Position numbers and translations under genes: made by a program
Notes under the pieces: generated by a model
Databases searched by the model: none
Told to the model about the DNA's origin: nothing
The model's input: the letters and a program-made list of their open reading frames with translations, nothing else
Shown here: piece after piece, positions 1 to 64,000 of the stretch
How positions within the stretch are numbered: position 1 is the stretch's first letter
How the letters are laid out: each line of letters begins with the position of its first letter
DNA from: Isotricha intestinalis
Lineage: Eukaryota; Ciliophora; Litostomatea; Vestibuliferida; Isotrichidae
Direction of reading: 5' to 3'
DNA: 64,000 nucleotides
Assembly: GCA_023807065.1 (NCBI GenBank)
Contig: JAJJLU010003488.1
Location: 1-64,000 of the forward strand

Positions 1-61
1 GTAAAAAAATAATAAATAAAATAAATAAGTAAATTTAAATAAAAAATAAACTTTTTTGAAT

Positions 62-1261
62 ATGGATCAAGCACCTACACCTAATACAGAGCTTCCATTT
101 AAAAAACTTACAAAAAATATTAACGTTAAATCAAATAAAGAACATGATTATTTTATTTCAATTGAAACAGGAAATTCATATTCATTAATTTTAAATGCTA
201 AATATCAAGATAAACTTAATTTTCGCTATTATTCTTCAATAAAAAAAATTGAAGATATTAAAAAAAATAAATATTTTTTAATGTTTGAAACTATTGAAGA
301 AATTTTTACAGAATTAAGTAATTTAATTGATAATTCTAAACCTATAATTTTTGAAGAAACGAATAGTATTTTATTAAGTATTCTTCTTCCTTCAACAAAA
401 ATAAAAGAGATAATTTTTGAAATAAAAGAAAAAGAAAAAACTGATAAGGAGAAAATTGAAGAATTATATTTAATTATTTCAAATTTGAAAACACAAATAT
501 TAAATAATAATAATGGAAATGATATACCAAAAGAAATAATTGAATTAAAAAATAAAATAGAGCAACAAAATAATGAAATAAAAGAATTAAAAGAAAAAAT
601 TAATGAAAATGAGAAAAAAAAAGAAAAAGAAATAGAAGAATTGAAAAAATCAATAAAAGAAAATGAAAAGAAAACAGAAATATTAATAGAATATAAAAAT
701 AAAAAAGAAGAAGAAAAAAAAAGTAAAAAGATAATAAATTTAAATAGTAAAATAATAAGAAATAATGAAAAAAAATATAATCAAATATTAAAGAATTGGA
801 TAAACCCAAATAAAAAAATAAAAATAAAATCAGAATTATTATATAGATTATCAGAAAATGGAAATTCATATCAAGCATTTCATGAAAAGTGTGATAATAA
901 AGGACCAACATTAATATTAATTGAAGCAGTTGAAGGATTTATAACAGGAGGTTATACACCATTAAGTTGGGATTCTTATTCACAGTGGAAACAAGATAAA
1001 GATACTTTTCTTTTTTCTTTAACTCTGAATAAAAAATTTATTAAAGAAGATGTTTCTGATTCTATTTTATGCTTAGAATCTTATGGTCCTTGGTTTGATA
1101 ATTTTGGATTTGAATTAAATTCTAGAAAGAAATTTATGAGAGAATGCAAATTCCAAACTGGAAATGCTTTCATAAATGCTAATGATATTATTGTTAATGA
1201 TGGAAATAATAAATTTTTTGAGGTTAAAGAAGTTGAAGTTTTTAAAATTGAATTTTATTAA
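62..1261 (+). CDS. TLDc-domain protein with central coiled coil
   Basis: 399-residue protein. The open frame also contains a TTG at 56, but the first ATG is at 62 and gives the N-terminus MDQAPTPN. Residues about 25-115 form a beta-rich region, 115-240 are a highly charged Lys/Glu coiled coil, and 255-399 match a TLDc domain: LLYRLSENGNSYQAFHEKCD, then GPTLILIEAVEGFITGGYTP, an LxSxGPWFDNFGFEL-like segment and a C-terminal beta strand. In other eukaryotes TLDc proteins (OXR1, TLDC families) bind V-ATPase or act in oxidative-stress protection; TLDc proteins with an N-terminal coil are common in anaerobic protists and their role is not known. The fold call is confident, the function is not. The preceding 61 bases are AT-rich upstream sequence. 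Confidence 0.85.
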   Translation: MDQAPTPNTELPFKKLTKNINVKSNKEHDYFISIETGNSYSLILNAKYQDKLNFRYYSSIKKIEDIKKNKYFLMFETIEEIFTELSNLIDNSKPIIFEETNSILLSILLPSTKIKEIIFEIKEKEKTDKEKIEELYLIISNLKTQILNNNNGNDIPKEIIELKNKIEQQNNEIKELKEKINENEKKKEKEIEELKKSIKENEKKTEILIEYKNKKEEEKKSKKIINLNSKIIRNNEKKYNQILKNWINPNKKIKIKSELLYRLSENGNSYQAFHEKCDNKGPTLILIEAVEGFITGGYTPLSWDSYSQWKQDKDTFLFSLTLNKKFIKEDVSDSILCLESYGPWFDNFGFELNSRKKFMRECKFQTGNAFINANDIIVNDGNNKFFEVKEVEVFKIEFY

Positions 1262-2503
1262 ATTTCTATTATTTTATTTAAATGAATTTATTATTTTTAA
1301 AAACATTATTTTAATTTAGAAAAATAAGTTCTATTAATTATTAAAGACAAGCCATTAAAAATTTAATTTATATGAATTTGATTGAAATAATCAAATTGTG
1401 ATATTAAAAAAAAATTTAAAAATAAAACATCCAATAAATTTAAAATAATAGTTTGATTTTTTTTATATTCTAATCAATTTATTTTCATATTTTCCTCCTT
1501 TAACAAATTTTTTTCAGTATTATTTAAACTTATAATTCCTTATTTTCCATTTTTAAATGTTTTATTATATATTCTTCTAAATCATAAATATTAATTCCTT
1601 TAAAAAATTATTAATTTCATTTGCTTTGATATTTGAATTATTTAAAGTTTCCACAATTGATTCTTTAATACCAAAAAATAAAAATATTTATAAAAAAGTA
1701 ATTTTTTAAAAATCAAACAATAATAATAAATAGTTATTTTTTATATCAATAATATGTCATCCTCAAACAAGATGAAGATTTTGATTGAATAATAAAGATT
1801 AAGAAAAGTTATTCCTTAAATTTCCTCTAGATTCATGATTAACTATTAAAAAAAGAAATTAAAATTAAAAAAACATCTTATGACAATGCAAATTTTATAA
1901 AAAACAGTAAATACAATATTAAAAGAAGATATTTTTAAACTTTTATGGAGTAAAAGAAAATTATAAAATTGTTCCAAATATATTTGAAAATTAAGATTAA
2001 CTTGAAATTATTTAGATATAAATATTTCACTTATTTATTTTTTGAATTTGAACAACATTCTTATAAAAAATGTTATTTTATTCTTATCTAAATAAGACCA
2101 AATTATATAACTTTTAAATTCTCAAATTTACAAATACATCATTTCTTTAAAAAAAGTAAATTTAATATTTTCTCTGGATTTAAATGATAAAATAATAATA
2201 TAATAATACAAAATAATATGTATGAATAAAGAAATGATAATTTATACAATTTATTCTTAAAATACCTTTGAAGTTATTTAATTATTTTAAATAACAATTG
2301 TTTTTTTATTAAATGATTATTCCAATATATTTATTATTATTAATCTTATTTATTGATGAAATAATAATTATGTGAAAAATAATTTTGAAAGTTATTTTCT
2401 AAAAATTTTAACTTCAAAGAAATATTTGTTTAAAAAAAATTAATCTTTCTTTTATTAAATTAAGATTTGTTTGAAAAAAGTAATTAAATATAAGAATTTA
2501 TTG
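1262..2503. other. Long intergenic stretch with a possible decayed gene remnant
   Basis: 1.24 kb without an intact gene. On the minus strand near 1500-1690 a coding-like stretch can be read only by switching frame: one frame gives FFGIKESIVETLNNSNIKAN and another continues GINIYDLEEYIIKHLKMENK before stops. The family is not recognised. The rest is AT-rich sequence with scattered stops on both strands. I saw no RNA gene and no exon array like that at 25.5-27.2 kb. Confidence 0.35.
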
Positions 2504-3412
2504 TTAAAATGTCCATATTTTTATTTTTCCATTTCTTCCATATGATATTAAATCTCCATTTTTTAATTCATTAATACCATAAATACATCCATTATGATTA
2601 TATAAAATAGTTTGAATATTATCATAATTATCACTTTTATAAATATTAATAATATTATATCCACCAATAACAAATATACCCTTATTATTAATAATACAAA
2701 TTGAATAACAAGAAACTGTCTCAATTTCTTTTATTATTTTTTTTTCTGAAATTGATATAATTTTTGAAGGTCCATTTTCATTTCCAATAATAATTCTATC
2801 TTTATCAATTCTTTTTAATGAATTCCACCAACAACAAATTAATTCTTTCATATATATTAAACATTCATAATTATTTATATTCCAAAATTTTGTTCCATCA
2901 TAACCAGAAGATATTAAAATATTTTTATCTTTTAATAATAAAATAGATTTAATTGAATCTGAATGAGTTAATATTACATTGTTTTGATATTCATTTTTAT
3001 TTATTTCTTCCCATATTTTTATTGTTTTATCTTTTGAACAAGAAATTAAATGATTATTTAAATCATAAATTACTGTATATATACCATTTTCTTTATGAGC
3101 ATTATTTATTATTTTATTTAATATATATTTATTTTTATGTTCCTTATCATTTATTTTTATCCATGTTTTAATAGTATTATCTCTTGAACAAGTAACAAAA
3201 TTATTTTCATCTTTAATATTAACATAATTTATTCCTTTATCATGAGCCTCTTTGATGGTTTGAATTATTTTATATTCAATATCATAAATTTGGATAATAT
3301 TGTTACTTGATACTAAAACAAAATTTCCTGAAGGAAAATTTGATATACATGTAATTGAATTGGTATAAGTATTTATTGTTTTTTTTTGCTTTAAATGTAA
3401 ATTATTAAACAT
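2504..3412 (-). CDS. WD40-repeat protein (paralogue 1 of 3)
   Basis: 302 residues made almost entirely of WD40-type blades of about 40 residues. Recurrent units show FPSGNFVLVSSNNIIQIYDI, DNTIKTWI, DLNNHLISCSKDKTIKIWEE, ISSGYDGTKFWNI and a final NGKIKIWTF; the strand-ending IKIW/IKTW pattern defines roughly seven blades, enough for one closed propeller. There is no signal peptide or membrane segment, so a cytosolic scaffold is likely. Closely related genes lie next to it (3607-4500, same strand) and at 42626-43534, sharing length, the opening 'FPSGN' blade and the AHxxxI inter-blade motif. No partner can be inferred. Confidence 0.9.
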   Translation of the reverse strand: MFNNLHLKQKKTINTYTNSITCISNFPSGNFVLVSSNNIIQIYDIEYKIIQTIKEAHDKGINYVNIKDENNFVTCSRDNTIKTWIKINDKEHKNKYILNKIINNAHKENGIYTVIYDLNNHLISCSKDKTIKIWEEINKNEYQNNVILTHSDSIKSILLLKDKNILISSGYDGTKFWNINNYECLIYMKELICCWWNSLKRIDKDRIIIGNENGPSKIISISEKKIIKEIETVSCYSICIINNKGIFVIGGYNIINIYKSDNYDNIQTILYNHNGCIYGINELKNGDLISYGRNGKIKIWTF

Positions 3413-3606
3413 TTTTAATAATAATTTTTTAAATAATCAAAGATTATAATTATTTTTTTGTTAATAATTAACACACATATATAACTTGATTGATTTATTT
3501 TTTAACATTTGTTAAAATCTTTCTTTGTTTATTCAAAAAAAATAATGTTGATAATAAAAAATATTAATCTTGAATAAAATATTTTAATTTATACCATTTA
3601 TTGTTT

Positions 3607-4500
3607 TTAAAACGACCAAATATTTATAATTCCAATGTCACCATAAGAAATAATTAAAGAATTTTTTAATTGAATTAAACCATCTATATAACCATTATGA
3701 GCATTTTTTATTGTTTGAATTAATTCAAAATTATTACTATTGTAAATTTTTATATCATTAAAACCTCCAATTAAAAATAATTGTTCATTTTCAATAACAC
3801 AGATTCCATAACATATAAAATCATTTTTAATATTATAAATAATTTTTTTTTCTTTTATTGATATTATTCTAATTAAAAAGTCAAATTCACCTCCAATAAT
3901 AATTGTGTCATCGTTAATTTTTTGTAATGCATTTTTATTTAAACATTTAGATTCCCTATTATAATAAATTAATTCAAAATTATTTAAATTCCAAAATTTT
4001 GTTCCTTCAAATCCAGATGAAACTAAAATATTTTTATTTTCAATAATTATTATGGAAAATATATCTCTTTTATTAACTAGTGTTATTAAATTTTGATATT
4101 TATTATTATTTTTTAATTCCCAAATTTTAATTGTTTTATCTCTTGAGCATGATATTAAATTTCCATTTAAATTATAAATTACTTTAATTATATAATCATT
4201 ATGAGCATTTTTAATAATTATATTTAAAACATAATATTCTTTATTTTTATTCCAAATTTTTATACTTTTATCATATGAACATGTAATAAAGGTATTCTCA
4301 TTTATTATTTCTATATACATAATTCGATCATAATGTGCATTATTAATTATTTGAATAATATTAAAATTTATATCAAATATCTTAATTGATAAATCTGTTG
4401 ATGCTGAAATTATATTACCAGAAGGAAAATATTTTAAAGAATTAATCAATTTATCATGTATTTGAATTGAATTGATTTGTTTTAATTTATATTGAGACAT
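3607..4500 (-). CDS. WD40-repeat protein (paralogue 2 of 3)
   Basis: 297 residues with the same seven-blade organisation as its neighbour: FPSGNIISASTDLSIKIFDI, CSYDKSIKIWNK, CSRDKTIKIWELK, SSGFEGTKFWNL and a terminal GDIGIINIWSF. The two genes are on the same strand, 194 bases apart, and look like a tandem duplication that has diverged. Blades 5-6 lack the full WD signature but keep the INN/GGF spacing. Cytosolic scaffold by fold; pathway unknown. Confidence 0.9.
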   Translation of the reverse strand: MSQYKLKQINSIQIHDKLINSLKYFPSGNIISASTDLSIKIFDINFNIIQIINNAHYDRIMYIEIINENTFITCSYDKSIKIWNKNKEYYVLNIIIKNAHNDYIIKVIYNLNGNLISCSRDKTIKIWELKNNNKYQNLITLVNKRDIFSIIIIENKNILVSSGFEGTKFWNLNNFELIYYNRESKCLNKNALQKINDDTIIIGGEFDFLIRIISIKEKKIIYNIKNDFICYGICVIENEQLFLIGGFNDIKIYNSNNFELIQTIKNAHNGYIDGLIQLKNSLIISYGDIGIINIWSF

Positions 4501-4760
4501 TTAAATTTTTATATAAAGATAAATAATATATTTATCAGATGTAAAATATCTATAAATTATTTTTCTTAAAATTTGGTTTTAATATATAAAAAGATTAATT
4601 AATAATCAAAAAAGAATAATAACAAATCTTGATAAAAAGATTTTTTATAATAAAATGTAAATAAATATTTAATTATATTAAAATTAATCAAATTTTTTAA
4701 AAATATAATAGCACAAAATTATAATAAATAATGATAGAATAAATTATAATATTTTAAAAA

Positions 4761-6167
4761 ATGGGGAATTGTAATTCTATCATAGATTATGATTTAATCT
4801 CTCAAGGACAAAATTCAATTTTTCAAATAGATTCAAATAATGAATTAGGATTTTTTTGCTTAATTGAAGAAAAGTTTAAAACATTAATAACAAATTTTGA
4901 TGTTTCTCAAAATATTAATAATTTAATTAATGTAAAAATAAATTTATGCAATAAACAAAAAAAAAATATTGAAATTAATGAATTAAGGTTTATTTGTTAT
5001 GACCAAAATCTAAATTATACGTGTATTGAAATTTTTGAAGAAGATGATATAAATAATTTTTTTAAAGTTGATTTCAATTATAAAATTTTAGAAGATAAAA
5101 AAATTTTTTTATTTCAAAGATTTAAAAGATTAATTGTAAAAGAAAACAAATTTAAATTAGTAAATGATGAAATATTAATATCTAAACCTTGCAATAATTT
5201 TCTACCTCCTATTTTAAATGAAAAAAATAAGGAATTAATTGGAATTTTTCAAAATAACAAAGGAATTTTAATTAAAAAAATTGTGGATGATATTTTAGAA
5301 AAGAAAAAAAATAAATATTTAAATTATATTGTTTGTGAATATGAAATTCAAAAAGAAAAATTAAATGAAGAAATACAAATAATAAATTTTGATGAAGATA
5401 ATAAAAAAGAAATAGAAGAAAAATGTATAATATTTATAAATAAAAAAAAAACAAAATTATTTTCTTTTAAACATAAATTGGATAAAGAAGGAAAAAATGA
5501 AATAATAATTTTGTTTAAAAAAAATTTAATAAATATGAAAAAATTATTTTCTGAATGTATTTATTTACATAGTATAAATTTTGAATATTTTAAATCGAAT
5601 GATATAATAAATATGAGTGAATTATTTTATAAATGTAATTCTATAAAAAAAATAGATTTTTCAAATTTTAATACAAAAAAAGTAAAAGATATGAGTTGGA
5701 TGTTTTATGAATGTAAAAATTTAAAAGAAATAAATTTATCAAAGTTTAACACAGAAAATATTTCTGATATAAGTTTTATGTTTCAAGGATGCGAAAATTT
5801 AGAAAATATAGATTTATCTAATTTTATAACTAAAAATCTTGTAGAAATGAAAAGTTTATTCTATAATTGTAGAAATTTAAAAAATGTTAATTTATCTTCT
5901 TTTAATACTGAAAATGTTGAAGATATAAGTTGTATGTTTTCTAATTGTATTTCTTTAGTTAATTTAGATTTAAATCATTTTAGAACACATAATGTGAAAA
6001 AAATTAATTGGATGTTTTATAAATGTTTAAAATTACAAAATTTAAATATTAAATATTTTAATTTAGAAAAAATCGAAGAAGATTATAAAGAAATTTTTTA
6101 TGGATTAAATGAAAAATGTAAAATTAATTGTGATAATTCAAACATTAAAAATATGTTAAGAGATTAA
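4761..6167 (+). CDS. Inactive trypsin-like domain fused to BspA/DUF285 repeats; predicted N-myristoylated
   Basis: 468 residues. The N-terminus MGNCNS fits an N-myristoylation signal (Gly2, Ser6) with an adjacent Cys4 that could be palmitoylated, so attachment to the inner face of a membrane is likely. Residues about 15-180 resemble a trypsin-like beta-barrel: LITNFDV at 42-48 sits where LITNxHV carries the catalytic His, and PCNNFLPPIL at 143-152 sits where a GxSGxP nucleophile loop is expected. Neither His nor Ser is present, so it should be proteolytically dead. Residues about 255-440 are about seven BspA-like/DUF285 repeats of 23-24 residues (MSWMFYECKNLKEINLSKFN and variants). That repeat type occurs in bacterial surface proteins and in anaerobic protists. 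The trypsin-fold assignment is inference; the repeats are certain. Confidence 0.8.
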   Translation: MGNCNSIIDYDLISQGQNSIFQIDSNNELGFFCLIEEKFKTLITNFDVSQNINNLINVKINLCNKQKKNIEINELRFICYDQNLNYTCIEIFEEDDINNFFKVDFNYKILEDKKIFLFQRFKRLIVKENKFKLVNDEILISKPCNNFLPPILNEKNKELIGIFQNNKGILIKKIVDDILEKKKNKYLNYIVCEYEIQKEKLNEEIQIINFDEDNKKEIEEKCIIFINKKKTKLFSFKHKLDKEGKNEIIILFKKNLINMKKLFSECIYLHSINFEYFKSNDIINMSELFYKCNSIKKIDFSNFNTKKVKDMSWMFYECKNLKEINLSKFNTENISDISFMFQGCENLENIDLSNFITKNLVEMKSLFYNCRNLKNVNLSSFNTENVEDISCMFSNCISLVNLDLNHFRTHNVKKINWMFYKCLKLQNLNIKYFNLEKIEEDYKEIFYGLNEKCKINCDNSNIKNMLRD

Positions 6168-6573
6168 TTTTTATATTTTTAACCAAAACAATGTAAAATA
6201 ATATAATTTAATTATTAATCTAATTATTATATTTAAAATAATTTGTTTAAATTTTATAATTTATTTTATTACAAACCAATTTTTATTATTGTGTTATTTT
6301 TTATTTATAAAATCGATTAATCAACAAGTTAGAATTTTTCCATATATTGAAAAAGAAAAAATAATTTTTTAAAATAATAAATAATCAACTTTAAGATTGG
6401 AATAAATAGGAATATAAAAATAAAAAGAAAAAAAAAATTGTTTTTTGGAAACTTATAAATCTAAAATTTTGATAATTATTTAATGTTATTTCTTATATAT
6501 TGAGTCAATATATATTTTAATTTAGATTTTATTTTTAAAAATTGTTGAAGAATGATTTAATATTTTTTTATTA
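6168..6573. other. Intergenic stretch, nothing recognised
   Basis: About 400 bases of AT-rich sequence between the DUF285 gene and the 3' end of the decayed RBR ligase. I see no open frame of note, no RNA gene and no repeat. Confidence 0.6.
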
Positions 6574-8150
6574 TTATTTTTGATAATTAATTTTCAATCC
6601 AAGAGGAATAGAAAAATTATAAAAAATATTATCCCACCAACATTGCTCAAAAAAATAACTCCAATTTAATATTAAAGGAATAGACAAAATAATCATAACA
6701 GAAATATTAAAAAAGAAATAAAACAAAAATTGAAAAACAATATAACTCCATATTCAAAAATTATCTAATTTTCGATTAATATAAACTTTTTTATTATTTC
6801 TTGAATATAAATCACTAAAAGCAGGATCTTGAATATTTTTATTATGAATTAAAAACCCATATTATAAAATAGAAGTTGTAAAAAACATAAAAATCCAAAA
6901 AATATATTCACAAAGAGAGTATTCTTTATAAGCAATATAAAAACTAACACATTTTTTTTTTCTTTTATTATTAGGATGCATTAAATCACCAATAAATTCT
7001 GCAGTGTAAATAGTATTAATATAATTATTATTATTGTTATCAATATATATATTATCAATAATATTATTATTATTTAATAAATTATTTTTAATATCTTCTT
7101 CATTTTTAGGTTTAAAAAATTGTAATCCATTACATTTACATTTTAAATAATGACTTTCAGTAAATTTTTAAGAACATATCCAACACCATTGATATTTACA
7201 TTCAATACATGTCATATGATTACATCCTTCATTTTTTTCAGTCCATATTTTACAATTAGGACATTGCTTTATTATTTTTCCATTTTCCATATTTGAAATT
7301 CCTTTTCTAATTCTAATTCACAATCACTTATTCCATGTCAATTTCTTAAACAATTAAAATAAAATTTATGTCCTATTTTACATTTTACTTCTTTTTCATT
7401 TTCGTTCTTTATTATTGGATATTCTTCACATTCTAAAATAGGACAAAATTTTATTTGGATCATTTATTATTTCTAATCTTAATTTATTATATTTTTGAAT
7501 AAGATTTTTATCATCTTTTATTATTTCAATAATAAAATTTTCTGTTAAATTTTGTTTACATTCATAATTAGGAAAATTAATTTTTGAAACATTTCCATTT
7601 TCAATTTTATCTTGAATATAATGAAACCAACATGTAAAACAATAATAATGATTACATTCTTTATTTATTATTTTATTCCTTTATTTTATTGAGTCATTAA
7701 ATTCTTCTGCACAAATTAAACATTCTTTTTCCATAGATTTACTTTTTCAAATTGCAGTGATAAATATATTTTATTTAAATCTTCTTTTTCTTCTTTTATA
7801 TTTATTTCTTCACTTTTTAATAGAGTGTAATTTATATGATATTTTTCTTCTTCATTACATAAATAACATTTATTATTTTTTTTTCCATTTAGAAAATTAT
7901 ATGAATATATTCCTTGTTGTAATAATTGAGGTTTTAAAAATGCATAAATTTTTCTTATGAATATTGAAGGAAAATCCCATTTATTCTAATATATTTATTT
8001 CTTCATTATTTAAAATATTCAACGTATCTCTCGAACTGAATGAATCATTTTCATTAAGAAAATTATTTAATAAATTTTCCTGTGTTTGTATATTTATAAT
8101 TTTTTTACATTTTTTATGGTCAAAAAAAGATCTTTCAATTATTAATATTT
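6574..8150 (-). pseudogene. Decayed RBR-type E3 ubiquitin ligase (RING1-IBR-RING2 plus membrane segments)
   Basis: Read on the minus strand, three frames together spell an RBR ligase. An N-terminal part (IERSFFDHKKC; NKWDFPSIFIRKIYAFLK; CYLCNEEEKYHINYTLL) leads to RING1 (MEKECLICAEEF ... KECNHYYCFTCW), an IBR region (FCPILECEEYP ... KCKIGHKFYFNCLRN) and RING2 (QCPNCKIW ... [17 protein letters not shown]), which includes the Cys that would form the ubiquitin thioester. After this come two hydrophobic segments and a stop at 6574-6576. Lesions: frame changes near 7975, 7740, 7450 and 7290; TAA at 7681-7683 and 7168-7170; TGA at 7338-7340 exactly where the IBR Trp is expected; further stops near 6853 and 6755. 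The 5' end is uncertain. It is broken in too many places to be sequencing error alone. Confidence 0.85.
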
Positions 8151-8177
8151 TTTATTTATTGTTTTAATCTTAAATAA

Positions 8178-9752
8178 ATGGAAAATAATGATTTGAAGGA
8201 AGGTTTATTTAAAGAAGATTTATCTTCTATTCTTATTAAGCATTTTAAGAGGAAACAAGAAATTTATACAAATGAAATAAAATTATTTGAAAACTATATT
8301 GAAATATCAATGAATTATATAAATCAATTAAAAAAAAAGTTTGGTAAAGAATATAAGCCTAAAACAAATCATTATATAGATATAATATATTCATTAACAA
8401 TAGAAATGGTTCAAAATCAAATTCAATTATTTCAAAAAAATTTTGAAAATTTGAATAACTCTCTTAAAAAGGAAAATGACCTTTTTTCAAGATTATCAGA
8501 AATAAATTTTAACGAATTAAAAACATCAGAAAACTTATTTAATAAAGGATTTAAAGAATTAGAAAAATTAAAATTAAATTATGAAACAACTTTAAAAAAC
8601 ACAGAAGAATTTCTTATAAAGTATTATATAAAAAAAAACAAAGAAAATAATATAGAAATAGAAAGAGTAAGAGAAAAAGAACCTTTTGATAATGAATATA
8701 AGAAATTAATATTTGATGGAAAAAATAATGAAAAATTATATAAAGCAAAAATAAAAGAAACTAAAGAATTACAAATAGAATTTGAGAAATCGAAAAATAA
8801 ATGTTTAAATATTTTAAATGAAATAAATGAAAATATAAATGAAAATCTAATTAAAAATTTTAAAGAATTTTTAGAATTTCTAAAAAATTTCCATCGTGTA
8901 AAAACAATTTTTTTTCTTAAATTTGAACTAGAATATAAAAAATTAACAAAATCAATTCCCATAGAAATTGAAATATCAAATATAGAAAAAAAAGAAATAA
9001 ATTTTGAACCTTATAAAATGGAAATTTTTAAAAAAGAAAATAAAAAATTTGAAAATGAAATTGAAGAAATTTCTCTAAACAATATTCTTAAAATATCATC
9101 AAAAATTAAAAATCATTTTCATGATATTCAAACTAATGAAAGAAATGAAAAAGAAAAATTTATAATAAATATTATAGATAATTATATATTTAAAAACCAA
9201 GAAATTTCAAATACAATTTTTGAAGATTTAACTTTAAAATTAAAAGAAAGTAATTATAAAATAATTTTTTTAAAATATTTAAATCAAAAAAGAATCTCTC
9301 CTATTTTAAATTATTATGGTTTTACTCAATTAGGAAAAATATTTAAATTAATTATTGAAAATTCTAAATATGATTATCAAATAATGTATTATATAATAGT
9401 TTTATCTGTCACTTTTTATTTTGAAAATGATAAAAAAAAATATTTAATAAGATATATTGATAATTTGATGATTTTTAAAGAAATAAAATTTTGGTTTATT
9501 TTTTCCAATGATTATATAAAAGAACACATACGAAAGATAGATAAAAAAGATTCTGAATTTGAGAATTATATAATTGTCTTAGTTGAATATTTTGATAAAG
9601 AAATAATAGAGAAAATTATTTTTTATTTTAGTAAAATTTATCAATTATCAAATTCAGAAAAAATAGAAATGATACTTCAAAAAGCACATAATCAATATAT
9701 TAAATTTGATGAAAATGAATTGTTAAATGATTTTGAATTGATAAAAAGTTAA
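8178..9752 (+). CDS. BAR-like coiled-coil protein with C-terminal SBF2-like helical domain
   Basis: 524 residues. Residues about 5-270 are long amphipathic helices with the spacing of a BAR/F-BAR-type dimer (FKRKQEIYTNEIKLFENYIE, then long Lys/Glu helices), which would bind curved membrane. Residues about 330-515 are a separate helical domain: FLKYLNQKRISPILNYYGFT, an IVLSVTFYFENDKKKYLIRY segment and a KFWFIFSNDYIKE segment. This resembles the helical module that follows BAR-like regions in SBF2/myotubularin-related and similar trafficking proteins. There is no membrane segment. A role in endocytic or vesicle traffic is inference from the fold. The ATG at 8178 follows directly on the decayed RBR gene, which is divergent. 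Confidence 0.6.
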   Translation: MENNDLKEGLFKEDLSSILIKHFKRKQEIYTNEIKLFENYIEISMNYINQLKKKFGKEYKPKTNHYIDIIYSLTIEMVQNQIQLFQKNFENLNNSLKKENDLFSRLSEINFNELKTSENLFNKGFKELEKLKLNYETTLKNTEEFLIKYYIKKNKENNIEIERVREKEPFDNEYKKLIFDGKNNEKLYKAKIKETKELQIEFEKSKNKCLNILNEINENINENLIKNFKEFLEFLKNFHRVKTIFFLKFELEYKKLTKSIPIEIEISNIEKKEINFEPYKMEIFKKENKKFENEIEEISLNNILKISSKIKNHFHDIQTNERNEKEKFIINIIDNYIFKNQEISNTIFEDLTLKLKESNYKIIFLKYLNQKRISPILNYYGFTQLGKIFKLIIENSKYDYQIMYYIIVLSVTFYFENDKKKYLIRYIDNLMIFKEIKFWFIFSNDYIKEHIRKIDKKDSEFENYIIVLVEYFDKEIIEKIIFYFSKIYQLSNSEKIEMILQKAHNQYIKFDENELLNDFELIKS

Positions 9753-10253
9753 ATAATAATAATTTATGAATATAATTTTATAGATTAAAATCTATATTTT
9801 CAAAAAAAAATTAAATTATTATTATTCTAAACAATATTCAAAAGAATAATTTAAATAATAATTCTCTAATGTTATTAAGTTAATTTAATAATTTTTAAAA
9901 AATAAAGTGTTAAATTTTGAATTAAATACAAACGATAAGATGTTGATTATTCATTCATTGATATTTATTTTGTTTATGAATAGTTTTAATATAATAGTAT
10001 AATTTTAATATTAATTATGGATATTTACATATATAATGAATTTGAACTTTAATCATATTAAAACTTTGGTATTTATAAATTTATCTCTTTTTATTTGAAT
10101 CAATTGTTATAATTTTTAATTTTTTTCTTTTTTCATTAAATTTATTAATATTTATATTTATAGAATTATCATTATTATCTTTTAGAAATATTAAGAAAAA
10201 TTCATTTATAGATTCTTTTAAATTTTAAAGAATTTTTCCATTAATATAATTAT
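9753..10253. other. Intergenic stretch with a small coding-like remnant
   Basis: 500 bases. On the minus strand, immediately 3' of the coiled-coil gene at 10254-12125, the segment 10095-10240 reads ESINEFFLIFLKDNNDNSIN and KFNEKRKKLKIITIDSNKKR in one frame, with an in-frame TAA just upstream. It may be a lost C-terminal piece of that gene or an old duplicate. The remainder holds nothing I recognise. Confidence 0.35.
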
Positions 10254-12125
10254 TTAATTATTGTTTTTTCTCATATAAAAATTTTTATTTGTTTTTAAAT
10301 CAGAAGTTAAATAAATAACATTTTTATCAACATTAAATGGATCTTCCCATTTATTACTTTTTAAAGTTAATTGACTTGTTTTTTCTTGTTTTAATTCTTC
10401 ATCATTATAAATTTCCATAAAATTATATTTTTTTTCTATTGCTTTTAAATTATCAAATTTATTATTTATAAAAATATATTCTTTTTTTTCATTTGGAAAA
10501 AAATAATTATTATCTTTTTCAGGACTTAAATTAGGATTTTCATTAATTTTCTTTTTTAGTCTTTTGATTTCATTTTCATATTTATTCTGCATTTCAACTC
10601 TTGTATCTAATAATTCTTGAGTTAATCCATTTAATTGTTCTAAAGATAAGTTAACTTTATTATTCTTTATTTTTTCTCTTTTATATTTTTCCTTATAATT
10701 AAATTTTTCATAATTTTTTAATAATTGAAAATTTAATATTTTAAATTGTTCTTTAATTAATTCAATTTCATTTCCTTTTTCTTTAATTAAAGATATTAAT
10801 TCATTTACTCTTAAATTATAATCTTCTTTTTCTTCAGAAAGATTTTTTTGTTTTGAATTTAATAGCGAAGAAGATTTAGAATTATTATTATTATTTCTTA
10901 AATTTAATGTAATATTTTTGTTTTTAAGATTTGATATATCTTTTAATATTTTTAAAAAAGAAGGATTTGTTTCTTTTTTTAATAAATTTAAATCTTTTTT
11001 TTCTGAATTACCTTTATCTTTTTTTTGTGGTGAATGATTTGAAGATTTTGAAAATTGATTTTTGGATGTTATTTTAAATTTTGGAGATTTAATCAAATTT
11101 TTTTTCTTTAAATCTTCTGTTTCATCTAATTTATTGTTATTTAATTTTTTTTCTTTTTCATTATTTTTTTCATTCAATAATTTCGAACAATTATTTTCAG
11201 AAAGGTTTTTGATTAATATTTTATCATTTAAACTATCATTATATAAATCTTTATTTTTTTCATTAAAGTTTGTTTCATTAAATTTTTCATTGAGAGCAAA
11301 ATCATTTTCTGAAATATTTTGTTTCATAATAATATTATCTATATTACTTCTATCATTTTGAGTAAATGAGTTTCTTAATTCAATATATTTATCTTTATTA
11401 TCTTTAAATTTTTGAATATTTTGGTGATTATATTTATTTGAAATTTTTAATAAATTATTCTCCTTGGAAGACAAATTTATTAAATTTAAAGATTTTTGTA
11501 ATTTATCAATTAACATTTCATATTCTTTTTTTGATTTTTCTAAATTTTTATTCATTTTTTTATAAAATTTTTTCTTTTCCTTTAACATTTCATATTTTTC
11601 TAAAATTGATTTTAAATTATATTCATAATTTAAATTAATGTTAGAATTTATATCTTTTAATTGAGATTTTAAATTCTCATTTTCAACTTTTAATCTTTTA
11701 TTTTCTTCTTGATAATCAAATAATTGTTGATTAATAACTTTATTTTGAATATTAATTTCGTTAAATTTTTTATTTAAATTTTCATAATGATTTATTCTTT
11801 CTTGATTGATATCATTATTTTTCTTTAATTGTTTTTTTAAAAAATTACTATATTTTATATATTCCTTTAATTGATTATTAATTAAATCATCCATACTATT
11901 ATGTTTTTTAAATTTTTTTGGAATATTTTTGTTTGTAAAATTTTTTTTTATTTTTTCACATTTATTTATTGAAATTTTAACCCTTGGAATTGAAGTAGAA
12001 TAAGAATTTTCTTTTGATTTAAATAATTCATTTAAACTCATAGAACTTTTTAAATTTAATAATGAAATCTTTGCCCTTTCTAAAGGTTTATAAAATGAAT
12101 TTATATTCCCTTTTAAAAAAATCAT
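10254..12125 (-). CDS. Large Asn/Lys-rich coiled-coil protein, unknown function
   Basis: 623 residues. A basic, Ser-rich N-terminus (about 1-85) is followed by a long coiled coil (about 85-225), a low-complexity Asn/Lys/Ser region (about 230-430), a second coil (about 435-540) and a non-coiled C-terminus with WEDPFNVDKNVIYLT. There is no signal peptide, membrane helix or enzymatic motif. This architecture is typical of cytoskeletal or basal-body-associated proteins in ciliates, but no specific family is recognised. The next intact gene on the plus side begins a kilobase away. Confidence 0.7.
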   Translation of the reverse strand: MIFLKGNINSFYKPLERAKISLLNLKSSMSLNELFKSKENSYSTSIPRVKISINKCEKIKKNFTNKNIPKKFKKHNSMDDLINNQLKEYIKYSNFLKKQLKKNNDINQERINHYENLNKKFNEINIQNKVINQQLFDYQEENKRLKVENENLKSQLKDINSNINLNYEYNLKSILEKYEMLKEKKKFYKKMNKNLEKSKKEYEMLIDKLQKSLNLINLSSKENNLLKISNKYNHQNIQKFKDNKDKYIELRNSFTQNDRSNIDNIIMKQNISENDFALNEKFNETNFNEKNKDLYNDSLNDKILIKNLSENNCSKLLNEKNNEKEKKLNNNKLDETEDLKKKNLIKSPKFKITSKNQFSKSSNHSPQKKDKGNSEKKDLNLLKKETNPSFLKILKDISNLKNKNITLNLRNNNNNSKSSSLLNSKQKNLSEEKEDYNLRVNELISLIKEKGNEIELIKEQFKILNFQLLKNYEKFNYKEKYKREKIKNNKVNLSLEQLNGLTQELLDTRVEMQNKYENEIKRLKKKINENPNLSPEKDNNYFFPNEKKEYIFINNKFDNLKAIEKKYNFMEIYNDEELKQEKTSQLTLKSNKWEDPFNVDKNVIYLTSDLKTNKNFYMRKNNN

Positions 12126-13152
12126 TTTTAAATTAAAAAAAAATATAAATATTTTAAATTTTAAAAGTAAAAAATGATTTTAAGATAATAAAAAAATAAT
12201 AAACATTCTTTTATTAAATGAATAAGATAATTAAATATTTATTTTTAAAGAGAAAAGTTTATACTATAACATTGTTCCAAAAAACAATTAAAAATGATAT
12301 TTATAAATAAACTTACTTTTTTATTTTATTAAAATATCATTGTAAACTTACATCTGTTTATTTGGAAAGAAATAATGTTTTAAGAAACTAGAAGTCTTTT
12401 TTAATTTATTTTTAAAATAAAAGTTGAATTTTTTAAGGACTTTTATTTATTCATTATAACTGATATTAAATCAAATATAAGATTGTATTTTTTCTTTAAT
12501 TATTCGAATATTTTCTTTTTAAATTTTCTTCTTCTTTTTTTGGATGTATTGTTTCTTTATATAAATATGAAACATTTTTTAAGACTATTATATTTTGAAA
12601 TTTGACTGTTATTTTAATTAAATTAAGATTGTTTTAAATATTAAATGATTTGTATAATTATCATTTCATTATTTAATAGGTCATTTTAATGTAAAGTAAA
12701 GAAAGATAATTTAGGAATTTTTAAGATAGAATCTATGCTAAAAAAAGTATGAAATTAAAAGTTTATTTTTTTTATTTTTTAAAAAAGAGAATTTAAAAAA
12801 TAGATTAGTAAAATTTGAAAATTTATTTTCTTTTATTTAAGAAATGATTTTAAAAATATTTATTTGATAAATAATTAAAGTTTTCTTGCCAATTCATTGA
12901 TTTTCTCTTCTAGGATTAGCCTTTATTTTAACATTTGAAAAATATATATATTTTCTAAATTAAAAATTGAAGTTTTGAAAATAAATAATACTATAAATAG
13001 TATTATAAAATATTCATTTCTTCAATATATAAAAAATTAATCAAAAAAATGAAAATTTTTCATCATTAAAATATAATAATCTGATAAAAAATGACAATTG
13101 TATAATAAAAATTAAATAATAAATACCTTTAATTATAAAAGAGAAATAAAAA
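12126..13152. other. Long intergenic stretch with a short decayed coding remnant
   Basis: About 1 kb. On the minus strand, 12497-12640 is open for about 48 codons (IKITVKFQNIIVLKNVSYLY, then KETIHPKKEEENLKRKYSN) before a TAA; there is no start codon or continuation. It is probably a gene relic. The rest is AT-rich filler with many stops, without tRNA-like or repeat structure. Confidence 0.35.
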
Positions 13153-13668
13153 ATGATAGATAGTAAGAATTTTGTAGAAAGATTTCAATTAAATTATAAT
13201 CCCAAAAATTGTATCAAAAATTTAAAGGTTTGTTCTAATCAAAATAAAAATTCATTAATAAATTCAGATATTAAATCTTCGAATTTAAGTTCTAAAAGTT
13301 CAGATAATATTAGAAATAATTGCTTTGATTATGAGAAAAATAAAAAGAATTTGAATCATAATAATCTTATTTCAAATTCTTTTCCTGGAATAACTTTTTA
13401 TAAAAAAAAAATTTGCAAAGATTATTCAAATAATTTAAATTATGAAAAAGCAAAAAATACTTTAAAAGAATTAAATAATCAAATAACTAAAATGAATTAT
13501 TGTAATGTTATTCAAAATAATTCTATTCAAAGACTTGATTTATCACTTTCTTTTTTATCTTCTCAAATTGATACTTTAAAATATTTGAATAAAAAAAGAA
13601 AAATGAAATTACAAAAAACAATTGAAAAAATTAAAACTAATGATAAATATAAAGCTCTTAATGATTAA
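13153..13668 (+). CDS. Small Asn/Lys/Ser-rich protein, unknown
   Basis: 171 residues, basic. Residues 1-90 are low-complexity (Asn, Ser, Lys) and 95-165 form a helical, probably coiled region (NYEKAKNTLKELNNQITKMN, then IDTLKYLNKKRKMKLQKTIE). No family is recognised. The codon use matches its neighbours and the TAA stop is normal, so it looks like a real gene. Long non-coding flanks on both sides. Confidence 0.55.
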   Translation: MIDSKNFVERFQLNYNPKNCIKNLKVCSNQNKNSLINSDIKSSNLSSKSSDNIRNNCFDYEKNKKNLNHNNLISNSFPGITFYKKKICKDYSNNLNYEKAKNTLKELNNQITKMNYCNVIQNNSIQRLDLSLSFLSSQIDTLKYLNKKRKMKLQKTIEKIKTNDKYKALND

Positions 13669-14470
13669 AATATTAATTATAAATTTTTTTATTAAATTAA
13701 AGAATGTATATTATTTTTCTTTAGACATTAAATGTAACAATATTTAAAATTATTTTTTTATTTTTTATTTTTTCATTTTGATTCAATTGAGATGAAAAAT
13801 AATATGTTTTATTTTGAAATATTTATTTTGTTTTTTGTGTAGTAAATTTATAAAATTTGATATTTGTTATAAAAACTTTATCTTAACCTTCACTCAGAAG
13901 TAGTTTTTTTTATAATTAAATAAACTTCATTTATTTATTTTTTTAATTAATTAAGGTCTATTTTATTTTTAAAAGACATAATTAAATAATATATTTTTTA
14001 TTAAAATCAAGAAAATTCATGTAAATGACTTTTTCATCACATATCAATTAGAAAATATTTTAAAGATTTTTTAATCTTAAAATTTATATAACATGTATTT
14101 ATTTCTTTCTTAAAATCTTCATTAATCAATAAATATTTTAACAAATAAAGTTGTAAAAATTATAAAAACAAATATAAAGACTTAAAATATAAAAAGATAA
14201 TATAATATAGAAGTATAAAATTCTTGTGCATCATAAATAATCAATTCATAATATACCCATTCTCTTTTTTTTATTTTAATAGTTTTATTCAAAGATTATT
14301 GTATAATAAAATAAATATTTAAATTTAAAAATGTTTAAACGATATTACTATTAAAAATTTTAATTATATTTAATATAAAAAATAATAATTAAATTTTATA
14401 TATAAAAATGGTAAATTTTTATAAAATGATACATAATAAATTTAAAAATTATTTATTATATTAAAAATAA
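13669..14470. other. Intergenic stretch, nothing recognised
   Basis: 800 bases of very AT-rich sequence between two short unknown genes on the same strand. Frames on both strands are interrupted at short intervals. No repeat, tRNA or microexon array is seen. Confidence 0.6.
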
Positions 14471-15142
14471 ATGTTAAAGAAAGCTTTTATAACAGATGAA
14501 AATATAAAAGAAGATTTAAAAAGAGAAAAAATAAGAAATATAATAAAAAAAGAATCAATAATAGAAAACTTTCAAACATTATCATTAAAGCCAAAAACAT
14601 ATATAACAAAAGAGAAAATAGATTTATGGAATAAAAAAGAAAATGAAACACCAGTTTTTAAGAATAATTATCCTTTAATAAATTTAATAACAAAAAATAC
14701 TCTTTTAAATAAATCTTCAAATTTATTACCAAAAATTTTAGGAGATCACACAAAAAAAATTTTAAAATGTGATGAAAAAATGATTAAAACAATAAATAAT
14801 AATAAAAGTGAAATTGATGAAGATTATTTTGCAATGTTTAAAACTTTTTCTTCTTTTAGAAAAAGAAAAAAAAATTCCATCAGAAATTTATATAATTATT
14901 TTCCTAAAGATTATAAAAATAATAATGCTAAAAATTATAAAATTAAAAATTATTTAAAAATACATGATATTAATTATTTCAATAAAAAATTTTTCCATGT
15001 TAATCCTCTTAATTCATATGAAATTAATTCTTATAAAATTAAACAAATTTTTCAAAAAGATGAATTTATAAATAAAATTAAAAATGATGTTAGTAGTTTA
15101 AAATTTAATTCTAATATAAGAGCTAATACAGATTTTTTTTAA
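14471..15142 (+). CDS. Basic protein of unknown function
   Basis: 223 residues, strongly basic and Asn/Lys-rich, with no membrane segment or signal peptide. Short recognisable stretches are FAMFKTFSSFRKRKKNSIRN (about 120-140) and a C-terminal FNSNIRANTDFF. It could be a nucleic-acid- or cytoskeleton-binding protein, but I cannot place it in a family. The codon use matches neighbouring genes. Confidence 0.5.
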   Translation: MLKKAFITDENIKEDLKREKIRNIIKKESIIENFQTLSLKPKTYITKEKIDLWNKKENETPVFKNNYPLINLITKNTLLNKSSNLLPKILGDHTKKILKCDEKMIKTINNNKSEIDEDYFAMFKTFSSFRKRKKNSIRNLYNYFPKDYKNNNAKNYKIKNYLKIHDINYFNKKFFHVNPLNSYEINSYKIKQIFQKDEFINKIKNDVSSLKFNSNIRANTDFF

Positions 15143-15333
15143 TATTAATTAAATCAAATATTTATTATAATATTATTATTCTTTAAAAAAATATTTAAAT
15201 AAAAATATATTAAAAATAAAAGAATAACTTTTAATGTTTTAAATGATTTCTTTTTCAAGAAAAATTATTTTTAATTTAATTTATAACTTTTTTTTGAATA
15301 TAAAAAGGAGATTAAATTAAACAAAAAATAAAA

Positions 15334-15855
15334 ATGAAAACTCTATTAATAAAAAAAAAAGAAATGAATTCAATAATAAATTCTTCAAAAGAAACATATA
15401 AATTTTTAAATATGAATTTTTCATGTCAAATATGTAATGAAATACCAAATAATCCTTTACTATTAAAATGTGAACACTTATTATGTGAGAATTGCTTGTA
15501 TAATTTTCAAAAAGAAAAAAATAATAATAAAGTTATTTGTCCTTTTTGCTTTTATTTTTCAGAAATTAATTTTTCTGATAATTTAAAAATTAAATTATTG
15601 ATTGATGAAATTAAAGGAATGTGTGATAAAGAATTTTATTATAAATATGGAAATTTTTGTCAAAAAAATTATAATAAAAGTTTATTGTATAAATATATGA
15701 TTGATATTAGTGAAAATGAAATTAAAAAAAAAATTGAAAATTTGTGTTTTAAAAATAATTTCAGTTTTGAAATTCCAAAAAAAAGAAAATTTTGTGAAGT
15801 TCAAAAAGATTTTTATTTCTTTGATTTTTTCAATCAAAAAAAGAAAATTTCTTAA
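15334..15855 (+). CDS. RING-finger protein, probable E3 ubiquitin ligase
   Basis: 173 residues. A C3HC4 RING lies at 31-72, with ligands Cys31, Cys34, Cys46, His48, Cys51, Cys54, Cys69 and Cys72 (CQICNEIPNNPLLLKCEHLL ... CENC ... CPFC). All eight zinc ligands are present, so E2 recruitment is plausible. The C-terminal 100 residues have no recognised domain; KKRKFC near 155 is a possible nuclear signal. The start ATG at 15334 follows an A-rich leader; an internal ATG at 15364 would also leave the RING intact. Confidence 0.8.
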   Translation: MKTLLIKKKEMNSIINSSKETYKFLNMNFSCQICNEIPNNPLLLKCEHLLCENCLYNFQKEKNNNKVICPFCFYFSEINFSDNLKIKLLIDEIKGMCDKEFYYKYGNFCQKNYNKSLLYKYMIDISENEIKKKIENLCFKNNFSFEIPKKRKFCEVQKDFYFFDFFNQKKKIS

Positions 15856-15969
15856 TTTATTTATACATAAAATTAAATAGAGAAAAATTTAATTTTTATA
15901 TTATATTTAAATATTATATTTAAAAAATAAAAAGGTAATATAAACAATTTTTATCAAAAAATAATAAAT

Positions 15970-17274
15970 TTACCAATTTAATTGACTAAGAGAATTTTCA
16001 ACTTGATGAAAATTTTGAAAGAAAAGATTTTTATCAATATTATAATTAAATAATTCTAAAATATCATTTTCAGCTTTTTCAAAATTACAAAGTAAAAGGT
16101 CATCATTTAATTTATTAGAAATAAAATTTAATAATTCCCTATTTTTATTATTATCTTTAATTTGTCCTCCTCCATTAACACATCCTCCTGGACATGCATT
16201 TAATTCAATATAATTATAATTTAAATTATTATTCTTTATATTTCTTACTATATTTTGAATATTTCTAAATCCATTTGCTATTAATAATCTTTTATATATT
16301 TCATTATTTTTATTTTTATATATTATTATTTCTTTTATATCTTTATTTTTACCTTCTTTTCTTTCTATTATATATTCTTTATTTTCTTCTTTTATTTTAT
16401 ATAATATATATTCTAGATAAAAATTAGAAGAAAAATTTATTTTTGAATAATATTGATTAAATATAATATTTTCTTCACTGAAATTATTTTTTTCAAGAAA
16501 TAATTTAAATTCATTCATATCATTTCCGTTAAAATTATCAATTAATTTTTTAAACAAATGAAAATTAACTTTCACATTTTTAACATTATCAAAATTAAAA
16601 TCATTTAAATATTGATTAATTTCATTTGATAATTCAAGAGTAGAAATAACACAATTAATTTCATTTTTATTTCTAACAGATTCAATTTTTTTATCAAAAC
16701 AAGGCATAATAGAAGTAATAAATAAATTAGAATTATTATTAAATTTATCCAATAACATTTTTCTAATAATAATAGAAAAAATTTGTTGAGGACTTTTAAT
16801 TTTACTCATATATTTAAAAGCATTATTTCCTATTTTTTTCTCTGAATAACAAATCCATCCTGGACATTCAGAATTAATTATATTCATATTATTATTTTTA
16901 AATTCATTGTAACATAAATTTAAAGTATATAAAATATAATCATTTAAAGAAAATATTAAATCAATATTTAATATTTTTGTTATTAATTTTATTATTTTTT
17001 CTTCTGTTAAATTATACTTATATATTAATGATTCTAAACTTTGATATGATAATACTATTATATTTAATTTATCTTTTGATTGAGAATAATATTTATTTAT
17101 AGAATGTTCTTCTATTAATATTGTTTCTGATGATGTTATACAACCATTACATGCTAAACAATCTATTAAATTTATTTTTGTCGTCTTTTCATCTGATAAT
17201 ATCGGTTTTACACATGATTGACTTGGATTTATAAAATCATTTATATCGGCTAATTGAACTATTCCACTTAACAT
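15970..17274 (-). CDS. NAR1: Nar1/IOP1 (NARFL-like) cytosolic Fe-S assembly protein
   Basis: 434 residues, the size of the iron-only-hydrogenase-like Nar1 family. The N-terminal cluster ligands are visible: Cys21 (FINPSQSCVKP), then Cys39, Cys42 and Cys45 (CLACNGC). The hydrogenase-like ligands are SECPGWICYSE (Cys137), SIMPCFDKKIESVR (Cys192) and ELNACPGGCVNGGGQ (Cys361, Cys365). The domains needed for the extra electron-relay clusters of true hydrogenases are missing. Nar1 passes 4Fe-4S clusters from the Nbp35 scaffold to the CIA targeting complex in the cytosol. The protein ends in QLNW, which fits the C-terminal aromatic tail that docks onto that complex. It converges with the RING gene, 114 bases away. 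Confidence 0.92.
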   Translation of the reverse strand: MLSGIVQLADINDFINPSQSCVKPILSDEKTTKINLIDCLACNGCITSSETILIEEHSINKYYSQSKDKLNIIVLSYQSLESLIYKYNLTEEKIIKLITKILNIDLIFSLNDYILYTLNLCYNEFKNNNMNIINSECPGWICYSEKKIGNNAFKYMSKIKSPQQIFSIIIRKMLLDKFNNNSNLFITSIMPCFDKKIESVRNKNEINCVISTLELSNEINQYLNDFNFDNVKNVKVNFHLFKKLIDNFNGNDMNEFKLFLEKNNFSEENIIFNQYYSKINFSSNFYLEYILYKIKEENKEYIIERKEGKNKDIKEIIIYKNKNNEIYKRLLIANGFRNIQNIVRNIKNNNLNYNYIELNACPGGCVNGGGQIKDNNKNRELLNFISNKLNDDLLLCNFEKAENDILELFNYNIDKNLFFQNFHQVENSLSQLNW

Positions 17275-17461
17275 ATTTTTTAAAAGATAATTTTTTTTTA
17301 ATAAATTAGGAAATATTTATTTTTTTTATTTTTTTTGGGAAATTTAATTAATTAATATTATTTTGTTTAACTAATTTTTCAATCAAACTTAAAATTATTA
17401 ATTAAAAATTTTTAAATAATTTCTCCCAATTGCAATTTATTACAAATGAAAAATTTGTTGA

Positions 17462-18769
17462 TTAAAATAAACCTAAAAATGTTTTTTCTTTCTTAACCTG
17501 AGAATTCTCTTTATCAATACTTTCATAAACAAAATCATCGTCTAATTCATTAGCTCTGATTTTTCTTTTATGATATAATTTTTTAAAAATACAAAAAGCA
17601 ATAAGACCTCCAAAAATAAAGAACAATAAATTAATAAAGATAAAAAATAAAGAATAACGATTATTATTATCTTTGACTTTTTCATAAAATCCTATAACAT
17701 TTTTTTCTTGATCAAAAACAGTAATATATTTTTTAAGAAAAGGTTTTCCAAAAATCCAATCGATTCTATAAGAACCAATAAAATAAATAAGAAAATAATA
17801 TTTATGATTATATTTAAAAAATAAATCATTAGCATTAAAAGAAAAGGAAATATTGGCATCATATAAAGTAAAATTTAATAAAGGGAATTCATTTAAATTA
17901 ATATTTTCTTCACAAATATAATAATCACATTTCCATAAATTATTATCAGTGAAAATTTCTGTTTTACAAATATTTTTTTCAAGATATTTATTAAAAAAAT
18001 TAATTTTTATATTCTCGTGATAATTTGTTGTTCCTCTTATTAATCCATTTTCTAATTCAAAATAACCTTCAATTTGATCTTTTATTTCTTTTTCTCCTGA
18101 CATAATTTTATCAAATCTTATATTAAATCTGTTACTATTCTTTATTATTTCTTTTGTTTTTTTAAAATTTATTTCTTTATATTTTTCCTTATTGAAATTA
18201 TGAGGATAATCACCAATAAATAATTTTCCTTTATTTTCGTTTAAATATTCTATATAAAAAATATATGACTTAATTGATTCTTTTTCTTTTAATTGATATA
18301 ATATATTAGAATTTGTTATTTCTTTATTATCTTTTTTTAAAAATAAACCAAAAGTTCCAGTTTGAAAATATTTTCCCTCAGTTACACATAAAAAAGTAAT
18401 ATTATCATTTAAATTATTATTTTCAAAAATAAGAATATCACTTGATTGATTTGCCATCATATATTTTTCAGAAACATATATTTTTATTTTATGATAATTA
18501 TAAGTTTTTGAATTTTTGTAATTAAATTTAATGAAATTTCCACTTAATTCATTACTTGATATTGATAAATAATATGATTGTTGTTCTATTCTTAATAATA
18601 ATTTTTGTTCAGGATTTCCTAATTTTATTATTGTTTCTAGACTGGCATTATATAGTTGAGAATATAAGGATGTTGTGTTTGTTGAAGAATTATTTTTATT
18701 TTCCGTAAAGTTTAATATTATTTGAGATTGTATTATTTTTATTATTATTGAAATAATTATGAAATACAT
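17462..18769 (-). CDS. Membrane-anchored pepsin-like protein without catalytic aspartates (paralogue 1 of 3)
   Basis: 435 residues. There is an N-terminal signal peptide (MYFIIISIIIKIIQSQ), a pepsin-fold lumenal domain (about 35-370) with the family's conserved FGLFLKKD and GKLFIGDYPHNF-like segments and a cysteine pair (CKTEIFTDNNLWKCDYYICE), one membrane helix (about 375-400) and a basic cytosolic tail. In the first lobe, IEQQSYYLSIS stands where DTGSSxLWV is expected; in the second lobe, LENGLIRGTTNY stands where DSGTS is expected. Both catalytic aspartates are gone, so a non-proteolytic role in the secretory pathway or at the cell surface is likely. Related genes lie at 21307-22605 and 27372-28673. 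Confidence 0.75.
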   Translation of the reverse strand: MYFIIISIIIKIIQSQIILNFTENKNNSSTNTTSLYSQLYNASLETIIKLGNPEQKLLLRIEQQSYYLSISSNELSGNFIKFNYKNSKTYNYHKIKIYVSEKYMMANQSSDILIFENNNLNDNITFLCVTEGKYFQTGTFGLFLKKDNKEITNSNILYQLKEKESIKSYIFYIEYLNENKGKLFIGDYPHNFNKEKYKEINFKKTKEIIKNSNRFNIRFDKIMSGEKEIKDQIEGYFELENGLIRGTTNYHENIKINFFNKYLEKNICKTEIFTDNNLWKCDYYICEENINLNEFPLLNFTLYDANISFSFNANDLFFKYNHKYYFLIYFIGSYRIDWIFGKPFLKKYITVFDQEKNVIGFYEKVKDNNNRYSLFFIFINLLFFIFGGLIAFCIFKKLYHKRKIRANELDDDFVYESIDKENSQVKKEKTFLGLF

Positions 18770-18939
18770 TTTTTTTATTTTTATTTTTATTTTTTTTTTT
18801 ATTTTATTTTTTATTTTTTAATATAAATGAAAATGAAAAAGATATTTTTTTCTGTGTTAAATAAATAAAAAGATCATATAAAAAACATTATAAATTAATA
18901 TTATATTAAAATAAAAAACAAATATATAAAAAAATAAAG

Positions 18940-19413
18940 ATGTTTTTCAATCATTTAAGTCAAACAAAGAAGCTTTTTTTTATATTTGAATCATTTATTC
19001 TTTTCTTAATAATCATAACCATATTTCAAATGCAAAATTTGTATGACACAAATATTTTAGTAAAAGAAGCAGATATAAATAAAACAAAAAATCTTCAAAT
19101 AATATTATTAATTCTTTTTGGAATTAATTATATTGCAAATGCAAAATCAAAATATGAAATGACTGGATTTCAAGGAAATAAATTTTATTATAATTGTACT
19201 TTAATTCCTGGTATTTTTATTGAAATATTTAATCTTTATGAATTATTTAAAATGACTATTTCTGAAATGTCTGTTTCTCTTTTAACTTTGTCTATTCTTG
19301 TTTTTATGATTGTTGATTTTTTAATTAATTATAAAATGTATAAGAAATTTAGTAAAAATAATAAAAAAAGAATTTATATTAAAGAAGGAACTGAAGGTAT
19401 TGATCTTATTTAA
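18940..19413 (+). CDS. Small four-helix membrane protein, unknown
   Basis: 157 residues with hydrophobic segments at about 12-30, 50-64, 84-102 and 110-130, and charged ends (KKFSKNNKKRIYIKEGTEG). No signal peptide cleavage site is evident. I do not recognise the family. It diverges from the pepsin-like gene to its left, with 170 bases between the two start codons. Confidence 0.55.
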   Translation: MFFNHLSQTKKLFFIFESFILFLIIITIFQMQNLYDTNILVKEADINKTKNLQIILLILFGINYIANAKSKYEMTGFQGNKFYYNCTLIPGIFIEIFNLYELFKMTISEMSVSLLTLSILVFMIVDFLINYKMYKKFSKNNKKRIYIKEGTEGIDLI

Positions 19414-19637
19414 ATAATATTTTTTTTTATGTTTAAATTTTGAAATTAAATTTTTGTTTCGTGTTGAATTAAAAAAATGTTTTTTATTTTATTTAAGTTT
19501 ATTATTTTTTATTAAATAAAGAATAATTGATGAAGAATATTTAGATTATAAAATTTATATAATTTATTTTTATAAATATTTAAATATTTAATTTATTAAG
19601 TTTTAATAAATATTTGAATTTAACAAATTAAAATAAA

Positions 19638-21215
19638 TCAATATAAATTTATATTATCAGAAATAGTTTTTATATGTTCTAAATAATAATATTTAAAAAA
19701 TTCATTTTCATAAGAAAAATTAAATTTATCATTGATAAAATTAACAACATGAGGGAATCTTTCAATAAGAGGAATAATATTTTCTAAACTCATAAAAGAT
19801 TTATAAAAATCAGAAGTATATTTTAAAAAGATAAATTTATTATATTTTTTCATAATAAAAAACGGGAGAAAATAAGAATAAATAGGAATTTTATAATTTG
19901 GAATTTTTAAGAAATTATGAATATTATTTTGAAAAAATCTTCTATTATGACTTATTATATTACTTAATTTAATTTTATTATTTTTATTTGGTAAATTATT
20001 TTTAAATATTAAATGATTTTTACTAAACATTTCACTTTTACTATTATTAATATTGTTTTTTGATTTCATTATATCATTTAACAAATAATTATTTCCTTTT
20101 TTAAAATAATCCAAATTAACAATTTTTAAATTTAAATCTCCAATAAAAATTTTTTCAGTAAAATAACAAACTAAATATTGAAAAAATTGAAAAATAAAAT
20201 TTAGAATTCCTCCTATATTAGAACACATATCATAAATTTTATTATATTTTCTATAAAATTCATTTTGATAGTCATCACAAGTAAAAATTATTTGTAATTC
20301 TGAATTTGGTTCTTTAAAATTTATTGTATCTAAATGTAATGAATTAATTTGAGGAAAAGAAAATTTTTTTTTATTTGGAAAAAATAATCCATTATCTGAA
20401 TAATAATCATTTATTATGAAATTATATAAATATAATTTTTTGATATTTAAATTAATTTGAAAATAATCTGTTCTTAATTCTTTTTTAATTGGATTATTTA
20501 CATTATAATGATTTGGAGTTTCTTGAATGAAATATAATGATAAATATGAATTATTTAATATTTTATTTATTTTTTCTTCTGATTCACAAAAATTATTATT
20601 TTCTGTTGAATTTATACATTTTTCAATATATATATTAATTATATCAAAACCTTTTCTAATATCACCATATCTTCCTTTAATAAATAAACTTTCGTTTTTT
20701 TTTGGACATAAATAATTATCAAAATTAAATTCTTTATAAAAAGACATATCATAATTTAATTCGCTTATATTACAAAAATCAAATTTAATAATATTATTTA
20801 TTATATTTAATTCATTAAAATTTTTATTATTAATATTATTATTATTATTTAAAAAAGGAGAAAAAGATTGTTTGATCATTGTAATATTAAAATATTTATT
20901 ATTTATATTATAAGGATTTCCATGATTATTAATTAAACCAATCATAATTTGTGAATTAGATAAATCTAAAATTTTTGTTTTATCTAAATTTATTTCATTT
21001 TGTATTACTATGAAATTTTTATAATTAAATAAATCAAATATATATTTTATTGATATTGATATTATTAATATTAGTGTTATTAATGAAAATAAAATTCCCA
21101 TATATGATAAATATTTTTTCTCTCTTCTATATCTTATTGGAAAACTAATTCCAAAGAAATTTAATTTTGAAATTATTCGTTCTAAATTTGAAAAAGGAGT
21201 TAAACAAGAATTCAT
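19638..21215 (-). CDS. Two-pass membrane protein with large lumenal domain (ciliate-type)
   Basis: 525 residues. Short N-terminal cytosolic part (RYRREKKYLSYMG), a membrane helix at about 38-62, a long non-cytosolic domain (about 65-325) with several Cys residues, and a second hydrophobic segment at about 330-352 introduced by CSNIGGILNFIFQFFQYLV. A cytosolic C-terminal half follows. This layout, including the SNIGG element before the second helix, is a family I associate with ciliate genomes, where members are usually annotated only as putative transmembrane proteins. Function unknown. It lies 91 bases downstream of the stop of the pepsin-like gene at 21307, on the same strand. Confidence 0.65.
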   Translation of the reverse strand: MNSCLTPFSNLERIISKLNFFGISFPIRYRREKKYLSYMGILFSLITLILIISISIKYIFDLFNYKNFIVIQNEINLDKTKILDLSNSQIMIGLINNHGNPYNINNKYFNITMIKQSFSPFLNNNNNINNKNFNELNIINNIIKFDFCNISELNYDMSFYKEFNFDNYLCPKKNESLFIKGRYGDIRKGFDIINIYIEKCINSTENNNFCESEEKINKILNNSYLSLYFIQETPNHYNVNNPIKKELRTDYFQINLNIKKLYLYNFIINDYYSDNGLFFPNKKKFSFPQINSLHLDTINFKEPNSELQIIFTCDDYQNEFYRKYNKIYDMCSNIGGILNFIFQFFQYLVCYFTEKIFIGDLNLKIVNLDYFKKGNNYLLNDIMKSKNNINNSKSEMFSKNHLIFKNNLPNKNNKIKLSNIISHNRRFFQNNIHNFLKIPNYKIPIYSYFLPFFIMKKYNKFIFLKYTSDFYKSFMSLENIIPLIERFPHVVNFINDKFNFSYENEFFKYYYLEHIKTISDNINLY

Positions 21216-21306
21216 TAAATATTTATTTTTTTTTAAAGAAATTATTGATTTTTAATTTATAATTTTAATTTTTTGTATTTTATTATTTTTTTAAAAGTTT
21301 TTTAAT

Positions 21307-22605
21307 TTACTCCTGTAATTCAATATAATTATCGTTCTTTTCTTGATTTAATTTTTTGGAAAACTTTTGAAAACCTTTTCTTTTTTTTTTCTTTAATAAA
21401 ATTCTAAGATAGAAACAAGAAAAAGAAAAGAATAAAATTAAAATTAAATAAAATAAATATCTAATACTTTTTCTCCAACGAAAAATTTTATCCCATTCAA
21501 TATTTTCAAATTTATGATTACTATAAAAAAAAATAATTTTATCATCATAGCTAAATTCAGTATAAAAATTTTTTAAAAAAGGAACTCCAAAAACAAAATT
21601 ATTATATCTTAAATGATTAGAATAAATAATAGAATTACAAATATTATTGCCATAAAAAATAAATAATTGAGAATAATTAAAAATAAATTGAAAAGAATCA
21701 AAAATAAAAGTTAATTTATCTAAATTTTTAATTATATTACATTCACATTCAAATCTATAATTCATACCATATAAAATATAATTACATGTTTTATTTTCTA
21801 AATATTGCTTTAAATAATTTTCTTTTAAATATATCATAAATTTTTCAGGAACTAAAATTCTACTTTCTGCACTATTAAAATATGAATAATCATTATTTTT
21901 ATAATATTTATTTTCATATTTTTCACTTATTTCTCCTATGAAAATATAACTTAATTCACAAGACCAAAAATTATATTTTTCAGTAATTTTACATGAAGAT
22001 TTATATAAATTATAAGTTAAATTTAAAGGAATTCCACCAAAAAAAAATTTACCAAAATTATTATTATTAATAATATTTTTATTACTAAAATTATTATTAA
22101 TATTATCATTAAAAATATTATTTGGAACAATTCCAAATTTTTTTTTTGAAATTAAATTTTGATAAAATAAATTATGTATAATAGAATATTTAAAATCAGT
22201 AAATTTAAAACAAAATCCAAATCCTCCAATTCTCGAATCATAACCTCTAGTATTATTAATAACAGCAAAATGAAAATTATTTAAATTAATAGGTTTATAT
22301 TCTTCATTAATAAAAGTAATAATATCAGAATAGATAAATCCATATAAATCTATTTTTCTGAAACTTAAAAAACTTTCAGATATTTTTTTTGAAGTTGAAG
22401 AATTAATTGGTTTATAAAAAATATTATCTGTCCATGTTATTTGAAGTTCTAGATCTATTGATTTTAATTGAGTTTGATGTGGATTTCCTAATGTTAAATT
22501 CATATAATATGAACCATAATATTCAGTAAAGGGAATATAAAATAATTTCGAAATTATTTTATTCATATTTAATATGATTATCATATAAATTATTGGTAAT
22601 TTCAT
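21307..22605 (-). CDS. Membrane-anchored pepsin-like protein without catalytic aspartates (paralogue 2 of 3)
   Basis: 432 residues with the same plan as the paralogue at 17462: signal sequence (KLPIIYMIIILNMNKIIS), pepsin-like body, C-terminal membrane helix (about 385-405) and a Lys-rich tail. The first active-site region reads GNPHQTQLKSIDLELQITW, keeping an Asp but not the D-T/S-G triad; the second reads FNSAESRILVPEKF where DSGTSxxxxP is expected, so Asp is replaced by Asn and Gly by Ala. GKFFFGGIPLNL and a FGVPFLKNFYTEF segment, normally next to the C-terminal strands of the fold, support the family. Probably inactive as a protease. Confidence 0.75.
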   Translation of the reverse strand: MKLPIIYMIIILNMNKIISKLFYIPFTEYYGSYYMNLTLGNPHQTQLKSIDLELQITWTDNIFYKPINSSTSKKISESFLSFRKIDLYGFIYSDIITFINEEYKPINLNNFHFAVINNTRGYDSRIGGFGFCFKFTDFKYSIIHNLFYQNLISKKKFGIVPNNIFNDNINNNFSNKNIINNNNFGKFFFGGIPLNLTYNLYKSSCKITEKYNFWSCELSYIFIGEISEKYENKYYKNNDYSYFNSAESRILVPEKFMIYLKENYLKQYLENKTCNYILYGMNYRFECECNIIKNLDKLTFIFDSFQFIFNYSQLFIFYGNNICNSIIYSNHLRYNNFVFGVPFLKNFYTEFSYDDKIIFFYSNHKFENIEWDKIFRWRKSIRYLFYLILILFFSFSCFYLRILLKKKKRKGFQKFSKKLNQEKNDNYIELQE

Positions 22606-22731
22606 TTTTTTTTTTTGATTAAATTTTAAAAAAAATTATTTAGGAAACTATAAAATGTTTATTTATTATTATACTCTCAAAAGAATATATTTACAATAAT
22701 ATTATATTCTCAAAATAAATAAAAAACATAG

Positions 22732-24252
22732 TTAAAAAATATTCATTTGGGAAAATAAAATATCATCATCAAACAAAGAAAAATTATTACTTAAACTTTT
22801 CAAAATAGAAAGAGCATAATTTTTACTCTTATTATCCTTATGATTAACATTATTAGTATTATTTGAATTAATATTAGTATTAAGAGTATTATTAATAGTA
22901 ATAGTATTATTAATCGTATTAGTATTAGTATTATTAATATTAGTATATTCTATTATTTGTTTATTTTCTTCTTCTTTTATTTTTTTTATTTCTTTTAATT
23001 CTTGAATAATTTTATTTGTTTCTTCAATTTGCTCATTTTTTTGAATAGAAAAAAGAGAAGATCTAAAACCTTGATCTATACTAGTTTTTCTATTACTTTT
23101 AACACTAAATCTTTTTCCATTATTTTTACTTTTTAATAAATCATCTTTTTCATGTGTAAAATCTCTTGAAAAAATTCTTCTAACAAAAGAAATTTTTTGT
23201 CCTAAAAAATACGTATCACAATTATAAATAAATATTTTAAAATTATTATCTTCATAATTCATTTTTTCTTTTTCTTCATTTGAAGTATTTTGAGTATCAA
23301 TATCATCATCTTTATTATTTTTATAAAAAATATTATTTAAAGTATTATACAACACTCCAATGAAAAATATATTATTATTTAAAAAACCTAATAATCTTAA
23401 AATTTGAATTTTTTTATGAATATCTTTTTTGATTTGTTTAATATTACTATTAATTTGAATTTCTAAAAAAATAAAACTTTCAATTGGAATATCTATATTT
23501 AAATTATCATTATATGATAATTTAATATTTTCCTTTGCTTCAAAAAAACCATTTAAAAAAATTTTTTCAAAGCCAAATGTTATTTCTAATAATTTATCAT
23601 TATATTTACATGAAAAATATAATTTTTTTTCTTTTATTACATCAAAAGGGTTTTTTATTGATTCTTTATTGAAAAAAATGCCAGAATCTAAAATCGAATT
23701 ATTTAATAAAAAAGAATCATTTTGATTTTTAGATAAATTAATATTATTTAAATCAATACAATTTTTTCTGATTTTTTTTAATTCTGGTTGGGAGTAAATA
23801 AAGTATTTTTCTTTAAAATCTTTAAAAATTTGAACTTGATTATAATAAATATAAAAAATAAAAGATAAATTATCATAATTAACACAAAATGAATTTGAAT
23901 AAGGATTAAAATAAGTTTTTTCAATTTTTTGAAAAATTCCATTTTTATAAAATTTTATTTCAACAAAAATTGTTTTCAAATATAATATATATTCTGAATA
24001 ATGACCCACTGAATAACTTATTAAAGGATGATATGAAAATTTTGAACTGTTTGTTTTTGAAATAAAAATTTGTTTTATTCTTGAAATTATTTTTTTATTT
24101 TCTTCTTTGTTTTCTTCTATTTCTTCTTCGTTTATATTTTCTTCAAATTTACAATTTATTGATAAAGAATTTAAATTATCATTATTTAAATTCCTTATTT
24201 GAGGTAGTTTGTTTAATATTATTTGTGGAGATTTTATTTGTTTTTTATTCAT
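22732..24252 (-). CDS. Unknown 506-residue protein with Asn/Thr repeat tract
   Basis: No recognised domain. Residues about 50-345 look like a folded beta-rich region (EYILYLKTIFVEIKFYKNGI; LLEITFGFEKIFLNGFFEAK; FKIFIYNCDTYFLGQKISFV). Residues about 360-435 are basic and coiled, and about 435-470 are a tract of Asn/Thr/Ile encoded by AAT/ACT-type triplets. There is no signal peptide or membrane segment. It lies head to head with the pseudokinase gene, with 106 bases between start codons, so they may share a promoter region. Confidence 0.6.
   Translation of the reverse strand: MNKKQIKSPQIILNKLPQIRNLNNDNLNSLSINCKFEENINEEEIEENKEENKKIISRIKQIFISKTNSSKFSYHPLISYSVGHYSEYILYLKTIFVEIKFYKNGIFQKIEKTYFNPYSNSFCVNYDNLSFIFYIYYNQVQIFKDFKEKYFIYSQPELKKIRKNCIDLNNINLSKNQNDSFLLNNSILDSGIFFNKESIKNPFDVIKEKKLYFSCKYNDKLLEITFGFEKIFLNGFFEAKENIKLSYNDNLNIDIPIESFIFLEIQINSNIKQIKKDIHKKIQILRLLGFLNNNIFFIGVLYNTLNNIFYKNNKDDDIDTQNTSNEEKEKMNYEDNNFKIFIYNCDTYFLGQKISFVRRIFSRDFTHEKDDLLKSKNNGKRFSVKSNRKTSIDQGFRSSLFSIQKNEQIEETNKIIQELKEIKKIKEEENKQIIEYTNINNTNTNTINNTITINNTLNTNINSNNTNNVNHKDNKSKNYALSILKSLSNNFSLFDDDILFSQMNIF
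22845..22955 (-). repeat. Triplet-rich low-complexity tract coding Asn/Thr/Ile
   Basis: Imperfect runs of ATT/AGT/TAT triplets on the plus strand, read on the minus strand as the Asn/Thr/Ile tract of the 22732-24252 gene. Such tracts expand and contract readily; no perfect microsatellite longer than a few units. Confidence 0.6.
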
Positions 24253-24358
24253 TTTTTTTTTTATTTAAGAAATAATTAATTTGAATTTTTTTATTGTTTA
24301 TATCTTTTGTTTATAAATTTTGAAAATATATTCTTTTTTTTATATTATTTAAAATAAA

Positions 24359-27214
24359 ATGATTAAATTGAATAATATTTGGGAAAAATATAAAAAGATT
24401 CAATTAATTCATTGTGATAATGTAACAAGCGTATATAAGGCAAAAAATATATTAAATGAGGAATATGTAGTAATAAAGGAAATAAAAAAATTACAAAAAG
24501 ATAATTCCAAAATATTAAAAGAGATAAAAAATCTAAAAAAAATAAAATCAAAGAATATAGTATCATTAATAGATATAATAGAAAGTGAAAATTCATATTA
24601 TTTAATAATGGAATTATGTTATATGTCTCTCGAAGATTATTTAAAAATAAGAAAAGAACCTTTATCAATTGAAGAAATAAGAGAAATATTATTTCAAATA
24701 AATAAAGGTTTAAAAAAAATATTTGATAAAAAAATAAGTCATCAAAATTTAAAACTTTCAAATATATTATTATGTATGAATAAGAAGAATATAGAAACAA
24801 TAAACATAAAAATATCAGATATTGGATTAAATAAATTTTATAATGAAAAAAAAAAATCTAATACAATTTCGCCTGAAAATTTAAAAGGGGAATCAATTCT
24901 TATTTTAAGTGATTTATGGAGTTTAGGAATAATAATTTATTATATGTTATTTCATGAATATCCTTATAATAATGAAATAATTTCTCAAAAAGAATTAAAT
25001 GAAAAAATAAATAAAATTGAAGATAAAAATTTAAATGATTTACTTAAAAAAATGTTAATTATAAATATTGATGATAGAATATCTTGGGAAGAATATTTAT
25101 ATCATTCTTTCTTTAAATTGAATAATAAAATTAATTGTCCTTCTTTTAATATATTATGTGATAATCATTCTAAAAATTTAATTGCTTATTGTTCTACTTG
25201 TAAAAAAAATATATGTGAAATTTGCTTAAATAATTGTCCTGGAAATTCTCATAATGTTATTTTTTTTAAAAATATTGGATTATCTATAAAAGAAATTAAT
25301 CAATTTGAAAATTTAATTCATGAAATTGATGATAATATTAAAAATATTTATGAAAATAAAGAAAGAATAAAAGGGTTTCTTAATACTCTGAAAAATATCA
25401 ATGAGAATAATTTAATTTATGGAAATGATAATAAGAATAATTATAAATTAATTTCAATTCAATATTTAAGTATTATGAAAGAAAAATTATTTCAAATGAA
25501 TGATTTTTCTATACCAAAAATTGGATGGGAATTAAGGTTATTAAATTAAAAAATATTTTAGAGTTATATATTTTTTACTTTTTCAGTGCGTTAATATTCA
25601 TTAATAATTTAGAATGTAAATTATTTACTTAAGTTACATGAGAATGTAAAATAAAAAATAATTTAGTGTGTAAAATATTTATTTAATAAAAGCATGTAAA
25701 ATTTAATAAAAATAATTAAATTAGTATGTATTTATAGACTTAAAAATAAAATAGCAAGTTAAAAGATTATTAACTTTAAAATAGTTTGTAAATATAATAA
25801 TTAAAATTTAAGTGGGTAATAAATTATTTATTAAAATAAAGAGAGTAATAAAAATAATAATAAATAAAGGGTGTATTTTATTTATTCATATTTTAAAGCA
25901 AGTTAAATAGATATTAAAATAAAAATATATAGAATGTAAAATAAGAAATAACATAAGAAAGTAATAATAAAATAAAAGTATATTATAGCCTGTGAAAAAT
26001 TGAATTAATGATTTTTAGGAATTAAGAAAAGTTTTTTAATTATTATAGAGAGTATGAAAATCAATTAATGTTTATTGAATATATGAAAAAAATTTTTTAT
26101 TTTATTAGAAAGTAAATGTTATATTTATTTTTAGGATGAAAGATAATATTTAAAAAAAATAGTTTGTCAAATATAATTATTAAATCTTTATAGTTTGTAA
26201 TATTTTAATAATTTGATTATAGACTGTAAACATAATATTAATTAATTATAGTATGAAAGAAAAATTTTTTAATATATAGCAAATACAATATATATTTTTT
26301 ATTTATTCTAGTGGATAAAATAAAAATATAACATTTATAAGATGTCAATATAATAAATTAATTTTAGGAAGTTTATTAAAATTAGATAATTTATAGATAG
26401 TAAAATAACCAAAAATAATTACTAAAAGGATGTAATATGTTTTATTTATTATAGGAAGTAAAATAATTATTCATAAATTAAGTATATAAGATATTTTTTT
26501 AAATTCCAATAATATATAAGAATTTTCTTAATAAAGTTTAATATGTATAATTATATCATTTATTAATATTAGTCAGTAAAATAACAATTATTAATTTATT
26601 TTAGTATGTTTAATTATATCAATAATATAAATTATTGATAGGGAGTAAAATATTAATTAATTATAGTGGGTAAGATTTTAATTGAATTATTATAATTAAA
26701 GAAAGTTAAAATAATTAATTGAAGAAAGTTTTAAATTATATTTATAAATTTTAGTGTGTAAACATTAATATATTATTAATAATTAGCAAGTAAAATGATT
26801 TTATTATAATTTTAGTTTGTAAAATAATTGTATTTATGAATCATAGAAAGTCATATATAATCATTATTTAAAAAGATTGTATTCTTATTTTATATTTTTT
26901 TAGTGTGTAATATTTTAATTTTTTGATTGAAATAGAGAGTATAAAAAATAATAATATTTTAGGATGTAATTTAAAAATTATTATTAATTTTCGAAGAATG
27001 TATAATTTTGTTTTTATTTAGAAAGTAATAATATTTATAATATAGCCTGTATATAAATAAATAGATAATTTAGTGTGTATTTTAATATTAAAATTAGCCT
27101 AATGTAAGATATAATTTTATTTTAGTGTGTAATGGTATTTATAATTTAAGGGAGTAAACCATATCATATAATAATATTTAGGTTGAGACAAAAGAATTAA
27201 ATCTTATGAGTTAA
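24359..27214 (+). CDS. Pseudokinase with B-box, whose C-terminal tail is encoded by about 50 single-codon exons
   Basis: Exon 1 (24359-25536, 392 codons) is a protein-kinase fold followed by a B-box. Lys40 (VVIK) and the DxG motif (Asp154-Ile-Gly156) are present, but the catalytic loop is HQN at 128-130 instead of HRD, so the base Asp is lost and activity is doubtful. SPENL (171) and DLWSLG (185) are normal. The B-box at 267-299 has Cys267, His270, Cys278, Cys281, Cys286, Cys289 and His298. Read without splicing, the frame stops at 25547 after GWELRLLN. Splicing from 25537 through about 55 short introns adds 72 residues to a TAA at 27212-27214, total 464. The tail carries Cys at 394, 397, 439, 444, 450 and 453 (CNNCHYQF; KKCQFKIC; CPNCG), a probable zinc-binding module. 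Exon 1 is certain; the spliced tail is a strong inference. Confidence 0.8.
25537..27181 (+). other. Array of about 55 mini-introns separating single-codon (3-nt) exons
   Basis: Exons, in order: 25562 (A, 1 nt); TGC 25587; AAT 25613; AAT 25643; TGT 25667; CAT 25693; TAT 25725; CAA 25755; TTT 25785; TGG 25813; AGA 25842; GGT 25870; CAA 25899; AAT 25933; AAA 25958; CCT 25989; 12 nt at 26019-26030; AGA 26049; AAA 26109; [GAT 26135]; TTT 26163; TTT 26194; ACT 26223; [TAT 26252]; [CAA 26280]; [TGG 26312]; [ATG 26342]; GAA 26368; ATA 26397; GAT 26429; GAA 26455; [TAT 26483]; 15 nt at 26521-26535; TCA 26573; TAT 26605; GGA 26642; TGG 26667; AAA 26702; AAA 26725; TGT 26755; CAA 26787; TTT 26816; AAA 26847; ATT 26876; TGT 26904; AGA 26936; GAT 26963; AAT 26997; AAA 27022; CCT 27046; TGT 27074; 6 nt at 27098-27103; TGT 27126; GGA 27151; last exon 27182-27214. 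Brackets mark exons not followed by GT. Introns are mostly 20-35 nt (range 18-57), begin mainly GTA or GTT, all end AG and have almost no internal G or C. The first small exon could instead be 28 nt (25562-25589, also open), and AAT 25643 could be part of a 12-nt exon from 25634. Confidence 0.8.
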
Positions 27215-27371
27215 AATCAATCAAAATTTTTTGTGTTGAATTCGAAAAATAAAAAAATTATAAGATTAAATATGATTAATTAAAAATATAATAAATTATA
27301 ATAAACAAAAAAATGATTTTCCCAAATTAAAAATATTAAGATTGAATAATTAAAAAAAATATTAAAAAAAA

Positions 27372-28673
27372 ATGTATCCTTCAAAAATAATAATAACAAT
27401 AATAGCCTTAACAGAAATAATAATATCATCAAATAAATATATATCAATTCCATTTTATCATAATAAACCTTCTGAAAAATTATTTTATGAAAATTCTTTA
27501 TTAAATCCTCCATATACAAAATTTAAAATAGGAAATCCTTCTCAAGAAATAACATTAAAAATAACATTTAAATATTGTCCTTTAAGTATTTCAGGGAAAG
27601 AAACTTTAATACCTAATGTACTTTTATATGATAAAAGTAAATCAAAGACTTATAAAAATTTAGGTAATGAAACTCCATCAAAAATTTTTTCAGAATCATT
27701 TAATTATTATTTAAATTCAAGTGAAACTTTTGATTTTGGAAATGATAAATTTTCTGATATTAAATTTAATTATGTTACTGAAATTAATAAAAAAGAAAAT
27801 GAGACTGGAATTTTTGGTTTAAATTTAAAAACAATGAATTTAGGTTTAAAAGAATTTAATTTAATAAATCAATTAAAAAAAGAAAATTTAATTTCTTCTT
27901 ATTCTTTTTATTTTAAATATAATGAAGAAAATAAAGGAGATTTAATAATAGGAAATTACCCACATGAAATAAATAATAAATATTCAGAAGAAAATAGTTT
28001 AAGTACAAAATTAGAAATTGATTCTTTTTTAAATACTAAAATAGAAGTTAAATATATTAAATATGGTAATATTGACATTTTAGATAATACTATAAATAAT
28101 GTTATTCAATTAAGTTTTGATTTTGGATTAATTTATGGAAATGAACAATTTAAAAATGTGATTTTAGATAATTACTTTCAAAAATATTTAGATGATAATA
28201 AATGCATTGTTAAAATTATTAATGATGATTATGAAAGTTTTATTTGTGATAAAAATATTAATTTGAAAGAATTTCAAAATTTAAATGTTACTCTTTTTGG
28301 AAATGAAGGAAATAAAATTTATTTTATTTTCACTTATGAAGATTTATTTACAAAAATAGAAGATAAATATTATTTCTTGATTTATTTTAGTAAAAATGTT
28401 CCTTTAAATATATTTAAATTTGGAAGACAATTTTTTAAAAAATATATTGTTGTATTTAATCAAGATAAAAAAATAGTTACTTTTTATAATAATAAAGATT
28501 TTGGTTCTTATTTTAAACAATTATCTTGGATTATTTTAATTATATGTATAATTATTATTGGTTTTTTAATTGCTTATATTTATCAATTAAAAAGAAATAA
28601 AAGAAAAAAACAAGCTCATGAATTAGAAGAAGAATATCAGGAATATATTAATAAAGATGAAAAAATTAATTAA
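27372..28673 (+). CDS. Membrane-anchored pepsin-like protein without catalytic aspartates (paralogue 3 of 3)
   Basis: 433 residues. N-terminal signal peptide (MYPSKIIITIIALTEIIIS), pepsin-like lumenal body with GIFGLNLKTMNLGLKEF and GDLIIGNYPHEIN matching the corresponding elements of the 17462 paralogue, one membrane helix (about 382-405) and a basic/acidic cytosolic tail (KRNKRKKQAHELEEEYQEY). The first active-site position reads ITFKYCPLSIS and the second QLSFDFGLIYGN, so the DTG/DSG motifs are absent in both lobes. The tail of the 17462 protein (KRKIRANELDDDF) is similar, which suggests that the two are the closest pair. Converges with the small membrane protein at 28796. Confidence 0.75.
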   Translation: MYPSKIIITIIALTEIIISSNKYISIPFYHNKPSEKLFYENSLLNPPYTKFKIGNPSQEITLKITFKYCPLSISGKETLIPNVLLYDKSKSKTYKNLGNETPSKIFSESFNYYLNSSETFDFGNDKFSDIKFNYVTEINKKENETGIFGLNLKTMNLGLKEFNLINQLKKENLISSYSFYFKYNEENKGDLIIGNYPHEINNKYSEENSLSTKLEIDSFLNTKIEVKYIKYGNIDILDNTINNVIQLSFDFGLIYGNEQFKNVILDNYFQKYLDDNKCIVKIINDDYESFICDKNINLKEFQNLNVTLFGNEGNKIYFIFTYEDLFTKIEDKYYFLIYFSKNVPLNIFKFGRQFFKKYIVVFNQDKKIVTFYNNKDFGSYFKQLSWIILIICIIIIGFLIAYIYQLKRNKRKKQAHELEEEYQEYINKDEKIN

Positions 28674-28795
28674 ATTAATTTAAAAAAATATCAATTTAAT
28701 CTCTTTAATAAGTTTTTTATTTTTTTTAAATTAATATCATATTTATTTTTATTTTATTATATATGTTAATTTTTTTTATTATAAATTTGAGTTGT

Positions 28796-29251
28796 TTAAA
28801 TTTGTGAATTTAAATATTTATCTTCGGATTTTCCCTTTAAAAAGAATTTTATTCCTTTTTTGAAATAAAACAATGATTTTTTTATTAATAAGAAGAAAAA
28901 AGAAGTTATTGAATTTATTCTGTCAATTATTGATTTTTTAATTGAAAAAATAAAATTTTTAAATCTTTGAAATTTACCTATGTAATAATATTTATTTAAA
29001 AAATAATGTTTCCAAAAATTATAATAATAATAACAAATTTTGATTAATTTTTGAAAATATTCATTATATAAAAGAAAGAAAAATATATTTGAAAATAATA
29101 AAAAAAATAAAATTAAAAGTTTTTTTCTAAAACTTATTTTTCTTTTATAATTTCTAAGAGAAATAAAAAAGATTACAACAAAAACAATTTGTCCAATAAA
29201 AATAGAAAAAATAAGAGGAAAATTATTTTTTATTTCTTCGTATATTTCCAT
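28796..29251 (-). CDS. Small basic membrane protein, unknown
   Basis: 151 residues. Two hydrophobic segments (about 13-33 and 42-64) followed by a basic, aromatic-rich tail of 80 residues (Lys, Tyr, Phe). No family recognised. It starts 85 bases from the start of the divergent TmcB-like gene. The real start could be any of few Met codons; the first is used here. Confidence 0.45.
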   Translation of the reverse strand: MEIYEEIKNNFPLIFSIFIGQIVFVVIFFISLRNYKRKISFRKKLLILFFLLFSNIFFFLLYNEYFQKLIKICYYYYNFWKHYFLNKYYYIGKFQRFKNFIFSIKKSIIDRINSITSFFFLLIKKSLFYFKKGIKFFLKGKSEDKYLNSQI

Positions 29252-29336
29252 TAAAATTAAAAAAAATATAAAATTTTAAATTAAAAATAAAAATTAAAAT
29301 TAAATTTTCTAAATAAAAATAAATAACTTTATTTAA

Positions 29337-32300
29337 ATGTCTTCACATGAATTAAGACTTTTTTTGAGTGAAAAATTATCATTTAAAGAAAAATTTTTTC
29401 ATTTAATGAATTTATTAGTAATCAATCATTCATATCATATATTTGAAAATTATTTATTTTTTATGATATTCACATGTCAAAATTTATCAGTTTTTATAAC
29501 AAAAAGTACAGGTCAATTAAATTATAAAAATTCAATGATTGATAATTTTTTATATAATTTTGGAAAAATTTTAAGATTAAAATCTCTTTTATTTTCTCAT
29601 AGAAAATATTATAATTTATTTATTTATTTTACTTCATTTTATTATGTTTTTTTTACTATTTTTTTTATTTTTTTAATATCTAAAACAACAAGAAAATCAA
29701 CTTATACTTTAAATTTGCAATTTTTAAATTTTTTTATTAAAGTTAATATATATGTTTTAAATAATATTACTATTGATTTTTTTACTAGAATGTTATGTTT
29801 TGGTTCTATTTATAATCAATATATTCCTGAAATTAAATGTGATCAAAGTAATAATTTTTTTCCTGTTTTCATTTCTGGTTTTACTACAATTTATTCTTCT
29901 ATTTTAACTTTATTTATTCAATTATTTTATGAAGAAAATTTTTTAATTTCTGATTCTAAATTTAATACTATTACTTCAAAAATATATATTTATCAACATA
30001 TTATTTCTATTATTTCTTCTATTGAATTATCTTTTATTAATCAAATTAGTAATGAATTTTTTTATATTACAAATATTATCATGTCTATTTTTTTATTTTA
30101 TTATTATATTAAAAGATTAGTTTATTATAATTTAAGAACAAATATAATTTACGGTTCTACTTATTTTTTAAATGTTTATACTTCAATATATTTTTGTATA
30201 TTTTATTTTTTAGGTGTTTCTAATCAAGGTTTAATATATATTTTATCTTCAATATTTATAATAGTTCTCTTTGGAATAATATTTAATAATTTAATAAATA
30301 AAATAGTAAGAAAAACTCCATATCACAAAATAGAAAATAACTACTTTTTATTATTTTACACAAGATATATAATAGATTTAATAAATAATTCAATAGATAA
30401 TCAAGAATCAAAATCTTTATTAAATGCAATTATAGAAATTCATGCTTTAGAATGTCCAAATAAATTATGTTTAACTAAAAATAATAAAAAAATATATCTT
30501 CCTGTTACGAATGAATGGTCACATAGAAATTTAATTCCTTCTTCAGATCAAATTTATTTAAAAAATTTTATTCCTATTGTTTTAAAATATTTTATTTCTA
30601 TTTCTAAATTTACTCCTGAATTACTTTTAAATTTATCTTATTATTATTTAATTGTTATTGGTAATTATTGCTTAAGTTTATATTATTATAATAGAGCTAA
30701 AGAAATTAAATTAAATTTAGAAGAACATTTTTTATTAGTTAGATTAAAAATTCTAATTTCTGAAAAATTATTTGAAGAATTTAAAGAAGAAGGAGAAAAT
30801 TGTTTTAATTTAAAAGAAATGAATCCAACTTTATATTTTAAATATAAATATATTTCTGAGAAATTTATTGAAGAAATAGAAAAAGATATTGAATTAAGTA
30901 TTGAATTTTGGGAAATTTTTTCTTTTCAGAAAAATTCAGATATAATTAAATTTTCTTCTATTTTTAATTTAATCGAAAAAATAAAAAATTCAAAAAATAA
31001 TATTTTATCTTCTTGGAATAATTTATTTCATATTAATTCATTAATAAATCCAATATTTGATATTTATTTAGATTATATAAATGAAATAAATGATGATTCA
31101 AATTTAAAAAATAAATTAGATTCATATAAAAGAAAAAAAGAAATCAATGGAGAAAATTTTTTAAAAAATTATTATTCATTATTATTTAGTAAAGAAACAG
31201 GATTAATTATAATAAATGGATCAAATGGAAAAGAAGGAATAATAGAAAAAGCAAATTTTAAATTTGGAAAAATTTTTGATGTAAATTATGAGAAAGTAAG
31301 AGGAAGAAATATAAATGAATTTATGCCTAAAATTTTTTCTAATATTCATTCTAAATTTATAAGAAAATATTTTGAAATAGGAGAAAAAAAAATTTTAGAT
31401 AAAGGGAAATATAAAACTTATGCAACTGATTTTAACAGAAATATTATTCAAATTCAATTATATTTAAAATTATTTCCTGTAATAAATGATAATATTTTAT
31501 TTATTAGTATGATTAATTTAGATAAAATTAATGATATTATTATTTTAGATTCTAATTTTATTATTCAAGGAATGAGTAAAAAATTAAATAAATATTTTAA
31601 TATTAATAATCCTAATTTATTTTATTCAAATGAAATTCCTTTTTATATGATTTGTAGAAATTTTATTGGTTTTTATAAAACTTTTTTTAAAGAAAAAAAA
31701 AAGAAAAATTTATATTCTTCGAAAAATTTAAGTGATAAAAAAGATAATAATAGTAGTAATAATAATAGTTTTATTTCAAATAATAAAGAAAATGAATATC
31801 AATATTTATTAGATGAAGAAATATTAGAAAAAAAAGAAGAAAAAAAAGATATAATAGAAAATATAGAAGTTAATGAAAATATGGAAATTGAATATCAAAT
31901 AAAATTTCCTGAATTTTTATCTCAATTTTCTTATTATTCAAATAATTATATAAGAAAAAATTCAAATGAAAGTTCAAATGTTTCAATTGAAGAAGAAATA
32001 AAAATAAAAGATTTAAATACAGAAGAAGAAATAAATGAAAAATCAGATAAATTACAATATTTAAATTATCATTCTAAATCTTTTAAACCAAACAATTTTT
32101 TAATTCCAAAAAAAAAAGAAAGTGATGATGAAAATATTATTTTTATTAGTCCTAAATTAACTCATAGAGAAACTCCTTTTTCTCCAGTTAGAGAAAAAAA
32201 AAATAGAATTAATTATCAAATTAATGGAATTAAATTTATTTTTTTATATAAATCACTTTTTAATCAAGAAAAATTTACTGAATTAGAAACTTTATTTGAT

Positions 32301-34658
32301 GAAAATACAATTAGAAATTATATTTCTTTAAAATTTAATTTTTCTTTTGAAAAATTTAATTTCTCTAAAAATAAATTTTATTATATAGTTAGATGTATTG
32401 ATAATAATAAAAAAATTGAAGAAGAAAATAATTCAAATTTAAAAAATAATATTACTCCAATTTTAAATAATAATATAATAGTAAAAAATAAAATAAAACC
32501 TTTAAAGAAAATATATAAAATAACAAAAGAAGAGAAAAAAAAAATAAAAGATAATTTAGAAAATTTTTCAAAATTAATTATATCAGATTTAAATTTAAAA
32601 AAATATTTAAATGAAGGTGCAAAAGAAATAAAAAGTAAAAGTAAAATTCATGGTGAACATACTGAAAAAAATAAAGAAGAACAATCTCAACTTAATGGTG
32701 AAAATATTTCTCAAACTTCAAATTCTTCTTCTTTTATAAATCATTTATCTAAATTAAATAGAATAATTGAATCAAGAAATAAAATTTTATCACAAAATAA
32801 TTCTTCTATTAAAATGAAATATTTAAAAATTTTACCTTTTTTTTTATTAGTTGTTATTCTTATTTTTTATTTTCTTTATAATTCTTTTTATAATAAAACT
32901 AAAAAAGAATTAATTTTCTTAAGAAAATATAATAATATAGTATATTCAGTTCAAATAACAATGACATTAATGTTAAATGATTTAATAGATTTATTATTCA
33001 TAACGTATTCAAATGCATTAAAAATAGATTTCAATTTAAGTAATTTTAATACTATTGAAGAATGTATTTTATCAATGAAAAACAATATTTCTATTTCTTA
33101 TTCAGAATCAAATAAAAATATTATTTTCTTAGAAAGATATATTAATAAATATATTAAAGATACTAAAAATAGAATTTGGGTTAAATTACCTTTTACTTAT
33201 TATTTTTTAAGTTCTTTTCAAGATTATCAATTTTTTCCTTTAATTGCGAAAATTTCTTTATATGATACTTATGAAATTTTTCATATTAATAATTTATATA
33301 ATTTAAGCTTGGATGATTTAGAAGAATTTACTATTCTAAATTATAATTCTTATAATGCTATTAATGGAGTTATTAATTTACTTTTACCTAAATTAATTTA
33401 TAATATGACGTTTTTATTAGAAGATTTTATGACTTTCAGCGATAAACAATTTATTAAATTTAGATGGATTTGTTTTTGCTTTTTAATTTTTTTTATTTTA
33501 ATTTATTTAATTATGATTATTATTACTTGTGTTACTGTTAAACAATTAAATTATGGTATAAATAAATTAACTAAAATTAATCAAGAAAATATTGAAAGTA
33601 CTCTTTTGAAAATAAAAAATTTTAGAAATACTTTAAGAAAAAAAGTATTTCAATATCAATTAAAAAGTATTAATAATTTAAAGGATAATTATTCTTATAT
33701 GAAAGGATTAAATTTTACTTTTAAAGAAACTAAAAATAATTCTTCTTTAATTGATAGTACTAAGAATTCTCAATTAAAATCTTCAATATCAATATCAAAT
33801 AATTTTTCTTTTTTCAAAAAGCAAAAAATAAAACAATTTTCATTTCCAAATTTTATAATACTATTTTATTTCTTAAACAATATAATTTTATTTATATTTT
33901 TATTATTTATATATTTTTTACCGAAAGAACTAATAAAAAACAATTCAAATTTATTAAAAACTCACAGTTACATTCTTCAAATTTTTTTATATATAACAAC
34001 AATATTATTTAAAATGAAATCTTTATTTATAGAATTTTTTGAAATAGAAGAGTTAGATTTAACATTAATATTAAATGAAACATTATCAAATACATTTTAT
34101 GATAATTTACCTAAGTTTAAGGATTTATATGATTTTTATTATAAAGGTTATTTAATTGATACTTGTAGAGCTTTATATGATTTTAATACAGAAAATTATT
34201 TTAAATGTTATAATAATTCTTTTATTAAATTAACTAATAATACTAATTCAATTAGAGAATATCTTGAAAAAGAAATTGAATCTTTAACTAATGTTTACAA
34301 ATATTATTATAATACTTTAGATTATTTTGATCCTTTAATTATGTTTACTTTAAAAGAATATCAAAATATTATTATTTATTTTAAAGAATATTTTATCCCA
34401 GTTCATAGTAGATTTGATAATATTTTATATGTTTCTTTTGAAAATAAAGCTAAGGAAATTAAATTTTATATTAATTGCCTATTTTATTTTATGTTCATTT
34501 GGATTGGAATTAATATTTTTTATCAAATTTTCTTTTATATTCCTTATTTTGAAAAAATGTTAATTATTTCTATTCATTTTATTCAAGTTATTCCTAGTAA
34601 TATTATTTTAAATACTCCTGAATTAGAAAATTGGTTAGAAAAAGCAGAACATAAATAA
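29337..34658 (+). CDS. TmcB/TmcC-like giant membrane protein with PAS domain
   Basis: 1773 residues in one exon. Residues about 1-340 hold roughly nine membrane segments. A cytosolic helical region (about 365-615, ELLLNLSYYYLIVIGNYCLS; LNLEEHFLLVRLKI) follows, then a PAS domain at about 620-750 (ETGLIIINGSNGKEGIIEKA; RGRNINEFMPKIFSNIHSKF; IIILDSNFIIQGMSKKLNKY). A long low-complexity Asn/Ser/Glu linker (about 785-960) precedes further membrane segments at about 1160-1185, 1378-1400, 1505-1530 and 1710-1735. This matches the TmcB-like proteins that are greatly expanded in ciliates and also occur in trichomonads, sometimes fused to cyclases; no cyclase domain is present here. Function unknown, probably sensory. 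The PAS call is firm. Confidence 0.8.
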   Translation: MSSHELRLFLSEKLSFKEKFFHLMNLLVINHSYHIFENYLFFMIFTCQNLSVFITKSTGQLNYKNSMIDNFLYNFGKILRLKSLLFSHRKYYNLFIYFTSFYYVFFTIFFIFLISKTTRKSTYTLNLQFLNFFIKVNIYVLNNITIDFFTRMLCFGSIYNQYIPEIKCDQSNNFFPVFISGFTTIYSSILTLFIQLFYEENFLISDSKFNTITSKIYIYQHIISIISSIELSFINQISNEFFYITNIIMSIFLFYYYIKRLVYYNLRTNIIYGSTYFLNVYTSIYFCIFYFLGVSNQGLIYILSSIFIIVLFGIIFNNLINKIVRKTPYHKIENNYFLLFYTRYIIDLINNSIDNQESKSLLNAIIEIHALECPNKLCLTKNNKKIYLPVTNEWSHRNLIPSSDQIYLKNFIPIVLKYFISISKFTPELLLNLSYYYLIVIGNYCLSLYYYNRAKEIKLNLEEHFLLVRLKILISEKLFEEFKEEGENCFNLKEMNPTLYFKYKYISEKFIEEIEKDIELSIEFWEIFSFQKNSDIIKFSSIFNLIEKIKNSKNNILSSWNNLFHINSLINPIFDIYLDYINEINDDSNLKNKLDSYKRKKEINGENFLKNYYSLLFSKETGLIIINGSNGKEGIIEKANFKFGKIFDVNYEKVRGRNINEFMPKIFSNIHSKFIRKYFEIGEKKILDKGKYKTYATDFNRNIIQIQLYLKLFPVINDNILFISMINLDKINDIIILDSNFIIQGMSKKLNKYFNINNPNLFYSNEIPFYMICRNFIGFYKTFFKEKKKKNLYSSKNLSDKKDNNSSNNNSFISNNKENEYQYLLDEEILEKKEEKKDIIENIEVNENMEIEYQIKFPEFLSQFSYYSNNYIRKNSNESSNVSIEEEIKIKDLNTEEEINEKSDKLQYLNYHSKSFKPNNFLIPKKKESDDENIIFISPKLTHRETPFSPVREKKNRINYQINGIKFIFLYKSLFNQEKFTELETLFDENTIRNYISLKFNFSFEKFNFSKNKFYYIVRCIDNNKKIEEENNSNLKNNITPILNNNIIVKNKIKPLKKIYKITKEEKKKIKDNLENFSKLIISDLNLKKYLNEGAKEIKSKSKIHGEHTEKNKEEQSQLNGENISQTSNSSSFINHLSKLNRIIESRNKILSQNNSSIKMKYLKILPFFLLVVILIFYFLYNSFYNKTKKELIFLRKYNNIVYSVQITMTLMLNDLIDLLFITYSNALKIDFNLSNFNTIEECILSMKNNISISYSESNKNIIFLERYINKYIKDTKNRIWVKLPFTYYFLSSFQDYQFFPLIAKISLYDTYEIFHINNLYNLSLDDLEEFTILNYNSYNAINGVINLLLPKLIYNMTFLLEDFMTFSDKQFIKFRWICFCFLIFFILIYLIMIIITCVTVKQLNYGINKLTKINQENIESTLLKIKNFRNTLRKKVFQYQLKSINNLKDNYSYMKGLNFTFKETKNNSSLIDSTKNSQLKSSISISNNFSFFKKQKIKQFSFPNFIILFYFLNNIILFIFLLFIYFLPKELIKNNSNLLKTHSYILQIFLYITTILFKMKSLFIEFFEIEELDLTLILNETLSNTFYDNLPKFKDLYDFYYKGYLIDTCRALYDFNTENYFKCYNNSFIKLTNNTNSIREYLEKEIESLTNVYKYYYNTLDYFDPLIMFTLKEYQNIIIYFKEYFIPVHSRFDNILYVSFENKAKEIKFYINCLFYFMFIWIGINIFYQIFFYIPYFEKMLIISIHFIQVIPSNIILNTPELENWLEKAEHK

Positions 34659-34872
34659 TTAATTTTTTTATATTATATATTACTGATATAATTATTTAAT
34701 TATTATATTTTTATATAAAATTTATTAATAAGATAAAAAAAGTGGAAAATTATTATTGTAACTTAAATTGAATTTATAAGTTATAAATTTCTTAAATAAT
34801 TATTATAATAAATTTATTTTTTAAGAAGAATATATATTTTTAATTAAAAAGACTTTTTTTAAATAGTTAGAA

Positions 34873-35469
34873 ATGGAACCAATATATATGAATTGTTTCA
34901 TATGTGAAAAAAGAATAGATGCTTCAGAATTAAATAATCACTTAATAGAATGTAAGAAAATATGGGAAGCAAAATTAAATTTATCAGAAGGAAGTATATT
35001 AAAGAAATATGATTATTGGGAAGAAGAAAAAAAGAAATATAAAGAATATTGTAAAACAATAAAAGAATCCAAAAAACCAGAAAAAATAAAAAGAGAAAAA
35101 GGTGAAAGACCAAGAACAATTAAATGTCCTTTATGTGATATTGAATTTTCAATTGGAGCTTGGAAAATCCATATTAAGAGATGTAAAGAAAAAGAAATTG
35201 AAGGATTAAAATATTGTAATGAAAAATATATAAATGAGATTGAAGAATTAGTTAAAAAAACTTTTAATAGTATTGAATGTATTTATAATAAAAATAAAAA
35301 AATTAAAAGTAAAGGTGTTTATGATGTTGAAAATTTAGGAAATGATGCTTTTGATAATAATAAAATTAGTGTTGTTTGTTCTAGTTGTGGAAGAAAATTT
35401 GATAATGATAAAATTGAAAAACATCAAAAAATTTGTTTGAAGCATCCCGAGTTATTTAAGAAGAAATAA
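34873..35469 (+). CDS. Protein with three C2HC zinc fingers (ZC2HC1-type)
   Basis: 198 residues. Three short fingers of the form CxxC-x11-HxxxC: Cys8, Cys11, His23, Cys27; Cys85, Cys88, His100, Cys104; and Cys169, Cys172, His184, Cys188. The linkers are Lys/Glu-rich. The spacing matches the zf-C2HC (ZC2HC1) family, several members of which occur in ciliary or centrosomal proteomes; a role here is inference. All ligands are intact. Converges with the CNB-domain gene, 94 bases away. Confidence 0.85.
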   Translation: MEPIYMNCFICEKRIDASELNNHLIECKKIWEAKLNLSEGSILKKYDYWEEEKKKYKEYCKTIKESKKPEKIKREKGERPRTIKCPLCDIEFSIGAWKIHIKRCKEKEIEGLKYCNEKYINEIEELVKKTFNSIECIYNKNKKIKSKGVYDVENLGNDAFDNNKISVVCSSCGRKFDNDKIEKHQKICLKHPELFKKK

Positions 35470-35563
35470 ATTTTTTTCTTTTATATTTTCATAGCATCAA
35501 TAATTTATAATATTTATATATATTAAATGAGAAAAAGTTATATTCACAAAGTTATTATGTTTT

Positions 35564-37957
35564 TTAACCAAAAATTTCATTCATAAATTTTTTCATTTTA
35601 TTATTTTTTGAATTATTCCAAAAATTTGATGGAACATTACTTAATTTTTTATTTGGAGAAATAGAAAATTTAAAAGTATTATTATTATTAAAAGAATTTA
35701 ATTTAATTTTCTTTGCATTTTTTTTTAAATTTAAAGTTTGAAATAATTTAGATTCTAAATAATTTTTTTTTAATTTTTCATTTTGAGAACTTACTAAAAT
35801 ATTTGAAATAGGATCATTGAATTTAATTCTTTTTTCAAATTCTTTTGTTTCATAATCTGTGTTAAAACTATATTTTTTTTTATTTAGATTTCTTGAATTT
35901 TTTATTTGAATTGAAATATTAGGTTTTATAAATTTAAATTTATGAACATTTGTTTTTTTAATTTTTTTATATGATAAAGAATTTTTATGTAATTTAATGT
36001 TTTTTTTTGAATTATTATTATTATATAAATTTTGAAAAGAAATTTGTCTTTTTTGAGGAAAAACAGATTCTTTTGAATTTATTTTATTTAAAGATTTACT
36101 TTTATTTTTATTATCGTTATTAATTTTAATAGTAATTTTTCCAGATAAATTTTTTAAAAGTAAATTTTTATTTGTTTGAGTTTTAATATAATTCGAACTA
36201 ATATTTTTTTTAGAAATTAAACTTTTTGAACTTGAAGAAGAAGAAGAAGAAGTAAAAGAAGAAGAACTTAAATTATTATTATTTATATTTTTAAGATAAT
36301 CTTCTTTATTTAAATGTAACATTGAAGAAATTTTTGGTAAAATTACTGAATTTCTTTTTTTTATTTGATGATTTGCTATTAAATTTATTTTTTGAGTATA
36401 AATTTGACTTCCTCTTTTTTTTAATTTAATATCTTTGGGTTGTGAAAAATTCTTTTTAATTAAATTAAATAAATTACTTTCTTTTTTTATAAATTCAATA
36501 CTATGATTTTTTTTTTCATTATTTTCATGATTAATAATTTCAAAATCAATTCTTTTATTTTCATCACGAATATTTTTAATTAAACCTTTATTTCTATAAT
36601 TTTTAATAATATTTAATCTTTCAATAACAAAATTAATATTTGACTTTTCTAATTTTTTCCAATTTTTAAAAGCTAAATTATAATGAGATAAAATCCAATT
36701 AAAAATTTTAATATTTATACTGAAATAAATAGCTTTTTCACTTTTACAAATAGCATTACAAATAAATTTTTTATTAACAATAATATCATTCATTCCTAAA
36801 ATATCACCCTTTTTAACATATTTTAAAATAGTATCATTAGGTTTATCGTTATAATCATTTTGATCATAAATAATATTATTACTATTAATTTGATTAATTA
36901 ATTGATTTATTTTTTTACATGTTAAATTAGGAATTAATAAAGTTACTTCACCTTGATAAAAAAAAATAATATCTTCAATATTATGATTATATTCAAATAA
37001 TAATTCATCTTTTTTTATTCTTTTCTTAATAAAAAAATTCCAATAATGAGAAGTTAAATATTGTAAAGTAATTTGTTCAAATAATTTAGTATTATAAATA
37101 AAATTTATATCTGAATGAGTTATTCTTTCATGAAGAAATTTTATGGAATTTTGAAAAGAATTTTTTGATAAAGTTCCAAAAAAAGAATTTTCTTTTGCAA
37201 ATATTGATGCTGTCCTTAAAGAATTTTCATTTATTAATGCATAATCTCCAAAAGTATTTCCTATTTTTAATGTTAATACTTTATAATATCCCATTATTTT
37301 TATATTTATTTTTTCTTTATTTTCTTTTTGATATTCTATTTCATTTATTTTATTTAAATATTCTTCTAATGTCATTTTTATCTCACAATATGTTTTTTTA
37401 TTTTCTTCTATGAAATATTTTTCTTTTTCTATTATTAAAATCTCATTATTTAAAGATAATGTTTTTTCCAAAAGATAATTTTCATAATATAAATTTAATA
37501 ATTTTAAATGATTAATATATTCATTTTTTGTCATATAAACTTCTATTTGTTTAGGAACTAAAATTTCTACTGAACCTGATAAAATCACATAAAATGTTTT
37601 TCCTATTTCTCCCACTTTCATTAAAAATGAATTTTCTTTAAAATTTTCACATTTTAAATCTTGTGCCATTTTATTTAAAAGAGAGTCTATATTTATTTCT
37701 TCATCTTTATTCTCTTTTATTACTGAAATAAAATTATGTAAATTGTTTAAATATGTTTTTATTATGAAAATTTCTGTTTCTGTTTTTATCTTTTTTGATA
37801 ATATTAATTTTATTATTTCTAAATTTTTAATTGTGTTAAATAAGGAATCTAAAACTTTTTGGTCTGAAATATTTTGTTTTATAATTTCACTAAAATTTTT
37901 CACTTTGTTTTGTAATTCTAAGGAAATTGATAAACTTCTTTTTGGAATTTTTTTCAT
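35564..37957 (-). CDS. Protein with two cyclic-nucleotide-binding domains
   Basis: 797 residues. The first CNB domain (about 95-280) contains ENSFLMKVGEIGKTFYVILS, a long charged insertion and the phosphate-binding cassette FGDYALINENSLRTASI, in which Gly, Ala-Leu and the Arg are in the expected places, so nucleotide binding is plausible. The second (about 290-425) contains DELLFEYNHNIEDIIFFYQG and KGDILGMNDIIVNKKFICNA but lacks the cassette Arg, so it probably does not bind cyclic nucleotide. The C-terminal half (about 470-797) is basic and low-complexity with a Ser run. There is no kinase or channel domain, so it is neither a PKG nor an ion channel. Confidence 0.8.
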   Translation of the reverse strand: MKKIPKRSLSISLELQNKVKNFSEIIKQNISDQKVLDSLFNTIKNLEIIKLILSKKIKTETEIFIIKTYLNNLHNFISVIKENKDEEINIDSLLNKMAQDLKCENFKENSFLMKVGEIGKTFYVILSGSVEILVPKQIEVYMTKNEYINHLKLLNLYYENYLLEKTLSLNNEILIIEKEKYFIEENKKTYCEIKMTLEEYLNKINEIEYQKENKEKINIKIMGYYKVLTLKIGNTFGDYALINENSLRTASIFAKENSFFGTLSKNSFQNSIKFLHERITHSDINFIYNTKLFEQITLQYLTSHYWNFFIKKRIKKDELLFEYNHNIEDIIFFYQGEVTLLIPNLTCKKINQLINQINSNNIIYDQNDYNDKPNDTILKYVKKGDILGMNDIIVNKKFICNAICKSEKAIYFSINIKIFNWILSHYNLAFKNWKKLEKSNINFVIERLNIIKNYRNKGLIKNIRDENKRIDFEIINHENNEKKNHSIEFIKKESNLFNLIKKNFSQPKDIKLKKRGSQIYTQKINLIANHQIKKRNSVILPKISSMLHLNKEDYLKNINNNNLSSSSFTSSSSSSSSKSLISKKNISSNYIKTQTNKNLLLKNLSGKITIKINNDNKNKSKSLNKINSKESVFPQKRQISFQNLYNNNNSKKNIKLHKNSLSYKKIKKTNVHKFKFIKPNISIQIKNSRNLNKKKYSFNTDYETKEFEKRIKFNDPISNILVSSQNEKLKKNYLESKLFQTLNLKKNAKKIKLNSFNNNNTFKFSISPNKKLSNVPSNFWNNSKNNKMKKFMNEIFG
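36222..36265 (-). repeat. Ser-codon triplet run
   Basis: GAA/AGA-type triplet repeats on the plus strand, read on the minus strand as TCT/TCA codons, give the Ser run in the basic tail of the CNB-domain protein. Short and imperfect. Confidence 0.6.
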
Positions 37958-38132
37958 TTTTTTCTATATAATTTTAATGTTTAATAATTTATATTATTAT
38001 ATCTATTTTTTATATTATTTTTTTAATCATTAAATTAGATATTTTAATAATATATATAAAAAATGTTTTTTATATAAGGAAATTTAAAATAAATAAATAA
38101 AAAAAAATTTTAAAATTAATATTTTTAAAATA

Positions 38133-39608
38133 TTATTCTTCATTCTTTAACAAATTTCCTTCTTCATCATTATCATTTTTAAATTTCAAATAATAACAAT
38201 CTTCAAATTTAGAATCAATATCTTTTCCCATAGTTTCATAAGGTAATAAATAGATAAAAATTAAAGCAAATAAAGATAAAATTCCTAAAGAATAATAAGG
38301 AGCTTTATAATTAAATAAATTTAATTGTAAAAACATAAATTGAGAGCACATACAAAAAAATCTATAAATCATTAAATTAAATCCACAAGCAATATCTCTA
38401 ATTTTAGTATTATAAACTTCAGAATTATAAGCAATTAATATATTTGCAAATATATTTGCAAAAAATTGAGAGAAACCAATTAATAAAGGGAAAAAATTAG
38501 GTAAATTAATAGCAAAAGTAACTAATATAATTTCTAATACTAAAGATAAGATTAAACTACCTTTTCTTCCTAAATATTTAATATTAACTAAAAATCCTGC
38601 GAATATATTTGATATTAATCCTATTAATGCTATTATTAATTGAGTTATTATTATTGAAAAATTATCTTCTTTACCTTTATTTAAATTAAATTGTTTTGTT
38701 GTTAATGTTGTTATTATTGGAATTCCAAAACAACCACATGCTGTTATAAAATATTCTAATATTATTATTAAACTTGTTTTTCTATAATAATCATTATACA
38801 TTTCTTTTATATCTCCATTATTTGATATTTGATTATTTTTTATCTCATTTATAATTTTATTTTTTTCTTCTTCTGTTAATTTTTCTTTATTCATATTATC
38901 TAAAATTTTAAAAGCTTCTTCATTTTCATTATTAATAATTAAATGTCTTGGAGAATCATATAAAGTGGAAATATTAATAATAAAAGAAATTAATGGAATA
39001 ATTTCTGATATTAAAAGAACTTTTTTTAAATTTATTATTTCGAATTTTGGCATAAATAGAATAACAATGAATAAAAATATTATATTTGAAATTGAATATG
39101 CAACCCAAACAACTTGTAATCTAAAACCTCGATTTTTACTTGGTAAATATTCACAATATAAATTTAAACATATTGGAGTGTAAATTCCTAATAAAAATCC
39201 AATTAATAATCTACAAATGAAAAATATAGCTTTATAAAAGAATATAGAATAAAACAAATGAAGAATAACAAATTGAAAAGAACATATTTTTAAAACTTTT
39301 TCTCTTTTAAAATATTTTGTTAAATAACCTGATGAAATTGAACCTAATGAAAGACCTAAAAAAATAATTGATGAACATAATTCTGATTCAAATTCTTTGA
39401 AATGGAAATATTCATTTAAGGGAATTATTAAAAATACATATATCATTTTTTCTAATCCATCTATAAATAATACTGATAATATATTTAATAATGCATATAT
39501 TGAATATTTTGTATTATCTCCTTTTTCCATTATTTCATTTAAATTTAGTTCTTTTTTATCTTTTGATATTGTTGATTTTGTATTTGAAAATTCACTTAAT
39601 GAATCCAT
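38133..39608 (-). CDS. Major facilitator superfamily transporter
   Basis: 491 residues with about 12 membrane helices and both termini cytosolic. The loop between helices 2 and 3 has GYLTKYFKREKV, close to the MFS GxLxDrxGrr motif; the loop between helices 8 and 9 has NIKYLGRKGSLIL, the second copy. The central loop (about 225-275) is charged and helical. PICLNLYCEYLPSKNRGF and YNSEVYNTKIRDIACGF resemble the PESPR/PTxxR-type elements of the sugar/organic-ion (SV2-like) branch. The substrate cannot be read from sequence. Confidence 0.88.
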   Translation of the reverse strand: MDSLSEFSNTKSTISKDKKELNLNEIMEKGDNTKYSIYALLNILSVLFIDGLEKMIYVFLIIPLNEYFHFKEFESELCSSIIFLGLSLGSISSGYLTKYFKREKVLKICSFQFVILHLFYSIFFYKAIFFICRLLIGFLLGIYTPICLNLYCEYLPSKNRGFRLQVVWVAYSISNIIFLFIVILFMPKFEIINLKKVLLISEIIPLISFIINISTLYDSPRHLIINNENEEAFKILDNMNKEKLTEEEKNKIINEIKNNQISNNGDIKEMYNDYYRKTSLIIILEYFITACGCFGIPIITTLTTKQFNLNKGKEDNFSIIITQLIIALIGLISNIFAGFLVNIKYLGRKGSLILSLVLEIILVTFAINLPNFFPLLIGFSQFFANIFANILIAYNSEVYNTKIRDIACGFNLMIYRFFCMCSQFMFLQLNLFNYKAPYYSLGILSLFALIFIYLLPYETMGKDIDSKFEDCYYLKFKNDNDEEGNLLKNEE

Positions 39609-39748
39609 TTTTTTTATGATAAATTTTTTCGTTTTGTTTTTTTTTCATTAAATTAAATATTAATAGAAAAACATAAAAAAAATTTATTAAGAAAAAATAA
39701 AAGAATTTAAATTTTGAAAAAAAAAATATTTTTCAAAAAAAATAATAT

Positions 39749-40702
39749 ATGACAGACAATAATTCACTCTTACATTATGAAAGTATAATATTAGAAAAAA
39801 AAACAGAAAAATATGCATTTCTCTGTGCATTCATTTGTCAATTTTTATGGGGAGTGAATACTCTTCAATTAAAAAGTTTTCAAATATTATTTCCTAAAAT
39901 TTTCACAATAAATTCATTTATTTTTTGGAGAAGTATTCCAATATGGTATTTAGGTTATTTTTTTTCAAATAGAAAAAATATAATAATTACTCCTTATTAT
40001 AAAGTAGAAAATAAATTTTGGTTTTTATGTAGAACTGCAGGAAATTATTTTTTTATTTTATTATATATGCTTCAATTAAAATATTTTAGAGTAAGTACTT
40101 GTCAATGTATAATTAATTGTAATCCTGTTATTGTTCTTTTATTAGTTGTTTTTTTTTTAAAAGAAAAATTTTATTTAAGATATTTAATTGGAATTTTATT
40201 AAGTTTAATTGGTTCTTTTTTAATTATTGTAAATGAGAAAAAAATAAATGATGAAAATATAAAATATTATAATAATATTATTCTCGGATCTTTTTTTTCT
40301 TTTTTTAATGTTATGGTTCTTGCTTTTTCTTCTTTTGGTTTAAAAATAATTTGTAATGAAGGTATAAATCCTGAAATACAAAATTATTATTTAGGAATGT
40401 ATAATACAATTCCTGGATTAATATTTATGATAATTGAAAGAAAAATAGGATTAAATAATATTTTTTATTGTTTTTATGGATTAAGTAATGGTTTCTTATT
40501 TTATGCTGCTAATTATTTTATGGCTGAAGCTGTTGGAAATATGAGTTTAAGTATTTATTTACCTATTAGTTATTTAAATATTGTTTTTATTTTCATTTTT
40601 GGATTCCTTTTTTTTCAAGAAAATGTTTTTATTGGAGATGTTATTGGAAGTTGTATGATTATTGGTTTTCAATTATATAATTTGTATGTACCGTTAAAAT
40701 AA
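39749..40702 (+). CDS. EamA/DMT-family transporter (SLC35G-like)
   Basis: 317 residues with about ten membrane helices in two EamA-type halves. The first half has AFICQFLWGVNTLQLKSFQ, YLGYFFSNRKN and STCQCIINCNPVIVLLLVVF; the second has GLSNGFLFYAANYFMAEAVG and PISYLNIVFIFIFGFLFFQE. The 'NPVIVLLL...F.L.E' ends of helix pairs are typical of the drug/metabolite transporter superfamily. Solute unknown. It diverges from the MFS gene, with 140 bases between start codons. Confidence 0.85.
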   Translation: MTDNNSLLHYESIILEKKTEKYAFLCAFICQFLWGVNTLQLKSFQILFPKIFTINSFIFWRSIPIWYLGYFFSNRKNIIITPYYKVENKFWFLCRTAGNYFFILLYMLQLKYFRVSTCQCIINCNPVIVLLLVVFFLKEKFYLRYLIGILLSLIGSFLIIVNEKKINDENIKYYNNIILGSFFSFFNVMVLAFSSFGLKIICNEGINPEIQNYYLGMYNTIPGLIFMIIERKIGLNNIFYCFYGLSNGFLFYAANYFMAEAVGNMSLSIYLPISYLNIVFIFIFGFLFFQENVFIGDVIGSCMIIGFQLYNLYVPLK

Positions 40703-40801
40703 ATATAATAAACTTTTATTTGATTTTATTTTTCAATTAATGATAAAATAATAATTTAAAAATTGCCTTTTTTTTATAAATAATATATTAAAAAAATTTT
40801 A

Positions 40802-42574
40802 ATGGCATCAATAGGAATTGATTTAGGAACAACAAATTCATGTGTAGGAGTATGGGAAAATGGCAAAGTATCAATAGTGAAAAATAAAAAAGGAGGTCAA
40901 AGAACTAAATCAGTAGTATTTTTTACTAACGAAAAAGATAATTTAAAAGTAAGTATTGGAGAAAATGAAAATTTTAAATCATCCAATACAAAGAATAAAA
41001 TATATGATATTAAAAGAATAATAGGTAGAAATTTCAATGATGATTTTTTAAAGGAAGAAATGAAAAATTTATCATATGAATTAATTAAAAAACCAAATTC
41101 CAATTATCCATTAATAAAATTAGATGAAATATATTTAATGAATAAACCATTAGAATTACAATTAGAAATGATATCATCATTAATAATATCTCAATTAAAA
41201 GAAGATGTTGAGACTTATTTAGAAAAAGAAGTGAAAAATGTAGTAATAACAGTTCCAGCATATTTTAATGAATCACAAAGACAATGTACAAAAAATGCAT
41301 GTTTAATAGCAGGGTTTAAAGAAGTTAATATTATTAATGAACCTACTGCTGCTCTTATTTATTATATTAAGTATAATAAATTAAGAGGGAATAGAAATTA
41401 TATTATTATTGATTTAGGATCAGGTACTTTAGATACTTCAATTATTCATTTTTCTAATAATGAAATAACGGTTAAAGCTACTTGTGGAGATTGTACTTTT
41501 GGGGGAATAGATTTTACTTGGAAATTAGTCGATTTTGTTATAGAGCAAATTACAAAAAATAATAATGATAATGAATTTGAAGGTAAAAAAGTGAAAATTG
41601 ATGACAATTTAAAATTTAAACTATTTCAAAAATGTGAACAAGCTAAAATTGAATTATCATTTAAACTAGAGACTACAATTGAAATTAAAGAAGATTATGA
41701 TATTAAAATATCTAGGAGTGATTTTGAAGATGTTTGTAAAAATTTATTTGATTATTGTATTCCAATTTTAGAACAAGTAATCTTAGATTCTCAAATAAAA
41801 AAAGAAAATATTAATGATATTATTTTAACAGGAGGAACAACATTAATTCCAAAAATTCAAGAAAAAATAAAAACATTTTTTAATGGGAAACAATTATTAA
41901 ATGAAAACACAAAAAATAGTGTTTTTGAAACTGTTGCAAAGGGAGCAACATATATATCATATTTATTAGAAAATCATTTAACAAATTTTGGAATTTCACA
42001 AGTTGAAAATACTAAAGAAAGTTTAAAAATATATGATGTTATTCCTTTATCTTTAGGAATAGAAATAATGAATGAACAAATGTGTTTTATTGTAGAAAGA
42101 AACAGTAAAATTCCTATTAGTGTTATTAAAAGATTTGAAACTCTTTCTCAAAAAGAAATTATTATTAGAGTATATCAAGGTGAAATGATTAATGTTAAAG
42201 ATAATTTTTATATTGGAGAAATAATTATTCATAATATCGAATGTGAAGAAATTGATGTTACTTTTAATATTGATAATAATTCTATTTTAACTGTTTATGC
42301 TCAAGAAGTTGGAAAAGATAATTTTATAATATGTAAACAATTTGAAAATAAGTTAAAAGACAGTGATATTGAATTATATAATAATGTTATTAATAGAATT
42401 AAAGGTATTAAATTTAATTCTAAATATCATAAACATTCTTTAGAAGATGCTTCTTTAAGAAATAAACCTTTCATTTGCGACGTTTGCAACAATAAATATT
42501 CACCTAAAGAAAAACGTTTTAGATGTTATGAATGTGATTTTGATGTTTGTATAAAATGTAAAGAAACAGAATAA
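40802..42574 (+). CDS. Divergent Hsp70 with a C-terminal DC1-like zinc finger in place of the lid
   Basis: 590 residues. The ATPase domain (1-375) has IGIDLGTTNSCVGVWENGKV, VVITVPAYFNESQRQCTKNA, NEPTAAL, and an altered phosphate loop DLGSGTLDTSI (usually DLGGGTFDVS); GDCTFGGIDFT replaces GDTHLGGEDFD. The beta substrate-binding domain (about 390-520, VIPLSLGIEI, VYQGEM) is present. Instead of the alpha-helical lid, the last 50 residues (541-590) are a zinc finger with HxH, CDVC, RCYEC and CIKC, nearly the same module as in the RING protein at 45374-46147. Stress/housekeeping folding in the cytosol is inferred from the fold; the finger may direct clients or partners. Confidence 0.85.
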   Translation: MASIGIDLGTTNSCVGVWENGKVSIVKNKKGGQRTKSVVFFTNEKDNLKVSIGENENFKSSNTKNKIYDIKRIIGRNFNDDFLKEEMKNLSYELIKKPNSNYPLIKLDEIYLMNKPLELQLEMISSLIISQLKEDVETYLEKEVKNVVITVPAYFNESQRQCTKNACLIAGFKEVNIINEPTAALIYYIKYNKLRGNRNYIIIDLGSGTLDTSIIHFSNNEITVKATCGDCTFGGIDFTWKLVDFVIEQITKNNNDNEFEGKKVKIDDNLKFKLFQKCEQAKIELSFKLETTIEIKEDYDIKISRSDFEDVCKNLFDYCIPILEQVILDSQIKKENINDIILTGGTTLIPKIQEKIKTFFNGKQLLNENTKNSVFETVAKGATYISYLLENHLTNFGISQVENTKESLKIYDVIPLSLGIEIMNEQMCFIVERNSKIPISVIKRFETLSQKEIIIRVYQGEMINVKDNFYIGEIIIHNIECEEIDVTFNIDNNSILTVYAQEVGKDNFIICKQFENKLKDSDIELYNNVINRIKGIKFNSKYHKHSLEDASLRNKPFICDVCNNKYSPKEKRFRCYECDFDVCIKCKETE

Positions 42575-42625
42575 ATATTAAATAAAAGAAATAAATTAAA
42601 TCTCGATTAAATTGTTTTATTTTTT

Positions 42626-43534
42626 TTACTGTAATTTCCAAATTTTAATAGTTTTATCAAATGAATATGATAAAATAGAACCATCATTTAAAATATTAAA
42701 TCCATTAATATAAGCATTATGAGCACATTGTAAATTTAAAACACAATTAAAATTATCATTTCTATAAATTTTAATATCTCTACTATAACCACAAATAAGA
42801 AAAAATCCTTTGTTTCTTAAAACACAAATACCATAACATTGAAAATTATTATCAATTTCTTTTATTATTTTTTTTTCATTTAAAGATATGATTTTTATTA
42901 TATTATCAACTCCTCCTCCAAAAATTATTTTATCTTCATTAATTAATCCAATTGCATTTTTTTCTTTTGATTTTATTTCAGGAATAAATTTTATTAAATT
43001 GAAATTATTATAATTATATATTTTTGTTCCATTAATTCCTAAAGTTATTAATATATTTTTATAATCTAATAATAAAATTGAATGTGTTTTTTCTATATTT
43101 TTTAATATTGTTAAATTTTGATATTCTATATTATTTATTTTTTCCCATATTTTAAAAGTTAAATCTTTTGAATATGATATTATATTATTATTTTTACAAT
43201 AAATAATTTGATAAATAAAATCTTTATGTGCTTTTTGAATTGAATAATTAAGGATGAATTTATTTTTTTTTTTAATCCAAATATTTATATCATTATCATT
43301 TGAAGATGTAATAAAATTATTATCATCTTTTATACTTAGACATTGAATTGAATTATTATGTGCTTTTCTTATTATTTGTATTATGGTAAAATTATTATTA
43401 TATAATTTTATTGATTTATCATTTGAAATTGATATTAAATTCCCTGAAGGAAAGACTGAAAGTGAATTTATTTCATTATTATTTACTGTTATTGTTTTTA
43501 TATTCACTAAATTTATTTTTTCTTTTTTTTCCAT
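42626..43534 (-). CDS. WD40-repeat protein (paralogue 3 of 3)
   Basis: 302 residues, same length and blade pattern as the 2504 and 3607 genes: SVFPSGNLISISNDKSIKLY, SSNDNDINIWIK, YSKDLTFKIWEK and a terminal SFDKTIKIWKLQ. The shared phrases (FPSGN; AHN/AHK; YGICVL.N.G.F.I.GY) show that the three belong to one local family, although this copy is 38 kb away. Converges with the Hsp70 gene, only 51 bases between stop codons. Confidence 0.9.
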   Translation of the reverse strand: MEKKEKINLVNIKTITVNNNEINSLSVFPSGNLISISNDKSIKLYNNNFTIIQIIRKAHNNSIQCLSIKDDNNFITSSNDNDINIWIKKKNKFILNYSIQKAHKDFIYQIIYCKNNNIISYSKDLTFKIWEKINNIEYQNLTILKNIEKTHSILLLDYKNILITLGINGTKIYNYNNFNLIKFIPEIKSKEKNAIGLINEDKIIFGGGVDNIIKIISLNEKKIIKEIDNNFQCYGICVLRNKGFFLICGYSRDIKIYRNDNFNCVLNLQCAHNAYINGFNILNDGSILSYSFDKTIKIWKLQ

Positions 43535-43680
43535 TTATATTTTTGTTAATGTCAATATTTATAATTTATGTAAAAATTATTTATTTATAATTAATTATAC
43601 ATATGTTAAAAATTAATCTAAAAATTAAAAAAACAATTTCTTCCTTTATAATAATTTATAGAATGAGATTTAATTATTTT

Positions 43681-44766
43681 TTACAAATCTGTTAAATTTA
43701 CATCTTCATCATTATTGTTTATAGAAATATCAGTACTTTCTTTTTGACTTGAAGACTTTTTATTATCAATTGAATTTTCATTTTCAATAGATATATATTC
43801 AATATCATCTTCTTTAATTATACACCCATTAAAAATATTATTTACATATTTACCATAATAATATTTATTTTCTTTTCTTTCAATATGATTATTTTCATAA
43901 ATTATTTTATTTTTTGATATTGAAAAACCAATTATATTTGGTTCGGTTAAATAATTAATTATATCATCTTTTTTGGTTATTCCATAAAACTCTTTTTTAT
44001 TTTTAAAATAAATAAAGTAATTTGAATTAATTAATGAAATTATTACATTTTTTTCTCCTTCTATTTTTTTAATATTTTCTTTTGAAATTGAATAATTAAA
44101 ATCTTCACTTTGTAAACTGAAATTATTTACTAAATTTGGGTTAATATATTTATTTATGTCATCTAAATAATTTGATAATATATTATTATTTTCATTAATA
44201 AATTTATCAATATTTTTTTTCAATAATTTTTTTTCAATAAATAAATTATTAATAATATTAAAATTAGAATTTATAAGTAAATTAATTTTATTCATTTGAT
44301 TTACTTTATTTTCAATGGAATCAACGTAAGAAATTACAGTATAAATTTTTCTTTTAATAAAATGAGAAACAAATTTTTTAACTTCAAAAATATTATTTTC
44401 ATTAACATAAGAATAAATATACATTATATCTTTCCAATGATCAATAATATTATTTTGTAAATTAGAATTGTAATAAAACAGTAAAGAAGAAATTCCAATT
44501 GGAATTGATTTAATATTATAACTTTTAGTTAATAAATCTAATTTAAATTCACAATATACTTTATATTTATATAAATCTGTCATTATATGAAAAGAAATAT
44601 ATCTTTCAAATTTTGGTTTTGTTATTGAAAACAATAAACTTTTTCTTTTTTTCTTCTCTGAAATATTATTCATACTATATAAACTTTTAATATGACTTCC
44701 ATTTTTAAATTGATTAACTGAGAAAAAATAATTTAATTCATTTTTTGTTTTTTCTTTTTCATTCAT
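43681..44766 (-). CDS. Unknown 361-residue protein
   Basis: The open frame extends upstream to 44853, but that would add a Leu-rich tail overlapping the divergent gene; the Met at 44764-44766 (MNEKEKTKNELNYFF) is the likely start. Residues about 30-190 are a mixed alpha/beta region (RYISFHIMTDLYKYKVYCEF; IYTVISYVDSIENKVNQMNK); 190-240 are helical, and the C-terminal part has NKYYYGKYVNNIFNGCIIKE, which faintly recalls a MORN-type repeat. An acidic low-complexity tail ends the protein. No family assigned. Confidence 0.55.
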   Translation of the reverse strand: MNEKEKTKNELNYFFSVNQFKNGSHIKSLYSMNNISEKKKRKSLLFSITKPKFERYISFHIMTDLYKYKVYCEFKLDLLTKSYNIKSIPIGISSLLFYYNSNLQNNIIDHWKDIMYIYSYVNENNIFEVKKFVSHFIKRKIYTVISYVDSIENKVNQMNKINLLINSNFNIINNLFIEKKLLKKNIDKFINENNNILSNYLDDINKYINPNLVNNFSLQSEDFNYSISKENIKKIEGEKNVIISLINSNYFIYFKNKKEFYGITKKDDIINYLTEPNIIGFSISKNKIIYENNHIERKENKYYYGKYVNNIFNGCIIKEDDIEYISIENENSIDNKKSSSQKESTDISINNNDEDVNLTDL

Positions 44767-44798
44767 TTTAATTAAAAAAAAAATAAATAAAAAATATA

Positions 44799-45158
44799 AT
44801 GTCAAAAATAGAATACACAACAATAATAGAAACAACAACAACAATAAATTCAAATAATCCTAATTCTACAACAACAAAAACAACTAAGAAAGTAATTTAT
44901 AAAGAGCCAGAAATAATAATAGAGAAAAATGCATTAAATAATAGAAAAAATAAGAAAGCAAAATCAGTTCAAAAAAATTTAACTGGTGATGATTATTTAG
45001 GAGTTCCTAGAATGGTTCAAATTCTTCAACAAAATGAACAAATGAAACATAAAATGAATTCAACTCCATGGAAATATCCTCAGAAAATCAAAGTTGATCC
45101 TAAGAAACCTTCTAAATTAAAAAATTTGTATTATTCTCAATTTCATATTAAAAAATAG
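44799..45158 (+). CDS. Small Thr-rich basic protein, unknown; only TAG stop in the window
   Basis: 119 residues. A Thr/Asn-rich N-terminus (TTIIETTTTINSNNPNSTTT) is followed by a basic region (KNALNNRKNKKAKSVQKN in essence) and a C-terminal half with DDYLGVPRMVQILQQNEQMK and STPWKYPQKIK. The stop is TAG (45156-45158), whereas every other complete gene uses TAA. Its start lies 32 bases from the start of the gene on the opposite strand. No family recognised; compact structural proteins of cilia can look like this, but that is only a guess. Confidence 0.55.
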   Translation: MSKIEYTTIIETTTTINSNNPNSTTTKTTKKVIYKEPEIIIEKNALNNRKNKKAKSVQKNLTGDDYLGVPRMVQILQQNEQMKHKMNSTPWKYPQKIKVDPKKPSKLKNLYYSQFHIKK

Positions 45159-45373
45159 ATATTTCTTTTTCTATTGAAATTTATCAAAAGATTTTTTTGG
45201 TGAAGTATTTTTATTTTTTTTATTTATTATTTATTAAAAAATGAAATTTATTATTATAAAAATGTATAATATATTTTTTAAAGATTTTAATCAATTTATC
45301 ATAATTAAATGTATGAAAAATATAAAAGAAAAATTTTTTTATTTAAAAAAAATATGAATTTTTTCAAAATAAC

Positions 45374-46147
45374 TTATTCTTTTTCTCTGCAATTATCACA
45401 AAGATCAAAATCACACATTTTACATCTAAAACTTTTAATTCCTTTAGGAATTTTTGATCTACAAATATCACATATGCAATTATTTTCTAATAAAATTTTA
45501 TATAATGCATGTCTATGAGTTTTAGACATAAATAGATTTCCAAAACTAAGATTTTTTTCTTCTTTTTCAATACATTTTCCACAAATATCAAAATCACAAT
45601 TTTGACATCTAAAACGTGTTTCTGATTTTGGTGAATAATGATTTAAACATATATTACATAACCAAGGAGTATTTTTTAATGTTAAATTTTCTAAATTATG
45701 AGAATGAAATTTCGATTTGAAAAAATTTTTTTCTTTATTTTTTATTTCCATTTCATTAAATTTTTTTAATAAATCAAAATATTTTTGTTTATATTCTAAA
45801 TATTTTTCTTTATAATTTAATTTAGGACATTTTTCTTCATAATGACTTTCTAAATCAGAATATAAAATTTCTTCATTGCATCCATTATTACATTTAAATT
45901 TTAATTTTGATAATATATTTTTTAGTATTCTTGAAGGTTTAAAATTACATTTTTCACATTTAAATGGACATGAATTTTCTCCTTTTTTTTTCTTCCAATC
46001 TTCAAGACAAGATGAACAAAAACAATTTTCACATTGTATACATTGAATTGGAGAATATATTATTCCGTTACATATTGAACATATTGAATTATCTTCTATT
46101 AGTTTAAATTCTTCTTTGTTTATTATTGATTCTGGATCCAGATACAT
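45374..46147 (-). CDS. RING/TRAF-type protein with two DC1-like zinc fingers
   Basis: 257 residues. RING-like finger at 23-67 (CSICNGIIYSPIQCIQCENC, CSSC, CPFKCEKC), a TRAF-type finger at 85-107 (FKCNNGCNEEILYSDLESHY, EEKC), a short coil (110-145), then two DC1-like fingers, 147-192 (HSH, CNIC, RCQNCDFDICGKC) and 210-253 (HRH, CDIC, RCKMCDFDLCDNC). Likely an E3 ubiquitin ligase that recognises substrates or partners through the DC1 modules. The first DC1 is strikingly close to the C-terminal finger of the Hsp70 at 40802. Confidence 0.85.
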   Translation of the reverse strand: MYLDPESIINKEEFKLIEDNSICSICNGIIYSPIQCIQCENCFCSSCLEDWKKKKGENSCPFKCEKCNFKPSRILKNILSKLKFKCNNGCNEEILYSDLESHYEEKCPKLNYKEKYLEYKQKYFDLLKKFNEMEIKNKEKNFFKSKFHSHNLENLTLKNTPWLCNICLNHYSPKSETRFRCQNCDFDICGKCIEKEEKNLSFGNLFMSKTHRHALYKILLENNCICDICRSKIPKGIKSFRCKMCDFDLCDNCREKE

Positions 46148-46222
46148 TTTTTTTTATTTTTTTTAAATTTATTTTTAGAATTTATATTGATTATTTCTTT
46201 AATATATTTTTTAGTTGTTTTT

Positions 46223-46940
46223 CTAAATTTTTATAATTGCTAATATTTTTAATGAATTTTTTTTGGTTTTTTTGAATAATTTTTGTTTTTTCTTCTTTAA
46301 TATAAAAAATGAATTAAATTGTTTTTTTAAAACAATTGCAAAATTTTTTATCTTGTTTTGCATAAATTTGAGTAATTCTTCTTTCATTTCCTCTTGAGAT
46401 ATATTCATGAATCTTCAATTTTTAAATGAATTTCACTTTTTTCATTCATCAAAATTATCTTTTATCATTTCTTATTTTTTGATATTTGAGAACAATACCT
46501 AATTTATTATTTCATCTATTTTTTCTTTTTCTATTTTTGAAAATACTAATGTTTCTTCTATTCAAAAATACATATTTCAAAAAATTCATTACATATATTT
46601 TCAAATTCACTTCTTAATATTGTTATTCCAGATATTTCCCTTTTGTAAATCTTCTATCTTTATTGTTTTTAACTTCCTATAAGCCCTTTTGCTATTTCAC
46701 TTTCTTTTTTTAATCTTTTTAAAGCTTTTTGATTATTTAAATTTTTATCTCGATTAAAAGTTTGGAGTCATATATTGTATTTTTGTAATTATTCGTTATG
46801 TTATTTTTAGCTTTATTACCTTTTGAATAGTTGTTTTCTTTTGAAGGAAACCAGATGTTATTAATTCTTCTGTCCCTTATTTCCATTTTTCAATTTCTAT
46901 ATATTCTCATACAAAGATATGTGTTCCTAAATTTATTTCC
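46223..46940 (-). pseudogene. Internally deleted, frameshifted Hsp70 relic
   Basis: On the minus strand, fragments in changing frames align in order with Hsp70: GNKFRNTYLCMRIYRN (against GIDLGTTYSCVGVYRN), NKAKNNITNNYKNTIYDSKL (against ...KNTIYDTKRL), then LNNQKALKRLKKESEIAKG, IKIEDLQKG, SEFENICNEFFEICIFE, EETLVFSKIEKEKIDEIINL and a C-terminal QNKIKNFAIVLKKQF. About 190 codons are missing between the second and third fragments, and several frame changes and stops are present. It is head to head with the intact Hsp70 at 47115. The part below 46408 forms a 61-codon open frame but is better read as the relic's C-terminus. Confidence 0.82.
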
Positions 46941-47114
46941 TTCCTTTTATTCCTTTTTATTTTTTCTCATTTTTTTATTCTTTAATTTAAACATTTTTTA
47001 ATTTACTATTCATTTTTTTTACATGAATTTTATAAATAATCTTTCTAAGATTTTATGAATTTGTAAAATATATAAGAAAAAAGATAAAAAAAAATATAAA
47101 ATTACAAAAAAAGG

Positions 47115-48896
47115 ATGGATGAAGATATTCCAATTGGAATAGATTTAGGAACAACATATTCATGTGTGGGAGTATTTAGAGGTAATAAAGTCGAGATAAT
47201 TCCAAATACTTCAGGAAACAACACTACTCCTTCAGTTGTAACATTTTCCAAAAAAATGTTAGTAGGAGATGAAGCCAAAGCACAAATAACAAAAGACTAC
47301 AAGAACACAATATATGATACTAAACGTTTAATTGGTCGTCAATTTGATGATCCAATTGTTCAAAAAGATATGAAGAATTGGCCATTTAAAGTAGAAAAAG
47401 ATCAAAAAACATCTCGTCCATTAATAAATGTAGAATTCAAAGGAAAAATAAAGAAATTTTACCCAGAAGATATTTCAGCAATTATTCTTCAATATATGAA
47501 AAATATAGCAGAAACTTATTTAGGAAGGAAAGTAACAAATGCAATAATAACAGTTCCAGCATATTTTAACGATGCTCAAAGACAAGCAACTAAAGATGCA
47601 GGAAGAATCGCAGGATTAAATGTTTTAAGAATGATTAATGAACCTACTTCTGCAGCTCTTGCTTATAGACTTTTTAATAAAGTTGAAGAAGATAAAAATG
47701 TTTTAGTTTTTGATTTAGGCGGAGGAACTTTTGATGTTTCTATTGTTAGTGTTGGAGAAGATGCATGTGAAGTTATTTCAACAAGAGGAGATACTCATTT
47801 AGGTGGAGGAGATTTTGATAATGAGTTAATGAATTATTGTATTCAGGAATTTAAAAATAATACTGGTGTTGATATTGAAAAGAATGAAAAAGCAAAAAGG
47901 AGATTAAAAAAGGAATGTGAAAAAGCAAAAATATTTTTATCATCTGCGAAAGAAACAACAATAGAATTAGATTCACTTGCTGAAGGAAAAGATTTAAATT
48001 TAGAAATAACAAGAGCATTATTTGAATCAAAAATTAAAAAATATTTGGATCAATGTATCCAATGTGTAAATGAAGCATTAAAAGATGCAAAATTTAAACA
48101 ATCTCAAATAGATGAAATAGTTTTAGTAGGTGGTTCATCAAAGATACCAATAGTACAACAAATGTTAAAAGATTATTTTGGTAAAGAGCCAAATAAATCA
48201 ATTCATCCTGATGAAGCAGTAGCATATGGAGCAGCATATCAAGCAGCATCAATTCAAGGTTTAATAAATGAAGAAGATGGTCTTGAACAATTAGTTCTAA
48301 TTGATGTTATACCTCTTTCTTTAGGTGTAGCTGTAGGAGGAGAAATTATGGATATTGTTGTTCCTAGAAATACTAAAATTCCTATTACTAATAAAAGTAA
48401 AACTTATGTTACTGCTGCTGATTATCAAGACAAAGTATTAATTGAAGTTTATCAAGGAGAGAGAGTTCAAGTCAAAGATAATTCATTTATTGGTGAATTT
48501 TTGGTTGAAGGACTTCAAAAGAAAAAAGCTGGAGAAGTTAGTATTAAAGTTAATTTTAACGTTGATGTTGATTCCATTTTAAATGTTAATGCTGAAGAAA
48601 TTGTTAAAGGGAAGAAAAAAGGTGAAGCAAGTAAAAATAAAATTCAAGTTAAGGAATATAAAAAAAATTTAAGTGATCAAGAAATTGAAAATAGAGTTGA
48701 ACAATTGAAAAATTTAACTGAAGAACAAAAAGAAAATGATTTAGCTACTGTTGAAAGAGTCAATTTACAAATGTTATGTTTGAAAATGATGTCTAATGAA
48801 AAAGCAAAAGAATATTATAATTGGAGTGTAAAAAATAAAAATGAAAGAAAAGAAGAGTATATAAAAAGAAGAAAAGAATTGGAGAATTTGAAATAA
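47115..48896 (+). CDS. Hsp70-family chaperone (DnaK-type), cytosolic-like
   Basis: 593 residues. All Hsp70 signatures are intact: IGIDLGTTYSCVGVFRGN, VFDLGGGTFDVSIVSVGE, VLVGGSSKIPIVQQMLKDYF, GDTHLGGGDFDNEL, NEPTSAALAY and the KxTIYDTKRLIGRQFDD segment. The SBD-beta domain (about 390-510) has VIPLSLGVAV and VYQGERVQVKDNS. It is shorter than usual (about 640): the lid is truncated and divergent, and there is no C-terminal EEVD, so Hop/CHIP-type TPR partners should not bind in the usual way. No signal peptide or organellar leader. This copy uses more C-ending codons than its neighbours, consistent with high expression. Confidence 0.95.
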   Translation: MDEDIPIGIDLGTTYSCVGVFRGNKVEIIPNTSGNNTTPSVVTFSKKMLVGDEAKAQITKDYKNTIYDTKRLIGRQFDDPIVQKDMKNWPFKVEKDQKTSRPLINVEFKGKIKKFYPEDISAIILQYMKNIAETYLGRKVTNAIITVPAYFNDAQRQATKDAGRIAGLNVLRMINEPTSAALAYRLFNKVEEDKNVLVFDLGGGTFDVSIVSVGEDACEVISTRGDTHLGGGDFDNELMNYCIQEFKNNTGVDIEKNEKAKRRLKKECEKAKIFLSSAKETTIELDSLAEGKDLNLEITRALFESKIKKYLDQCIQCVNEALKDAKFKQSQIDEIVLVGGSSKIPIVQQMLKDYFGKEPNKSIHPDEAVAYGAAYQAASIQGLINEEDGLEQLVLIDVIPLSLGVAVGGEIMDIVVPRNTKIPITNKSKTYVTAADYQDKVLIEVYQGERVQVKDNSFIGEFLVEGLQKKKAGEVSIKVNFNVDVDSILNVNAEEIVKGKKKGEASKNKIQVKEYKKNLSDQEIENRVEQLKNLTEEQKENDLATVERVNLQMLCLKMMSNEKAKEYYNWSVKNKNERKEEYIKRRKELENLK

Positions 48897-49000
48897 AAAA
48901 AAATATTTAAATAATTAAATATCAATAAATATAAGTAAAATAAAGAATTAAAGTATAAATTAATAAACATAAAATTATGATATTATGATATTATAATAAA

Positions 49001-50788
49001 ATGTCATATATAGGAATAGATTTAGGAACAACAAATTCAAGTGTTGGATTATATGATGAGCAAAGTAATAAAGTTATTATTATTCCAAATGAAGAAGGAA
49101 AATTTTCAACTCCATCAATAGTTTCATTCACGGAAACAAATATATTAATAGGTAATGCTGCAAAAAATAATCTAACAAGAAATCCTTCAAATACAATATA
49201 TGATTTAAAACGTTTTATTGGAAGAACATTTAAAGATATGATTATTCAAGAAGATAAAGAATTTGTGACATATAAACTTGAAGATAATAATGGAGTTCCA
49301 ATAATAAAAATTGGGTATAAAAATAAATTAAGGGAAATGAAACCAGAAACAATAATAGCATTAATTCTTTCAAAAATGACAAAAATGGCGAAAGAATTTA
49401 AAAAAACAGAAATAAAAGATGCAATAATAACAGTTCCAGCACATTTTAATATTATTCAAAGACAAGCAACTAAAGATGCAGGAAGAATTGCAGGATTAAA
49501 TGTTTTAAGATTAATTAATGAACCTACTGCTGCTGCTATTACTTATAAATTACATAATGAATTTAAAGATAAAAGAAATGTATTAATATTTGATTTAGGT
49601 GGAGGAACTTTTGATGTCTCTATTGTTTATTTAGAGGGTGATATTATTGAAGTTAAATCTACTTATGGAGATCCTCATTTAGGAGGAGAAGATTTTGATG
49701 AAAATCTTATAAATTTTTGTATAAAGGAATTTGAAGAAGAAACTGGAATTAATATATCAAACAACGATAAATCAAAACAGAGGTTAAAAAAAGAAGTTGA
49801 AAGATTAAAAAAAATTTTATCATCTTCTGAAGAAGCATTATTAGAAATTGATAGTTTAGCAAATGAAAAAGATTTTTTATTATCAATTAATAAAGCTGAC
49901 TTTGAAAATATGAATTATGATTTGTTTAAAAGATGTATTGATTGTGTTGAAAAAGCTATTAAATATGCAAAACTTTCCAAAAAAGATATTAATGATATTG
50001 CTCTTGTTGGAATGTCTTCTAATATTCCTAAAATGAAAGAATTATTATTAAAGTTTTTTGAAAGAAAAGAAATGAATAAAGGTTTTAATATTAGTATAAA
50101 TCCAGAAACTGCAGTAGCATATGGTGCAGCATATCAAATTTATTCAGTTAAAAAAGGTTTGAATAATTTAATTCTTTCAGATATTATTTCTCAATCAATT
50201 AAAATAAATGTTAATGATAATGAAACAGAACTATTTCAAATAGGAACTAAAATTCCTATTCAAAAAATAATAAATTATATAATAGAAAAAGAAAAATTAT
50301 CAATCAAAGTTTTTCAAAAAATAATGACATATTCAAAAAAAAACAAATCTTCTTCTTCTTTTTATGAAGAAATAGGAGAATATATTATTGAAGGAAAAAA
50401 GAATACAAAAATTAAAGTAACTTTTATTATTACTGTTGATAATCTTTTTTGTTTAAGAGCAGAAGATTCTTCAGGAAAAAAAATTAAAATAATAGAAAAT
50501 CCAAATAAAAGACAATTAAATTTATTAGAAATTAAAGAAATGGAAAAAGAAGTTATTGAACTTAATAAAGATATTAAATATAAAGAAATTCTAACAAAAA
50601 TAAAAAATTATGTTATGGGATTATATTTAAAGAATAAAGATGATAAAATTAAAGATTTACTTGATTATATAAAACAAAATGAAAATAGTTTTGTTGATTT
50701 AAAAGTTATTATTGAAAAAAGTAAAGGACTATTTGAACTAAATGAAATTGAAAATTTAGATATAAATGATATTAAATTATTTATATAA
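49001..50788 (+). CDS. Divergent Hsp70-family protein
   Basis: 595 residues. The ATPase domain keeps IGIDLGTTNSSVGLYDEQ, FDLGGGTFDVSIVYLEGD and GDPHLGGEDFDENL, so ATP binding looks intact, but the usual VGGSxRIP loop reads VGMSSNIPKMKE. The substrate domain is strongly altered: ILSDIISQSIKINVN replaces VxPLSLGIE, and FQKIMTYSKKNK replaces VYQGER. Ends FVDLKVIIEKSKGLFE ... without EEVD. Probably a specialised co-chaperone or nucleotide-exchange-type Hsp70 relative rather than a general foldase; this is inference. Lies 104 bases after the canonical copy on the same strand, so it is likely an old tandem duplicate. Confidence 0.88.
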   Translation: MSYIGIDLGTTNSSVGLYDEQSNKVIIIPNEEGKFSTPSIVSFTETNILIGNAAKNNLTRNPSNTIYDLKRFIGRTFKDMIIQEDKEFVTYKLEDNNGVPIIKIGYKNKLREMKPETIIALILSKMTKMAKEFKKTEIKDAIITVPAHFNIIQRQATKDAGRIAGLNVLRLINEPTAAAITYKLHNEFKDKRNVLIFDLGGGTFDVSIVYLEGDIIEVKSTYGDPHLGGEDFDENLINFCIKEFEEETGINISNNDKSKQRLKKEVERLKKILSSSEEALLEIDSLANEKDFLLSINKADFENMNYDLFKRCIDCVEKAIKYAKLSKKDINDIALVGMSSNIPKMKELLLKFFERKEMNKGFNISINPETAVAYGAAYQIYSVKKGLNNLILSDIISQSIKINVNDNETELFQIGTKIPIQKIINYIIEKEKLSIKVFQKIMTYSKKNKSSSSFYEEIGEYIIEGKKNTKIKVTFIITVDNLFCLRAEDSSGKKIKIIENPNKRQLNLLEIKEMEKEVIELNKDIKYKEILTKIKNYVMGLYLKNKDDKIKDLLDYIKQNENSFVDLKVIIEKSKGLFELNEIENLDINDIKLFI

Positions 50789-50832
50789 AATTAAAAATTT
50801 TTTTTATTTTTAACATTAATTTTTTTTAAAAA

Positions 50833-51387
50833 TTATTCTTTAATTTTTTGAATTCTTAAAAATAATTTATTCATTGTTTTTCTATATTCTTTTTTAGAAA
50901 CATCTCTATTTGATAAAGTATTAAAATTTATTGTATTTGAATTTATTGCTTGATTTTTATCTCCTATTTTAATAAAATTTCTTATTTTATTTTCTTGTTT
51001 TTTATATAAAACATTATAAAAGTTCATTTTGAGATTAAGATTTTTCATTATATATTCAAAACCATAATTTTTATGTTCAAATATTTTACTTTTTATATTT
51101 GAATAATCATACATTTGTTTTCCTTTTGTATTAAAATAAGTTGATTGATAAGTACTTGTTTGATTATATTTTTCAGGACTTTTTAATTTTAATTTAAAAG
51201 ATATTCTTTTTTTATTATTTAAATCATCAGATAAATCTTTATATAAATATTTTACTTTTATTGGTTTTAATTTAGCATATATACCCATCATTACCTTTTC
51301 ATCTTCAGTGTATTTTATTGGTCTTCTATATAATTCTTCTGAAGAAGGAATAAAACATTTTATTTTTCCTTTTTTTTGAACTTTCAT
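50833..51387 (-). CDS. Basic protein of unknown function
   Basis: 184 residues, Lys/Asn/Tyr-rich. KCFIPSSEELYRRPIKYTED near the N-terminus and a C-terminal basic helix (NRDVSKKEYRKTMNKLFLRI). No membrane segment or recognised motif. Converges with the divergent Hsp70, 44 bases between stops. Could be a ciliary or cytoskeletal accessory protein; no direct support. Confidence 0.5.
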   Translation of the reverse strand: MKVQKKGKIKCFIPSSEELYRRPIKYTEDEKVMMGIYAKLKPIKVKYLYKDLSDDLNNKKRISFKLKLKSPEKYNQTSTYQSTYFNTKGKQMYDYSNIKSKIFEHKNYGFEYIMKNLNLKMNFYNVLYKKQENKIRNFIKIGDKNQAINSNTINFNTLSNRDVSKKEYRKTMNKLFLRIQKIKE

Positions 51388-51473
51388 TATATTAATTTAT
51401 AAATTAAATTATATATTAACATAATAAATAAAAGCTCAAAAAGAATAAAAATAAAGAAATATTTAATTATAAT

Positions 51474-52727
51474 ATGAATGAGCATTCTAAAAATCAAAAA
51501 TTAATTTCTTATCAACCATATATTCTCAGAAAACAAAATTTAAAGAAATACATCGAAGATTCTCAAAATGAAAATCCAATAGAAGATAAAAATAATGAAT
51601 ATCCTTATATAAAAAAGATTAATAAATTAGAAAAAAAAATAGAAAAATTACAGAAAGAAAATGAACTTCAGAAAAAACAATTAAGTATGATTTCTTCAAA
51701 TGGAAAATTTAATTTATCAGAAATTGGGAATAAAAAATTAAAAAAATCATTTTCTTATGCAAGAGATTATACAGGAAATGATGATAATAATTATTATTAT
51801 AGAAATAATAATATTTCATCACCTTATGAAAATTATAATAAAGATAAAATAATTAGAGAAGATATAAAAAATTTAAAAAGAAGTTATTATAATATTAAAT
51901 TTACTATGGAAAAAAAAATGAAAGACCTTGAAAAGAAACAAAAAATAAACTTTGAATATTTAAAAAATAAATTAGATGGTAATTCTTTTACTCAAAAATA
52001 TAAAGATATTCCAAAAGAAAATTTATCTTTTTATGTTAAAAAAATAGTTGAACAAAGACAAAATTCTTTTGAAGAAGAATTAAGAAGAAAAATGAGATTA
52101 GAAAAAGCAATTAATAATAAAATTGAAGAAAGTATATTAGAAAAATATAGAAATTCTTCTTTCAAAGAAAATAATAATTATAATTTAAATGAAAGAACTA
52201 AATTTTTATTAAATGAAATGTTAGAAGAAAAAAGAAATAAAAATAATTCTTTTCAATTACCTTTATTAAATAATAAATATAATTTAAATAATAAAAGTGA
52301 AAGAGTATTATTATTAGAAAAAAAAAATAATGAAATTTTAAAAAGAATATTAGAATTACAGAAAAACAAAGAAATGAGAAGAATGAAAAAAAATTTAATG
52401 GAAAAAAGATTAATAAATAATAATTATATGTTAAATAATTATGAAAATGAAATTTATAATAACAATTATTATAAAAGAAATTATAATAATAATTATATTC
52501 CTAGAAGTAATGAACCTTATAAAAGAAGAAAAATAATAAGAGAAAGTGATGAAAGTGAAGAAAGTGAAAGTTCAGAAAAAGAGAAAAAAAAATATAAAAA
52601 GAAGAAAAAGAAAAAAATTAGTGAATCAGAAGAAAATTCAAATTCTGAAAATCAATCAAAAAATGAATATGAATCAAATTTAACTACAAAAACATATATA
52701 AAAACAGAATCATCAGAATCAAATTAA
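51474..52727 (+). CDS. Coiled-coil protein with acidic/basic tail, unknown
   Basis: 417 residues. Coiled coil at about 45-70 (KINKLEKKIEKLQKENELQK) and longer helical stretches to about 330; the C-terminus (355-417) alternates Ser/Glu-rich and Lys-rich runs (ESDESEESESSEKEKKKYKK). The opening (QKLISYQPYILRKQNLKKYI) looks conserved-like but is not recognised. No membrane segment. Divergent from the gene at 50833, 86 bases between starts. Confidence 0.6.
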   Translation: MNEHSKNQKLISYQPYILRKQNLKKYIEDSQNENPIEDKNNEYPYIKKINKLEKKIEKLQKENELQKKQLSMISSNGKFNLSEIGNKKLKKSFSYARDYTGNDDNNYYYRNNNISSPYENYNKDKIIREDIKNLKRSYYNIKFTMEKKMKDLEKKQKINFEYLKNKLDGNSFTQKYKDIPKENLSFYVKKIVEQRQNSFEEELRRKMRLEKAINNKIEESILEKYRNSSFKENNNYNLNERTKFLLNEMLEEKRNKNNSFQLPLLNNKYNLNNKSERVLLLEKKNNEILKRILELQKNKEMRRMKKNLMEKRLINNNYMLNNYENEIYNNNYYKRNYNNNYIPRSNEPYKRRKIIRESDESEESESSEKEKKKYKKKKKKKISESEENSNSENQSKNEYESNLTTKTYIKTESSESN

Positions 52728-52817
52728 TATAAAAACACAATATTTTATTTATATATAAAAATTAAATAAATATAATAACACAAATAAAAATTTATTCATT
52801 CTATCATAAAAAATAAA

Positions 52818-54092
52818 ATGTCATTATCAACGACTCAAAAAGTAATATTATTACTTTTCTACATATCAATATGTGTATTAACAGAAATATTTTACAGAGA
52901 AAAATTGTTTTCTAAAAGTATAGAATTTGAGAAAGAATTTCAACATTATTTTTCTTCAAAAATATCTCAATATTTTTTTACAATAATAACAAATTTTGGT
53001 TCTCAAGTGTTTTACATTCCAGTATTTATAATATTTTTTTACTTAAATCCAATAAATTACAATTTTTACATATTATCTACATTAATAATATCAATATACA
53101 TAGATTGTTTATTAAAAATAATATATCATGATCCAAGGCCATTTTGGAAAGAAAAAAATTTGTATAAAGAATGCGAAGGTGGATTTGGAAATCCAAGTGG
53201 TCATTCTTTTGGTTCCTGTGCTACTTACTTAGGAATTTATCATTTAAGTATGAGAAATAAATATTTCAAAAAAAAAAATAATATTAAAATTTTTTTCTTT
53301 TTTTTTACTCTCATTTTCATTTTTCTTATTATGATTAGTAGATTATATAATGGTACTCATTCTATTAATCAAATTATTTATGGTTTTTTATTAGGATTAT
53401 CTATTTATTTTCTAATGTTTTTTATTATTAATGGTTATTTATGGAATCCAAAAAGTTTTTTCGATAAAATTGAAAAAGGAAAAATTTTTATGATTCCTCT
53501 TTTTATTTTTTTAATTGCTTTTATTCTTCCTTTTTATTTCATTTTTAATGCCGATGAAAATGATATTAATGATTATAATATTATTTTAAATTCTGTTTGT
53601 CCTAATGTTAAAAATTATGCTAAATTTAATAATAATGGAATGCTTGGTTGTCTTTTAATTTTAATTGTTTTTGGAATGTATTTAGGAATTTTGTTTTTAA
53701 AAAAAAAAAGTGAAATTAATTTTCCTGATTGTGAAAATAAAATTATTAATTGGAATAATATGAATTATAAAATTACTTTTATTAGAGGATTTATTTCTAT
53801 TATTTTTTGTCTTCCTGTTTTATTATTTTTAATTGTTATTTTTGAAAATAATTTACTATTGTTTTTTATTATTAATATTGGATGTACTTTTTTTTTTAGT
53901 GGATTTCTTTTGTTTGGTCCTGGACTTTATTATGGTTTTATTTTAGGGGAAAAAATAGAAAAAAAATTATATAATATTAATGTTTTTTCTATTGAAAGTA
54001 AAACTAATTATGCTGAAGTTGATGATGATGAAAGTGGAGAAAAAAGTAAAGCAGCTCCACCTGATAAATTTACTATTGTTGAAATTCTTTAA
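52818..54092 (+). CDS. PAP2-superfamily membrane phosphatase
   Basis: 424 residues with about eight membrane helices. The three phosphatase motifs are complete: KIIYHDPRPF (Lys100, Arg107, Pro108), GNPSGHSFG (Ser127, Gly128, His129, the acid/base His) and SRLYNGTHSINQIIYG (Ser174, Arg175 and the nucleophile His181). Such enzymes dephosphorylate lipid phosphates (phosphatidate, sphingosine-1-phosphate) or glucose-6-phosphate at the ER or plasma membrane. The N-terminal helix and the GNPSGH motif resemble the glucose-6-phosphatase/S1P-phosphatase group, but the substrate cannot be decided. All catalytic residues are present. Confidence 0.92.
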   Translation: MSLSTTQKVILLLFYISICVLTEIFYREKLFSKSIEFEKEFQHYFSSKISQYFFTIITNFGSQVFYIPVFIIFFYLNPINYNFYILSTLIISIYIDCLLKIIYHDPRPFWKEKNLYKECEGGFGNPSGHSFGSCATYLGIYHLSMRNKYFKKKNNIKIFFFFFTLIFIFLIMISRLYNGTHSINQIIYGFLLGLSIYFLMFFIINGYLWNPKSFFDKIEKGKIFMIPLFIFLIAFILPFYFIFNADENDINDYNIILNSVCPNVKNYAKFNNNGMLGCLLILIVFGMYLGILFLKKKSEINFPDCENKIINWNNMNYKITFIRGFISIIFCLPVLLFLIVIFENNLLLFFIINIGCTFFFSGFLLFGPGLYYGFILGEKIEKKLYNINVFSIESKTNYAEVDDDESGEKSKAAPPDKFTIVEIL

Positions 54093-54344
54093 TATTTTTT
54101 TTTTAATTATTAATAGATTATTTCTTTAAGAATATATTATTTTTTTAAGTTTGGGAATAATTTTTATTGTTTAATTATCATAAATTATTTAATAATATTC
54201 CAAACTTAAAATAAAAATTGAAATGATTTTTTAAAAAAATATACTAATAAATTTCAAATGAAGGGAAATTAAAAATAAAATAATTTTTCATATTTTATAT
54301 ATATAAATGAAATTATTGAAATATATTAAAAAAAAATTCAATAT

Positions 54345-55288
54345 TTATATATTATTAAAATCAAAGTAACCAATATCTGAAATAAATTCTCTTTTTGGTT
54401 TTTTTTTAATAATATTTTGTTTTTTATTCAGAAATTTATTTTTATTATTTTCTTTGATTTCCTTATTATTTTTATTTTTGAAATTTTCATCTTTCTTTTT
54501 ATTTATAAAATTAAAATTTTCTTTATTTTTATCTTTTATGAAAGGAGTATTATTTATTATATTTTTTTTTTTTAAATCTTCAAAAGAACTTAAATTTTTT
54601 GTATTATTTAATTTACTTAAAGTAGAATCAGATTTACTTAAAATATTATTTTGAGGAGGAGAAATATTTTTATTATATTTAGGAGAAGTGATAAATTTTT
54701 GACTATAACTTTTGAAAATGGTTTTTTATGAGTAAAATCAAACTCTTTTGGAGTTAAATTATTGAATTCATTATTTTCTTTTAATAATAGTTCATTAGTT
54801 GAAAAAGTTTTTTCTTTTGTTGATTGTAAATTTAGATTTTTATTAATAAAACCGTTTATAAATTGGGAATTAATTTTTTTTCCTTTTTTTGGAGTAATAT
54901 CTTTTAAAGAAAAATTAATATTTAAATTATTTTTATATTTTGAATTGTCTGAAAAAGGTTTTAAACTATATAAATTTTCTCTTAAATTATTTATATCTTT
55001 TGAATCATTTAAATCATTTTTTATATTTGATTTTATTGGTAATTTTCCATTTAAAGAAACTTCACTTGATTCTGTTTTAATATATATTTCTTCTTCTTTT
55101 TTTTTTTCTTCTTTTTTATATTTATTTTCTTCTTTTGTATCTTTAATTATATAAATTATTCTTAATTGTTCAGGAAAAGTATTTAAATTATTATTTCCTT
55201 TTTTATTTTTAATATTATTATTTAATGAATATATATCAAATCCTTTATAAAAATATTCAATCCATTCATTATAAGTATTACTATCCAT
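54345..55288 (-). CDS. Low-complexity protein interrupted by one frame change
   Basis: The first open frame (55288-54638, 216 codons) ends in a hydrophobic run (SLLLNIIKIFLLLKIIF) unlike the rest. Shifting frame at the TTTT run 54710-54713 (AAAA on the coding strand) restores an Asn/Lys/Ser-rich reading, SYSQKFITSPKYNKNISPPQ, that stays open for about 120 codons to KREFISDIGYFDFNNI and a TAA at 54345-54347. One extra A in that run would join both parts into about 313 residues. Either a sequencing/assembly indel, a recent mutation, or a programmed -1 shift. No domain is recognised; the N-terminus (NTYNEWIEYFYKGFDIYSLN) is the only folded-looking part. Confidence 0.65.
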
Positions 55289-55513
55289 TAAACTTTATTT
55301 TAAATTATATTTGTAATTATTAATATTATTTCATCAAAAAAATACTTAAAATAAATAATAAAGAATAAAAAAATAAATGAATAAAAAATAAATATATTAT
55401 TTCTTAAGTTAAAATTATTTTTTTTAATTATAAAACTTCTTTTTATATTAATAAAAAATTATATTTTGCATTTAAAGATTTTGATTTTGAATATTTATAA
55501 TTTGATAATTTAA

Positions 55514-57943
55514 TTATTGAATATTTTTTGTTAATTTAATTCCAAAATCAGATTTATTCCTAGGAAATATTCTTTTATATTTATTTTCAAAATTTCTTTT
55601 TTCATAAATAGGAGGTAATTTACTTTTATTTTTATGAATATCAATAGAAGAATAATTTTTAATAAGTTTTTTATTTTTATTTAAATAATTAATTAATTCT
55701 TCATCATCAGAATTATAATTTTCTTCAAAAATTTGTTTATCATTTTCATTCATATTTAAATCTTCTATATTAATTTCATCTAATTTTTCCCATGAAATTT
55801 TATTTAAATATTTATTTTCATTTTTTATTTGATTCTCTAAAATTTTATTTTGAATTTCTATTTCTTTATCTAATAATTTATTTGAATATTTTTTTTCCTT
55901 TTGTCTTTTTATTGAATGTAATTCCAATTGTTTATTATTTAATTCAAATAATTTTAATTTATGTTTATATAATAAATCTTTTTGTAATATTTTTTGAGAT
56001 AATAATAATTTTTCTTTTTCTTTTCTTTTTGTTTCTATTATTTTTTTTATTTCATTATTTTCTTCTACTTTAAATTTAAAAATTTTCTTTTTTGGAATTT
56101 TTATTTTTTTTTCCTTTGAATTATAAGGAAGAATAAAACCTTTCATTTTATTTCTATATATTTTTTTTTGATAAATTCCAAGATAATCATAAAAATTTTC
56201 TAATATTTCTTTATATGATTGTTTCACTAATTTTTCATATTCAAATTTAAAAGAAGAAATTTCATATTTTATATTTAAAAAAATAGAATTATCTTTATTA
56301 TTATTTTTATTATTTTTTTCACATAAATTTAATTTTTCTTCATAATGTGAAATTTTTTTTAATAAAATATTTTTTTTATTATCATGAAAAGCAAAACATA
56401 AATTTTCAAGAGCAATTAAAAATTCTTTAAAATTTAAATTATATAAATTTGAAGAATTTTTTTTATAAATTTCAACTAATTTTTGTCTAGAAATATTAAT
56501 TGAAAATTCAGAACAAAATTTAGAAAATTCAGATAAATTTAATAAACTTTTCTTATCATCAATAGCAGAAAATAATCCATTTCCAGAAATTACATAATTA
56601 TGTTGATTAGAATAAAATTCAAATATTTCTTTTAAAGAAATTAATCTTATTTCTTCTTTTAAAATTGGATTTTCTGTTTTAAAATTATTATTTAAAGAAA
56701 TATTTGAATGTGAATTATTATTTATTGTATTATTTGAATTATTATTTGAATTTAAATTTGTATTATAATTTGTATTTTGATTTGATTGATTTTTTTCTTG
56801 TGAAAGTCTTATTTTATTTATTGAGTTATTAAAATAATTTATATCATTTATTGAATTTTTTAAATTTTGAAAATTATTTTTTGGAATATCTAATTTTGTT
56901 TTTAAATTTAATTCTATTTCTTTATTAATAAAAAATTCTTCATCAATTAATTCTGGTTCTTTTAAATATTTTATTTTATGATTTAACCATATTTTTTTTG
57001 CTAATAATTTTTCAATCATATCTTGTATTATTATTCCATTTTCCTTATTATTTTTCTTTTCTAATAATATTTTTTCATATAATTTAATATTTTGATTTAA
57101 TGATTGTTTTTGTTTTAAACATTTATTTAATTCTTTTTCTTTTGATGGATTTAATTTAAATAATATATCATTTTTATTATTTATTAAATTGATTTTTTCT
57201 AAAATATCTTTATCAAATAATATATTTAATTCTTTTGATAAATCATTATTTATTTCTATTATTTTATAATTGGGAAATTTTTGTAAAAAATCAGAGATAA
57301 TTAAAATTAGAGATTCAATATATAAATTGTTATTTTGAGGTAAATATTTATCTATTATTTCCTTATTTTCATTAAAATCTAAATTTTCTTCATTTATTTG
57401 TTCACTTGATTTGATTATTTTTCCATTATTATTATATTCAACTATTGGTTTGTTTATTTCTTCTTCTTCATTATTTATATTATTTTCTTTGTTTTTAATT
57501 AAAAGTAATGGTTTTATTTTTCTAATATAAAATATTTTATTATATTTTTCTATATGATTATTTTCAAAAAGATAATTTTTTATTTTTTGAAAGACAACCC
57601 TCATTTCTTTTTTCTTTTCTTCTGTTCTATATAAATTAGAAATAAATATATCTTTTGGATGATGAATTTCAAAAATTAAACAATTTATATTTTCAAATAT
57701 TTCATTTAATATTAATTCAAATTTGTCAATATTAATAATATAAAAATTAATTCCTAAATTATTATCGAATTCATTTATATTATATTTATTGTATATATCT
57801 TTAATTTGTATATCATAGATTTCAAATTTTCTTTTTATTATATATATTGACCTATATAAAGACATTGTTTCAAAAGAATTTTCATTTGAATCATTTATAA
57901 CATTTTCTTTTATTTTATTTTTCTCATCAGTTAAAATTTCCAT
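55514..57943 (-). CDS. Large coiled-coil protein with degenerate EF-hand-like region
   Basis: 809 residues. The N-terminal third (about 1-240) is mixed and includes NCLIFEIHHPKDIFISNLYR; the middle has an Asn/Ser run (about 385-420) and then an EF-hand-pair-like segment (about 450-515: NGLFSAIDDKKSLLNLSEFS; LVEIYKKNSSNLYNLNFKEF) in which the calcium-binding loops lack most acidic ligands. The C-terminal part (about 640-760) is a long coiled coil (ETKRKEKEKLLLSQKILQKD). This architecture is common among axonemal and basal-body proteins, so a ciliary role is plausible but unproven. Confidence 0.65.
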   Translation of the reverse strand: MEILTDEKNKIKENVINDSNENSFETMSLYRSIYIIKRKFEIYDIQIKDIYNKYNINEFDNNLGINFYIINIDKFELILNEIFENINCLIFEIHHPKDIFISNLYRTEEKKKEMRVVFQKIKNYLFENNHIEKYNKIFYIRKIKPLLLIKNKENNINNEEEEINKPIVEYNNNGKIIKSSEQINEENLDFNENKEIIDKYLPQNNNLYIESLILIISDFLQKFPNYKIIEINNDLSKELNILFDKDILEKINLINNKNDILFKLNPSKEKELNKCLKQKQSLNQNIKLYEKILLEKKNNKENGIIIQDMIEKLLAKKIWLNHKIKYLKEPELIDEEFFINKEIELNLKTKLDIPKNNFQNLKNSINDINYFNNSINKIRLSQEKNQSNQNTNYNTNLNSNNNSNNTINNNSHSNISLNNNFKTENPILKEEIRLISLKEIFEFYSNQHNYVISGNGLFSAIDDKKSLLNLSEFSKFCSEFSINISRQKLVEIYKKNSSNLYNLNFKEFLIALENLCFAFHDNKKNILLKKISHYEEKLNLCEKNNKNNNKDNSIFLNIKYEISSFKFEYEKLVKQSYKEILENFYDYLGIYQKKIYRNKMKGFILPYNSKEKKIKIPKKKIFKFKVEENNEIKKIIETKRKEKEKLLLSQKILQKDLLYKHKLKLFELNNKQLELHSIKRQKEKKYSNKLLDKEIEIQNKILENQIKNENKYLNKISWEKLDEINIEDLNMNENDKQIFEENYNSDDEELINYLNKNKKLIKNYSSIDIHKNKSKLPPIYEKRNFENKYKRIFPRNKSDFGIKLTKNIQ

Positions 57944-58434
57944 AATTTAATTTATTATATTATTGAAAAAATATATAGTTGAAATGAATTTATTATATAT
58001 TTTTTAAATAATAATTATTTTTTTAATGATTTGTGAAGAAATTTTTTAAGCTCTAAACTAAGAAAAATCCATAACAAAAAATAAAAATGATATTATTAAT
58101 AAGAATAATTATCAAAGAGACATCACATTAGTTTTAGGAAATAATAGAAAATATTCAAATATATAAAAACTTTTAATTTCAAAAAGGAAAATGATAAAAA
58201 TTTACTTATAATTAAATATTAAACATGAAAAAGAAAATAATCTAATTTTTTTTATTAAAATATAATTCAAGAACTTTTCTTTTAAAAAGAGAGAAAATTA
58301 TTCGAATAGAAAAAAAAAAAATTAGAAATATATAATATTTTAAATTTTTATAAAAAAACAATATTTTATATACTTCAAATTTAAATTGAAAAAAAAAAAA
58401 TAAAAAAAACAACTAAATAAAGAATAAAAAAATA
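57944..58434. other. Divergent intergenic region, nothing recognised
   Basis: 490 bases between two divergent genes, extremely AT-rich with long A runs just upstream of the ATG at 58435. It presumably holds both promoters, but no motif can be named with support. Confidence 0.55.
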
Positions 58435-61400
58435 ATGTCACAACTAAATTTTTTACCAGTTTCAAAAGCAAAAAGTCGAAACCAAAAAAAGCTATTAACA
58501 AAAAAAACAACAACAATAATAGGAAAAACAGAAGATATAGATCCTTTTAATTTTGAAACAGAAACAGAAAAGACATTTAAAATAGAAGATGACTTTTTAA
58601 AAAAGGATAATTGTACATCATTATATTTAGGACAAGAACCAATAATGCAAAAATGTTATATTTGTTCAATATGTAATCCAAAAAAAAATCATTTAATATG
58701 TAAATATTGTTATGATAATTGTCATTTGAATTGTAGAAAAATAGAAGGATTTAATTCAGAGAAAATAAAAGAAGATAATAATTATTTAAATGAAAAAGAA
58801 TTTTCTTGTTATTGTGGTTTAAGGTTAAAACATAAACCAAATCAAATAATTAAAAATGAATTAATTGCTTGTACTTTAATGGAATTAGATGAAGCTTTAA
58901 ATACAGATTATTTTTATTGTGAAAATCATAATATTAATATTTGTTGTATTTGCTCTGTTTCTTGTCATAAAAAATGTAATATTACTAAAATTAAAAAAGA
59001 AGATAATAATGATATTATTAATTGCTTATGTGAAGAAGATAAACATACTAATTTTAATGAATTAGCTTTAGATTTTAATTTAGATGATTATATTAAATTA
59101 TCTGGAGTCAAAATTTGGAAAATTCAAGTTTTAAATATTTTGTTTAATAATCAAAATACTTTTCAAAAATTATCTTATTTAATCGCGGCTATTATTAATA
59201 ATAATAATAATATTATTAATATTAATAATTTGAGAAATTTAGACATTTATGAAATTAATGAAGATATGAAAAAAAAATTTTTCCCTTTGTTAGAATTGTT
59301 TACTAATATTTTTCATCAGAAATTTAAAACTTATTATTATCAAGATGAAATTTTAGATATGTTTAAATTTGAAAATTTAATTATTTATATTCATCAACTT
59401 GAAATAAATGATATTCAATCTTTATTATTAAAATTTAGATTAATTTCTGTTTTATATTTTATTCATTTAAGAAAAGATTTTCAAATGGTTAAATCTTTAA
59501 TAAGTGATGACTTTTTAACAAATAATATCATTGAAAGATTATGTTATAAAAAAATGTTAAGTAAAAAAACTATATATACAAGTGGATTAGATATAAAGTA
59601 TAATTTAGAAAATTTATATTATAATGATAATGTTCTTAAAAAAATAGTTTTACAAGATATTTGTAATATAATTGAAATTGGTATGGATTATGTTTCTATT
59701 GAAGAAAAAGAAATTGAATTTGAAATTACTTTAAAATTTATTTCTTTTATGTTAAAAAGATTAATATTCACAAATGAAGATTTAATTTCTTTAATTAAAT
59801 CACTTTATAATTTTTATAATAGATTTTATGAATATGTTAATAATGATAAAAGTAATATTTATTCTTTATTAAATATATTTAGTGAATTATCTCAAATTTT
59901 TTATATGATTACTGTAAATTATAATGATAATGTAATAATGGATTATTTAGATAATAATAAAAATATACAAGATGAACAATCAATTAAAAATATTAAAGAT
60001 TTTATTCATAAAAAAAGTGATTATGGTAATTTATTATTTAAAATTGTTTTAAAATCATGTGTTTTTTTACAAAAACATTATCTTTTACTTCAAAAGAATG
60101 AAATTGAATTAGATGAAGAAGAAAAAAAAAGACAATTAAAAATTCAAAATGAAAAAAATAAATTTCAAGAAAAAATAGGTTTAAAAGTTAGTAGTGGATT
60201 TAAAATTAAATTACCTGAAAATGGAGGATTATTTAGAGAAAAAATAATAAAATTATTTAATGAGACAATAAAAATATTTTCATTAGCAGATAATATTTAT
60301 TATAAACAAATAGAAAAAATAACACCAAATGAAATATTAGAATATTATAATTTTACTGAAAAAATAAAAGATGGTAAAAATCAAATATTAAATCAAACTC
60401 AATCATTAAATATAAATGAATTATTATATAATTTAAAATTATCAATTGAAACAAAATTAACTGGATTATTTACTTCAAGTTATTCAGGAGAAAATTTAAA
60501 TATAAATAATAAAATTCATCAATCAATACTATATTTTTCAGATATGATGAGAGAAAAATTCTTAAGTAGTGAATTAGAAAGTGATATTCCAAATGAAAAA
60601 GAAATGATTTATAATGGAAATTATAGTAAATATAAATTATATGAAAGATATGGAAAAGATATTATTCTTACTTTTGATGATTTTATTAAATTTGATGGAA
60701 AAAAATTAAGTGATTATATTATTAAATTAGCAAGTATGAATTCTAATTTTTTTTATTATTTTAATAATTATAGTTTTCATAGATTTATTGTTGATTATGT
60801 TGATTATCTTATTCTTTCTAATATTGATGAAACTTTAAGTAAAGTTTTAGTTTTTTTAAGTGAAAGAAAATTTCCGAATTTATTATCTTATGGTTTATTA
60901 GATATTATTTTAAAATTTTTTTCTATTTATTTTTTCACTAAAAGAGGTATGAAATATTTTTTAATGGGAAAAAATCTTTCAAGAATAAATAAAATTTTTA
61001 ACAGATTTTATTTAAAACCAAATAATAAAAATATTGATGAATCTAATGGAAAAAATATAGAAGAAAATTTAAAGAAAATTAATTGTATTCTTCAATTTTT
61101 AAATTTAATGTTAAAAGGAATTAATTTATATGGTTTGACATTAAAAAATCATAAAATAATAAAAAGATTTAAAAAAAATTTAATAGAACATATTGAAGAA
61201 TTTAATAGAATTTTAAAAAAAACAGAATTTTCAGAAGAATTTAAAATACAATTTACTTTAATTATGAAAATATTTCAGAAATTAAATAAAGATTATGAAT
61301 ATGAACAATTTGAAGAAATAAAACATAGAGTTATTATAATCTTTTATAATTGTTCTTTAAATTTATTAGAAACAAAAACTTTTTCTTCTTTTTTTTCTTT

Positions 61401-64000
61401 TGAAAATGAAGAAGAAGAAAAAAAAGAAGAAGAAGATAATATTAGTACTTCAAAAAAAAATAAATTAATATTAAAAGAAAATTCTGTTGCTGGAAATACA
61501 GAAGATATAAAATCAAATAAAAATACTTTAACTAAAGAAGATGTTGTTTTAGAAGATAATATATTTGAAAAAAAAATAACTTTAAATCTTTATTTTTCTT
61601 TTTTTAATTTAATTAGTTTTCAAACATTTTATCATTTTAATTCGGAAGATGATATTAATATTTATAATAAATTATATACTTTTTGTGATCTTGAAATTTT
61701 TAGAAAATTATTTAATTCAAATCAAATTACTTTAAAACAAAAAACTAGAATATTTAAATTTTTAAGAAGTATATTTTTTATTGAAAAATTAGATTATTAT
61801 AATATTTTAGATAGAAAAAAACATTTATCAAATTTAGAATTTAAAAAATTATTTGAAAGTAAAATAATTGAAGAAAAATTAATTAATGAACAAGTTGATT
61901 TATCAGAATTTAAAGAAGAAGAAAAAGAAATTTTAAATGAAATAAACAATAAATATAATATAATAAATAAAATAGATGAAATTATTAAATTATATATTTC
62001 AGAATTAAAAAAATTTCCTATTCAATTTAAAGGAAATACTATTAATTCTTGTTTAATACTTTATAAAGAGTTATTATTAGGAATAAAATTTATATCAAAT
62101 TTTTTTTATTATGAAAAAGAAATATGGTCAAGATTAATTTTAACAAATTATGAATTATGTATTGAATTTATTCCAAAAATTGAAATTTTTAAAACAGTTC
62201 ATAGAGAAATATTAAAACAAAGAAATTTAAAAATATTTGATTTTAATTTAGCACAATTAGAAAATTTAAATAATGAAGATAATGAAAATATTATAAATAA
62301 AAAAATTGAAATTCTTAATTCAAATTCATTTAATTTATATAATAAAAATGAAGTATATAAATTTATTTATGAAGGTTATGATGAAATATGTAAATTTACT
62401 GGTTTTAATAAAGATTATAATTTACAAAAGTTTTTAGAAATTTTTGATACAATGGCAGAAGCAAATTTTACTCCTTTTTCTTTAATTGAAACTTTAGATT
62501 ATGAATATTTTTATGAAGGAGAAAATGAAGAAAATGATAATAATTTACTTTCTATAAAAACTTATAAAATTAAAAGTATTTATTTAGAAAGTTTTGTTGA
62601 TGTTAATAATACAAATTTTTTAAATGTTTTTACAAGAGTTTCTAATGATATTAAAATTACTGATTATAGAAAAGCATTTATAGAATATTTTAATATTTTT
62701 TTAAATAGTATTGAAGGAAATAATTCTCAAAAATTAGAAGATTTAATTTGTATTATTACTAAATTATTATTTTATGATTGTGAAGGAATGCAAAGTAAAT
62801 TTGAATATTTAATTAATGATAAATATTTCTTTTCTAATATTAATAAATTACTTAATTATTATATTGTTATTACTTTTACTTTATATAGAAATATTTTTGC
62901 ATATGACAGAATTTTAAGAATAGGAAATTTAACTAAATTAATTATTCAATTTTTACAATCTTTAGGAGAAGGCTTTAATACTTTTTTCCATGATAATATC
63001 TTTAAATTAAGAGAAAATATTCCTATTAAAGAGAAAAAGTTTGAAGAAAAAAATTTAGAAGAAGATGATTTAATTGATAATAATAATATTATTATTGATA
63101 ATAATATTGTTATTGATAATGATGATAAAACTATAAAAACTGAAGATACAAAAAAGAAAAAAAAGAAAAAAAAATCAAAAAAATTTGAAAATTTTAAAAA
63201 TATATCAACTTCAATTCCAGAATTTAAAATTAATGTTCCAATTTATGAATCAATAATATATAATTTAAAAAGATCTTATTTTTTTTTAGATTTAGATAAA
63301 TTAATTGATAGTGAAATGCATTATGATAAATTAATAATTTTAACAACAAATTTTATAGATTTTTTAATTGAATATATTGAAACAACTGATGAAAATATTG
63401 ATTTATTAAAAAATTATATGAAAATACTATTTTTAGGAAATAAATTTGAAGGAGAAAAAAATGTTTATGAAATATTAGATTATAAACCAGTTTTAAATGT
63501 TTTATTTTTAAAAATTAAACCAGAGAAAGATAATAATAAATTATATTTATTAAGAAAAAAAGTAATATGTTATGTAAAAATGAAATATGTTCAATTATTA
63601 ATTTCATATCTTCAAATTGGAAAAGATGAAATTTTTGTTGATAAATTAATTCAATTAAAATTCTCTTCTATTGAATTATTTCAAGAAATTTTATATAATT
63701 TTAAAGAACTTTTATTAAATTTAAAAGATATAGATGTAGAATTATATAATTCTTTAATTAAAATAAATAATGATGATTCATATGTTAATAAATTAATTGA
63801 ATTTTATACTTATGAACCTAAATTTAGAAATATTATTGAATTTCCTTTATGTTTAAAATTATATATTTTAATTAAAACTTATGAAGATATTTATTTTGAA
63901 GTTTCTTTGAAAAATCATTTTGAAAGATTAACTGTTTATGAAGATAAAATTAATGATATTGATAATGTTGGAATAAGAAGTAAATTTTCAAAGAGAATAT
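58435..64000 (+). CDS. Giant UBR-box protein, 5' part (continues past the window)
   Basis: At least 1855 residues; the frame is open from the ATG at 58435 to the last base. Residues 60-128 are a UBR-box-like zinc finger: Cys60, Cys74/77, Cys80, Cys89, Cys92, Cys96-His97, Cys100 and the closing CYCG at 125-128 (FSCYCG, cf. CDCG in N-recognins). A second Cys/His cluster follows at 146-204. The long remainder is helical, with acidic and Lys-rich linkers at about 975-1045 and 1540-1590. At about 1503-1522, IIQFLQSLGEGFNTFFHDNI resembles the core of the RIH-associated domain of IP3/ryanodine receptors. Probably a very large scaffold or E3 component of the N-recognin type; no RING or HECT is visible in the part present. 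Which of the two large-protein families it belongs to needs the missing 3' end. Confidence 0.75.
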   Translation, partial: MSQLNFLPVSKAKSRNQKKLLTKKTTTIIGKTEDIDPFNFETETEKTFKIEDDFLKKDNCTSLYLGQEPIMQKCYICSICNPKKNHLICKYCYDNCHLNCRKIEGFNSEKIKEDNNYLNEKEFSCYCGLRLKHKPNQIIKNELIACTLMELDEALNTDYFYCENHNINICCICSVSCHKKCNITKIKKEDNNDIINCLCEEDKHTNFNELALDFNLDDYIKLSGVKIWKIQVLNILFNNQNTFQKLSYLIAAIINNNNNIININNLRNLDIYEINEDMKKKFFPLLELFTNIFHQKFKTYYYQDEILDMFKFENLIIYIHQLEINDIQSLLLKFRLISVLYFIHLRKDFQMVKSLISDDFLTNNIIERLCYKKMLSKKTIYTSGLDIKYNLENLYYNDNVLKKIVLQDICNIIEIGMDYVSIEEKEIEFEITLKFISFMLKRLIFTNEDLISLIKSLYNFYNRFYEYVNNDKSNIYSLLNIFSELSQIFYMITVNYNDNVIMDYLDNNKNIQDEQSIKNIKDFIHKKSDYGNLLFKIVLKSCVFLQKHYLLLQKNEIELDEEEKKRQLKIQNEKNKFQEKIGLKVSSGFKIKLPENGGLFREKIIKLFNETIKIFSLADNIYYKQIEKITPNEILEYYNFTEKIKDGKNQILNQTQSLNINELLYNLKLSIETKLTGLFTSSYSGENLNINNKIHQSILYFSDMMREKFLSSELESDIPNEKEMIYNGNYSKYKLYERYGKDIILTFDDFIKFDGKKLSDYIIKLASMNSNFFYYFNNYSFHRFIVDYVDYLILSNIDETLSKVLVFLSERKFPNLLSYGLLDIILKFFSIYFFTKRGMKYFLMGKNLSRINKIFNRFYLKPNNKNIDESNGKNIEENLKKINCILQFLNLMLKGINLYGLTLKNHKIIKRFKKNLIEHIEEFNRILKKTEFSEEFKIQFTLIMKIFQKLNKDYEYEQFEEIKHRVIIIFYNCSLNLLETKTFSSFFSFENEEEEKKEEEDNISTSKKNKLILKENSVAGNTEDIKSNKNTLTKEDVVLEDNIFEKKITLNLYFSFFNLISFQTFYHFNSEDDINIYNKLYTFCDLEIFRKLFNSNQITLKQKTRIFKFLRSIFFIEKLDYYNILDRKKHLSNLEFKKLFESKIIEEKLINEQVDLSEFKEEEKEILNEINNKYNIINKIDEIIKLYISELKKFPIQFKGNTINSCLILYKELLLGIKFISNFFYYEKEIWSRLILTNYELCIEFIPKIEIFKTVHREILKQRNLKIFDFNLAQLENLNNEDNENIINKKIEILNSNSFNLYNKNEVYKFIYEGYDEICKFTGFNKDYNLQKFLEIFDTMAEANFTPFSLIETLDYEYFYEGENEENDNNLLSIKTYKIKSIYLESFVDVNNTNFLNVFTRVSNDIKITDYRKAFIEYFNIFLNSIEGNNSQKLEDLICIITKLLFYDCEGMQSKFEYLINDKYFFSNINKLLNYYIVITFTLYRNIFAYDRILRIGNLTKLIIQFLQSLGEGFNTFFHDNIFKLRENIPIKEKKFEEKNLEEDDLIDNNNIIIDNNIVIDNDDKTIKTEDTKKKKKKKKSKKFENFKNISTSIPEFKINVPIYESIIYNLKRSYFFLDLDKLIDSEMHYDKLIILTTNFIDFLIEYIETTDENIDLLKNYMKILFLGNKFEGEKNVYEILDYKPVLNVLFLKIKPEKDNNKLYLLRKKVICYVKMKYVQLLISYLQIGKDEIFVDKLIQLKFSSIELFQEILYNFKELLLNLKDIDVELYNSLIKINNDDSYVNKLIEFYTYEPKFRNIIEFPLCLKLYILIKTYEDIYFEVSLKNHFERLTVYEDKINDIDNVGIRSKFSKRI

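Follow-up and report, generated by a model that had tools for sequence, protein, structure and literature searches.

The locus considered here raises the question of whether a gene may be continued, beyond the end of a long open reading frame, by dozens of exons that each consist of a single codon. Within the window, the 64-kb stretch of DNA that was analyzed, an open reading frame at positions 24359-25549 encodes a protein-kinase-like domain and, C-terminal to it, a B-box and then a coiled stretch. The corresponding long first exon (24359..25536; this and the other features of the window gene lie on the + strand) closes with TGG GAA TTA AG (...GWEL + AG). Pfam matches to this frame include Pkinase (4.4e-39), PK_Tyr_Ser-Thr (1.3e-24), and zf-B_box (3.7e-5). 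Judged by eye, the kinase-like domain carries HQN where we take HRD to be expected and DIG where we take DFG to be expected, and because of both replacements it is perhaps a pseudokinase. It is very probable that this gene ends in a double CxxC domain encoded almost wholly by single-codon exons separated by spliceosomal introns.

The region following the long exon is marked by the recurrent motif AG-NNN-GT. The motif is found 93 times on the + strand of the window, 44 of these within 25585-27155 at gaps of mostly 23-37 bases. Between 25537 and 27214 the 44 units form 36 adjacent pairs with a spacing of 23-35, compared with a mean of 4.7 units (maximum 14) and 0.1 such spacings (maximum 2) in 1,000 dinucleotide-preserving shuffles of the same region, so that the recurrence noted in the preliminary description is real. 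Joined naively, the enclosed triplets are free of in-frame stops (0/40, with 4.1 expected from shuffled letters), in keeping with the stop-free joining also claimed there.

As decoded, the array opens with an intron of 25 nt in phase 2 (25537..25561, GTTATT..TTAG), and reading through it leads to the stop TAA at 25547-25549. The one-nucleotide exon that follows, an A at 25562, completes the interrupted AG as AGA (Arg), after which the introns lie in phase 0 instead of phase 2. In a first conserved block, a putative zinc knuckle, 15 exons of one codon each read C N N C H Y Q F W R G Q N K P (25587..25991), with introns of 21-31 nt that are all GT..AG. Single-codon exons continue through a variable middle (26019..26849), where all eight non-canonical introns of the window array are located and where positions 26280-26343 are ambiguous, the decoder reading mostly one 33-nt exon and the triplets CAA, TGG, and GAT with AT donors being equally possible. 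A further conserved block, which reads I C R D N K P C (PN) C G (26876..27153), again has only GT..AG introns and includes, besides single-codon exons, one 6-nt exon, CCTAAT, at 27098-27103. The last exon (27182..27214, 33 nt) encodes VETKELNLMS and ends at the in-frame TAA that had been placed at 27212-27214. The prediction thus holds 56 introns (25537..27181) of 20-34 nt, around 26 nt, with 48/56 bounded by GT..AG; the exons after the long first exon are one of 1 nt, about 52 of 3 nt, one of 6 nt, the doubtful 33-nt stretch, and the 33-nt last exon. The tail comes to about 76 codons rather than the 72 first claimed. Single codons and the 6-nt exon stand as originally described; the exon following the long one is 1 nt in length, and the supposed exons of 12 and 15 nt may instead be triplets with non-canonical sites. 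One such reading, GAA/TTAAGA...ATAG, gives an intron of 27 nt, vs. 18 nt otherwise.

The density of such units had been regarded as a local property of this gene, a view that does not survive the search of the whole assembly proposed alongside it. Over 57.3 Mb, a pattern of three successive units yields 279 matches vs. 10 for the reversed pattern, and arrays are present on at least 18 contigs among the approximately 100 matches listed of the 279. The genes upstream of the arrays vary. Besides the kinase/B-box genes they include that of C18, whose open frame has B-box-like cysteines by eye and no Pfam match; that of C21, with an open frame of 480 aa and no Pfam match in its first 400 residues; that of C2b, a trypsin-like peptidase (PF13365, 1.3e-6); and that of C94, which resembles C2b and has no Pfam match. 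Sixteen arrays were decoded, giving 772 introns and 716 three-nucleotide exons. C231 has 91 one-codon exons and 95 introns, the longest unbroken decoded run (65) is found in C826, and the decoded end of C1616 sits at the contig end and is unreliable. The decoder forbids stops and prefers 3-nt exons, and for this reason numbers taken from its output do not serve as independent tests, a role left to the naive triplet counts and to the conservation across paralogues.

The B-box/coil part of the protein has 71 matches in its own genome, the window included, and 20 of the 70 others were fetched for comparison. In 9 of these 20 paralogues an array starts within about 70 bases past the end of the open frame, and for the remaining 11 the open frame runs on, reaching 448-893 aa, into different C-terminal regions. 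Joining of naive triplets, a step free of the decoder, reads CNNCHYQFWRGQNKP for the window and CKKCYYQFWKGKYKP, KNCHYQFWKGENEP, CSKCKHQFWAGDEEP, and CRKCDHQFWKGNEEP for other arrays, with ICRDNKPC..CG, ICSD.EPC..CG, YICGDDEKC..CG, and similar strings near the array ends. Eight zinc-type arrays encode homologous tail peptides, WELRC..C..QFW.G..P ... IC.D...CP.C, and across nine aligned array tails L3, C5, C8, C65, P66, and C68 are invariant. Over 26 aligned codons of the eight arrays (C1616, which has no second block, C21, in which the second block does not fit the anchor, and C281, whose start is undecoded, being omitted), amino acids agree in 422/728 pairs (0.58), compared with 0.093 for shuffled columns. 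Seven of these columns are fixed by the anchoring expressions used to place the blocks; without them 226/532 pairs agree (0.425) vs. 0.087, and 47 of the 226 use different codons for the same residue. Codon differences outside the anchor columns number 203, 120, and 219 at positions 1, 2, and 3. Corresponding introns of different paralogues have a similarity of 0.708, vs. 0.704 for introns at non-corresponding places (n=364). Because residues are conserved across paralogues while same-place introns are no more alike than others, the codons are under protein-level selection and the spacers, their ends excepted, are not. Homologous tails encoded by often different codons between saturated spacers support the reading as single-codon exons.

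Eleven zinc-type arrays have no stop in 508 naive triplets, where 52.6 are expected from shuffled letters and the other frames have 13 and 70. Pooled, another seven arrays with 175 triplets show 22 stops as triplets, 13 in the third frame, and none when codons are split 2/1; among them, C2a is stop-free in all frames and C506 (6 triplets) in two. The naive triplets of the C506, C1606, and C1149 arrays contain stops. In the six of the seven pooled arrays that were decoded, the 2/1 frame continues the upstream open frame, as the decoder demands. The one-nucleotide exon was recovered in 10/10 decoded zinc-type arrays and the 6-nt exon near the end in 9/10, and, independently of the decoder, a search for the pattern C / CP-x / C gives 10 hits, with 0 for the control. 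The arrays of C506, C1149, and C72 are flanked on both sides by a long exon, those on the downstream side being homologous (57% identity at E 1e-22 for C1149 and C506; 35% at 2e-6 for C1149 and C72). These observations bear on the proposal that the region is a non-coding tandem repeat, with AG-NNN-GT serving in binding or structure and with codons that arise by accident. Regular spacing and the near-identical spacers of C826 and C1616 are what such a repeat would show, but homologous peptides recur across arrays, residues are conserved through different codons, and the stop-free frame continues the upstream open frame in 16 decoded arrays (imposed by the decoder, with the naive stop counts in agreement). 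We accord this proposal practically no probability.

If the triplets are coding, the spacers have to be dealt with, and their ends suggest how. Introns across the arrays are 20-37 nt with ends GT-A and T-AG. In the 16 decoded arrays 691/772 introns are GT..AG, as called by a decoder trained on GT-AG units, and 81/772 (approximately 10%) are without GT or AG; exons beside the latter may be skipped or misplaced. The non-canonical introns of zinc-type arrays lie mostly in the variable middle, with a few exceptions in conserved blocks, such as introns 1 and 2 of C1946, which flank its first Cys codon. A G at +5, as in donors of the form NNAAGA, is found at 47/62 non-GT donors vs. 96/710 GT donors, a contrast somewhat inflated because the decoder mildly favors +5 G. 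At non-GT sites either extended pairing compensates or the exons are on their way out, the latter being conceivable because loss of one deletes just one residue. Of the 16 decoded arrays, 15 begin with a phase-2 intron (in C1606 the second intron has this phase), and zinc-type arrays reach phase 0 via the one-nucleotide exon. U6 snRNA is encoded by two copies, on C176 and C304 (108 bits), with none in 14 prokaryote controls, and together with the GT(A)...AG ends it points to a spliceosome.

Coding triplets with non-coding spacers would fit equally well if the spacers were kept in the mRNA and ribosomes hopped over them. Programmed bypassing of this kind is known from the byp elements of yeast mitochondria; we know of no nuclear bypassing system of such density. 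The spacers keep splice-like ends (GTA at the start, TAG or AAG at the end) that would be needless for bypassing, and U6 is present in the genome, making ribosomal hopping highly improbable.

A related concern is whether arrays that were formerly spliced are now relics or silenced, mostly without productive splicing, so that the protein ends after WELR. The non-canonical sites in about 10% of introns would be expected of decaying arrays. So would the lengths of the metagenome proteins that match the B-box part (P0001-P0011), which are only 412-437 aa; the four of the 11 that were read (P0001, P0002, P0006, and P0009) end no more than about 20 residues past WELK, so that in other species or strains, too, the open frame breaks at about this point. 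No homologues of P0002 were found in viral contigs. Short database entries, however, are also what an open-reading-frame caller would yield, and both conserved blocks of the window are wholly GT..AG. The conserved cysteines, the residues kept with different codons, and the lack of stops in 508 triplets indicate selection on the protein until recently. Loss of splicing in the arrays is accordingly very unlikely, and intact single-codon exons remain the preferred reading.

Removal at the level of DNA was considered in light of the genomic context. The telomere repeat (ATTGGGG)n / (CCCCAAT)n gives 1,327 matches, overlaps counted, and none for the control; among the matches listed, it lies at both ends of the array-bearing contigs C2 and C21. 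Of 19 open reading frames checked in the window, 18 end in TAA and one in TGA. A CCCCAAT repeat forms the telomere of Entodinium caudatum (PMC6211341), and Muniziella cunhai is described as having CCCCAAT telomeres, the standard code, and TAA as the commonest stop (PMC11316547). The assembly likewise combines (CCCCAAT)n telomeres, the standard code, and a preference for TAA, as in a trichostome (rumen-type) ciliate. Since such telomeres, as in Entodinium, cap both ends of C2 and C21, the array-bearing DNA is very probably from the macronuclear genome of such a ciliate, and with somatic DNA the excision of germline segments is an unlikely cause of the arrays. Were the assembly germline DNA instead, the spacers might be internal eliminated sequences cut out during macronuclear development; ciliates remove many short AT-rich elements, some of about 26-28 nt. 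The telomere-capped contigs C2 and C21 resemble somatic chromosomes, the spacer ends are GT..AG with no direct repeat, and excision between TA repeats would presumably leave 7-nt periods with TAG, against the conserved triplet frame. This origin of the spacers is extremely unlikely.

Under splicing, the spliceosome would remove about 56 introns of approximately 26 nt from each window pre-mRNA. Recognition would probably proceed by intron definition with sequential removal, intron by intron, in the 5' to 3' direction, because a 3-nt exon could hardly seat two recognition complexes at once. The spliced message would extend the kinase/B-box frame into WELRC..C..QFW...IC.D...CP.CG, whose paired CxxC motifs suggest zinc binding; retention of the first intron would end the protein a few residues beyond WEL. 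Splicing about 56 introns per message (95 in C231) at good yield would be physiologically surprising.

Partial precedents for this arrangement are known. Exons of one nucleotide in Arabidopsis APC11 (PMC4674806) and of 3 bp in Drosophila hth (PMC7392893) indicate that splicing can include exons this small, as isolated cases in those accounts as opposed to the long runs in many genes here. Nyctotherus ovalis shares very short introns bounded by GTA...TAG, and runs of tiny exons are not reported for it in the part of the paper available to us (PMC2633312). The micro-exon genes (MEGs) of Schistosoma consist largely of exons of 3-81 bp, with introns of up to 5 kbp, and encode secreted proteins (PMC10526429). 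As far as that account goes, they and the present arrays have in common genes largely of very short exons and high protein variability. The MEGs have mixed exon sizes, in contrast to the dozens of consecutive exons of exactly one codon with introns of about 26 nt found here, and the proteins here are ciliate kinase/B-box, peptidase-like, and other proteins. In the general sense of micro-exon genes, the decoded arrays do contain runs of tiny predicted exons whose skipping would preserve the frame, yet one long first exon makes up most of the coding length of the window gene. With introns of 20-37 nt and a kinase/B-box protein, the arrays resemble the MEG superfamily and are not members of it. 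No earlier description of a gene layout with consecutive single-codon exons was found; a search of literature titles and abstract openings returned no gene with long runs of them, which is weak evidence given that preprints and most subscription papers fell outside its coverage.

Searches with the tails themselves gave little. A set of 5.8 billion predicted proteins yielded no relative at E <= 10 (with a limit on candidate lengths), and hence no cDNA-derived or intronless counterpart in support of the predicted tail. Pfam searches of three tails gave for two only sub-cut-off zinc ribbons and other families and for the third nothing. A PDB profile search gave weak matches only, the best being L37Ae (0.0038 over 14 positions). 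Intronless copies in the same genome were found neither for the C826 tail (E <= 0.001) nor for the C1616 tail (E <= 10), an empty answer being uninformative for this search.

If spliced as predicted, these genes represent the most extreme exon fragmentation known to us (91 one-codon exons in C231; a run of 65 in C826). They would test the smallest exon that a spliceosome can handle in series, as well as intron definition with 26-nt introns, and would raise the question of why such patches persist in a genome whose other inspected genes looked uninterrupted. All 134 kinase-domain matches listed are without an inner stop, in a set that favors uninterrupted genes. Many protein ends of rumen ciliates may be misannotated, since open-reading-frame callers miss one-codon exons.

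The introns also bear on the origin of the arrays. In the middle of C826 (units 16-57, 42 units) the introns are 0.890 identical and the codon letters 0.348; in C1616 (46 units) the values are 0.827 and 0.335. The C826 intron belongs to a 28-nt family that, with up to 3 mismatches allowed, is matched 212 times (control 0) and occurs on at least 19 contigs among the approximately 100 matches listed of the 212. Its copies are in register in the C826, C1925, and C1705 arrays, those examined, typically every 31 nt. The C1616 intron is private to its own array (26/30 matches; control 10). The codons of C1616 spell KIARWWFWLFGLMWFFILALGGFFPMIWYFSW, a membrane-like peptide with 3/32 polar residues, and 0/2,000 letter shuffles are as apolar and stop-free. 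Unlike peptides lie between near-identical introns in C826, C1616, C1705, and C1925. By contrast, the window array lacks such homogenization, its introns having a mean identity of 0.672, with 3 pairs at or above 0.85. The near-identity of introns between differing codons in C826 and C1616 means that introns are copied or homogenized independently of the codons, and on the same identities tandem duplication of codon plus intron with later neutral drift is rejected as the only origin. Two routes fit, namely the placing of intron copies between codons already present and homogenizing recombination with codons kept by selection, and near-identical introns between unlike codons make copying or homogenization directly testable. 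Introners and introner-like elements likewise comprise many near-identical introns in one genome (PMC4457414, PMC8469720); as far as these sources go, the 28-nt family differs in that its copies stand in register, one codon apart. The introns of conserved blocks are old, saturated, and at conserved places, and only some stretches show recent copying, so that the single process of insertion between all codons envisaged in the preliminary description is not supported.

In effect, each codon forms a cassette flanked by short introns that are often near-identical. We propose, tentatively and with considerable doubt, that in such genes the variable loop between the two conserved CxxC knuckles is diversified residue by residue, as a system of protein diversity with single-codon resolution. 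Through recombination or intron copying, single residues would be gained, lost, duplicated, or reordered with the frame intact, and exon skipping would drop them singly. In C826, units with the same codon have slightly more similar introns, a difference reached by 0 to 8 of 500 shuffles; the corresponding test in C1616 gives mixed signs. A duplicated block of 12 units was also seen by eye in C826, and duplication of units therefore occurs as well.

In three arrays, C2b (locus L041), C2a (L037), and C94 (L065), every codon is split 2/1. Peptidase-like ORFs lie upstream of two of the three, C2b and C94, and all three arrays terminate in CxxC motifs (KCSKC, CCNKC). These arrays are a second domain fragmented in like manner. 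Short bridging arrays, with 8–25 decoded introns each, occur at C506 (L020), C1149 (L029), and C72 (L058), where the array links a B-box-type exon to a downstream exon, the downstream exons being mutually homologous.

The 28-nt intron family has the sequence GTAAGATAATATTATTAATTAATTATAG, and its copies are often in register with a 31-nt period. The matches listed include contigs C453, C515, C538, C826, C1306, C1349, C1364, C1460, C1668, C1705, C1925, and C1974, and loci L071 and L072. Among the 27 codons read between copies on C1925 (LPLKAALGLFGTLLE..), 24 have A as the last letter and the remaining three are TTT. Several matches of this family lie at contig ends, and contigs therefore seem to be broken within such arrays.

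By eye, the kinase domain of the window gene (24359–25536) carries HQN for HRD and DIG for DFG; it is perhaps a pseudokinase. The C826 paralogue, unlike the window gene, retains HRD, again as judged by eye. Elsewhere in the window, three mutually close HSP70-family genes (40802–42574, 47115–48896, and 49001–50788) sit in G+C-richer stretches (0.17–0.27 per kb), the first having a weak C1-like tail that falls under the Pfam cut-off. A tandem repeat at 5625–6062 comprises 5.6 copies of a 78-bp (26-codon) unit, which we take, by eye, to be a BspA-like leucine-rich repeat.
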